Below, in pieces: positions 1 to 39,748 of a DNA stretch of 39,748 nucleotides (the stretch's first letter is position 1; each line of letters starts with the position of its first letter). The position numbers and the translations under genes are program-made. Source of the stretch: Promethearchaeati archaeon (GTDB taxonomy: Archaea > Asgardarchaeota > Heimdallarchaeia > JABLTI01); NCBI GenBank assembly GCA_013166835.1, contig JABLTI010000036.1, positions 1-39,748 on the forward strand, in the 5' to 3' direction. The notes under the pieces are model-generated. The model saw only the letters and a list, made by a program, of their open reading frames with translations, was not told the origin of the DNA and made no database searches.

Positions 1-353
1 TAATGTTTGATGAAGCAGTTTTTGTTGGTTCAGGATTTGGTGGAGGTATAGTTGGGAGAGGTGAAGTATGTGGAGCGGTTTCAGGAGCTGTCATGGCTAT
101 TGGATTAGTCACTAAGACTTTTTATGAGGATTTAGCTGAACACAAAACTGCAACTCGGGAAACAGCAAAAATCTTCTATGAACGTTTTGAAGGTATTTAT
201 GGAGATTCCACTTGTAATGGATTAATTGGAATTGGCAGGAATGATCCTGACGCTAAAAAGAAAGCCTCTGATGCAGGGATTTACCGAGAAAATTGTCCTA
301 AATTTGTACAATCTGCTGTTAACATAGTACTGGATTTATTTGCAGATAAATAA
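1..353 (+). CDS. C_GCAxxG_C_C family redox protein, C-terminal part
   Basis: Only the C-terminal part is in the window. The reading frame is open at the left edge, and the family normally has about 25 further residues with an N-terminal cysteine motif, so I treat it as 5' partial rather than starting at the ATG at position 3. The visible part has the family core: a glycine-rich FGGGIVGRGEVCGAVSG stretch followed by an alternating helical segment, and a late cysteine (NCPKF). This family (C_GCAxx) is named for conserved cysteines thought to bind metal or do redox chemistry; its substrate is unknown. It is convergent with the FAD/Fe-S oxidoreductase operon to its right, which may be coincidence. 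The family call is secure; the function is not. Confidence 0.8.
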   Translation, partial: MFDEAVFVGSGFGGGIVGRGEVCGAVSGAVMAIGLVTKTFYEDLAEHKTATRETAKIFYERFEGIYGDSTCNGLIGIGRNDPDAKKKASDAGIYRENCPKFVQSAVNIVLDLFADK

Positions 354-393
354 AATGAAGAAAGAATTGGATGAACCAATTCTGTAATGTTTT

Positions 394-1785
394 TTATAAT
401 ACTAATTCTGCGAGTTCTTCTAAGGAACAATCTAATAGAAATGGATTAAATTGTTTGCCTAGAACATCAGTGAGTTCTATTAGTCGTTTATGTTTTTCAG
501 TTGTTTTCTGGAATGGCCATTTGTGTTCTGGTTTTGGTGTTATTCCTTGTTTTTCACAAGTCTCAACACATCCAACGATACCATCAAAAACAACCTGAGG
601 TGTTAGGTTTTCCGGTCTTTTCTCACGAGAATGCATTATAATGCCTTTGATTTTCTTGTTGTCTTCATAATAAACAGAAGGGGCATGACCAAATTTGATG
701 AAAGGTGTAAATGTATGTTTCATTAAGGATGCATTGATAGCTGTAATTATCTCATCAAATCTTAGAAGGTTTTCACCATAGATCCCATAGCCTTCAAACA
801 AAGCCATCTGGAAGCCTTCGGGAGGATTCCTTTTCGCCATTTTAACTCGAATGTCAGCCATTCTCTCAAATTCTTCGAGGTCAATTGAGGTAAAATCCAC
901 ATTGTCGATGTCGTTACAAATAGCTTGTACTTTTTCATCGTATTCTATAGGATATTTCAAAATGAACATTGGAGGATTAGTTGGACCGGAGATATCTGGA
1001 TGTCTTGCTTCGACTATTGTTTCACCATAGGTGAGTGGGATGTCATACTCGATTAGACCATAGATAATTTTTCCAAAATTGTTCAAGTTGTGTGCATGAA
1101 TTACTGCATAGCTTTCTTTTCCTGCTTCAGGCATTGTTTCTATCATTACTTTAAGCTTAGAAACAACCCCTAATACCCCATGAGATCCAGCAACGTCGAG
1201 CAGTGAAAAGCCCTTGTCAATTAGTTGTTTTTCTAAATTCTTATCCTCACAAGTAACCTTTGATTTACTTAAATCATCGTCAATTCGTTCCACAATGATT
1301 TTGTTATTGTTGATATCAAAAAATTCCACTGAGATGACATTATCAACCATTGTACCCGCAAGCCAAGCGTCATTTCCTCCACCATCAGTACTCATCATTC
1401 CACCGAGGGTGGCAATATCTCTACTTGATGGTGAGACAAAGAACTTCCAGTTTGGTTGTTTTTTCTGAATTTCCTCATTGAACTGGTCAGGTGTTAGACC
1501 AGGATCTACAATTGCATATCCTTCTCTAAAATTAAGTTCATGAATTTGCTTTAACCTCATAGTACTGATAACAACTTTTTCTCTTACTCCACCAGTACAA
1601 GCGCCACTCATTCCTGAACCTCCACCCTTAGTGGTTATTGGAAGATTGTTCTCTCGAGCATAAGTTATTGCTTCTTTGATTTCCTCCTCATTTGTTGGAA
1701 GAAATACTTCTACATTTTTTGTAGGATCTATTTTCTGGAAGATAGAAGCATTTGAGCCTATAATGTATCGATTAAGTCTTTCCAT
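394..1785 (-). CDS. FAD-binding oxidase, GlcD / D-lactate dehydrogenase type
   Basis: 463 residues, the usual length of GlcD-like flavoproteins. Two domains are visible: an N-terminal FAD_binding_4 (PCMH-type) domain with the glycine-rich loop GGGSGMSGACTGG (about residues 54-66) and a second FAD contact at STDGGGND (about 133-140), then a C-terminal FAD-oxidase domain ending near residue 460. Known members oxidise 2-hydroxy acids such as glycolate or D-lactate and pass electrons to a partner Fe-S protein. The gene begins one base after the stop of the Fe-S gene upstream, so the two are an operon and probably one cytoplasmic or membrane-associated complex. The actual substrate cannot be read from the sequence. 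Confidence 0.9.
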   Translation of the reverse strand: MERLNRYIIGSNASIFQKIDPTKNVEVFLPTNEEEIKEAITYARENNLPITTKGGGSGMSGACTGGVREKVVISTMRLKQIHELNFREGYAIVDPGLTPDQFNEEIQKKQPNWKFFVSPSSRDIATLGGMMSTDGGGNDAWLAGTMVDNVISVEFFDINNNKIIVERIDDDLSKSKVTCEDKNLEKQLIDKGFSLLDVAGSHGVLGVVSKLKVMIETMPEAGKESYAVIHAHNLNNFGKIIYGLIEYDIPLTYGETIVEARHPDISGPTNPPMFILKYPIEYDEKVQAICNDIDNVDFTSIDLEEFERMADIRVKMAKRNPPEGFQMALFEGYGIYGENLLRFDEIITAINASLMKHTFTPFIKFGHAPSVYYEDNKKIKGIIMHSREKRPENLTPQVVFDGIVGCVETCEKQGITPKPEHKWPFQKTTEKHKRLIELTDVLGKQFNPFLLDCSLEELAELVL

Positions 1786-1786
1786 T

Positions 1787-2923
1787 TTACTTTGTCTCCT
1801 CCAAATTCAATGCTTTTACAAGATACTCAGCAATATCCCAAGTGGTTACTCCGTTTTGTTCAAATTGCTCCAAGCAAGAAGGACAGCAAGTTACTACACA
1901 AGTTCCCTCTTCTTTTAGTTCTTCTTTCTCAATTCGTTGTTTCATGATATCTTGCGCGATTGCATCATCTGTTACTCGAAGCATTCCACCACCTCCACAA
2001 CAAGATGGTTCCATTTCTATGACTTTAATTCCCATCTTCTTCATCAAGGATCTTGGAGCTTTGGTTACTTCGTTGTTTCTAAACAATTCGCAGGGATCGT
2101 GATACTTGAGGGTGATATCTAGCTTATTTGGAACTGACTCTATTTTCTCATCGAAATATTCAGTCATATGGAGTACTTTCACTGAAGGATCAAGTTTATG
2201 ATGATCAATTAACGCTTCCAAGCATCCTGGACAATCAGTTACTACTGTTTTTGCTCCTACTTTATGGATTACTTCAGTATTGTGCTCCCTCATTTTGTCT
2301 GCTTGCTCTATTTTACCTAATAGATCCAAGGGGTGCCCACAACAGTATTCTTCTCCACCTAAAATCAGAAAGTCTTCATCTAAATGCTCCATTACTTTTA
2401 GGATGGATTTCAGAACGTTTGCATGCCTACTTCTGAAAGACATCAAACATCCCACGAATAAAATAGTATCAGCTGTCATTCCTTCACTATAGACTCGATC
2501 ATCTATATCTGGGAAGTCATCGTATAATTCCATGGTCCAGGTTTCGGCTCGCATTTCATTATCTAAACCATAGACATTCATTTCGTCAGTAATGTTCTCT
2601 CCAATCTGAACCAATTTGGGAAATTGATCAACAGAAGCTAATCGTTCTTCTCTAAAAATGTCAGTAAGTTTCACTTCAGATGTACAACTCTCAACGCAAC
2701 GACTACAAACAGCACAAGTAAAAATCGTTTTAGCATATTCTGTCGCAAGCTCTTCGTCGAATTTCTCGGGAAAAGCTTCCTTTAATTTAAGGTAGTATAA
2801 TTTTCCTCTCGGAGAAAACACTTCATTCTCTGTGGCTCTATAAATGGGACAAACGACCAGACAAGATCCACATTGCACGCATTTTTTTAACAATTCGCTT
2901 AATTCTTCAGTTTTGGAAGTCAT
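1787..2923 (-). CDS. Fe-S oxidoreductase, GlcF / HdrD type (two 4Fe-4S, two CCG domains)
   Basis: N-terminal ferredoxin-like half with two clusters, CVQCGSCLVVCP and CAVCSRCVESC, each giving CxxCxxCxxxC. The C-terminal half has two CCG (DUF3483-type) domains with EEYCCGHPL plus CPGC, and SCCGGGG plus CCPSC. This is the electron-transfer partner of GlcD-type flavoproteins and resembles heterodisulfide reductase subunit D. I start it at the ATG at 2923, 378 residues; an in-frame TTG at 2968 would add 15 residues but has no better ribosome site. It is the first gene of the two-gene operon, with the flavoprotein one base downstream. Likely role: taking electrons from 2-hydroxyacid oxidation toward a quinone, ferredoxin or HdrD-like acceptor, which is inference. 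Confidence 0.88.
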   Translation of the reverse strand: MTSKTEELSELLKKCVQCGSCLVVCPIYRATENEVFSPRGKLYYLKLKEAFPEKFDEELATEYAKTIFTCAVCSRCVESCTSEVKLTDIFREERLASVDQFPKLVQIGENITDEMNVYGLDNEMRAETWTMELYDDFPDIDDRVYSEGMTADTILFVGCLMSFRSRHANVLKSILKVMEHLDEDFLILGGEEYCCGHPLDLLGKIEQADKMREHNTEVIHKVGAKTVVTDCPGCLEALIDHHKLDPSVKVLHMTEYFDEKIESVPNKLDITLKYHDPCELFRNNEVTKAPRSLMKKMGIKVIEMEPSCCGGGGMLRVTDDAIAQDIMKQRIEKEELKEEGTCVVTCCPSCLEQFEQNGVTTWDIAEYLVKALNLEETK

Positions 2924-3107
2924 AGTTTTAAGATCCTTCCGGTATTTACTATTCGCTCTTAATAGCAAAAGAATTCAATTAATAAAGTTAATCTTAGTTT
3001 TAATTCTTCATCTAAAAAATATGAAATACCACTTGTTGTGCTTATTTTATCTTCGTCTTGACTTATTTTTGCCGCTAAAACATTGGTTAAAAATCTAAAA
3101 ACAACTA

Positions 3108-3119
3108 TTCTATATAGAA
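3108..3119 (+). promoter_or_regulatory. TATA-containing 12-bp palindrome before the longin-repeat gene
   Basis: TTCTATATAGAA is a perfect palindrome with a TATA core, 15 bases before the ATG at 3135. If it is the TATA box, transcription would start close to the start codon, giving a leaderless or nearly leaderless mRNA, which fits the lack of a clear Shine-Dalgarno site here. The palindrome could equally be an operator or chance in AT-rich DNA. Confidence 0.4.
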
Positions 3120-3134
3120 AAATTCTAAGTTAGG

Positions 3135-4502
3135 ATGGTCAGCCTGAATTTGCCTTCTCAAGACATTGAAGAAACTATGCTTGCAGAACAATTCTATAAC
3201 GCTATGCGCGGGTTTATTGTAATAGAGGATTCTGGATTACCCAAATATATTGAGTTTCTAACTGAGGAAGAAATTGATATTGTTTTATTGGCTGGTTTAC
3301 TTTCAGGTTTGCAATCGCTTGCTGAAGTTATCAGTGAAGAAAAAATAAAATCCATAGAAACAAGTAATTCGAAATTTATTTTTGTTACTCGAGAGAAATA
3401 TTTCTATGTTCTTTGGATTGAAAAACGAATCTCCGATATAGAATTATATGATCCGATCATTATGAAGATAATTTCTCGATTTGAAGGAGCATCCAGTTCT
3501 GATATTGAAAACACTCTAATGATTTCCAACCTCACTGAAACCCCTGATTATGAAAAGATTGGACAAAGAATAGCCAAATTTAGATCGATGGATGCTAGTT
3601 ATACTGATGCTTATAAAAAACTTGATTCTGAAAGTCTAAGCACTGATGATGCTAAAAAGATCGCTGATGAGCTTGCTGGTATTGATGGTGTTCTAATTAT
3701 AACCGAAAATGGTCAGATAGAACATTTTGAGTTTTCAAAAGGAGAACCAATATTTGATATTACTATTTTAACTAATTTCTTGACGGGTTTGCGAAAATCG
3801 ATTAGAAATCTTGATCCAGGTAGATTAATTGAAGTTACCACACAAAATTATCGATTTATTATTCATGATAGTGGCGATTACTTCTATGTGTTTGAAGTTA
3901 GTAAGGGATTATCAAATGAAAAGCACCTAAGGGCTATTATGCAAAGAATCGTTAGCAGATACGAAGGGCTTCGAAGAAAATCAGGTATACACATTGAGCT
4001 TCTGAATGATTTCGAATCTGTTCCTGAGCATGAATTATTAGGGCAACTCTCACTTGAAATGAGAGATCTACAAGACAATAATGGAGATACTTCTGCTTCT
4101 TTGGGCAGACAAACTAGTAAAGTCTCTTTTGGGGATGACGATCGTAAATGGCTTAAAGAAGAAGATCAATTGTGTTCTTTCATGGATGTTTATGATGAAG
4201 TATTCATGGCAGGAATTATTTGTCCAGGCAATAAATTTTATGTGATTAAGAAAACTCCTGATATTAATGATTGGATTAAGTCAGTGAATGATTTAGAATT
4301 AAATAAACTATTAGAACTTACAGAACATAAAGAATCAAATCAAGTTGTTCAATTATCGCAGAAAGACAAGGTTTTTCTCGTGCATCGAATAACAGATAAT
4401 ACTATTATATTTTCAGTTTTAGATAAATCGAATTCAGCTGTTGAAACATATTTAATTCGTTTATCAAAAATTATCAAAAAAATCAGTAAGAATATCACTT
4501 AG
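3135..4502 (+). CDS. Protein with repeated longin/roadblock-like domains
   Basis: 455 residues, not recognised as a named family. Residues 20-118 and 180-278 are two copies of the same fold pattern: a strand with 'GFIVIEDSGLP' or 'GVLIITENGQI', a helix rich in LxGLxxxL, a strand pair ending in 'YFYVLWIEK' or 'YFYVFEVSK', and a final helix ending 'IxxxIxSRFEG' or 'MQRIVSRYEG'. Residues 350-452 look like a third, more diverged copy. This layout matches profilin-like (longin or roadblock) modules common in Asgard archaea next to small GTPases. The linkers (about 130-175 and 285-345) are charged and probably flexible. There is no signal peptide or membrane segment. The 3' end overlaps the convergent endonuclease Q gene by 8 bases. 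A scaffold for GTPase control is an inference. Confidence 0.6.
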   Translation: MVSLNLPSQDIEETMLAEQFYNAMRGFIVIEDSGLPKYIEFLTEEEIDIVLLAGLLSGLQSLAEVISEEKIKSIETSNSKFIFVTREKYFYVLWIEKRISDIELYDPIIMKIISRFEGASSSDIENTLMISNLTETPDYEKIGQRIAKFRSMDASYTDAYKKLDSESLSTDDAKKIADELAGIDGVLIITENGQIEHFEFSKGEPIFDITILTNFLTGLRKSIRNLDPGRLIEVTTQNYRFIIHDSGDYFYVFEVSKGLSNEKHLRAIMQRIVSRYEGLRRKSGIHIELLNDFESVPEHELLGQLSLEMRDLQDNNGDTSASLGRQTSKVSFGDDDRKWLKEEDQLCSFMDVYDEVFMAGIICPGNKFYVIKKTPDINDWIKSVNDLELNKLLELTEHKESNQVVQLSQKDKVFLVHRITDNTIIFSVLDKSNSAVETYLIRLSKIIKKISKNIT

Positions 4503-5895
4503 TGAAATCATCTAAGGTAAATTGTTGACTTTGTTTTTCTTTTCCTTTTACGATCTTAATGCCATGATATGATGATGTTTGACCTATTGTTAATGCACCA
4601 TAGCTTCCATCAAATCCGGGTGGTGAAAAGCAAAAATTACCTTTTCTAACTTCGATTATTGCTTCTGCTATTTTCTCATCGACTAGACCGGTTAAGATTT
4701 GTTCTAATGTGGATAGTTTTGTTGTCCATAATTTGCATTCAGTCCCTATAGCAGAGACAATAACATCGTATAAGAGCCGAACATTTTTAGCATTAGGATT
4801 CTTTATGCCTATCCCATTTGCAATAATTTCCGCAAGAGGAACCATTCTGTAGAAATTTCGTTTCTTACCATATAGTTTTCCGTATTCCCTATCACTGCCT
4901 TGAAATTCTGATAATTCAATAGCTCTTTGTAATACTCCAGGTTCAAGGGTTAAATCGCAAATAGGGCATATCTTATTCTTTGGAACCGTGTCGGGAGAAT
5001 AAACACAGAATTCATCTTGTCTATGATTTCTAATTCCTCCCCTGTGTCCTGTTAAGAAGTATCGCCCTTCTGAGGGGTGGAATTCCGCTGTATAGCATAC
5101 TCGATTATTTCTCAAAGCATCGATAATTTCTTTGAAAGTAATTTTGTTTAGATCTAGACTTGTTAATTCCCTTCCCAGTCTATTTAATGCTGCAGAATGA
5201 GCATCACTATTAGATATTAATGTTAAATCATCTAACTCTGGTATTAATGAGGTAACCGTTGGATCAGCACTTAAGCCTGTCTCAAAGGCATGAATTCTTT
5301 CAGCTGCTTCTCCAAAGAAATCTGACATGTAAACAATAGGTGGTTTTGGACCATAAATTCCCAAAGGAACTAAAATATGAGCTGGTATGAATTCTATAAG
5401 TGGATCGATGTCCAAAATTTTGTTAATTCGTTCACCTACTTCTTCTATACTATTGTTGGTTAAGAATGGCCTTCCCATTGAATTCTTCACACCAAATTTC
5501 TCAATGAGAGTTACAGCTTCTTCTATTGAATGATAATCAGGCCACAGAAAAATACAGTGAACAATTTTTCGATTAACTCCTATTGGAGCTGTTACTGCAA
5601 TTTCGGTCTGTAAGACAAATTTTGTTTGCGCTTCCTTCTCAGTAGCGTTTTTTAACTCGAAAACTCCATCTTCATCCTTATCAATTAATTGGTCTTTCAA
5701 TATTGTTAACCAAGGCTGATACAGGCAATCCCCGGTTCCAACAACTCGTACGCCTTTTTTTGGCATGTTATCTACGGCAGTTCTTAAATCGAGACTCCCT
5801 GTACCACCTGCATAGGAGGAATGGGAATGCAAATCGCACACAATGCCTTTTTGGAATTCATCAGACAGATCAATTTGGTCTTGTAAAGAAGTCAT
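4495..5895 (-). CDS. nucQ: Endonuclease Q (PHP-type, repair of deaminated DNA)
   Basis: 466 residues. The N-terminal PHP domain shows the metal motif DLHSHSS (residues 21-27), GTGD (53-56), a later HIL motif in IPAHILVP and SNSDAHS, the usual PHP histidine/aspartate set. After it come AEFHPSEGRYFLTGHRGG and a zinc-finger region CPICDLTLEPGVLQRAIEL, the signature of EndoQ rather than of other PHP proteins. EndoQ cleaves DNA 5' of uracil, hypoxanthine and xanthine, and in Thermococcales it works with PCNA; a pcn gene lies about 25 kb away. The zinc finger looks incomplete: only one cysteine (CVYSP) precedes the CPIC pair where relatives usually have a cysteine next to HR. Its last 8 bases overlap the convergent longin-repeat gene. 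Confidence 0.85.
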   Translation of the reverse strand: MTSLQDQIDLSDEFQKGIVCDLHSHSSYAGGTGSLDLRTAVDNMPKKGVRVVGTGDCLYQPWLTILKDQLIDKDEDGVFELKNATEKEAQTKFVLQTEIAVTAPIGVNRKIVHCIFLWPDYHSIEEAVTLIEKFGVKNSMGRPFLTNNSIEEVGERINKILDIDPLIEFIPAHILVPLGIYGPKPPIVYMSDFFGEAAERIHAFETGLSADPTVTSLIPELDDLTLISNSDAHSAALNRLGRELTSLDLNKITFKEIIDALRNNRVCYTAEFHPSEGRYFLTGHRGGIRNHRQDEFCVYSPDTVPKNKICPICDLTLEPGVLQRAIELSEFQGSDREYGKLYGKKRNFYRMVPLAEIIANGIGIKNPNAKNVRLLYDVIVSAIGTECKLWTTKLSTLEQILTGLVDEKIAEAIIEVRKGNFCFSPPGFDGSYGALTIGQTSSYHGIKIVKGKEKQSQQFTLDDFTK

Positions 5896-6028
5896 TACCA
5901 GTCAAAAATGAATTATCACTGTAGTTTAATAATTCTTCTTGAAAATCATTAAAAAGTAAAAGAGATAGGTGTAAAAGAAGAGAATGTACAAATTTCTTAT
6001 ATTGCATTTAGTAAGAGGATAAAGCATC

Positions 6029-6874
6029 ATGAATCAGGAAGAAGCAGCTAAGAACGAATTAGTTATCTCTGAAGGAAAAAAGTCTTCCGCTGATGAAAAT
6101 GATTCATTAAATATTTTAACCTCAAAAGTTAAGGAAAATGTTCCTAGAATTACTATAAAACAAGCTATTTTAGCGAATCTAATTGCTGGACCAATAGCTT
6201 TAGCAGTGTACTTTCCTTTAGAATACGGAGGATTTCGAATATTAGGAGAGGAGTATTATTTCCATGCGCTTCTCTCATTCATTTGCTTCGCAATCATTCC
6301 TTGTATTTACCTAGTGTTTTTTAGAATAAAAACAGGAAAAGGTTTCCTCTTTTTCATGTCAACTAAGAATGGTCTGCGCCCCAAGAATATTATTAGTAGT
6401 TTACTTCAAGGATTAGCAATGCATGCGGGAATATTCTTTCCGTGGGTCGTTCTCTCACAAAAATACAAAGATAATGTGTATCCACTCTTTTATTTTCTTG
6501 GGAATTCACAAGAATGGTTTTGGTGGATATTTTTTGTTTCACTAAATGTTATTATGTTCGAGTTTTACTCAAAAGCATTTATTCAGATACAATTCTCTGA
6601 AATACAAAACGAATTTACTATCCTAGGTCGAAAAATCACATTAAAAGATGGGAGGTTCTTAGGATTCATGTTACAATTCGTTGTATGGATGTTTGGGCAC
6701 ATACAAGAACTAAAATGGTTACCAACATACATTGGACCGATAAATGCAGTGTTTTTCATAATAGTCTCAGGAGTATTAACAGGGTGGACTGTCTATAAAA
6801 CAGAAAACATCTTCGGAGTAACTCTAGGACATATCATGTTAAATGTCTTTATAGCGATAACTTTTAATTACTAA
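6029..6874 (+). CDS. CPBP-like membrane protein with degenerate active-site motifs
   Basis: 281 residues, with a polar N-terminus of about 40 residues and then about seven hydrophobic segments (near 44-64, 78-98, 120-142, 162-178, 210-224, 236-254, 262-280). The second half follows the CPBP/ABI order: a helix with E178 in MFEFYSKAF where the family has EExxxR, then WMFGH with H224, and the closing GVTLGHIMLN. The second glutamate and the arginine of the first motif are missing, so peptidase activity (as in Rce1-type CAAX proteases) is doubtful. An AGGAT-type ribosome site precedes the ATG. tRNA-Ala lies 64 bases downstream on the same strand. Confidence 0.65.
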   Translation: MNQEEAAKNELVISEGKKSSADENDSLNILTSKVKENVPRITIKQAILANLIAGPIALAVYFPLEYGGFRILGEEYYFHALLSFICFAIIPCIYLVFFRIKTGKGFLFFMSTKNGLRPKNIISSLLQGLAMHAGIFFPWVVLSQKYKDNVYPLFYFLGNSQEWFWWIFFVSLNVIMFEFYSKAFIQIQFSEIQNEFTILGRKITLKDGRFLGFMLQFVVWMFGHIQELKWLPTYIGPINAVFFIIVSGVLTGWTVYKTENIFGVTLGHIMLNVFIAITFNY

Positions 6875-6938
6875 AGAGAAAAATTTTCCTAATAACAAGA
6901 TTCAAAAATAGGAGTCACAAGGAAAAATAACTAAGAAA

Positions 6939-7015
6939 GGGCCGATAGATCAGCTTGGAAGATCGTCTGATTTGCATTCAGAAGGCCGCGGATTCAAATT
7001 CCGCTCGGTCCACCA
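6939..7015 (+). tRNA. tRNA-Ala (anticodon TGC)
   Basis: Full cloverleaf without intron. The 7-bp acceptor pairs GGGCCGA with TCGGTCC and contains a G3-U70 pair, the alanine identity element. D stem GATC/GATC; anticodon stem TCTGA/TCAGA with loop TTTGCAT, so the anticodon is TGC at 6973-6975; T stem GCGGA/TCCGC with loop TTCAAAT. The discriminator is A and CCA is encoded at 7013-7015. The mature tRNA without CCA is 74 bases. Confidence 0.97.
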
Positions 7016-7038
7016 ATTCTTTTCTTTTTAAAAACTCA

Positions 7039-8349
7039 CTACCCTACGTGGTCGACACTTTTTCCTCTGTTTTGCAATCTCAGTTTTAATTCTGCCATTA
7101 AATCCGATCTTTTGAATGTGTCTTCATCTGCATCTGCAGAAGTGATGCTTAACGCTTGATTTAGATATCGATTGAGGTGTAGGATATTCTTTATTGTGTC
7201 CTCTTCTAATGCCGAACAAATAACTGTGCTTAGGTGTTCTGGCGACACTTTTTCGAAGAAAATATCGAAGGTATCAATTTTTATGTGTCCTTCTCCGCCC
7301 ACTCTCACTTTTCCTAAGCGACTCATATATTCTTCTAGATTTATTTTCCTCAAAGTTAATTCAATTGAATTTAATATTTGTGGGTTCCCACCTTGTTGTA
7401 CTGCACCAACTAGTAGCTCGACGTTTTCCGAATACACTGCTATTGCTTCAAAACCGGGATTATTGTTTAGTGTTGCTTCTATTATATCTGTTAATCTTTC
7501 TGCTGTTTTTTCTCTTATTCTATCGGCTTCTGCTTTCTCCATTGGAGGTGATACGCCTACCGCTGGCGGAGTTATTACAAGTTCACTTGTTTTTGTTGGT
7601 TCTGTTAATTTTGGTGGTGTTACTGTAGGTATTGTAATTTTTTCTTTCACTGGTGATGGGGTTTTTGGTGGTGTAACTTTCGATATTCTTTCTTCAACTC
7701 TTTTTGGTTGAGTTATGTAAGATTCCTTAACAACAGGTGGTATAACTGCTGGAGTTGTAGGTGTTGTTGTTGGAGTAGATTCTATTCGTCTTGGTTCGAC
7801 TGGTACTGACATTCTTTTTGGCATCAAATCTAGGAGCATTCTTTGGAAAATTTGATTTGTTGAATCAGAATAAATACTTGTTAGTGTTTTAACCATCTCT
7901 CCTGGGAACATGCTCTCTATTGGTCCGAGTAATTGTGCAATATGTGCTAATCCTTGCTTCACTTGTCCTTCTTTTCCAGGATCTACTTTATTATACAGTA
8001 AATATCCTTTAACTCCCTTGATGGAATTTGCAATGCTTTTCAGCCAAACATTAAAGAAATTCGTCGTTTCTTGATATTTCTGTGTGTTTTGAACGTCAAC
8101 TACAAAAACTATGGCACTTAAATCTTTAATTAATTCAGTATTACCAATATATCCTTGTCGGAACTCCTTTCCACCTCCTGCATCAATGATTGTATAATCG
8201 GTTCTAAGAAAGTCATGTTCATATTTGGCAATCCCTCTTGTTGGTTGTATTTTTAGGAGTTGTGCAGGATCTTTTTTCAAAAAGAATTTTTGATATAGAG
8301 CGGTTTTCCCGACTCCATCCAAACCGATTAGTAATATTTTTTGCATCAT
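7039..8349 (-). CDS. Rag/Arf-like small GTPase with C-terminal roadblock-like domain
   Basis: 436 residues in three parts. Residues 1-178 are a G domain: P-loop GLDGVGKT (9-16), switch I T37, G3 DAGGG (56-60), G4 NKVD (120-123), G5 near S158. Residues 180-280 are a proline/threonine-rich linker. Residues 285-395 look like a roadblock/longin fold: a leading helix, strand FEAIAVYSENVELLVGAV, helix, two strands around KVRVGGEGHIKIDTFDIFFEKV, last helix. The order G domain then roadblock is that of eukaryotic Rag GTPases (Gtr1/RagA), here with a long linker. Such proteins work on membranes through roadblock partners, and two free roadblock genes lie 3.4-4.3 kb to the right. No Shine-Dalgarno is visible; an AT-rich CTTAAATAG box lies 48 bases upstream on the minus strand. 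Confidence 0.82.
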   Translation of the reverse strand: MMQKILLIGLDGVGKTALYQKFFLKKDPAQLLKIQPTRGIAKYEHDFLRTDYTIIDAGGGKEFRQGYIGNTELIKDLSAIVFVVDVQNTQKYQETTNFFNVWLKSIANSIKGVKGYLLYNKVDPGKEGQVKQGLAHIAQLLGPIESMFPGEMVKTLTSIYSDSTNQIFQRMLLDLMPKRMSVPVEPRRIESTPTTTPTTPAVIPPVVKESYITQPKRVEERISKVTPPKTPSPVKEKITIPTVTPPKLTEPTKTSELVITPPAVGVSPPMEKAEADRIREKTAERLTDIIEATLNNNPGFEAIAVYSENVELLVGAVQQGGNPQILNSIELTLRKINLEEYMSRLGKVRVGGEGHIKIDTFDIFFEKVSPEHLSTVICSALEEDTIKNILHLNRYLNQALSITSADADEDTFKRSDLMAELKLRLQNRGKSVDHVG

Positions 8350-8470
8350 TGATCACTTGAGGAGGTACTTGTTCTGTTGTTTTTTCTTAAAAAGCTATTT
8401 AAGCTTTAGTTTTTTGAGTGGTTTTTGTTCTTCACTGTTCATTTTTATTTCTTTCGACTAAAAACACTTA

Positions 8471-8490
8471 CTATGTAGGTAATTACATAG
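8471..8490. repeat. Inverted repeat CTATGTA-6-TACATAG
   Basis: Two perfect 7-base arms separated by GGTAAT, in the divergent region between the Rag-like GTPase and the longin-membrane gene. Size and spacing would suit a dimeric winged-helix repressor site. No second copy was noticed elsewhere in the window, so this may be chance. Confidence 0.3.
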
Positions 8491-8668
8491 GAGGATTGAT
8501 TATATAATTCTAATCTTTGCTCGTTTTTCCTTTTCTCTGATATTATAATGAACACATACTCGGGTTTCCGTTTTAATTTTCCCATTTGGAATGATTTTTA
8601 ATGTTTATCACCCGAATTGATTATTATCTTGTCGTGAACCTACACAATATTTGAGGATATTCTATCTC

Positions 8669-8674
8669 GGAGGT
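8669..8674 (+). promoter_or_regulatory. Shine-Dalgarno GGAGGT that sets the start at 8681
   Basis: GGAGGT lies six bases before the ATG at 8681. It decides this start over the in-frame TTG at 8651, which would add ten residues and has no such site. Confidence 0.75.
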
Positions 8675-8680
8675 TTTGAA

Positions 8681-9628
8681 ATGATTCAAGCTATATGGAT
8701 TATTACAGATACTGGTCAATGTATTTTCAGTCATAAATATTGTGAACTTGAAATTGATGATCAACTAATTTCTGGACTTCTTATTGCTTTTGATGCTTTT
8801 TCATCTGAAAGTGGAATAGGTGGTGTTCAACAAATAGGTGGTAAAGATAATCAATTTGTTTATGGTCCTTCTAAAAAACTCTTAGTAGCAGCTCTTGCAG
8901 ATAAAAGAGATAATGCTGCTCTGGTAGAAAAATTAATGGTAAAAATTGCTGATTTATTCCAAGAAAAATATGCCGCTCATTTACATGATGTTGCTTTTGT
9001 TGATTTGAACACATTCAAAGGATTTGAAAATGATATTGATCAAATCCTAAAACGAAAAGTCTACAACAGAGGTGTTGGATCAACGATTTTCGCCACAATT
9101 GTTTCCTTAGCGATTGCAGCAGGTGTTTTTCTACTTTTATTCAATATTCTTGATGAAGCGGTATTTTTAGTATTCTTAGCATTCATCCCTGGATTATTTC
9201 TTGGAGCACTCATTGCTGGCAAAAATACCTATGGTTTAATTTCTTCGATTATCACTGTTTCACCGATTATTGTATACTACTCCTACTCATTAATCAAGGC
9301 ATATTGGGGAACTGATGCTATACTAAATGTTGTTTTTGACATATTCCTAATGGCTGTTACATACATAACTATTGCAATGCTTTGTGGAATTGGTGGTGGA
9401 AGCATTATTGATAATCGTAGATTATTCCCACTCACTGATGAATTAGTCAAAACTGCAATAATCCCTTCTGATATTGTAGTACCCCAACCTGATTTGGGAA
9501 CTCAATTGATTCAACAACAAGAGACACATCAACAGGAACCCTATCCACAAGAACAAGTTCAGACAAAAGAACAATATTATGAGAGTTCTTCTATTGTTGA
9601 AGAGAAAAAAGATGAATGGGATAACTAA
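8681..9628 (+). CDS. Longin-like domain protein with four transmembrane helices
   Basis: 315 residues from the ATG with a strong ribosome site. Residues 1-125 form a longin/profilin-like pattern: opening strand MIQAIWIITDTGQCIFSHKY, helix DQLISGLLIAFDAFSSE, strands around QFVYGPSKKLLVAAL, and a long helix AALVEKLMVKIADLFQEKY. Four hydrophobic segments follow (about 134-156, 160-180, 184-208, 212-240), then a Gln/Glu-rich soluble tail (265-315). The N-terminal strand wording resembles SRX and AP-complex longin domains that bind small GTPases at membranes. A winged-helix membrane protein gene follows 34 bases downstream on the same strand and is probably co-transcribed. The exact role is unknown. 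Confidence 0.7.
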   Translation: MIQAIWIITDTGQCIFSHKYCELEIDDQLISGLLIAFDAFSSESGIGGVQQIGGKDNQFVYGPSKKLLVAALADKRDNAALVEKLMVKIADLFQEKYAAHLHDVAFVDLNTFKGFENDIDQILKRKVYNRGVGSTIFATIVSLAIAAGVFLLLFNILDEAVFLVFLAFIPGLFLGALIAGKNTYGLISSIITVSPIIVYYSYSLIKAYWGTDAILNVVFDIFLMAVTYITIAMLCGIGGGSIIDNRRLFPLTDELVKTAIIPSDIVVPQPDLGTQLIQQQETHQQEPYPQEQVQTKEQYYESSSIVEEKKDEWDN

Positions 9629-9662
9629 ATCCCATAACAGTTTTTTATAGATGGTATGACAA

Positions 9663-10580
9663 ATGGCTGGTAAAGAAAAATCTTCAACAGTTTCAACCCA
9701 TGAAGTCTTTGATGAAACAATAGATTCAATTGAGGAAGAAGTCGTTTACACAGCTCTTAGTAGTCAAATAAGAAGAGATATTATTAGTTTCATACAAGCT
9801 AATGAAAAAGTTGGTTTTTTGGATTTAAATAAGAAATTTGATGTAAAGGTTGGTTCCCTTTATCACCAATTAAATTCTATGAAGGAATTATGGGATCAAG
9901 ATGAGAATAAAAAATACTTCTTGACTGATTTAGGGAAAGTTGCGTATAATTTATTGATCTTAAATAGAGATTTCATTGCTTCCTCCGACGTCAAGCTTGT
10001 TTTAGAAAGTGAAGAAGTGGATTCCTCCTTTTTCAAGAAAATCCTCAGAACAATTATTTCCCTGTTTCTTCCGAGAAGAATCTTTCGATATTTGGCTTCT
10101 GAAACTGCGAGAACATTATTTGAAGGTTTAATTATTATTGGAGCAATGCTTTACTTCTCTATCGATAGCCAAACTGTCTTAGTGGGATTTTATCCTTTGG
10201 AAGTGACGGATTGGTATTATTCATTAATTGGAGTTTTTGGTTTGTGGATTTTTCTATCATTAATTACCGTGGGTTTCAAAGCAATACTATACAAGCGAAA
10301 ATTCAATCCATTGAAACTTTTCTCTGTTATTCCTTTTGTTTTAGTTCCAAGTTTACTCGTATTATTCTTTATTTGGTTGCAGTCAAAAGTAACAGCTATT
10401 TTTCTTTTCTTTGATGGACAGATAATTAGTATTCTGAGCCAAGTTTGGATCTTGCCATTAATGACTACTGCAGTTAGTCAAACCGAAGAATTAACAATGA
10501 ATAGATCAAGTTTAATCGTCTTATTCACATTCTACTTTACATATGTTATTGCTTTTGTTCTCTATGGAATTACTGGATAA
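9663..10580 (+). CDS. Winged-helix protein with C-terminal membrane helices
   Basis: 305 residues. Residues 25-110 are an ArsR-like winged helix-turn-helix: VVYTALSSQIRRDIISFI, a second helix VGFLDLNKKFDVKVGSLYHQL as the probable recognition helix, then the wing KKYFLTDLGKVAYNLL. About five hydrophobic segments follow (near 153-168, 186-208, 219-240, 247-270, 283-305). A DNA-binding head on a membrane anchor suggests a one-component sensor or regulator, which is inference. It lies 34 bases after the longin-membrane gene and its 3' end faces a minus-strand gene 11 bases away. Confidence 0.72.
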   Translation: MAGKEKSSTVSTHEVFDETIDSIEEEVVYTALSSQIRRDIISFIQANEKVGFLDLNKKFDVKVGSLYHQLNSMKELWDQDENKKYFLTDLGKVAYNLLILNRDFIASSDVKLVLESEEVDSSFFKKILRTIISLFLPRRIFRYLASETARTLFEGLIIIGAMLYFSIDSQTVLVGFYPLEVTDWYYSLIGVFGLWIFLSLITVGFKAILYKRKFNPLKLFSVIPFVLVPSLLVLFFIWLQSKVTAIFLFFDGQIISILSQVWILPLMTTAVSQTEELTMNRSSLIVLFTFYFTYVIAFVLYGITG

Positions 10581-10591
10581 GAAAAATAGCC

Positions 10592-11293
10592 CTATTTTTT
10601 AGTGGTGGTTTTTTTCTTGGGAGTTGCTTTGGTTTTCGACGCGGCTGGGGTTGATTTCTTCTTTGTTGTTGTAGTTTTCTTTGGCGTCAATTTGCTTAAT
10701 GGTTGATCTGTAATTACTTGATAATACCATTGACCGTCATCATAACCCACCCATCGTCCTGGTAGGGTTCCTATATAGATTAAATCTTGAGTTAGATAGT
10801 AAGATTCGCCTTCTGTCAAACCAATTACTTCTTGAATCTCTACCAATGAAGCATGTGGTTTTCCATCTAAGAAATTTACTACTCTTTTTACTGCTTCCGG
10901 ATCCCAGCGTTCCATGATAGAAGTTTCGACCTCTACAACTTCTTCCGCACCCTTCTTCTTACCCCTTTTTTTCTTCTTTTTCACTGGCTCAGGTTCCGGT
11001 TCAGGTTCTTTGCTTTCTCCTTTCTTAATTTCATCTAAGAAATTATTTACAATCTCAGGATTTTCTAAATGTGATACTAAGTATGTTCCGGCATATTCTT
11101 TCATATTGAAATCAGCTGTAGACTCCATGAGCGTTTCTCGTTGCTTTTTTCTTGCTTCGGGAGTTATGACCAAGCGAATCATTTCTTCCTTTTCATCTAC
11201 GATCATTCCAACAGGTTTATCTTTTAATTCATCTGGTTCGCATTCTACGAGTTTTTTGCCGACTAAGGAATAGACTTTCAAACCTTTTTCCAT
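10592..11293 (-). CDS. Unrecognised protein with winged-helix-like core and Lys/Thr-rich tail
   Basis: 233 residues, no named family. Residues 1-92 are a compact mixed domain starting KVYSLVGKKLVECEPDEL. A short linker of alternating E-P and then a lysine run (about 93-115) follows. Residues 128-192 (WDPEAVKRVVNFLDGKPHA onward) look like a winged helix ending in GQWYYQVI. The last 35 residues are almost only Lys, Thr, Ser, Ala and Pro, like a histone-tail or nucleic-acid-binding extension. No membrane segment. The N-terminal domain has a faint gelsolin-like cadence, which I would not assert. The start ATG is clear; the promoter region is shared with the divergent small gene at 11416. Confidence 0.6.
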   Translation of the reverse strand: MEKGLKVYSLVGKKLVECEPDELKDKPVGMIVDEKEEMIRLVITPEARKKQRETLMESTADFNMKEYAGTYLVSHLENPEIVNNFLDEIKKGESKEPEPEPEPVKKKKKRGKKKGAEEVVEVETSIMERWDPEAVKRVVNFLDGKPHASLVEIQEVIGLTEGESYYLTQDLIYIGTLPGRWVGYDDGQWYYQVITDQPLSKLTPKKTTTTKKKSTPAASKTKATPKKKTTTKK

Positions 11294-11415
11294 CCAAGTT
11301 TTTATTATAAAATAAATTAGTATGAAGAAATATTAGTGTTATTAATAGTACATATGAAGCACTTTTAATACTTTTATGGATAAAGGTATAATAGGAAAAA
11401 AACAGTGAAAAACTC

Positions 11416-11646
11416 ATGACTCCGGAATCAACCAAAAAAGAAGAAATACCTCAATTCAAAGAGGAGGATGTTACTCTTAAGGATCTAGGTATAGAACCTA
11501 GTTGTCCCCATTGTGGTAGTGAATACGTTTTTGGTATGAGTAGAATTGTAGGATACTTTTCTGTTATTGAAAGTTGGAATAAATCAAAACAGGCTGAATT
11601 GAAGCAAAGACAGAAAGGAAATTATTGGTCCGAAGAAGAAATATAA
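11416..11646 (+). CDS. Stand-alone NrdD-type glycyl-radical C-terminal fragment
   Basis: 76 residues. Residues 30-71 match the last 40 residues of class III anaerobic ribonucleotide reductase: one CPHCGSE zinc knuckle (C30, C33), the glycyl-radical loop RIVGY (43-47, radical Gly46), then WNKSKQAELKQRQ, as in NrdD's N-GK-E-R ending. The catalytic barrel is absent and so is one of the two CxxC pairs found in full NrdD. The first 25 residues are charged and probably disordered. Small proteins like this are found in several archaea; a helper that donates or restores the radical domain, as GrcA/YfiD does for pyruvate formate-lyase, is a reasonable guess. No nrdD or nrdG gene is in the window. Confidence 0.65.
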   Translation: MTPESTKKEEIPQFKEEDVTLKDLGIEPSCPHCGSEYVFGMSRIVGYFSVIESWNKSKQAELKQRQKGNYWSEEEI

Positions 11647-11730
11647 AAAACATTTTTTCTATAAAAATAGCTTTTTTTGTCAAAATGAAAAGTCTTAAAG
11701 GCAAATTGTCACTTATTTTACATAATTGTA

Positions 11731-11735
11731 AGGAG
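11731..11735 (+). promoter_or_regulatory. Shine-Dalgarno AGGAG of the 98-residue roadblock gene
   Basis: AGGAG stands eight bases before the ATG at 11744, supporting that start. Confidence 0.65.
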
Positions 11736-11743
11736 ATTATCAG

Positions 11744-12040
11744 ATGATTTCGCAAAAGCAATTCCAATCTACACTTAAGAAACTCGCTGGATTCGAAGGC
11801 GTTAGAGGAGTAATTATTACCACAAAAGAGGGTTTACCAATATCCAGTGATATTGAAACAGATAAAACCGAATCTGTTTCCGCTCTTGTTTCTTCATTAG
11901 TAGGAAAAGCAACTCAAGCTGTAGAGCAGTTGAAAGAAGGCGATTTGAATTTCTTCACTATCGATACAACAAAAGGCGAAATTTTGGTTGCTCCTGAAAA
12001 TGAGTATATTCTCATTGTGTTAAAAGATAAACAAAAATAG
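11744..12040 (+). CDS. Roadblock/LC7 domain protein, single domain
   Basis: 98 residues, all one roadblock/LC7 domain: leading helix [20 protein letters not shown], strand [16 protein letters not shown], central helix [21 protein letters not shown], strands [28 protein letters not shown]. This is the MglB/Robl type of dimer that binds small GTPases and can act as a GAP or scaffold. The Rag-like GTPase 3.4 kb to the left and the GTPases further right are candidate partners. Together with the convergent 163-residue roadblock gene it makes a pair of different length and sequence. Confidence 0.88.
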
Positions 12041-12120
12041 AACAAATTGAAGTTTGAGCATTCGGAAGCTTCACAGTTCTCTTCTTTTATAAAAAAAGAA
12101 AAAGGATAATTTTATGCGAT

Positions 12121-12612
12121 TTAGAATTTCTCAAGTTCTTTAAGAGCTTCTTCTAAATTGTCTTCCATTGATTCGTCTGCAGCACTGGCTGCTTCTTCAG
12201 CAGCAGATGTTGGGAATTGTATTTTCTCTGAAAGGAATTCGTTCAGAAGTTTTTCTATTTCAGAAGCCTCTCGCTTTAAAACAAGTCGAACTAATCCGAT
12301 ATTTACATCGTTATCAGTTATAACACAGAGGATTCCTTTACCACAACTCGCAGCGAAAATTTTGCCTTTACCAAATTCAGATGAGACAATATCTAGGTCC
12401 CCTAGATCCAGATTAACTCCTTGTTCTTCACTTGCTACGAAAACTGCACTGGCAATAGCACCTACTCCGTCTACGTCTATGGGAAAGTACGAGAATTTTG
12501 AGACATGAGCAATTGTCAATCCTGTCCTATCGACTAGGATAACTTTCCTGATGCCAGCTTCTGCTTTAATTATTTTACTAAGGACATTGTCAAAGGCTTT
12601 TACGTTTATCAA
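12121..12612 (-). CDS. Roadblock/LC7 domain protein with acidic C-terminal tail
   Basis: 163 residues. Residues 1-125 are a roadblock/LC7 domain: FDNVLSKIIKAEAGIRKVIL, VDRTGLTIAHVSKF, helix VGAIASAVFVASEEQG, strands DIVSSEFGKGKIFAASCGKGILCVIT, closing helix. From about 130 a low-complexity Ala/Glu tail ends in EEALKELEKF, possibly a short amphipathic interaction helix. The start is TTG at 12612 with an AGGAAA-type site in front; no other start is near. It is convergent with the smaller roadblock gene, 80 bases apart. A GTPase partner role follows from the family. Confidence 0.85.
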   Translation of the reverse strand: MINVKAFDNVLSKIIKAEAGIRKVILVDRTGLTIAHVSKFSYFPIDVDGVGAIASAVFVASEEQGVNLDLGDLDIVSSEFGKGKIFAASCGKGILCVITDNDVNIGLVRLVLKREASEIEKLLNEFLSEKIQFPTSAAEEAASAADESMEDNLEEALKELEKF

Positions 12613-12832
12613 TTTCCTGACCTCGTGATCAGTTCTCTGAATTTAATTATAGACTATAAGTTCTTTCCTTACTAATATTTTTGCAATCGAGTTTAAAAAG
12701 ATTCATGTTTCTGTAATTTCTGTACAAAATATTTCCCAGTGTTTTCCACATTGGGTAGTTTTTTATTAAGATACGAAAATAGTTATCGCGTGATAACTAA
12801 AAACTATAATTTCATTTGGAGTTGCCATAATT

Positions 12833-13657
12833 TTGAGTAAAAGTAAGAAAGAGAAAGATGCTACTTCCATTATTGATGTTAGAACCATATGTAATATATG
12901 TAAAAAAGTGGATGTCTTTCAGATTCCAGTCAAAGAACTGTTACCACACATTGGTGGTTTGTACCAAGTATCTACAATTCATCACTGTAATGAGGATAAA
13001 GAAATGGTGATGACTATTGTTCTTGATCGTAATCATGCTGTTAGACAAACTACTGTATCACCTTTTGTCTCAGAAAGAGAAGTGGAAAAATGGTCTCCTG
13101 AAAAAGTTGCGGATATCAAATTTCTCGTTAAACAAATTCGAGATGCTGATAGGATTATTCATGCAGTTCTCGCAGGTAGAGTTGTTGTTATTGTTAGCTC
13201 AAATATGAGTTTCGTTAAACGTATTATTCAAACTTTGGAATTATTCTCACCGACAAAGTATCCGCAATCCATTGAGTGGACTACAAAAGTAGCTAAGGAT
13301 AAGAAAATTATAGGTACCACTCCAAAGATGGCCGAGGAGTATAAAGGCGCAGTTATCGCTAATTTAGATACGAATAAGATTTTGAATAGTAAACCATCTA
13401 ATTATGGTCGGGAATTCTTAGACGATCTTATAACGCTTGAACCAAAAGGAATGGCTTATGCTGCAAGATTAAAAATTGCTATGTTAGTAGAATTCGCTAA
13501 GATGATTATTGAATTGAGTAAGGAACCAGATATTGGTGCTAAAGCCATTGATTTAGTTAAAATGGACGTTAGCGCAGATGCTTTGGAACTTATTCTAGAT
13601 ATTGTCCATGGATTTGATCCTACAACAACGGAGATAATAAGAGAAAACTGGTTATGA
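12833..13657 (+). CDS. Unrecognised cytoplasmic protein with N-terminal Cys/His cluster
   Basis: 274 residues from a TTG start; a GGAG lies 11 bases upstream. I do not recognise the family. An N-terminal ICNICKK pair and a later HHC (about residues 51-53) could bind one zinc ion. The middle (about 60-150) alternates strands and helices in a way that recalls roadblock/longin folds (MVMTIVLDRNHAVRQTTVS; RVVVIVSSNMSFVKRIIQTL). The C-terminal third is mostly helical. No membrane segment or signal peptide. It lies between the roadblock pair and the AlaX gene, convergent with the latter. Confidence 0.5.
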   Translation: MSKSKKEKDATSIIDVRTICNICKKVDVFQIPVKELLPHIGGLYQVSTIHHCNEDKEMVMTIVLDRNHAVRQTTVSPFVSEREVEKWSPEKVADIKFLVKQIRDADRIIHAVLAGRVVVIVSSNMSFVKRIIQTLELFSPTKYPQSIEWTTKVAKDKKIIGTTPKMAEEYKGAVIANLDTNKILNSKPSNYGREFLDDLITLEPKGMAYAARLKIAMLVEFAKMIIELSKEPDIGAKAIDLVKMDVSADALELILDIVHGFDPTTTEIIRENWL

Positions 13658-13692
13658 TTTACTAAGCTATCCAAGTGGAATGTAATTATTAT

Positions 13693-14910
13693 TTACTTCA
13701 TTTTTTCCTTTATTATTTCCAAGATTATCTTGAGGTCTTCCGCTTCGTTATTTGTTGATGCTTGAGCTACTGTAAGCGAACCTCCTCCTTTATTTGAGGT
13801 TTTCTCACAAAATATCTTCACTACTTCATTTGCTGCTAATTGTTTTATTGATGAGACAACAACAATGATTGGTCCATTCACAACAAATATAGCCAACTGG
13901 TTTTCATCAAGCTTTCCCAATTCCTGCAGCACGAATTTCTTTTCTGCAAAATGAAAATCTTCTTTGAAAACTTTAATTCCCTCAATTCTTAGGGGGTTTT
14001 CCTTAACATTGATCATTAGTTGCTTTAGTAAAATCTTGTTTAATTGACTGTTTATCTCTTTTAATTCTTTTAAATCATTAATTACCTTAGGTATTCTATT
14101 TACAACTTCACCAGGTTTTGATGCTAATAGTTTAGAAGCTCCAATTACACCTAAACTTAAAGAAGTCATTCTTTCTAAAGCTGTGTCGCCGAATGTATAA
14201 CTTATAATATCTTCCTTAAAATCATCCAAAAACAAAATACCTATTTCTTGGGTGTTTTGACAATGGGTACCGCCACATAGGGAATTATCTAGAGTCTCTA
14301 TTGATATTATTCTAACTTTAGCATGTTCTACTTTGTCTAGCTCTCCTCTCAAACTTCTTTTTATGTTTTCAGGAATTTCGTTTTTCTTAAAAAACATCGA
14401 ATCTACTTTCATACCTGCTAGTAGATGATTATTTGCTAGAATCAATGCTCTTGAGAGTTCTATTTCTGTTATTTTTCGCTCTAAATATACTGTAATTATT
14501 TTTTCATCAATTACAGCTTTTACTGTCTTGATTCTGAAATTATCTTCAATTACAGCTGAAAGAACGTGTTGAGAAGTATGAGCTCGCATCAAATTACTTC
14601 GTCGTTCCTGATCTATTTTGCCAATAACTTTTAGGCCTTCTTTATAATTAGATGGAATTTTGCCTGAGATGTAATGAATTACTCTTCCATTAAGTTTCTC
14701 AACAAATTTTACCTTTAGCTTACTTTTCTTATCTTTTTCTAATACTAGGTGTCCAGTATCAGATAATTGCCCACCACTCTCTGGATAAAAAGAAGTCTTG
14801 TTAAGAATAATTCCCTTATCTTTTATTTCTTGAATAATTGCTTCAAATTCGAGTAAATTTTGGTTGATCCAAAACAGCAATTCAGTGTGGTTATCAGTTG
14901 AATTAGACAT
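13693..14910 (-). CDS. alaX: Alanyl-tRNA editing protein, AlaX long form
   Basis: About 405 residues from the ATG at 14910; an in-frame TTG at 14919 would add three residues. It has the AlaRS editing-domain zinc ligands HTSQH (HxxxH) and LCGGTH (CxxxH), preceded by an N-terminal barrel with SFYPESGGQLSDTG. The C-terminal 140 residues form a DHHA1-like domain ending in NKGGGSLTVAQAS. AlaX proteins hydrolyse Ser or Gly wrongly attached to tRNA-Ala. The length and DHHA1 part put it in the AlaX-L class. tRNA-Ala(TGC) is in the same window but not adjacent. Confidence 0.9.
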   Translation of the reverse strand: MSNSTDNHTELLFWINQNLLEFEAIIQEIKDKGIILNKTSFYPESGGQLSDTGHLVLEKDKKSKLKVKFVEKLNGRVIHYISGKIPSNYKEGLKVIGKIDQERRSNLMRAHTSQHVLSAVIEDNFRIKTVKAVIDEKIITVYLERKITEIELSRALILANNHLLAGMKVDSMFFKKNEIPENIKRSLRGELDKVEHAKVRIISIETLDNSLCGGTHCQNTQEIGILFLDDFKEDIISYTFGDTALERMTSLSLGVIGASKLLASKPGEVVNRIPKVINDLKELKEINSQLNKILLKQLMINVKENPLRIEGIKVFKEDFHFAEKKFVLQELGKLDENQLAIFVVNGPIIVVVSSIKQLAANEVVKIFCEKTSNKGGGSLTVAQASTNNEAEDLKIILEIIKEKMK

Positions 14911-14967
14911 TTTCTTCAAATAAATAAGAAGCTAATCTCTACTTAACAATTACGAGTTTACATGCAA

Positions 14968-17238
14968 TTATAATGAAGCAGAGATAATTCCTATGAGAAC
15001 AACAAAATCCTTGATTGGTAATTCATCAACCTTTTTCCCTTGAGATACTTTTACACTTTGTGTTTTACAGAAAGCAGAGAAATTGTACAAATCCTTCGTT
15101 AGTTGTTGAACTTCACCCTTCAATGTATCAATAACAGCATTAAAAATCTCTGCAGATTTCTTTGAATACTTTTCAGCATCACTAAACAGTTTTTCTGCTT
15201 TTGCTCTTTCTTTTATATTCGCGAATTCCTGAGCTTGAACTATTGCTTGACATGATTTATAGAAGAGCATCGCTCCCTTTGTATGGTAAAACTTCTTTTC
15301 TATATATTGCCAATTTATTATGTCTTCAGAAGCTAATGGATGTTTTTCTTTGTGTTTAATTATTGCGTCATAATGAGAGGTTAATCTTTCCCAAATAGAT
15401 ATCATTGAATCAAACATAGCTCCATGATTTTCGATAATTAAGGATGCTATTTCTACTGGTACTTTACTGAGATCCATGGTTCCTAGAATATCCGGAAGGG
15501 TGCGTAATAAATATCTAGCAAAGAAGTACTGATTGCCAGTTTGAAGTATTGATGCTTCTTTCAAGTGGCTTTGCACGAATGTTTTACTGAACTCCTCATT
15601 TACAAAAGAGTGTAGTTCTTTTAACACATCGCCCTTTTCTAAGTTATCAAATGATTCTTTCGCCCCAATAAAACTCTTAACCAATAAACAAAGTGCTTTT
15701 GTGGAATTCTTTTCCTTAAATCCCTTAAGTCTATGAGCTTCACTATTTACAATATTTAGTAATGCCTTGCTTTTGGAAATCAGAATTTCCCTATCTTTGA
15801 CAAATGATGGCATTAGAAGAATTGAAATTAGTATGTCTTGCAGTTTTACGGTTTCAGACTCACAAAAAGCATTCTTTATCTCAAAATCCTTTTGATCATC
15901 TTCCCAAGGTAGTTGAAGAAAAGCTCTGCTAATATTATCTATTCTCCCTTTGAAGATTACACCTAGTCTTCGGAATCCTTTCTTGATTTCATCTTTAATT
16001 CGTTTTATTGATAATTTCTCGTGTTCTGCAAGTATCTTCAAGTTCTCCAGAACAAATCCAACTGTATTTAGAAATTCTGATTGATTATAGAATTCTATAT
16101 TGGCCAAGGGAGCCTCAGAAAGAGATGTTAAACTAGTTATTCTTGCTTGTAATTCCTTAGCAGGAAGTTTCTGAGAAGATATTTCGATAATAGAGCATGA
16201 TAATGCTACTAGTGTTGTGAAAACCTCTGTAAATTCAATATTTGCTTCAATTTGATCAACTAGATCATGGGATACAACCGATTCTACCGGTAGTTGATTC
16301 ATTTCTTTTAGGCTTTCATTGAATTCTTTATTTGCAATCATAAAATAGTCATAAGCTTGTTGATGATTATCTCGCATAAGAGAGTTTATTGCTAACTCAA
16401 GGTAATATGAGCCTGTAGCTAGTTTTGCTTGTCCCCTACAAAGTGCAATCTCAAAATCAATCGTCAATAATAAGCTAGGATCAAGAGGATTTTTTGTTAA
16501 TATTTCTCGTGCTTCTGTAAAGTGTCTATCTGCTCGAGTATAAATGAAGAATTTGAGAAGCTGATCATCAAACCAGAAGTTCTCTTTGGCAATTTCAAGA
16601 ACTTTCGAATAACTATCCTTGTATAAAGTACCTTTGTATCGTAAATTTTTGATTTTTCGTTCTAGAATTATTTCTTTATGTTTTTCTTTCTTTGATTTGA
16701 TAGATTCCAGACTACCATGTAAATATGATTCAAAATTAATTTTCCCAATAGAGGACATCATTTTCAGATATTCTTCATCAATAAGTAGTTCTTTTCCTAG
16801 ACTAAACAAAATAATCTCTGAAAGTTCATGTGTTTGTTGTGCATAGTCATTGAAGATAGAAGTGTCTTTCGTTGTTTTGAAAACTCCTTCTAAAACTGTT
16901 TCATAGTAGAGAAGTGAGAGAACTCGAGCAAAAAACTCTAGAAGAATGGATTGATCTCTTGAGCGAGTAACAACCTCTAATGCTTTGGGATTACTTTTTA
17001 GGGATTTAATATTGTCAGTTAAGGTTTCTTGATACTCGTATCGTTCAAGTCGAGAAGCTGTTGCTATTTGGTTTAAAGCCATAGCACAACTCTTTGCAAA
17101 ATCAGGCCATGAATCACAAATATCTTCAATTTTTGTACTATTCACTGCAGAGAAAAGTTCTTTTCGTTGCGCATCAAAATTAATTAGTCTATCAAATAAT
17201 TGTTCCTTTAGAACATCAAATAGTTCTGCTTTTGTCAT
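14968..17238 (-). CDS. Large all-helical protein of unknown function
   Basis: 756 residues, predicted almost wholly helical with TPR/HEAT-like amphipathic repeats and few prolines; no named family recognised. Cysteines are scattered and there is no nucleotide-binding motif. Segments such as LATGSYYLELAINSLMRDN and KAEKLFSDAEKYSKKSAEIF read like TPR helices. The last 13 residues (DFVVLIGIISASL) are hydrophobic, too short for a standard membrane helix but possibly a tail contact. The start ATG at 17238 is clear, and the gene sits 57 bases from the AlaX start, possibly in the same transcript. Scaffold or vesicle-associated roles are possible but not shown. Confidence 0.6.
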   Translation of the reverse strand: MTKAELFDVLKEQLFDRLINFDAQRKELFSAVNSTKIEDICDSWPDFAKSCAMALNQIATASRLERYEYQETLTDNIKSLKSNPKALEVVTRSRDQSILLEFFARVLSLLYYETVLEGVFKTTKDTSIFNDYAQQTHELSEIILFSLGKELLIDEEYLKMMSSIGKINFESYLHGSLESIKSKKEKHKEIILERKIKNLRYKGTLYKDSYSKVLEIAKENFWFDDQLLKFFIYTRADRHFTEAREILTKNPLDPSLLLTIDFEIALCRGQAKLATGSYYLELAINSLMRDNHQQAYDYFMIANKEFNESLKEMNQLPVESVVSHDLVDQIEANIEFTEVFTTLVALSCSIIEISSQKLPAKELQARITSLTSLSEAPLANIEFYNQSEFLNTVGFVLENLKILAEHEKLSIKRIKDEIKKGFRRLGVIFKGRIDNISRAFLQLPWEDDQKDFEIKNAFCESETVKLQDILISILLMPSFVKDREILISKSKALLNIVNSEAHRLKGFKEKNSTKALCLLVKSFIGAKESFDNLEKGDVLKELHSFVNEEFSKTFVQSHLKEASILQTGNQYFFARYLLRTLPDILGTMDLSKVPVEIASLIIENHGAMFDSMISIWERLTSHYDAIIKHKEKHPLASEDIINWQYIEKKFYHTKGAMLFYKSCQAIVQAQEFANIKERAKAEKLFSDAEKYSKKSAEIFNAVIDTLKGEVQQLTKDLYNFSAFCKTQSVKVSQGKKVDELPIKDFVVLIGIISASL

Positions 17239-17355
17239 GAATTAATCTCCGGCCAATACTAAACCCATGAATTCTACACGAGAATATTGAATAATTATCG
17301 CATACTTAAATTAAATTGTTCCTCAAGAGGCAAAACAAGGTAGAATTATTGGAAA

Positions 17356-17544
17356 TTAGTATCTGTCTTGTGGGATAATTTTCCTCTCTTTGAACAGAAT
17401 TATTTCTCCACAATTAGGGCAACTAAAATATATTCGCGGATACTGGTAAGAGTAAACCTTTAGTTTGACTAGATTTCCACAGATGTGACAAAAACGAAGT
17501 TTCTTCAGTTCCTCATCTGCGGCTCGTTTCATTTCGGTAGACAT
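17356..17544 (-). CDS. Small zinc-ribbon protein
   Basis: 62 residues with two CxxC knuckles, FCHICG (C19, C22) and SCPNCG (C42, C45), separated by a short beta hairpin with several tyrosines, so one zinc ribbon. A charged helix MSTEMKRAADEELKKLR precedes it. Such ribbons bind nucleic acid or protein; nothing more specific can be said. It stands alone, with 117 bases to the large helical gene and 150 bases to plsY. Confidence 0.65.
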   Translation of the reverse strand: MSTEMKRAADEELKKLRFCHICGNLVKLKVYSYQYPRIYFSCPNCGEIILFKERKIIPQDRY

Positions 17545-17694
17545 TGTACTTCACTATTCCTTGTACCTAAGGAATTACACTTTATATTTCCGAGTATTTT
17601 AAAAGACACTTGTCCCAGAGAGATAAACGAAAGTATCTAATTGATTCAATGCTGTCATACCAATAAACAGAGAAGGCAAGTTTTTGCTAAAAAA

Positions 17695-18438
17695 TTACTC
17701 AGGGGGTGTTTCTTTATGTCTGAACTCCCTCTTTCCATCAGTTGAAACTCTCCAAGTTGCTGATGCTGATTGTCTCCTCAAAGCCTGTAACGCCCGAATG
17801 AATATCATCGCAAACATTGCCAAAAATATGATTGGTAGTTTTACTTGCATAAACCAAGGTGTCCATGGAAACCTAAATTCTGGCATATGACTCCAGGGAG
17901 GATTTATTTGTATAAACATGATCAGAATGATTTCAAGAATAATTATTACTAATGTACCAATTCTAACATTTGCTTTAAAGAGTAACATCGCTGCTATTAT
18001 TCCAACAGCATAAAAAACCAAGAGTATTGGATTAAGATACCAGGAAACACCTAAAAAGACTCCAAGTCCTTGCCCTCCCTCGAATTTTAAAAATATAGAA
18101 TAATTGTGTCCAGCAATACAGCAGACAGGTCCTAGAATACTGGCAAGAGTATGCCAGATATTAGCTCCATCTGGAGCAATGAAGAAATCAAGAGCAAAGA
18201 GCTGATCAATTAATAATATTGTAGTTGTACCTTTTAGAAAATCAAGAAATATTATTGGTAAGCCAATTTTCATGCCATAGGTTACTGCAGCATTCATTCC
18301 ACCAGGATTTTTAACACCATGTTTTCTAAGGTCAACTCCTGTTGCTAATGTTCCTATCCAAACAGAAAACGGTAATGATCCCAGTAAATAACCTACTAAA
18401 CATGCGAGAATTACACACAAGATATAGATAGCAAGCAT
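17695..18438 (-). CDS. plsY: PlsY-type acyl-phosphate:glycerol-3-phosphate acyltransferase
   Basis: About 247 residues from the ATG at 18438 (an in-frame TTG at 18447 is the alternative). The three PlsY motifs are in order: GSLPF in the first membrane helix, RKHGVKNPGGMNA in place of the usual SGNPGATN, and GHNYSIFLKFEGGQG, which has Gln where most bacterial enzymes have Lys (GGKG). Five to seven membrane segments, and a basic C-terminal tail longer than in bacteria. PlsY makes lysophosphatidic acid for ester lipids, which archaea normally lack, so its presence is notable. Substrate may differ in this host. Confidence 0.82.
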   Translation of the reverse strand: MLAIYILCVILACLVGYLLGSLPFSVWIGTLATGVDLRKHGVKNPGGMNAAVTYGMKIGLPIIFLDFLKGTTTILLIDQLFALDFFIAPDGANIWHTLASILGPVCCIAGHNYSIFLKFEGGQGLGVFLGVSWYLNPILLVFYAVGIIAAMLLFKANVRIGTLVIIILEIILIMFIQINPPWSHMPEFRFPWTPWFMQVKLPIIFLAMFAMIFIRALQALRRQSASATWRVSTDGKREFRHKETPPE

Positions 18439-18591
18439 TTTAATCAAATCGTTGGAAATTGATTGATAATATATAATAAAATATAATTTTCTTTGTTATA
18501 TTTTTTGTTTAATTATTAAGTGAAAATGAAAAAATCATTGAAAAAAAGAACAAAAAGGTAAGTGTGAGTTATGTTGATATTCATAAAACCA

Positions 18592-19284
18592 TTACTTCAA
18601 AGATTGGGTATGAATACCACATTCTCCTCCGCACTTGCTTGTTCCAATCCACCGACCTTCTCGTTCGAGTGCATCATCACTTATTAGTGTTGTACAAGGT
18701 TCACAACCCAAGCTTCGATAACCTCTTGCATAAAAGGGATGAACAGGAATACTGTTAATAGCCATGTAACGCCAAATATCAAGTTCAGTCCAATTAAGAA
18801 TTGGATTTACTTTAATTAATCCACCTTTCTCCTCAATTTCTTTATAGTCCTTACGAGTTCTTCCTTCTGTATTCCTTAATCCACAAATCCATGCTTGTAA
18901 ACCCTTTACTGCTTCTTTAGTGGGTTCAACTTTTAAAATACGACAGCATTCGTTTGGATCAGTCTTTGGAAGATCTGGATCTACCAACTCTTTTGACATA
19001 TATTCAACTAAATTCAGATTGTAATGTTGAATCATTTTGTCTTTGTACTCAAAAGTTTCTTTCGGTTTAAAAGGAGTCATAACGGAAAAAATTCTGATAT
19101 CGGGTTTAATCTGTAGAGCCAAATGAACTACTACCATACTGTCCTTTCCAAAGCTACAAGCTACTTCTATTTTATCACCATATTCTTTAACAGCATCAGA
19201 AATGATTTGCTTAGAATGTTCTATCTTGTTAACTATTGTATTTTCTATAGGATTTTCTGGTGATTTATTTATAGTTAGATTCAT
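18592..19284 (-). CDS. cysH: Adenylylsulfate/PAPS reductase family, 4Fe-4S type
   Basis: 230 residues. PP-loop SFGKDS (44-49) for nucleotide binding; Cys pairs CC (113-114) and CEPC (194-197), the four ligands of the 4Fe-4S cluster in assimilatory APS reductases; and the catalytic Cys in ECGIH (221-225). The family reduces APS or PAPS to sulfite with thioredoxin or a similar donor. An Fe-S cluster suggests APS rather than PAPS as substrate. No sat, aprAB or sulfite reductase gene is in the window. plsY lies 144 bases downstream on the same strand but appears functionally unrelated. Confidence 0.87.
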   Translation of the reverse strand: MNLTINKSPENPIENTIVNKIEHSKQIISDAVKEYGDKIEVACSFGKDSMVVVHLALQIKPDIRIFSVMTPFKPKETFEYKDKMIQHYNLNLVEYMSKELVDPDLPKTDPNECCRILKVEPTKEAVKGLQAWICGLRNTEGRTRKDYKEIEEKGGLIKVNPILNWTELDIWRYMAINSIPVHPFYARGYRSLGCEPCTTLISDDALEREGRWIGTSKCGGECGIHTQSLK

Positions 19285-19430
19285 TGCCTAAACCTTACCT
19301 TTATTTTTTGAATTATTGTTTTGAAAATTTCGAGAGAATTTTCAGATGAGTCGTTCTAGAAAATTCTTGTCGACTATATAACAATTACTTCCTTTTACCG
19401 AAAGTGAGTAGAACTGTAGAGAAGAAGAAT

Positions 19431-19538
19431 TGGCGGGCGTGGCGCGATTCGAATTCGCGGAACGAGGAACACATCCTAAGTTCTCACGCGGCCACCTAGT
19501 TAAAAGCCAGGTGCTCTACCTAGCTGAGCTACACGCCC
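19431..19538 (-). tRNA. tRNA-Lys (anticodon TTT) with 31-nt intron in the T arm
   Basis: On the minus strand: acceptor GGGCGTG/CACGCCC, discriminator G, CCA encoded (19431-19433); D stem GCTC/GAGC; anticodon stem CCTGG/CTAGG with loop CTTTTAA, so anticodon TTT (19502-19504); variable loop TGGCC. The T arm only closes if 31 bases (19454-19484) are removed: then GCGTG pairs with CGCGC around the loop TTCGAAT. Mature length is 74 bases without CCA. There is no intron at the usual 37/38 site. A TTTAAAAAG-type box about 30 bases upstream is the likely promoter. Confidence 0.93.
19454..19484 (-). other. tRNA intron at position 53/54 of tRNA-Lys
   Basis: 31 bases. On the minus strand the exon CGCG pairs with CGCG near the intron 3' end to make a 4-bp central helix. 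A 3-base bulge TGA lies on the 5' side and AAT on the 3' side, and the intron closes with GAAC/GTTC and AGGA/TCCT stems. Cutting after the second base of each bulge gives exactly the mature T arm. This is the archaeal bulge-helix-bulge splice motif, in its relaxed form because the outer exon helix is poor. Confidence 0.85.
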
Positions 19539-19689
19539 TACAGTATTTTTTACGTTATCTTTTCCTTTTTAAATTTGCTGTTTTGTTTCTTTTGTTGAGT
19601 TTTTTGTTCGAAAAGTCATATATCGAAGTCTTTTTTAATTTCAAAAAGGAAGATAAATCCGAATTTTAACTTTATGGAGATACTACAAC

Positions 19690-21357
19690 ATGAGTGACTC
19701 TGATGAACGTGAACTTGAGCTTCTCCTTCAGCAATTGAAGGAAAATACAGATATTGATCTTCGCAGTCATGCTGCTCAACAACTTGGTTTAAAGAAACAT
19801 AAATCTGATATTGTTGTTCCAGCATTAATTGAAGCTCTTAATGATGATAATTGGTTTGTACGTATTGAAGTAGCCACTGCTCTTGGTAAAATTGGTCGTG
19901 CTGCTGCTGTAGCCATCGGACCTTTGAAAGACACTATGAATGAACCGCGTAACAGACCAAAAAGAGGTATTTTCTATGAAGTGATTCAAACTTTGGAGAT
20001 CGCTAAAAGTGCTGAACCCGAAGTTGAACCAAGTGTGGTTGTTGAAGAGAAAAAGGAAGAAATTACTTTTGAGGAGAAGGTAGAAGAAGAAGTTGCTATT
20101 GTTGAGGAAAAACCCATAGAACCCGTTATAGAAGCTTCTGAAGAAGTTATTGAGGATGTTGTAGAGGAACCTCTTGTAAAAGAGAAAGTTGAATTAATTA
20201 CTGAGGAAATTGTCGAGGAATCAAAAATAGTTGATGAAGTAGTAGTGGAAGACAAACCTGAGGAAACTGTTGCAGAAGTTGTAGAAGAAATTGCTGAAGA
20301 GATTGCAGAGGAAGTCATAGAACTCGAACCAGAGGAAGACGAAGAAACAGAAATCACTGAGGAATACACTGTCGGTGAAGACATCACTGAAATTGTTAAA
20401 GATGTTGCTGAAGACATTACTGAGGATACTACAGATGACGAGATTATAGAGGAAGCTATCGAAGAGATCGCTGAAGAAGTTTTAGAAGATGTTCTCGAAG
20501 AAGAAGTTGGCGACACAGTCGATCATAACATCATTGATGATATTGCTGAGGAAATTACCGAAGAGGTTCTTGAAACTGAAGAAGAGGAAGTAGAAGAACC
20601 TGTTGAAACCATACAAGCTCCAGTGATTGAAGCTCCCGAAATAGAACTGGAAGAAGAAAAAAAAACGACTGAAGACGTAACAGATGCTGTTCCACTTGAT
20701 GAAGTTTTAGAGTTTGAAGAAGATAAAGAAAAAGTTGAGGAACAACCATCAACATTAGAACCCCCAACAGTGGAAGACATTAAAACAGTTAGAAGGTCTA
20801 AAGCTCTAATAAAAATCGTTATTGTTGGTGATGCAGCTGTAGGTAAGACTGCTTTACGAAAGAAATACTGTGATGTTTCTTATAGCGAAGAATACAAATA
20901 TGTTCTCGGAGCAGATTTTGCTACCAAACATTTCTCAAAGAATAATGAAGATTTTTCGTTACAGGTTTGGGATATTGCCGCTAAGGAGCGGTTCGATAAA
21001 AGTAAAGAACTTTTCTTCAAAAGCATTTTTGGAGCTTTATTAGTTTTTGATGTAACAAATAGAGAATCATTCAACAACATTCGATATTGGATTGAAGAAC
21101 TACGAAAAATCGAGAGTAAAGAACTTGCATTAGTTATCGTTGGAAATAAAACCGATTTACGCACTGATAAAGAATCTACTTATATTACCCGTGAAGAAGG
21201 GCAAGAACTTGCTTCAAAGCTGTCAGAAGAAATAGGTTTTGATGTTTCTTATGTTGAAGCTAGTGCTATTAATGGCACTGGTGTAGAGGTAGCTTTCAGA
21301 ATACTTGAAGAAAGAACAACAGATCAATTCTTTGTCGATGAGAGAAAAATGGAGTAA
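19690..21357 (+). CDS. HEAT repeat / acidic linker / Ras-like GTPase fusion, altered switch residues
   Basis: 555 residues. Residues 8-105 hold two or three HEAT-like repeats (SHAAQQLGLKKHKSDIVVPA; VRIEVATALGKIGRAAA). Residues 110-365 are a highly acidic, low-complexity Glu/Val/Ile stretch, probably extended or coiled. Residues 370-540 are a Ras/Rab-like G domain: P-loop GDAAVGKT (380-387), G4 NKTD (486-489), G5 SA (525-526). Switch I has V405 where Rab proteins have the Mg-binding Thr (VLGADF for TIGxDF). G3 reads WDIAAKERF, so the Gly and Gln of WDTAGQE are Ala431 and Lys432. Nucleotide binding looks kept; GTP sensing and hydrolysis look impaired. GGAGAT precedes the ATG. Confidence 0.85.
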   Translation: MSDSDERELELLLQQLKENTDIDLRSHAAQQLGLKKHKSDIVVPALIEALNDDNWFVRIEVATALGKIGRAAAVAIGPLKDTMNEPRNRPKRGIFYEVIQTLEIAKSAEPEVEPSVVVEEKKEEITFEEKVEEEVAIVEEKPIEPVIEASEEVIEDVVEEPLVKEKVELITEEIVEESKIVDEVVVEDKPEETVAEVVEEIAEEIAEEVIELEPEEDEETEITEEYTVGEDITEIVKDVAEDITEDTTDDEIIEEAIEEIAEEVLEDVLEEEVGDTVDHNIIDDIAEEITEEVLETEEEEVEEPVETIQAPVIEAPEIELEEEKKTTEDVTDAVPLDEVLEFEEDKEKVEEQPSTLEPPTVEDIKTVRRSKALIKIVIVGDAAVGKTALRKKYCDVSYSEEYKYVLGADFATKHFSKNNEDFSLQVWDIAAKERFDKSKELFFKSIFGALLVFDVTNRESFNNIRYWIEELRKIESKELALVIVGNKTDLRTDKESTYITREEGQELASKLSEEIGFDVSYVEASAINGTGVEVAFRILEERTTDQFFVDERKME

Positions 21358-21358
21358 T

Positions 21359-21655
21359 TTAAACTAAATTATCTCCAAAGCATTTTTTTATCAATTTAAA
21401 AATCTTATTTGCTAATTCCTCTGATCCTCCAGAGTCATCCCAAACACTAGTCGGAGCAAAAATCCCCCATAATTCAAAAACATCAATTTCCTTTTCTTGT
21501 TCTAATTTTGTAACTGTTTCGTTTAAGTAGACACCCAAATTTTCACAGGTGTCATACTCAGTTATAGTATATAGAGGACCCTTCGCAATCATTTCTTGTG
21601 CTGCTTGCTTCAGTAAGTCTATTAATTGCGGTATTTCTTGCTCAGTTTCTCGCAT
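21359..21655 (-). CDS. Unrecognised 98-residue protein
   Basis: 98 residues, helical at both ends, with a central segment LWGIFAPTSVWDDSGGSEEL that looks like an exposed loop. Acidic overall, no membrane segment, no known motif. The family is not recognised. Its stop lies one base from the stop of the convergent HEAT-GTPase gene. ATG start, with no strong ribosome site. A real gene is likely because the frame is full length with normal composition and the space is otherwise empty. Confidence 0.5.
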   Translation of the reverse strand: MRETEQEIPQLIDLLKQAAQEMIAKGPLYTITEYDTCENLGVYLNETVTKLEQEKEIDVFELWGIFAPTSVWDDSGGSEELANKIFKLIKKCFGDNLV

Positions 21656-21781
21656 AGACTAATGATTAGATTTTCTATTTTTAAAAATTCTTGACTAAAA
21701 TTAAGCGAAAATTGCTTCCTTAGTAACAACTTGTGACCTCTTCTTGAGTCTTATTTTTGAGTCTCTAAAAAGTGAATCCGC

Positions 21782-21789
21782 TTTATATA
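21782..21789 (+). promoter_or_regulatory. TATA box of micropeptide gene A
   Basis: TTTATATA, 57 bases before the ATG at 21839, would place transcription start near 21812, giving a leader of about 27 bases that contains the GGAG at 21825-21828. An AGGAGGT at 21796-21802 lies upstream of that expected start and so is probably not used for this peptide. Confidence 0.55.
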
Positions 21790-21838
21790 TGATTTAGGAG
21801 GTAGTATAATCAAGAACAAAACTCGGAGAAGAAAAAAA

Positions 21839-21928
21839 ATGAACAGAACCAAACAAAAAATCGAACAAAAAATAAGAAAGGATTACGAACAAACTAGAAT
21901 TAAATTCGCGCTCATCACTGGCGCATGA
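21839..21928 (+). CDS. Micropeptide A (29 residues), ends in RIKFALITGA
   Basis: Too short for ordinary gene calling. ATG at 21839 with GGAG ten bases upstream, stop TGA. The first 20 residues are polar and rich in Lys, Arg, Gln and Glu (an amphipathic helix, net basic); the last ten are RIKFALITGA. The neighbouring micropeptide B has the same C-terminus with one conservative change. In those ten codons the two genes differ by AAA/AGA (Lys/Arg) and by silent GCG/GCA, ATC/ATA and GGC/GGT, and then TGA/TAA. That pattern is expected for translated, selected sequence. No signal peptide. Function unknown: an exported signal, leader or membrane-active peptide are all possible. Confidence 0.6.
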   Translation: MNRTKQKIEQKIRKDYEQTRIKFALITGA

Positions 21929-21930
21929 AT

Positions 21931-21949
21931 AGCTGGTCAGAAAGACCCA
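21931..21949 (+). other. Small hairpin between micropeptide genes
   Basis: CTGGTC pairs with GACC and CAG around loop AGAAA with one bulged C, starting three bases after the stop of micropeptide A. There is no T-run directly after it, so it is not a simple terminator; it could protect the 3' end of transcript A. Confidence 0.35.
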
Positions 21950-21956
21950 GTCTGCT

Positions 21957-21964
21957 CTTATAAA
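21957..21964 (+). promoter_or_regulatory. TATA box of micropeptide gene B
   Basis: CTTATAAA, 58 bases before the TTG of micropeptide B, almost the same spacing as for gene A. It suggests the whole expression unit, not just the coding part, was duplicated. Confidence 0.5.
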
Positions 21965-22014
21965 GTGACCAAACATAAAGAATAACAAGAACAAAAAAAA
22001 TTGGTGAAAAAAAA

Positions 22015-22101
22015 TTGAACAAAAAAGAACAAATCAAAAATCAAGTAAAGAAAGATAAAGATTTAGCTAGAATTAGATTCGCACTCATAACTGGTGCATA
22101 A
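22015..22101 (+). CDS. Micropeptide B (28 residues), ends in RIRFALITGA
   Basis: TTG start with GGTGA seven bases upstream, stop TAA. It aligns to micropeptide A with one gap: about half of the positions are identical and most others are Lys/Arg, Asp/Glu, Asn/Gln or Ile/Val swaps. The C-terminal RI-R-FALITGA is the strongest block. The DNA around the start also aligns (GGTG then A-run then TTGAAC against GGAGAAG then A-run then ATGAAC). A strong hairpin terminator follows at 22132. The peptide lies beside the convergent adenosine-specific kinase gene. No known family recognised. Confidence 0.58.
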   Translation: MNKKEQIKNQVKKDKDLARIRFALITGA

Positions 22102-22131
22102 TCGCCCTGATTCCCTGACAGGTGGGTGGTG

Positions 22132-22174
22132 GTTCAAGAGTCAACTCTTGAACACTTACGTTCTGGCTTTTTTT
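22132..22174 (+). terminator. Hairpin and T-run after the micropeptide genes
   Basis: Nine-base perfect stem GTTCAAGAG / CTCTTGAAC with loop TCAA (22132-22153), followed 14 bases later by seven T (22168-22174). It would end the micropeptide transcript. Being symmetric, the stem could also act on the minus-strand kinase transcript that ends at 22193. Confidence 0.65.
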
Positions 22175-22192
22175 ATGTACCACTAATTTTTA

Positions 22193-22687
22193 TTATGGAA
22201 TTTTGTATCCTATTTTCTCTGTTGCTTCTCTTCGTTCTATCTTCTGCTCAGAAGTCTCAATTTTGTCTACTAATGTTCCATCTATTACTCCTATTACTGC
22301 TTTTCCTAATTCTGTTTCTGCTATTATTACTTCCATTATATTCGCGGAAGCCACAAAAATAGTGCAAACTGCAGGATGATTCTTAATATGAGGTAGAACA
22401 TTAATTGGAAATGCATTTTCCATCATTATTACAAATACATGACTCGCCCCTATAGCTAAAGCATTCTCTGCTGCTAATTTTTCTAGCTCCGGATCATTTG
22501 CGGTTACTCGAGTTAGTTTCGGAACAGCTTCATTCATTGCAACCGCACATTTGATTCCCGGTACTGTTGTGAGCATTGTCATGAACAAATCATCTGTTGT
22601 AAATATCGAGAAATTTCCTTGCCCTATTATTATTTGATAATTTGTTTCTGGGTTCTTTATTTTCACACTCTTTGTTTTTACTGTCAT
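22193..22687 (-). CDS. Adenosine-specific kinase family (DUF355)
   Basis: About 164 residues from the ATG at 22687, which has GGAG six bases before it; an in-frame GTG at 22699 would add four residues. Nearly the whole protein follows the DUF355/COG1839 pattern: VKIKNPETNYQIIIGQGNF, a helix then TTVPGIKCAVAMNEA, ENALAIGASHVFVIMM, NAFPINVLPHIKNHPAV, CTIFVASANIMEVIIAETE, and GKAVIGVIDG. The archaeal founding member has reported adenosine-specific kinase structure and activity; the cellular role is open. The length is typical. It stands alone, facing the micropeptide cassette. Confidence 0.9.
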   Translation of the reverse strand: MTVKTKSVKIKNPETNYQIIIGQGNFSIFTTDDLFMTMLTTVPGIKCAVAMNEAVPKLTRVTANDPELEKLAAENALAIGASHVFVIMMENAFPINVLPHIKNHPAVCTIFVASANIMEVIIAETELGKAVIGVIDGTLVDKIETSEQKIERREATEKIGYKIP

Positions 22688-22829
22688 TTCTTTCTCCACA
22701 ATACATTACTATGATTTATTAATTAAATAAACTCTTTTCAATTTTTCAGGTTATTTTTTTGTTTTTTATTAATAGGTATTTATATCATGACCCCGATATT
22801 TTAATTAAAATAATGGAAGTCTGTTCATC

Positions 22830-23279
22830 TTGTCTGATTTAAATAAACGAGAGTTTATTGCTCTACCTCTTGATTTATGCTTCTTTGATCGCAAAAGATT
22901 TGATAAGTTACGAACTGATACCCCTTTGGAAATTATTAGTTATAGGAAATATGACAACGGACTTATTCGCACCAATTTCATAACAAAGACTTTGGAGAAA
23001 GGCAAAGAAACTGATGAAAGAGAGCATTTACTTTGGATTCAGATAATTGATATTGACGGGAAAAAACATGTGATGTATCGTTGTGATTGCAAATATTTCG
23101 AGTACAGACAGCTCCGTCCCGCAAAAAGAATGTTTGACCTAGAAGAAATAAGTAATTCTCTTTGTGTTGTTATTCCTTCAAAGTCATATACAGAGCTAGA
23201 AAAGTTGTTTAATATTGATAAGCACGCTTTTCTTGCTCTAGAAGAGCTGTTTAATCATCATGTACAAATTTCAATATAA
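22830..23279 (+). CDS. Unrecognised 149-residue protein
   Basis: TTG start (TTGTCTGAT, giving MSDLNKREF). No named family. Mixed alpha/beta pattern: HLLWIQIIDIDGKKHVMYRCDCKYF is a clear pair of strands with two cysteines, then a helical C-terminus SYTELEKLFNIDKHAFLALEELF. Soluble and slightly basic. It lies 117 bases before the MglA-like GTPase on the same strand, so the two could share a transcript and function. A GTPase partner role is a guess from position only. Confidence 0.5.
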   Translation: MSDLNKREFIALPLDLCFFDRKRFDKLRTDTPLEIISYRKYDNGLIRTNFITKTLEKGKETDEREHLLWIQIIDIDGKKHVMYRCDCKYFEYRQLRPAKRMFDLEEISNSLCVVIPSKSYTELEKLFNIDKHAFLALEELFNHHVQISI

Positions 23280-23395
23280 ATATGTAAAAATTGGATAATA
23301 TGCATAAGAAGACAGTTTTATAAAATAGAATCACTAAATTAAAATGAATTAAGATTAATATCTTGTCTTAGAAAAGATCTGGATGTGTTGCATAT

Positions 23396-24139
23396 TTGAC
23401 AGAAGATATAGAACTAGAAGTAAAGAAATTGCGCATCTTAACTGCTAATAATGTATTGAATACTTATCCTTACCTCAGTGGAAAACTTAGAGGTGTCTAC
23501 AAAGTTTGTGTTACTGGTAGCTCTGGCAGTGGTAAGACTACTATGATTAGATGTTTTGATCCAGAAGCTCATGGTCGTGAAGTCCCCAGATACTTCTATG
23601 TTGATTATGAATTATTAAAGGAAAACCCAGATCTTTTTCCTGAATCCAATACTGCAACCCAGACTTTTGATTTCACCGTTGTTGCTTTACTGATCGGTGG
23701 AGAAGATAAAGCAGATATTATCAAATTCGGTGAGTTGACTGAAGAGATAATTGATGACAAAAAAGTGAAATGGGTCACTATCTTTTACTTATTTGGTACC
23801 CCAGGTCAGTGGCGTTTTAAAGATATTCGAGCTTTTGCTGAGAGAAGATCCGACGGGGTAATTTTCATAATTGATCCAATTGACCCAAAACTCAGGGAAA
23901 ATTTTGAGGATTTCAGAGAACAAGTCATAAAGAATGTCGAGAGAAAAGTTCCAATTATTTACGCGGTTAACAAACAGGATTTACCAAACGTTTTCACCTG
24001 TAAAGACTTACAAAAGGAATTGGATCTTACTGAAAAAGAATTATTTGATATGTCTGCATTGAAATGCCAAAATATATCTCGTCCTATTATTGCATTAATT
24101 AAGAAGATGCAAGAGGAAGAATTAGGTAAGAAAAGCTAG
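23396..24139 (+). CDS. MglA/SRPRB-like small GTPase (COG2229 type)
   Basis: 247 residues from a TTG start with a weak ribosome site. A 35-residue helical N-terminus precedes the G domain: P-loop GSSGSGKTT (41-49), switch I with T88/T90 in TATQTFDF, G3 LFGTPGQWRF (132-141), where Gly takes the usual Asp place as in many COG2229 proteins, G4 NKQD (192-195), G5 SAL (220-222). Between P-loop and switch I there is an insert of about 35 residues (DPEAHGREVPRYFYVDYELL). Relatives work with roadblock proteins of the MglB type; two roadblock genes lie 11-12 kb to the left. Confidence 0.85.
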   Translation: MTEDIELEVKKLRILTANNVLNTYPYLSGKLRGVYKVCVTGSSGSGKTTMIRCFDPEAHGREVPRYFYVDYELLKENPDLFPESNTATQTFDFTVVALLIGGEDKADIIKFGELTEEIIDDKKVKWVTIFYLFGTPGQWRFKDIRAFAERRSDGVIFIIDPIDPKLRENFEDFREQVIKNVERKVPIIYAVNKQDLPNVFTCKDLQKELDLTEKELFDMSALKCQNISRPIIALIKKMQEEELGKKS

Positions 24140-24253
24140 GAAAAGAGTTTTTCCTAATTTCTTTTCGATTTTCATTATCCTTCAATTATGAATTAAAGCT
24201 TAATATAGTATGATGATATGTTTTATTGTAATGAATTATTTCTGAGGGATATT

Positions 24254-25853
24254 ATGTCGAAATCTCAAGTTGAAGCGGATAAAAATCCAGAAAAATCTTC
24301 TCTTGAGTCTACAAATGATGAAATCTCAACCGCTCATGATCTAGCAGTTGAAACAACCACTAGTTTAGTCAGTGGCTCAGCTTTGCTATTCCTTGCAAAT
24401 ATAGTCATTGTGATTGCTGGTTTTATTCTTGCAGCTATTCTAATACATAAAATGCCTGATTATATTTATGGAGCTTCAAGAACACTTCAAAGAATAATGG
24501 TTATAACGACAGTAATTGCCTTGAAGGGGATTGGAAACTCAATCATCATACATTTCTCTGGGAAAAATATTGGGAAAGAAAAAATAAGTGATATGATTAT
24601 TACCCAGAGTTGATGTTTTAGGTAATTTATCCATAGTTAAGCTGCTTTTTGGTTTATTATTTGTATTTCCCATGACCTTTTTAGTTTCTTCTTTAAACAG
24701 CTCTTTATTGGGATTAAAGAAGATTAAACAGAGTGTTGTGGCAATTGGCATTCAAAGTATCGGTAATTTACTATTTTCTACTCTTTTCGTCTATTTGGGT
24801 TTTGGTGTTTTTTCAGTTATTTTGGGGTTAGGATTTGGGAGTCTTCTTTCTGTTGTATATAGTTTACTGGTTAACAAAGAATATATTAGCTCTTTTTTCA
24901 GGAGAAAAAAAGTATTCCGAAATATTTTGCATTCATTTAAATCACTACGATTGATATTATCTTTTTCTTCACCAATTGTTTTAGCATCTATTGCTACACA
25001 ATTAATTGAAGGAGCGATAATCCTCATTATTTTAGGATTTTTCTTTGAAAACGGTCATCTTGCTTATATTCAGATTGCCTATTTCAATTATGTCTTTATG
25101 TTAATAATGGCTACCCGTATTCCACAAGACTCAATTGGACGAATGTTGCTTCCACATCTAAGAACACTTGAGTTAAAAGATGCAAGAAAAGAGCTTCAAA
25201 GAGCTATTAGGTTTATGATGCTATCAACTATTCCGATAAATGTTATTTTTGGTATCTTTACAGAAGAGATACAGAAACTTTTAGAACTTATTATTAGCAG
25301 TAGTAGTTTGTGGCTTGGAACATCAACAATTATTCCTCTACTACGTTTATTAATTATAGGCGGGCAAATTTCATCAGCTTATTACCTCTTAATGAACAGC
25401 AGTATATCTCTTAGAAAACCAATTATTTATGCCAAAACAGAATTCTTTGGATTAATAGCTTTATGTTGTTTTAGTTTCTTCTTTGTTCCTGGGTTTGGTA
25501 TTATTGGAATTGCTTTCGCATTTATAATAGCCTATTCAATAATGCTTCTATATGCGATTTTCAATATGCTGCGTAATGAAATTATTTCACTTCGAAGTGT
25601 AGGTGAGATTTTAAGTCTAAGCTTTATCACTTCTGTTGCTATTGCTATAGTTTATGTCATTCAATTCTTTGTTGGGATTGCTATTTACTGGAAAATAATT
25701 ATAGCCATTTGTTGTTTGGCTCTTAGTTTACTAATAATTCGATTAACAAAAGATGATTTTGTATTTGCCTTTGACTTAATCAAACGACTATTTGGAATAA
25801 GAAAAAAAGATCGATTTGGAAAACAAAACAAACTAAAAATCAAGAAAATTTGA
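24254..25853 (+). pseudogene. Polysaccharide/lipid flippase (Wzx/MVF-like), frameshifted
   Basis: Two adjoining frames make one oligosaccharide-flippase-like protein. The first runs from the ATG at 24254 (GAGGG site upstream) to the TGA at 24611: a polar N-terminus, then TM1 (LVSGSALLFLANIVIVIAGF) and TM2. The second, one base out of phase, is open from 24597 and continues LPRVDVLGNLSIVKLLFGLL through about ten more membrane segments to 25853. Both halves fit one Wzx/RfbX-type transporter of roughly 530 residues. The segment expected between them (TM3) seems shortened. This is either a real frameshift with a small deletion or a sequence error in an AT-rich stretch. The ORF after the shift could restart at the ATG at 24672. 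Confidence 0.7.
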
Positions 25854-25949
25854 TGTTCCGAGAAAAAGCAAAGATTTAAAAAAACAATTCAATTCTTTGT
25901 TCAAATCAGAGTTCTAATATAATAAAAAGAGATAAGACAACGGAGATTA

Positions 25950-26291
25950 ATGAAAATGGAATTTTGTGACGAATGTGGTTCACTGTTGGCACCAAAGAAA
26001 ATAAATGGGAAAGTAATTATGACTTGTCCAAAGTGTGGTGAAGGGAAAGAGCTTTCAAAAGGAAATCAAATGCAAAAAGAAGAGATTAAACAATCAGATC
26101 AAGAAAGTATGGTTGTAATTGAGAATCCTGATGAATTGAATACCATGCCAACAAAGAAAATGCGTTGTCCAAAGTGTGCTATTGTTGTAGATACGCAATA
26201 CTGGGCGGTTCAAACACGCAGTGGAGATGAAGCACCAACCAGGTTTTATCGTTGTATGAAGTGTAAACACACTTGGAGAGAATACGATTAA
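25950..26291 (+). CDS. tfs: Transcription factor S (TFS / RpoM), TFIIS-like
   Basis: 113 residues, the usual length. N-terminal zinc ribbon C6-C9 and C26-C29 as in Rpb9; a charged linker; C-terminal TFIIS-type ribbon C73-C76 and C102-C105 with the catalytic acidic pair D93-E94 in TRSGDEAPTRFY. TFS restarts backtracked RNA polymerase by stimulating transcript cleavage. GGAG at 25942 and a TATA-like AATATAATA near 25917 fit a very short leader. Start at the first ATG (25950) or at the third codon (25956). It is convergent with the DUF99 gene, one base between their stops, next to the rpo11/csl4 operon. Confidence 0.95.
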   Translation: MKMEFCDECGSLLAPKKINGKVIMTCPKCGEGKELSKGNQMQKEEIKQSDQESMVVIENPDELNTMPTKKMRCPKCAIVVDTQYWAVQTRSGDEAPTRFYRCMKCKHTWREYD

Positions 26292-26292
26292 T

Positions 26293-26883
26293 TTAAACAT
26301 TCATTTTTTCCGCTATTGCAATTAATCTCGCAACCCGCAAGGGTTCAGGTGTTCTACCAACAAGAGTGAGATCTTTTAATAATTGAGAAACCTCTTCATG
26401 TTTTAGACCGATAAATTGAGCATAAATTGGTTCATTATTTTCAGCAGAAATATACTCTCGAGGTAAACCATTTCTTTTGATAATTGTTAATTTCTTTTCT
26501 CCATCAGGCAATTTTCGTAATGCTTTGGATATTTTTTCCATATTTGGCATTCTATCAACTACAGAGATTATTGGTAAATCGGTTTTTTGATGTAACAGCT
26601 CTAAATCTATGTAATTAAATCCCGCTATTGTGACCCCCCTAGTCATTATTAATTTTAATTGCTGGTGATGAGAACTCTGTAGAATCATTTCAACAATTCT
26701 ATCTGTCGCATCAAATCCATCAACTGTGACTTGGCTTTTCAGAACCCCCTCTAAAAGGAGGGAACCACGATAAATTACACCGATTATCGGTACGTTTTTG
26801 TCTTTCTCCCGGTTAAAAGATGCACATGCCAATCCAATAATTTTTATTCCCTTTTTTAGTTGCGGATTCAAGCTTGTCACCAA
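26293..26883 (-). CDS. DUF99 / UPF0215 protein, endonuclease V-like fold
   Basis: 196 residues with the archaeal DUF99 pattern: an early acidic/serine strand, VPIIGVIYRGSLLLEGVLKS, VTVDGFDATDRIVEMI, the GVTIAGFNYIDLELLHQKT block, LPIISVVDRMPN, and a C-terminal helix. The family is distantly related to endonuclease V, but no substrate is known. The start is TTG at 26883 or the adjacent GTG; both are plausible. It is the last gene of the csl4 operon, 20 bases after the RNase III-like gene. Confidence 0.88.
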   Translation of the reverse strand: MVTSLNPQLKKGIKIIGLACASFNREKDKNVPIIGVIYRGSLLLEGVLKSQVTVDGFDATDRIVEMILQSSHHQQLKLIMTRGVTIAGFNYIDLELLHQKTDLPIISVVDRMPNMEKISKALRKLPDGEKKLTIIKRNGLPREYISAENNEPIYAQFIGLKHEEVSQLLKDLTLVGRTPEPLRVARLIAIAEKMNV

Positions 26884-26903
26884 TAAAGAAAATTTCTCAA
26901 ATA

Positions 26904-27338
26904 TTATCTTTCTTTTATTCGTTCAATAATTTCCAACAGTAATTTTGTAAAAGCTTCAGTTATTATTTCTCTTTCTTTACTTCTTTTTTCAAAGGCTTCG
27001 CGATCGTATTCTTGAATTGAAGATTCAAGTATAACGACTAACTCATCAATAGTATATAATCCAGTTAAATATGAATGACCAATTAATGCTTCTGCCCCAT
27101 CCCCTACATCACCTGCTGTAGAACTTGATGGCATAAGAGCTCTGAGACCGGCACCCCGTACTGCTTCTGAAAGTGCTTTGTCATAGACTCTTTCACCCAC
27201 AGGTTTACCATAGGCTTTTGTTTTTGCTAACGAATAGATGAAATTTACTAATGCATCCCCAAACTTAGCTAAATTTCGGTTTCTCATTATATCTCTTAGT
27301 TTATGTTTTTCTTTCTCTTGGAATGCTGCTTTTTTCAT
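26904..27338 (-). CDS. RNase III-like family protein (Ribonucleas_3_2 type)
   Basis: 144 residues. NLAKFGDALVNFIYSLA resembles the first RNase III helix, and GDVGDGAEALIGHSYLTGL the second, with D28 in the first and D80/E83 in the second as likely metal ligands. There is no double-stranded RNA-binding domain. This small archaeal family has no proven substrate; its place in the operon with exosome and RNA polymerase genes suggests RNA processing. ATG start. Fourth gene in csl4-DUF2067-rpo11-this-DUF99. Confidence 0.82.
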   Translation of the reverse strand: MKKAAFQEKEKHKLRDIMRNRNLAKFGDALVNFIYSLAKTKAYGKPVGERVYDKALSEAVRGAGLRALMPSSSTAGDVGDGAEALIGHSYLTGLYTIDELVVILESSIQEYDREAFEKRSKEREIITEAFTKLLLEIIERIKER

Positions 27339-27434
27339 TAGACATCAACTTGAGCTCTACAACAAACTAGGTATTACTCTCTAAAAATAGTTCCTAGGAA
27401 AATTAGAACGAAAAATAAAAAGCTGGATTAATTT

Positions 27435-27713
27435 CTATTTGGTTTTTTCCAAGAGTTTATAGAAATCATCAACACTTTTTGTTAAATCTTTACAGGCAGT
27501 TCTTACCGCTTTGTCTATTTTTCTTTTAGGAGCAGCTTTTATAACTAGTTTTGCTTTGTTAACAAAAGGATGCTCTTTATAATATCCGGCTGAATCGACA
27601 TCTCGGGCATCGCAGAGAAACTCTCTTATTATGTTTGCAAATGTATGTCCTTCACCGAGTAACTCGAGAGTTATTTCCTTATCTTCATCGTATTCTAGGA
27701 TTTTAACTTTCAT
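27435..27713 (-). CDS. rpo11: DNA-directed RNA polymerase subunit Rpo11 (RpoL)
   Basis: About 92 residues from the ATG at 27713, which has GGTGA seven bases before it; a GTG at 27725 is the upstream alternative. The alpha/Rpb11 dimerisation core is clear: VKILEYDEDKEITLELLGEG, HTFANIIREFL, AGYYKEHPFVNKAKLVI, then the long C-terminal helix. Rpo11 pairs with Rpo3 in assembly of the polymerase. Third gene of the csl4 operon. Confidence 0.95.
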   Translation of the reverse strand: MKVKILEYDEDKEITLELLGEGHTFANIIREFLCDARDVDSAGYYKEHPFVNKAKLVIKAAPKRKIDKAVRTACKDLTKSVDDFYKLLEKTK

Positions 27714-27781
27714 TTTTTGATTCACCAGTTTTTAAAAGTGTCTTGAGTCATTGAAATTCAATGCTGTTTTATTTCTTTCGG

Positions 27782-28399
27782 TTATTTTGTTATCTTTATG
27801 CATTTTTCCAGAGCTTGTATTGGTTCAACAATTAATTTGAGTCTTTTAAGCTCGTCTTCTTCTACTATTTTTGCTTTCTTTGCAGATGCAATTGCTTGAT
27901 CAATGGTTGAATTTTTCGCAATTGCTATGACTATCATTACATCTCTCAAGCTGCTTGTTGAGACTTCATATGGAATTTCAGTCATGGTTTTATCTAATAA
28001 GGTTATGAGTTCAAGTAAGGAATTATAGTCAATCTTAGAGAAAAATACTCCTTCTTTTCTTTGACTTTCATATCCTTTATAATCTAAAATTTGTAACAGA
28101 GGTTTTATCGGGAACGTTTTCCCGGTAACTTTTGATAAGAATTCAATATCATAATTGTAAAACCCTTCATCATCAGGGTAAAGCATTCCATTTACAATCT
28201 GGTGAATTCTTTTAGTGATCTCAAGAGCGTCTTTCAATTTCTCTTTGGCACCTTCAAATCTAATAGTTACTCTCCCTGGATAATAATCTGCAAAGATATC
28301 AACTATCTTGATTTGCTTTTGAAGAGCTTCTAGGAACATAATTGCTTCATTTGTAGAGTGGATTTTCAAAACCATTTCTTTTGATGTCCAACGTGCCAA
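27782..28399 (-). CDS. DUF2067 family protein
   Basis: 205 residues. An N-terminal KH-like alpha/beta part (VLKIHSTNEAIMFLEALQKQ; GRVTIRFEGAKEKLKDALEI) is followed by LYPDDEGFYNYDIEFLS, PLLQILDYKGYES and a helical C-terminus, matching the archaeal DUF2067 layout. TTG start with GGTGA eight bases upstream. The family usually sits near exosome or polymerase genes, as here between csl4 and rpo11, which suggests RNA binding; no activity is known. Confidence 0.75.
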   Translation of the reverse strand: MARWTSKEMVLKIHSTNEAIMFLEALQKQIKIVDIFADYYPGRVTIRFEGAKEKLKDALEITKRIHQIVNGMLYPDDEGFYNYDIEFLSKVTGKTFPIKPLLQILDYKGYESQRKEGVFFSKIDYNSLLELITLLDKTMTEIPYEVSTSSLRDVMIVIAIAKNSTIDQAIASAKKAKIVEEDELKRLKLIVEPIQALEKCIKITK

Positions 28400-28435
28400 C
28401 TAAACTTTCACCTTCTAAAAAGTAATTTCGCGTTT

Positions 28436-29002
28436 TTATAATCTAGCTCTACCATAATCTTCTGCAACTTTTCTTGGTTCCACATTACTACAGTTATCAC
28501 ATTTGAGAGTTCCTCTTCTCAAATAATGGAGCTTTTCTCCACAAATACTGCAGAGACCATAAATTACACCGAATTCATTATAGGTGGTTGTAAATTGTAA
28601 CGGAATGGTGTGGGCATCTGTTATTTTCCCCCTAACAATGTCACCTTCTTTTATGGCATCAAACATGGAATCCAAATAAGCTCTTGTGCAATGAGAAATA
28701 TGCATAATTGCTGAATAAGATGGTTCAACACTTTGACCATTAATATATTTCACAGCAAGCGAGACCATGTGTTTGTTTACATGATCAGCTTGACCAATTA
28801 TTACATCATCCCTTTTTGGGATTAAGGGTTTTCTTACTTTTGGAAAAATACTTACAGTCCTTCTTCTTTTATCTAAGAATAAAGTTCCTGTAACTGTGGC
28901 ATAAATCATCCCTTCGGCTTCATATGTTCCTTCACCGGGTAATGCTTCTTCAATATTGCAAATTGTATCCCCTGGAAGAAGGAATTCGCCAGTACTTATC
29001 AT
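28436..29002 (-). CDS. csl4: Exosome RNA-binding subunit Csl4
   Basis: 188 residues in the Csl4 order: N-terminal domain with FLLPGDTIC and GEGTYEAEGMIYATVTG (1-55), S1 domain (about 65-140) with GQADHVNKHMVSLAV and AYLDSMFDAIKEGDIVRGKI, and a C-terminal zinc ribbon C151xxC154 / C168xxC171. Csl4 caps the archaeal exosome and recruits substrate RNA and DnaG. First gene of a five-gene operon. A TTTAAATG-type TATA box lies about 57 bases upstream on the minus strand (near 29059). Confidence 0.95.
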   Translation of the reverse strand: MISTGEFLLPGDTICNIEEALPGEGTYEAEGMIYATVTGTLFLDKRRRTVSIFPKVRKPLIPKRDDVIIGQADHVNKHMVSLAVKYINGQSVEPSYSAIMHISHCTRAYLDSMFDAIKEGDIVRGKITDAHTIPLQFTTTYNEFGVIYGLCSICGEKLHYLRRGTLKCDNCSNVEPRKVAEDYGRARL

Positions 29003-29280
29003 TTCTAATATTACCGTCCTTTCTTTTCTTCTTTAATTAAGACCAAAACTACTTACATTTAAATCTAGTTCTAAGGTTGAAATCTTCTTTGAAATGCTTC
29101 TTTTTCTTCTTCTTTTATAATTTAACCTGATGCAACTTTATTATTTTTCTTATCATTACAAAACAATTGGAAATGAATCATTTGGATTTTCAATTTTTAT
29201 GACTAAACATTATTTAAATCAGTACAAAAATAACTATTAATACATTTAACATAGTCTCACCAATAACGAAGGACCATAGA

Positions 29281-30894
29281 ATGTCGAGCTCTAAATTGAG
29301 AATTGCTGTAATTGATGCCACTGCTGCTGGAAAGGGGCGCAGAAGATTTACTCGAGATGCTATTGGTTGTGGTGTGAGAAGTGTTTGTGGCGTATTGGAG
29401 GAACATAATATTAAATCGAAAATCCTTTTGGCTGAGAACATAATTGACCAGGGGTTTCAAGAAAAATTTACTTCGTTATTCATTAGTGGTATGTCCATGG
29501 ATAAAGTTGCTATCAAAAAAATTGTTAAAATTTGGCGAAAAAATCATCAAGGCAAAATTGTTGTGGGAGGTCCTGTTACCTCAGAACTCGAGCAGTCGCT
29601 AAAAGAAATTAAAGCCGATCTAATAGTTATAGGGGAAGGAGAATTAACGTTAAAGGAATTAATTGATAGTAATTATCTTACAAGTGGTAAGATTTCAGAC
29701 ATCAAAGACATTAATGGTATTGGCTACATTAATCAACAAAATCAATTTGTTTTAACTGGTTTTCGGAAATATTCTTCCTCTGAAGAATTTAAAGCCTTTA
29801 AAGCATCAACAAAACGCATAACGGATTATCCGAATTACTTTTCTGCGAAGGTGTATGTTGAGTGTCTGAGGGGTTGTTCCAATTTTGGGGGAACAAGAAT
29901 ACAATTACCTGATGGACGGAAATGCAGTGAATGTGGTCTTTGTGATAGCGATTATCTCGAGGATAGAGCGAATTGTCCATCCGAAATTCCACCTGGATGT
30001 GGATTTTGTAGTGTTCCAAGTTTGTATGGACCATCAAGGAGTAAATCCGTTGAGCATATAGTTAATGAGATAGAAAAACTAGTGGCTTATAATGTGAAAA
30101 GAATTGTTTTGAGTGCTCCTGATTTTCTGGATTTTGGGAGAGATAAGCTGATTTCACCCAAACCATTGATAACCCCATCCTCTCCAAAAGCAAATTCCAA
30201 GAAGATCAAAGAATTGTTATCGAAAATACATTCTATTGAGAGAGTAACAAAAGGTCATGTATGGTTTGAAGTTGAGAATATTAAAGCTACACTCTTCACT
30301 GATGAATTAGCTAGAATTCTTTCCGAATATTTACCTAATTCACCATTTTCTATAGGATGTGAAACAGGTAGCGAAACACATGCAAAATTATTGGGTAGAC
30401 CGAGTGGTCCAAAAGATACTCTACGAGCGGTAAAAATTGCTCATAAATATGGCTTGAAAGCTCATGTTTACTTTATACATAGCTTACCGGGACAAACAAG
30501 AAAAACTGCGCAAGAAACAGCTGATTTCATTAACAAACTCGAACCATATATAGAAAAAGTAACGATTTATCGATTTCGTCCTCTACCTTTATCAGCCTTT
30601 GGTGATTTCCCAGAACCTCAGCCAGCCATCTATAATCTTGAAAGTAAAATCATTGTCGATGCTGCGAATCATGTTAATTTGATGAAAAAGAAGAATCTTG
30701 TGGGAGAAGTTGTTCGAGTAATCATTAGTGAACCAAATTATCGGGATGAAAAAGGAGCAATTGCTTATATTTTGGGTGGCGGACCAATGGTTGCGGTGGA
30801 AAACTCTCGAGAGAGAATAGGAGAGGTTGTTGAAGTCAAAATTTTAAGAGCTCTTTCAGAGAAATTAGTCTTAGGAACTATTTTTAATTCGTGA
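29281..30894 (+). CDS. Radical SAM protein with cobalamin-like N-terminus and C-terminal TRAM domain
   Basis: 537 residues. Residues 1-150 form a Rossmann-like, B12-binding-like domain (GKIVVGGPVTSEL; ADLIVIGEGE) without a clear DxHxxG motif. The radical SAM core follows with VECLRGC (C195, C199) and, after an insert, GCGFC (C240, C243). The insert carries four more cysteines (C215, C218, C221, C232), enough for a further cluster or zinc site. Residues about 470-535 are a TRAM domain (GEVVRVIISEPN to VVEVKILRA). It resembles the archaeal COG1031 Fe-S oxidoreductases, some related to tRNA methylthiotransferases. Substrate unknown; TRAM suggests RNA. Divergent from csl4. Confidence 0.82.
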   Translation: MSSSKLRIAVIDATAAGKGRRRFTRDAIGCGVRSVCGVLEEHNIKSKILLAENIIDQGFQEKFTSLFISGMSMDKVAIKKIVKIWRKNHQGKIVVGGPVTSELEQSLKEIKADLIVIGEGELTLKELIDSNYLTSGKISDIKDINGIGYINQQNQFVLTGFRKYSSSEEFKAFKASTKRITDYPNYFSAKVYVECLRGCSNFGGTRIQLPDGRKCSECGLCDSDYLEDRANCPSEIPPGCGFCSVPSLYGPSRSKSVEHIVNEIEKLVAYNVKRIVLSAPDFLDFGRDKLISPKPLITPSSPKANSKKIKELLSKIHSIERVTKGHVWFEVENIKATLFTDELARILSEYLPNSPFSIGCETGSETHAKLLGRPSGPKDTLRAVKIAHKYGLKAHVYFIHSLPGQTRKTAQETADFINKLEPYIEKVTIYRFRPLPLSAFGDFPEPQPAIYNLESKIIVDAANHVNLMKKKNLVGEVVRVIISEPNYRDEKGAIAYILGGGPMVAVENSRERIGEVVEVKILRALSEKLVLGTIFNS

Positions 30895-31050
30895 AACTGT
30901 GTGAAATATGCATTTAAGTACTGATTTGTATAACTAAACAGTAATACGAAATTTTTAAAATGTATACTGAAGAAATTATCGAAAGGTAATTGCCAAGAAT
31001 AAAAAGAAAATCTACTGGAAATTTAATAAAGAGGACAAACTGTTTAAGAA

Positions 31051-31056
31051 AGGAGG
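31051..31056 (+). promoter_or_regulatory. Shine-Dalgarno AGGAGG that sets the PCNA start
   Basis: AGGAGG eight bases before the ATG at 31065 decides this start over the in-frame TTG at 30990, whose 25 extra residues are basic and not part of the PCNA fold. Confidence 0.85.
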
Positions 31057-31064
31057 ATAAAAAA

Positions 31065-31811
31065 ATGACTCTTAAAATGGTTTTAGCTGATGCAAAAATT
31101 TGGAAGAACATTATTGAATCACTTACATTATTGGATGAAGCTAACTTTATTGCCTCGGATAGAGGTATTGAATTACGTGCAATGGATCCAAGTAGGGTTG
31201 CGATGGTCGATTTCTTCTTACCTGCAAGTGCTTTTGAGGAATACGAATGCTCAGAAGTAACTCGTTTAGGTATTAATCTTGATGAAATGACCCAAATTAT
31301 GAGAAGAGCAGGAACTTCCGATACACTACAAATGGAATTAGAAGGAACTGCAAAACTTGTGATGACTTTTACGGGACAAAATGTCAGAAGCTTTGGTATT
31401 AGTTTACTCGACCTTGGTGAGAGCGAGTATCCTGCACCAACAATTGATAGTAAAGCCAAAATAAAGCTCACAGCAGATGCTTTACAACAAGCTGTGAAAG
31501 ATGCAGAAATTATTGGTGATCACATACGAATCGTTGCTGAAGATCATGGAATTACTTTATCAGCTTCAAGTGAAACAAAAGATGTCAAGATCTCTATAGA
31601 AAAAGACAGTGATGTAATTGCAGAATTCAATGTAAGAGAAGAATCAAGTGCGATGTATTCACTTAGTTATTTGAGTGAAATGACTAAAGCAATTAAGGCA
31701 AGCGAATTAGTCATGCTAGCTTTCTCAGCAAGTATGCCAATTCAATTGGAATTCCCAATAGTTGCTGGAGGAAAACTTACATATTATCTTGCTCCAAGAA
31801 TTGAAACTTAA
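31065..31811 (+). CDS. pcn: DNA polymerase sliding clamp PCNA
   Basis: 248 residues from the ATG with a strong ribosome site, the normal PCNA length. MVLADAKIWKNIIESLTLLD, RGIELRAMDPSRVAMVDFFL, the first interdomain region GISLLDLGESEYPAPTID, and SLSYLSEMTKAIKASELVML with the closing YYLAPRIE are all standard. It forms a ring that tethers polymerase, ligase, FEN1 and, in some archaea, EndoQ (encoded at 4.5 kb). The GINS gene follows 179 bases downstream. Confidence 0.97.
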   Translation: MTLKMVLADAKIWKNIIESLTLLDEANFIASDRGIELRAMDPSRVAMVDFFLPASAFEEYECSEVTRLGINLDEMTQIMRRAGTSDTLQMELEGTAKLVMTFTGQNVRSFGISLLDLGESEYPAPTIDSKAKIKLTADALQQAVKDAEIIGDHIRIVAEDHGITLSASSETKDVKISIEKDSDVIAEFNVREESSAMYSLSYLSEMTKAIKASELVMLAFSASMPIQLEFPIVAGGKLTYYLAPRIET

Positions 31812-31990
31812 TTCAAAATTCTTGGCATTTTATTATTCACCCTCTTCCTTCTTTCATTATTGGATCTTTAATTCAAGGAGTTGGGTAATAACAATATACT
31901 TTAGTGAGGAATCAAAGAAAATTCATAATAGAAAATGAATAGAATTGTTAGCACTTTGCGCACCTAGTAAGCAAGGAAGATGTTTAATTT

Positions 31991-32593
31991 ATGGTTAAGG
32001 ATGATCATTACAAACAAATTTTTCAACTCTGGAGAAGTGAAAGAAAAACCAGCAAACTACTTGAAGTAAAAGGTAGTCTCTATTCTGCTATTCGACAAAG
32101 AATTTCCACTCTCGAGAAAGAATTAGAGAGCATTGATTCCAAAGATGTTGTTTCAACTAAAATTATATCTGAGAGGATAGAGAGATTAAAGAGAATTATT
32201 CATGATTTAACAAAGATTCGGAAGCATAAAATCATTCATGGATTAATTAATGAAGATTTAAATAAGGGAGGATTAGCAGCGGAAGAGATGGATTTAGTGA
32301 AGAATCTCGAGAAAATCTTTGAAAATCACAAGAAGAGAAGTGTATTTGGAGAAGCAAGTTTAGAGATTAGCAAAGAAATTGATTCAATTGCAAGTCAAGA
32401 AAACGATGCTGAACTAATGACAGTTCGAATTTTGAAGGATATTCCGGAAATAATAGCTACAACAGCTCAAGATAAAGTAAAACAATCAATTGGTCCTTTC
32501 AAAAAAGAGGATATAGTACAGATACCTTTAGTGTATGCAAAAACATTAATTATGAAAAATGCTGCAGATAGGGTCGATCTCCCTGATTTATGA
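31991..32593 (+). CDS. gins51: GINS complex subunit, GINS51 type
   Basis: 200 residues. The N-terminal helical A domain has DDHYKQIFQLWRSERKTSKL, LYSAIRQRISTLEKEL and a helix IIHDLTKIRKHKII, as in Sld5/Psf1-like archaeal GINS. The C-terminal B domain ends IGPFKKEDIVQIPLVYAKTLIMKNAADRV, matching the typical closing of Gins51. It links MCM helicase, GAN/Cdc45 and primase at the fork. Its position behind pcn is a common archaeal arrangement. A TATA-like AATATACT (near 31891) gives it a possible own promoter. Confidence 0.85.
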   Translation: MVKDDHYKQIFQLWRSERKTSKLLEVKGSLYSAIRQRISTLEKELESIDSKDVVSTKIISERIERLKRIIHDLTKIRKHKIIHGLINEDLNKGGLAAEEMDLVKNLEKIFENHKKRSVFGEASLEISKEIDSIASQENDAELMTVRILKDIPEIIATTAQDKVKQSIGPFKKEDIVQIPLVYAKTLIMKNAADRVDLPDL

Positions 32594-32627
32594 TCTTGGG
32601 CTTTTTTTCAATTTATTTTTAAAAACA

Positions 32628-32825
32628 TTATTCCTTTTTGTCAGGATCGATAACTTTGCCACGTATTTTGCATTTCCCACCAGCAGGTGTAGCTAAAATA
32701 CAATTACAAACTAAGCATCTGACTTCTGTGGAAGAATGACTAAAAACTTTCTGAACTTTATTACAATCTGGGCATTCGACTTGTAGGAATTCTGATTTTG
32801 GTCTCTGGATAAGTGGTTTAGACAA
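32628..32825 (-). CDS. rps27e: Ribosomal protein S27e
   Basis: 65 residues with the S27e zinc finger C18xxC21 / C37xxC40 and the conserved FLQVECPDC, HSSTEVRCLVC, and ATPAGGKCKI blocks. TTG start at 32825. It is a small-subunit protein found in archaea and eukaryotes. It is convergent with the GINS gene; the usual L44e partner is not next to it here. Confidence 0.95.
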   Translation of the reverse strand: MSKPLIQRPKSEFLQVECPDCNKVQKVFSHSSTEVRCLVCNCILATPAGGKCKIRGKVIDPDKKE

Positions 32826-32955
32826 TGATTTAACATTCTCCTAAGCTTTTTCTAGTATTACTTTGACTGACAATTTGTTGTGCATTTAAAACTTACTACA
32901 AGTCACTTTTATTAGGGAAGACTTGTTCATCTAAGAAATTTTAAATCATTATGTG

Positions 32956-33579
32956 TTATTTGAGAACGTATCCACAATTAGAGCAAAATTCCCAATCAGG
33001 TTTAAGGGGAGTATCACATATTGGACAAAATCCTTTAGCCATTTTATCTTCAATTCGTTTCATTTCTTTGGTTTTTATTTCTCTTGTAGCGGGTATTTTC
33101 TTGTTTATAACATATTCATGTTCAATCATAAAATCGAGGTCTTCCAATATTATTTCAATGATTCTTTCCTTCGGAAGTGATGTTATATTACTAATATACA
33201 TTATACTGGTTTTATGCCTTTTACTTATCAAATCTATGACTTTGACTTTTTCCTTTTCTAATGACAGAGAGCCTTTTTCCGTTAAACCTTCTGTTTTTTT
33301 GGATCGCTTGGTTCTAACTTTATAATCATCCAAAGCCTTCTTTGTTTTTTCCTCATCATGCTCAAAATCAGCCTTAAACTCAATAACCTCTGGTTCTGAA
33401 GCTTCAGAACAACAACTTAAGAACGATAGAAATCCATCGAGAGCATCTGAGAGAAAAAACACTCCCGGAATACCATTATAGTTTTTCTTCAATTTTCTTA
33501 ATCGTTTAAAGAATCTTATTTGTGCAAGTAAAAATAAAGTCAATAAGAAAGTTACTGCTGCTATTATTGCTTCTTTCAT
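32956..33579 (-). CDS. Membrane-anchored winged-helix-like protein with C-terminal zinc ribbon (copy 1)
   Basis: 207 residues from the ATG at 33579, which has GAGGGAG upstream; a TTG at 33597 is an alternative. One N-terminal membrane helix (EAIIAAVTFLLTLFLLAQI), a charged linker, a small helical domain (VKVIDLISKRHKTSIMYISN ... ERIIEIILEDLDFMIEHEYVI) that looks like a winged helix, and a C-terminal zinc ribbon CPIC / CSNCGYVLK. The gene to its right has the same order. Likely cytoplasmic domain on an inner-face anchor; function unknown. Confidence 0.65.
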   Translation of the reverse strand: MKEAIIAAVTFLLTLFLLAQIRFFKRLRKLKKNYNGIPGVFFLSDALDGFLSFLSCCSEASEPEVIEFKADFEHDEEKTKKALDDYKVRTKRSKKTEGLTEKGSLSLEKEKVKVIDLISKRHKTSIMYISNITSLPKERIIEIILEDLDFMIEHEYVINKKIPATREIKTKEMKRIEDKMAKGFCPICDTPLKPDWEFCSNCGYVLK

Positions 33580-33693
33580 CGAGACATTCTCCCTCAATGA
33601 AAATAATAATCAATATTCTTTAAAAGAATTATCAAAATACAAATCACGAAAAATGGAAAACGATTCTTTGAAATTATTTTGGAAGAATTTTAC

Positions 33694-34392
33694 TTATTTG
33701 AGAACAAAACCACAATTGGAACAATATTCCCTATTTGGCTCAAAGAAATTACTGCATATTGGACAAATTCCTTGGGCTAATTTTTCTTCTCTTTCCCTCA
33801 ATTCTTGAGCACTTACCCTTCTTTCATCAGGCATCGTTGATTCGCTTTTTGCAAGCATTTTCTGGATTAACACATAATCATCTTTAATAATAAAATTCGG
33901 ATCTTCTATAAGAATTTCAATCACACTATCAATAGGGATCATAGTAATAGTACTTATCCACTCTAAGCTAGTTTTTTCCTTATTACTCAATAATTCTTTG
34001 ATTTTTCTTTTCTGTCCGTCTTTTGACTGAAAATCTATTGTTCTTAACTCATCAGCTTTTCTAATTTGCTGAATCTTTGATTCTGTTGCTTTTTCTTCGT
34101 TCAAAGTTTTCTCTCTTGTTTGTAAAATTTCTCGTTCATCTGTACGTTGTTTAGGCATAACGTATTGTGATTTTTCGTACGGATCAACACCAGCATCTTT
34201 GTATCGATAATCCCTATGAGCTCGTATTTCTATAGGTAGAGAATCTTTCTGAGTGCCTTTTTTCATCAAGAAAACATCTCCTTGCCTTTCTCTTTTAAGT
34301 CTTCGAACAAATAGGAATATAAAACCAACTAATATCAAGATACCAATAAAAATCGCTATTCCAGCCATTATCCAACTAAATAAGCTCGCCAA
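33694..34392 (-). CDS. Membrane-anchored winged-helix-like protein with C-terminal zinc ribbon (copy 2)
   Basis: 232 residues from a TTG with GAGGA upstream. Same architecture as its downstream neighbour: membrane helix (MAGIAIFIGILILVGFIFLF), long charged linker, helical domain (KIKELLSNKEKTSLEWISTI ... DSVIEILIEDPNFIIKDDYV), and a zinc ribbon with CPIC and YCSNCGFVLK. The last nine residues are almost identical in the two. They are 114 bases apart on the same strand, so a tandem duplication, with the linker and anchor diverged. Function unknown. Confidence 0.65.
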   Translation of the reverse strand: MASLFSWIMAGIAIFIGILILVGFIFLFVRRLKRERQGDVFLMKKGTQKDSLPIEIRAHRDYRYKDAGVDPYEKSQYVMPKQRTDEREILQTREKTLNEEKATESKIQQIRKADELRTIDFQSKDGQKRKIKELLSNKEKTSLEWISTITMIPIDSVIEILIEDPNFIIKDDYVLIQKMLAKSESTMPDERRVSAQELREREEKLAQGICPICSNFFEPNREYCSNCGFVLK

Positions 34393-34607
34393 TCAAATCC
34401 TCAATATATAATTTATTAGAACGACTATTTATAACTTTATAATCCAAATGGTTATGGTTTGTATAGAAAATATTCAAAACACAAGTCACAAAAAATATTA
34501 AATAGAGAAAGATTTCGTCCTTGAATTACGTAAAACATTTTGTCACCATAGACCTGTGCGCAGCAATTCAAGCAGAAAATTAAGGAAAGAAAAAAGAGTA
34601 AGTGATT

Positions 34608-35216
34608 CTATTTCACTTTTATAAGCAAATCGTCTATGAAATGGCTAATTTCAGTTTCCCAAACAACGGACATTCCTACAGCAATCCATAGTATACCATC
34701 TGTATCGGTTCTAACTATCAGTGTTCTATTGTATTCTTTCCATTCTAGAGCTTGTTCACCACTTCCTAATAATCCTTCAATAAGATCTGCTTCTACTTCT
34801 GGATTAGTGGTGTTACAATATCCTACTACTTGGGTGATGATGTTGAAACTTTCAGCGCCACAATAGAATTGGAATGAAATAGTAACTCTGTATTGTTTAT
34901 TTGCTTTTAATGCAAACGATTTTTCTATCCATATTACTCCATCATCTTGTCTTCCGTCTATGAAAAGTTTTAATGAATGTGTTCCAGAGGTAGCTCTACT
35001 GGCGTTTTCTACTCTTGTAACAGACCAATTAACTTCATGTCCTGGATTATTTGGATCCATGGGCACATCTCTGTCTATTACCCAATCCCCCAATCCTAAC
35101 TCAAAATCTTGGAATTCACTAAGTTCATTTGTTAGAAGAAAATAAGCAGTTAATCCCCCACTTACTCCAATAACAACTGTAACAATCACAATTGCCCCAA
35201 TAATTGTTTTTTTCAT
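34608..35216 (-). CDS. Secreted or membrane-anchored jelly-roll-like protein
   Basis: 202 residues. An N-terminal signal anchor KKTIIGAIVIVTVVIGVSGG is followed by a beta-rich extracellular domain: FQDFELGLGDWVID, TSGTHSLKLFIDGRQDDGVI, YRVTISFQFYCGAESFNIIT, and a closing HFIDDLLIKV. This fits a CBM4/9-like galactose-binding fold that often binds sugars. Two cysteines (YCGAES, GYCNTT) could form a disulfide. There are N-glycosylation sequons (NWS, NAS, NTT, NRT). Ligand unknown. The gene is alone, with a 214-base gap on its left and about 220 bases to the tRNA on the right. Confidence 0.65.
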   Translation of the reverse strand: MKKTIIGAIVIVTVVIGVSGGLTAYFLLTNELSEFQDFELGLGDWVIDRDVPMDPNNPGHEVNWSVTRVENASRATSGTHSLKLFIDGRQDDGVIWIEKSFALKANKQYRVTISFQFYCGAESFNIITQVVGYCNTTNPEVEADLIEGLLGSGEQALEWKEYNRTLIVRTDTDGILWIAVGMSVVWETEISHFIDDLLIKVK

Positions 35217-35405
35217 ATTTTTACACCTTGATTAGTTCCCAACATATTATTATAATACGACATATTTAATGTTATAGTTTAGAACGCTTGTGGATTGAAT
35301 TACAATTGTATGTACTACTTTTTAGAACAAATTTTTCATAACACAAATTATTCAACTAATTCCCATAAAGGGGCTTGGCTTCGGTATTGAACGCAAAGTT
35401 AAAAA

Positions 35406-35416
35406 ATACTATAAGC
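35406..35416 (+). promoter_or_regulatory. TATA box of the tRNA-Arg gene
   Basis: AATACTATAAG is centred about 25 bases before the first base of the tRNA at 35436, the normal distance for an archaeal TATA box. Confidence 0.5.
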
Positions 35417-35435
35417 AAATTTGGAGTCTAATGAT

Positions 35436-35542
35436 AGGCCTGTGGCGCAGTCTGGATAGCGCGTTCGGCTTCGGTTAGAGGTCGGACATGATCTTTAGGA
35501 GACACCGAAAGGTCGGCGGTTCGAATCCGTTCAGGCCTGCCA
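35436..35542 (+). tRNA. tRNA-Arg (anticodon TCG) with canonical intron
   Basis: Acceptor AGGCCTG/CAGGCCT, discriminator G, CCA encoded at 35540-35542. D stem GCGC/GCGC; anticodon stem TTCGG/CCGAA; loop CTTCGG + A once the intron is removed, so anticodon TCG at 35471-35473. T stem GGCGG/CCGTT with loop TTCGAAT. Mature length is 75 bases without CCA. Confidence 0.95.
35475..35503 (+). other. tRNA intron at position 37/38 of tRNA-Arg
   Basis: 29 bases. CTTC in the exon pairs with GGAG in the intron as the 4-bp central helix; bulges GGT (5') and ACA (3') flank it; the intron closes with TAGAG/CTTTA. Cutting after the second base of each bulge gives the expected loop. This is a full bulge-helix-bulge motif at the canonical site. 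Confidence 0.9.
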
Positions 35543-35614
35543 CTTCTTTCAATACTGAAAACTTCTTATATCGTGAGTAATTACTTATTATCATTATATT
35601 TTAAGGTGAAACAA

Positions 35615-35734
35615 ATGGCTTTAGTATGGTGGGCTTGGGTACTCATTTCCTTAGCGATTCTCGTTGGAACCATAGGTATATGTGTTATTGGTTATTTCAT
35701 TTTCCTCGCAGCTACTGCTGATTCGCGGAAATGA
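35615..35734 (+). CDS. 39-residue single-pass membrane peptide
   Basis: ATG at 35615 with AAGGTGA five bases upstream, stop TGA at 35732. The peptide opens MALVWWAWVLISLA and continues as one hydrophobic helix of about 28 residues to YFIFLAA, ending in the polar tail TADSRK. Three Trp near the start suit the membrane interface. Codon use is normal and the ribosome site well placed. It lies between tRNA-Arg and the convergent phosphohexomutase gene. No family recognised; small subunit of a membrane complex or a membrane regulator are options. Confidence 0.55.
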   Translation: MALVWWAWVLISLAILVGTIGICVIGYFIFLAATADSRK

Positions 35735-35813
35735 TTAATAGAATTCACTAATGTTTGAACCCCTCAAGAAAACAGTTAGTTGCACCACTCTTTGTGGTGC
35801 TCATCTTTCTCTT

Positions 35814-37412
35814 TTATTTGGCAATTATTTTTTCAATAGTTTTGTTTACTTCTTCAGCTATTGTTTTTCTTTCTTTGCTTGTTGATTTTCCAAGACCAAT
35901 TTCTGAGAAGACTTTTGTATATCTCCCTGTTCCACTTGGTCTAATACTCACTATCAGCATGTTTTCTTTCTTATCTTTTAGAATGAGGTTTTGGCCATCC
36001 ATTGTCGAGTGGTAAACTACTTGGAATTTTTCATTGAAATACTTGTTAATTTCCTCTGTAGACTTTAACACTTTCTGAAGTCTTTGTGGATAATCTAGTT
36101 TCACCATATCTATTTGTGTTCTTACAACATCTACGGATGGATATTTCGGTAATTGGCTATTGTTTGTGAACCAGTTCATCAACCAAAGTGCTTGTTGAAA
36201 AGGTGACTTCATACAAATCGGATGCGTTTTGTTAAAGAAAATATTAGTGTAATCTGCTCCAGATATTCGGTTCATGTCTGGATCTCTTGTGAGTAATTCG
36301 GTTACACCTAAGAAGAACGCTGGTTCTCCTTGGGCTGTTGCATACACCTTTTTCGTTATCTCAGCTAATGCTGAAAGCATAATTAATGAAATTCTTTCCT
36401 GGACAAGAATATAGGCATCGGATTTTCTGCTTTTTGATTCAGCAATTAATCCTGTTGTGAATGATTCTTCCTGATTATCTACAATTGTTTCTTGACCAGT
36501 CCCAGGAATTTTTAAGAGGAATGTTCTATCAGCATCTCCGTCATGATTAAAAACAGCTTTTGATTGTTTCATATACTTCTTTGTTAGGTCTCCCCATATC
36601 TCTCTTGGATCCCTATCAGGTGCTATAGGATTTAAAACATCGTTGTGAAGAATTATATCCGCATTCATTTCGCTTTTAATTAATTCCCAAACAGGTCCTG
36701 CCATACTGTGTCTACAATCAACTATGTATTCTCCTTCAATTTTCTTTAAAGGAACTACTTTTTTTATGGAAGTGAAGAATTCTTCGCGCAAAGCAGAGGT
36801 TTCTATTTTATCGTGTTGCCCTATTTCTTTGGGGTGAACCATAGCAGTATCTTTTATTGCTTCTTCTACTACAGGAGCAAGTGTTCTAGGTAAGAATCCA
36901 TAGATCTTCTCTGATTCAAGATTTGATGGGCATGCTATTTTGGCTCCATTCTTTTCAAGTAATTGAAAGGCATTTTTCGCATTAATTACTAATTTCAAAC
37001 CAATATATTGCTGAGGACTATGACTTCTCCCAAAGAAACATCCTGGTACCTTTAGTTGATAACAAGCAAACATGAATTCGGGAACGGTTACGGGTCCATC
37101 TAGTTCTTTAATTGAGAGCCCACAGCGTCTTAAATACTCTCGAGCACTTACAGAAATGGATTGATGAACCCTACTTCCATCATAGCCGATTAAGATTTCA
37201 CTCTCAAGAGTTTTAGCGAATGCTGCTGCATACTTTTCAAAGAAATCCACATTATAGGCTGAAAATAAATCCCTTGGTCCATTTGTTCCTGTTTTCTGTG
37301 CTAGTTTTATATTAAAGTTGTATTCAGGAACAGTCATTGGATTTGATGTACTTAATTTTAGAGGTTCTAGTTTTGGGAGTGTCAAATATTTCACCAATTG
37401 TTTCTTAATCAA
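35814..37412 (-). CDS. Divergent phosphohexomutase (phosphoglucomutase/phosphomannomutase superfamily)
   Basis: 532 residues, TTG start. Superfamily motifs are present in altered form: N-terminal KTGTNGPRDLF for FGTSGxRG; the phosphoserine loop GRSHSPQQ (S130-S132) in place of TASHNP; the metal loop NHDGDADR (291-296) for DGDxDR; the sugar loop QGEPAFF (361-367) for GEMSG; and the phosphate loop RPSGTGRY (491-498). It should interconvert a hexose 1- and 6-phosphate or a relative. The changed sugar loop and extra length suggest an unusual substrate. It could serve glycan synthesis for surface proteins. Confidence 0.8.
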   Translation of the reverse strand: MIKKQLVKYLTLPKLEPLKLSTSNPMTVPEYNFNIKLAQKTGTNGPRDLFSAYNVDFFEKYAAAFAKTLESEILIGYDGSRVHQSISVSAREYLRRCGLSIKELDGPVTVPEFMFACYQLKVPGCFFGRSHSPQQYIGLKLVINAKNAFQLLEKNGAKIACPSNLESEKIYGFLPRTLAPVVEEAIKDTAMVHPKEIGQHDKIETSALREEFFTSIKKVVPLKKIEGEYIVDCRHSMAGPVWELIKSEMNADIILHNDVLNPIAPDRDPREIWGDLTKKYMKQSKAVFNHDGDADRTFLLKIPGTGQETIVDNQEESFTTGLIAESKSRKSDAYILVQERISLIMLSALAEITKKVYATAQGEPAFFLGVTELLTRDPDMNRISGADYTNIFFNKTHPICMKSPFQQALWLMNWFTNNSQLPKYPSVDVVRTQIDMVKLDYPQRLQKVLKSTEEINKYFNEKFQVVYHSTMDGQNLILKDKKENMLIVSIRPSGTGRYTKVFSEIGLGKSTSKERKTIAEEVNKTIEKIIAK

Positions 37413-37468
37413 ATCAGAACATTAATCAATATATTAATTTCTTCTCAATTAATTGTGTCGGTGATCCT

Positions 37469-37867
37469 TTGAAATCTTTAAGTCTTGGTGGTGTCTGTGC
37501 TGATTTTACCTGTGCGATATGTTGTAAAGATACCAAGATGATGCTTTCATTAAATGATATTGAAAAGATAGAAAAATTAGGATATAAGAAAGACGATTTT
37601 TGTTTTCAGGATGAAGATGGTTTTTTCAAACTTCGTAATGTTACCGGTAACTGCTTCTTTTTAGTGGAAAATAAGTGTCAAATTTATACCGATAGACCAC
37701 AAGGATGTAAATTTTATCCGATAATTTTTGATTTGGATTTAAACAAAACATCTCTTGATGAAGATTGTCCATTAATTCACACAATCTCAGAAAAAACTCT
37801 GCAAAATTTCACTAAGGATCTGAAGAAATTTGTTAGGAATTTACTCAGAGAAAAATCTGACAGTTAA
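37469..37867 (+). CDS. YkgJ-type cysteine-cluster protein
   Basis: 132 residues, TTG start with GGTGAT close upstream. The family cluster is clear: C10, C15, C18-C19 (CADFTCAICC), then GNCFFLVENKCQIYTDRPQGCKFYP, the typical C-x-L-x-C-x-IY-x-RPxxC-x-xP ending. The YkgJ/UPF0153 domain is a presumed metal (zinc or iron) binder of unknown role. Its stop overlaps the convergent TPR gene by four bases. Confidence 0.85.
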   Translation: MKSLSLGGVCADFTCAICCKDTKMMLSLNDIEKIEKLGYKKDDFCFQDEDGFFKLRNVTGNCFFLVENKCQIYTDRPQGCKFYPIIFDLDLNKTSLDEDCPLIHTISEKTLQNFTKDLKKFVRNLLREKSDS

Positions 37868-38631
37868 GGAATTTTTTCTTTTTTGGCTTGCAATTTCTTT
37901 GCCAATTGCATTTCATCTATAGATTCAAGGATTTCAATAGCTTTTGTGTATTCTTTTTCAGCAATTCGATTACAATCAGGATCATCCTTATCCAAGTAGG
38001 TTTGTGCTAATTTCTCATGGGAGTATGCTTTATTCTTTTTAGATAAAGCAATATTCTTTTCCATCTTTGCTTTCTCCTCGAGTAAAGAGTGCTTAGCAAG
38101 CCTATCAAGTTCCTTTTTATCAATTAGGATTTTATCGAGTATCGTAATAATTTTTTCATACAAATTGCTAACTCGATCAAACATATGTATCGCAGTTTCA
38201 AAGTCTGCATCTTTCATTGCTTCAGTACTTAAAACCTCAAAAATTCTCACAGAACTACCAAAGCAAGTTTTTGCTCGATCATAATTTTGTATTAAACTGT
38301 ATCCTGTGCCTGCTTCTTCGAAATTCAGAGCAGAATTTTTTAGCTCATTATTTGTTTCAGCTATTTTTGCTTGTTGTTCAAAACCAACTGCAGCTTTTTT
38401 TACCCCAATCAAGCCTATTGCTTGGTAAAGTCTGTTTATTCTTGTTTCTTTGTCAGGCATTTGTTTCCAGGCGCGAATTGCTGCAATGGCAAACTCAATT
38501 GCTTGTTCTAATTCATTGTTTTGTTGAGCTAAACCAACCAAGTGCTCATATGTCTTTGCTGAGTCCTCCCATCGACTGGCACTGTAATTTGCTTCTGCTT
38601 CTCCTTTTAGTTGGTCAATTTGAGATTTCAT
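37864..38631 (-). CDS. TPR-repeat protein, SNAP-like
   Basis: 255 residues, all helical. TPR-like pairs are visible: EANYSASRWEDSAKTYEHLV, QAIEFAIAAIRAWKQM, NFEEAGTGYSLIQNYDRAKT with CFGSSVRIFEVL, DFETAIHMFDRVSNLYEKII, and a final AEKEYTKAIEILESI. The staggered, five- to six-pair arrangement and the absence of other domains recall alpha-SNAP-like proteins, which Asgard genomes often carry. No membrane segment. SNAP function is not proven without an NSF-like partner. Confidence 0.6.
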   Translation of the reverse strand: MKSQIDQLKGEAEANYSASRWEDSAKTYEHLVGLAQQNNELEQAIEFAIAAIRAWKQMPDKETRINRLYQAIGLIGVKKAAVGFEQQAKIAETNNELKNSALNFEEAGTGYSLIQNYDRAKTCFGSSVRIFEVLSTEAMKDADFETAIHMFDRVSNLYEKIITILDKILIDKKELDRLAKHSLLEEKAKMEKNIALSKKNKAYSHEKLAQTYLDKDDPDCNRIAEKEYTKAIEILESIDEMQLAKKLQAKKEKIP

Positions 38632-38759
38632 TCGAAAACAAGTCCGCTTTAGTTTTTACAATATTTGTTTAACTAATTAAGCTTCAAAAACTCTATGGTT
38701 ATGGTAAATTTGTTTAAAATAAAGAAAATAAGGAAAGAAGTAATATTTAGAAACCAGAA

Positions 38760-39748
38760 TTATGTTTCATCTGGTTCCGTTTCTTCTTCCGTTTCATATT
38801 CTTCTAAATCGATTTCTTCTTCTGGTTCTTCTTCCTCAATGTCTTCAACTGCATCTTCAGTTTTCGGAGTTCTTATTACTCTAATAAAGATGAATACTAG
38901 CGCTAGAACACCTATAACAATTGTAATTACAAATGTAATAATGTATGGTATTGGTACATCAAATGGAACGGCTTCTCGAGGATTGATTTCTAAAAAGATT
39001 TCCTGTGTTATATTGAAGCCATATCCTCTTTTGTGGGCTACGATATTTACGCTAGCAAATCCCCTCTTTAGATTACTCGTATTAATTACGCCTTCGTAAT
39101 GGGAGTTGTTTATTTGTGTCATGTAAAATGAATCTCTGATTCGCAAAGCACTCCAAATTCTTAATGTTACATTGATGTCATCAATTACAGAACCATTTTG
39201 AGCATAATATGATACACTACTATTAATTAACTCACCAATTTTCGCATCGTAAGCACTGACATAATAATCATCGTTACGAAGTACTGCATACATTTTCGCA
39301 ACCCATTGTAAAGCTCTTTGGAAGAATATATCATTAACCTCGTATCTTCCGATCATTGTATTATTTAGGATTTCAGCAGATCCAATACCTAAAATTCTTG
39401 AACCAAAAGATGTTTCAACGGCAGCAATTAAGGAGTTGTTCAATCCAGTTGTTTCATTTTGCCAGAAAATTGTATCACCATTTTTATCCGCAAATATTGA
39501 TTCATTCCCATAAAATAGTGAATAGCTGTCAATTATTTCATCACTATCTGTTAGATTGCTTTCTTCAGTATATCCTGTAATCCATGATGCATTTTGTTCT
39601 AGAATAGTTCCAGTGTACTTTATTTTGGTTATGATTTCATCTGTAAGTGGAACATATTGATTTTCATTGATCATTGGGTGATCTAGGAAATCAGTTGAGA
39701 AGAATGATGATAATGTATTATTCTCTCCATCAGCAGCTGGGAGAGTTG
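38760..39748 (-). CDS. Surface protein with C-terminal membrane helix and acidic tail, 5' partial
   Basis: At least 329 residues; the frame stays open through the right edge (ending in TLPAADGENNTLSSFFSTD before the internal Met at 39674), so the true start lies outside. A large extracellular part with many NxS/T sequons (for example NAS, NLT, NET, NNT, NSS, NVT) is followed by one membrane helix (IPYIITFVITIVIGVLALVF) and a cytoplasmic tail of about 50 residues that is mostly Glu and Asp. Type I orientation. This resembles archaeal surface or S-layer-associated proteins; ligand unknown. Confidence 0.7.
   Translation of the reverse strand, partial: TLPAADGENNTLSSFFSTDFLDHPMINENQYVPLTDEIITKIKYTGTILEQNASWITGYTEESNLTDSDEIIDSYSLFYGNESIFADKNGDTIFWQNETTGLNNSLIAAVETSFGSRILGIGSAEILNNTMIGRYEVNDIFFQRALQWVAKMYAVLRNDDYYVSAYDAKIGELINSSVSYYAQNGSVIDDINVTLRIWSALRIRDSFYMTQINNSHYEGVINTSNLKRGFASVNIVAHKRGYGFNITQEIFLEINPREAVPFDVPIPYIITFVITIVIGVLALVFIFIRVIRTPKTEDAVEDIEEEEPEEEIDLEEYETEEETEPDET

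Follow-up and report, generated by a model that had tools for sequence, protein, structure and literature searches.

Tandem micropeptide genes of a Heimdallarchaeota genus, their candidate operators and an RNA stem reaching into the last reading frame

Can two reading frames of fewer than thirty residues be genes, and if so, what would such genes be for? The question is raised by a pair of frames in the window, the name used below for the entire 39,748-nucleotide stretch of DNA analysed. Micropeptide 1 (A type; 21839..21928, + strand) runs from ATG to TGA and encodes the 29-residue MNRTKQKIEQKIRKDYEQTRIKFALITGA, while micropeptide 2 (B type; 22015..22101, +) runs from TTG to TAA and encodes the 28-residue MNKKEQIKNQVKKDKDLARIRFALITGA. 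Both peptides end in RI[K/R]FALITGA. The original prediction had given these coordinates and the 86 bases of spacing, which are confirmed from the sequence, as are the three synonymous changes and the single Lys/Arg change that it counted within the last ten codons. From these features it had proposed two selected paralogous coding genes of a size that escapes annotation, without any described family, each coding for a short basic helix with a fixed hydrophobic tail as the functional part. Proteins of fewer than 50 residues are nearly absent from the annotation of uncultured archaea; the present case concerns Heimdallarchaeota, which stand near the origin of eukaryotes, and a multi-copy family for whose coding nature the sequence evidence is strong.

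Coding evidence and range of the family

Over 21 orthologous pairs, which come from few lineages and are not fully independent, the coding frame has a pN/pS of 0.23 (binomial p=3.9e-15), and the same pairs read in the two other frames give 0.89 and 1.25. The synonymous rate in the coding frame is four times the non-synonymous one, the differences are distributed 32/26/68 over codon positions 1/2/3, and purifying selection is seen in the coding frame only. For the window orthologues, compared between G000 and G006, dN/dS is 0.05 for peptide 1 and 0.21 for peptide 2. Signals for translation point the same way, with a Shine-Dalgarno sequence before 53 of 60 family members versus 21% of comparable short ORFs at the same loci. 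In the window, a GGAG (21825..21828, +) lies about 10 bases upstream of the ATG of peptide 1, and a Shine-Dalgarno-like GGTG (22003..22006, +), kept in orthologues, lies 8 bases upstream of the TTG of peptide 2, a start codon that is credible because orthologues use ATG there. On this comparative evidence the coding reading stands, and with it the predicted pair of selected paralogous genes, whose frames are kept in orthologues.

Could the frames nevertheless be open by chance, within a structured RNA that yields no peptide? Such an RNA is hinted at by a possible GCNC-TCATNACTG-GNGC hairpin (GCGC/GCAC in the two window copies), in which two of the three silent changes also make up a compensatory G-C to A-T pair, and by a long-range stem that covaries (see below). 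The local hairpin was however rejected as the cause of conservation because orthologues lose the fold and retain the peptide: in G006 copy 1 an identical tail is written GCT TTA ATT ACT GGA GCC, which destroys the hairpin, and the fold is likewise destroyed in G004/G007, the peptide being kept or conservatively changed. Broken frames with a preserved fold had been named as the outcome that would speak against coding, and the opposite is seen, since orthologues keep the frames and lose the local fold. An Rfam scan of the region at E up to 5 returned nothing, and the long stem is real but, at about 9-16 bp, leaves the coding signal, with its frame-specific synonymous excess, unexplained. We consider a structured RNA that is open in frame by chance highly improbable.

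Barely credible is the idea that the peptides are remnants of the starts of short-chain dehydrogenase (SDR) genes. ALITGA is the first-strand motif of these enzymes, and the genome's only other near-identical 20-mers with the tail are SDR starts (..GKVALITGASGGIG). Yet the N-terminal parts are unlike, no SDR sequence lies 3' of the stops, and the TGxxxGIG continuation is absent, Thr-Gly-Ala being followed at once by the stop in the two copies as in their orthologues. Purifying selection extends over the whole short frame, and the SDR-fragment reading was rejected on the family alignment, in which most members are without the motif (for instance FALFTGR, SLLSGC and YLLMTGR) and none runs on into an SDR. 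As a separate observation, a conserved block GTGTCCTTCCCGAACCGGACT...GAGTCCTGAGCATCAA, found at L006 (about 1170-1250, - strand) and L007 (about 1735-1812), precedes two SDR genes by some 110 nt; it has no Rfam match and may be an undescribed structured RNA.

How far does the family reach? A profile made from 30 peptides found 2-15 copies in each of nine same-genus genomes, with matches to E=3.5e-15 per genome (E 4.2e-14 for peptide 1 and 3.5e-13 for peptide 2), and almost nothing in 219 other genomes of the phylum, where there were three weak matches only. With a wider profile, 68 matches reached E<1e-4, every one of them in nine genomes of a single Heimdallarchaeota genus, and 50 other genomes of the class had no match below E 0.004, the restriction to one genus being relative to these nine, 50 and 219 genomes. 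Blastn with the 421-bp region retrieved orthologous tandem pairs and shorter paralogous loci, again in the same genus. Further copies, whose absence was to count against the prediction, thus exist in all nine genomes, at about 2-16 per genome; these numbers are lower bounds because all genomes are MAGs, with a completeness of 64-92% in the genus. Nearly all matches sit in short frames, about 29-55 codons from stop to stop, and are therefore free-standing micropeptides, mostly of 27-34 residues (~28 being typical) with the consensus KKxxIKxQIKKDxExxRxxxALxxGx. The only candidate relative outside the genus is a short ORF ending in INYRFNINR, the one at G045:C66 (L088) resembling that at G000:C175 (L097) (..NIRREIEKAQIE..INYRFNINR), in two families of the class. 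Decayed copies were also observed, one at G007:C106 (L213) with start and stop lost and the Arg changed, the other at G002:C258 (L076) with an internal stop.

The window ORFs fall within the length range of the family, match its profile and carry its near-invariant L25 and G28. They have no relative in Pfam, NCBIfam, PHROGs, PADLOC or PDB; the best match of any member, phrog_15772 at E 0.0011 in a search of 38 members against 38880 models, was taken as chance. The open-access papers searched describe no Asgard family of this kind, in agreement with the predicted novelty, which equally holds against Pfam, NCBIfam and solved structures. We are highly confident that the two tiny genes are real and that they represent an undescribed, genus-specific micropeptide family.

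Less is left of the fixed tail. FALITGA is conserved in this pair, in the G006 pair and in copy 1 of G003, but not in the rest of the family, where the tails vary (IAGA, IVGA, INGV, LSGC, MTGR, FTGR, VYGR) and, from locus to locus, close with A, R, C, V, I, Q, K, S or H. Conservation across the alignment is 90% or higher at L25 and G28 only. The tail as the functional part is unsupported, with a pN/pS of ~0.29 in the first part of the peptide and ~0.17 in the last ten codons, and no observation favours the cleaved signal, membrane-active peptide or degron-like tail that the prediction had suggested. The helical body fares better, AlphaFold2 predicting a helix over residues 2-27 of a 33-residue family member (mean pLDDT 86). 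The peptides are rich in lysine (Lys plus Arg ~31%, Trp 0.1%), with a median net charge of +6 over about 28 residues and 5-8 hydrophobic residues at the C-terminus, and their sequences contain no signal-peptide-like, export-type or transmembrane-length hydrophobic run. An amphipathic helix was considered and dropped: the hydrophobic moment is no better than that of shuffled sequences (mean z 0.09), which is why no amphipathic face is claimed.

Operon arrangements, operator-like boxes and regulators

Micropeptide genes recur in four arrangements across the loci of the genus. In the first (i), seen in the window and next to a Gar1-like gene, an A-B tandem has no co-directional gene shortly downstream. 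A lone A-type peptide stands immediately ahead of a bactofilin gene (PF04519) in the second (ii), and ahead of an ArsR-like coiled-coil gene in the third (iii). In the fourth (iv), a winged-helix regulator of about 210 residues is encoded divergently from an operon with one, two or three micropeptides. A tree built on 29 usable columns, from which the branching order within groups is not recoverable, sets first and leader-position peptides apart from last and winged-helix-linked ones (8 label changes versus 25.8 when shuffled; support 95/89 for the group of B plus winged-helix-linked peptides). The comparison of loci shows A (first) and B (last) peptides as two old subfamilies, their order kept at several loci, and the window pair as one operon. 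Given such varied surroundings (loci with GTPase, Gar1, bactofilin, ArsR-type and other genes), the family may have several functions.

The window operon is flanked on one side by a gene (19690..21357, +; Pfam HEAT_2, Ras) in which HEAT repeats are joined to a Ras-like GTPase via a long acidic linker, and on the other by a convergent gene for an adenosine-specific kinase (22193..22687, -; PF04008, E 7.5e-54). A similar HEAT-Ras gene flanks the loci of G003, G004, G005, G007 and G008, that is, most of the genus. The TATA box TTTATATAT (21782..21790, +) has the same position in same-genus loci. Between the two frames are a small spacer hairpin, GGTC-AGAAA-GACC (21935..21947, +), a putative element suggested by sequence and MFE fold, and a possible second TATA-like sequence, TTATAAAG (21958..21965, +). 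The latter was rejected as a general feature because some orthologue spacers, of about 25 nt in G007/G008, leave no room for it. Elsewhere in the window, Rfam alone reports two tRNA genes (35436-35539, +, and 19434-19538, -) of about 104 nt, probably intron-bearing, and ARAGORN reports only a tRNA-Ala at 6939.

Upstream of the promoter, same-genus comparison reveals a 56-bp operator-like box (21723..21778, +) made of an imperfect palindrome GTAACAACTTGTGAC, CTC, two TTGAGTCT repeats and GTGAATC. Its general form, GTCACA-N-TTGTGAC-CTC-N3-TTGAGTCT-(13-bp repeat)-GTGAATC, lies directly 5' of the TATA box and is rigid in length, with few exceptions to 43 or 56 bp among the many same-genus loci that it heads; the tandem pairs that have a box all carry the 56-bp form. 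A strict version, GTCAC..GTGACCTC..GTGAATY, occurs at 25 sites in 9 genomes, and at none in the reversed control. The genes that follow are micropeptides, bactofilins (PF04519) and deoxyhypusine synthase (PF01916), the last with another short ORF ahead of it. We regard the box as new, and as a candidate operator shared with bactofilin and deoxyhypusine-synthase loci. It is also seen before bactofilin-like genes without a micropeptide (L032, L047, L050, L052, L104, L153, L156, L157) and before other ORFs of 28-33 residues (MNGKININNVKNQVRKEIQ..., MINKITVRKQRKDFRKEIRV..., MNKQIKIRQQMKKELKPISFH...) at L042, L044, L014, L141, L144, L152 and L155, in most of which a deoxyhypusine-synthase-like gene then follows.

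The sister operons of arrangement (iv) have a palindrome of their own, TTCTCA-N-TGAGAA-TATATA. Of its 20 distinct sites, 19 fall at such operons, and the reversed control has none. Every winged-helix gene with a score of 290 bits or more, 19 in all, is paired with a divergent micropeptide operon, and it is probably this regulator that binds the TTCTCA/TGAGAA palindrome. Its family weakly matches the annotated transcription regulator PH1932 (profile, E 0.0057); the one member scanned gave no Pfam family at E 0.01. This association of micropeptide operons, divergent winged-helix regulators and second palindrome likewise appears to be new. No HTH gene adjoins the window locus itself.

Winged-helix genes of other genera were rejected as micropeptide partners, most of those at 18 loci facing ordinary genes, with few short ORFs nearby, all doubtful. 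At four such loci (L240, L241, L242 and L244), the related regulators face a divergent gene of about 310 residues, without a Pfam match, across a palindrome of the TTCTCA/TGAGAA kind. Because these members face ordinary genes, the regulator has no need of the peptide, and because they keep a similar palindrome, palindrome and regulator appear coupled and the micropeptides new in the genus. With a regulator family that is class-wide and peptides found in one genus only, the case bears on the birth of new genes.

A covarying stem reaching into the last reading frame

Shared operators and the pairing with regulators at sister loci were missing from the original prediction, as was a third element, a terminator stem embedded in the ORF. 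At 15 loci, a segment that precedes a T6-T8 tract, itself usually followed by ATGTAC, is complementary to the K-[AT]-R-[MI] codons in the last peptide's frame. In the window, the 5' arm of this long-range stem (22065..22073, +) lies inside the codons of peptide 2 (AGCTAGAAT), and the 3' arm (GTTCTGGCT; 22160..22168, +), identified by covariation over 15 units, abuts the presumed terminator U-tract (T7; 22168..22174, +) and ATGTAC. Between them, sequence and MFE fold indicate an inner hairpin, TTCAAGAG-TCAA-CTCTTGAA (22133..22152, +), which is comparable in orthologues. Over 15 pairs and 15 units, 90.2% of the cells are paired, versus 36-56% in shifted registers; the rows of the alignment are related and shuffles therefore give no probability. 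At the wobble base of the Ala codon, the column reads A-U seven times, C-G four times, U-A twice and U-G once, with one mismatch, and the pairing is credible because three Watson-Crick types at a single base pair, across paralogous loci, are hard to obtain otherwise. The 3' signature TTCTNGCTTTTTTTATGTA is found only at micropeptide loci, bar one site with one mismatch, and searching for it led to one further, decayed micropeptide copy. The embedded stem closes many of the operons that have nothing co-directional behind them; it was not seen in the copies ahead of a co-directional gene.

We read the stem as a putative terminator that takes its 5' arm from the last ORF, an arrangement that would be useful where the next gene is convergent; it might also be a translation-sensitive attenuator. 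Either way, a covarying stem formed by the KARM codons and the segment before the U-tract seems to be a new find, and offers a clear case in which the end of a frame under selection also carries a conserved RNA stem.

Possible roles and known systems

What, then, would the peptides do? The explanation that we find somewhat probable as a whole is that of a micropeptide operon family whose products are cationic, helical, protein-binding effectors under dedicated regulators. The peptides would be intracellular, mainly helical small proteins, their synthesis being switched by dedicated transcription factors, with the adjacent winged-helix regulator as the likely switch at the sister loci. Only tentatively do we suggest that they act as effector or feedback ligands, in preference to secreted toxins or leader peptides; the partner might be the regulator itself or the products of the same regulon, which the helix and its hydrophobic [FM]-x-L-[IL]-x-G tail would contact. 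That the palindromes occur almost only at peptide operons suggests that the peptides close a feedback loop. The idea is weaker for the window, where there is no neighbouring regulator and the box is common with bactofilins, and since no HTH gene stands beside that locus, the regulator-ligand part rests on the sister loci. A form of peptide signalling, in which paralogous regulators have their own palindromes and the micropeptides feed back or pass between cells, the window operon being a branch under a second operator that also controls bactofilins, seems rather unlikely.

Three other roles deserve weighing against that of protein-binding effectors. If the frames were leader peptides or uORFs, their translation would sense some state and control a downstream gene or terminator, the product itself being inert. 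Several copies do lie 6-35 nt ahead of a co-directional gene (at bactofilin, ArsR-coiled-coil and other loci), conservation includes the tail adjoining the stop, and the last ORF contains one arm of a terminator. But the stem is not found in precisely those leader-position copies, up to three such frames stand in succession, and selection extends over the whole peptide, beyond the residues near the stop. Moreover, the window, Gar1 and most winged-helix loci have no close co-directional gene, the next one being usually convergent, as is the adenosine kinase gene of the window. We hold this role to be unlikely. The charge and the Lys plus Arg content given above would also suit helices that bind nucleic acid or the ribosome, as tiny basic ribosomal proteins do, some copies being near Gar1 and the same box heading deoxyhypusine synthase loci. 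Ribosomal protein eL41, a very basic single helix of about 25 residues, resembles the family in this respect; to our knowledge, however, it is neither multi-copy nor genus-restricted and has no such hydrophobic tail. Confinement to one genus argues against a core translation role, the conserved hydrophobic tail is atypical of such proteins and the neighbouring genes are mixed, so that this role too has a rather low probability.

Tandem related cationic leaderless peptides, encoded in operons with operator-like sites and on mRNAs whose 3' end takes part in base pairing, also recall antimicrobials or toxins of the leaderless multi-peptide kind, similar to bacteriocins or type I toxins and silenced by dedicated repressors. 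The peptides themselves fit poorly, as there is almost no Trp, no amphipathicity above shuffles and, apart from the 5-8 C-terminal hydrophobic residues, no transmembrane-length stretch. No immunity or transporter gene is found among the nearest neighbours, the peptides have no PADLOC match, and the stem occludes codons, not the Shine-Dalgarno sequence. An antimicrobial or toxic action is decidedly unlikely. Whichever role applies, a family that has expanded inside a single genus, and to which a regulator family and two different operator-like boxes are linked, yields a list of frames for Ribo-seq and peptidomics and a testable regulator-operator-peptide circuit.

Among known systems, Rgg/SHP of streptococci (PMC3679016, PMC13361665) is similar to the winged-helix loci in that the peptide genes adjoin and diverge from the gene of a DNA-binding regulator, with several paralogous copies per genome and a hydrophobic C-terminus. 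It may differ in its regulator, which is of the RRNPP kind (HTH plus TPR), the one described here being weakly PH1932-like, with no Pfam match for the one member scanned. Our peptides are moreover highly cationic, without an export-type hydrophobic segment, and come as one to three different peptides per operon, with no transporter or protease seen; and the window locus is without an adjacent regulator, which 19 of 19 sister loci have. Leaderless bacteriocins such as garvicin KS and aureocin A70 (PMC6131525) share the tandem related cationic leaderless ORFs within one operon, but not the profile, since the present family is neither Trp-rich nor amphipathic. Nor are immunity or transport genes among its nearest neighbours; its operators and terminator stem are of another kind and its host is an archaeon. 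The type I toxin AapA1 of Helicobacter pylori (PMC8309996; PMC6733600) is alike in being a short basic peptide with several chromosomal copies, and in the involvement of its transcript in mRNA structure. Contrary to this toxin, the micropeptides have by composition and alignment no membrane-spanning hydrophobic core, and the pairing hits codons ~17-21 instead of the translation start, antisense RNA being a feature of the toxin system. Finally, the small proteins of Methanosarcina mazei detected by Ribo-seq and peptidomics (PMC11456600) and the zinc-finger micro-proteins of Haloferax (PMC10716476) are likewise very short ORFs overlooked by annotation. Unlike these, the family described here has no Cys pairs and no visible sequence relation to them, and it is multi-copy, paralogous and genus-specific, with operator-like boxes shared between its loci.
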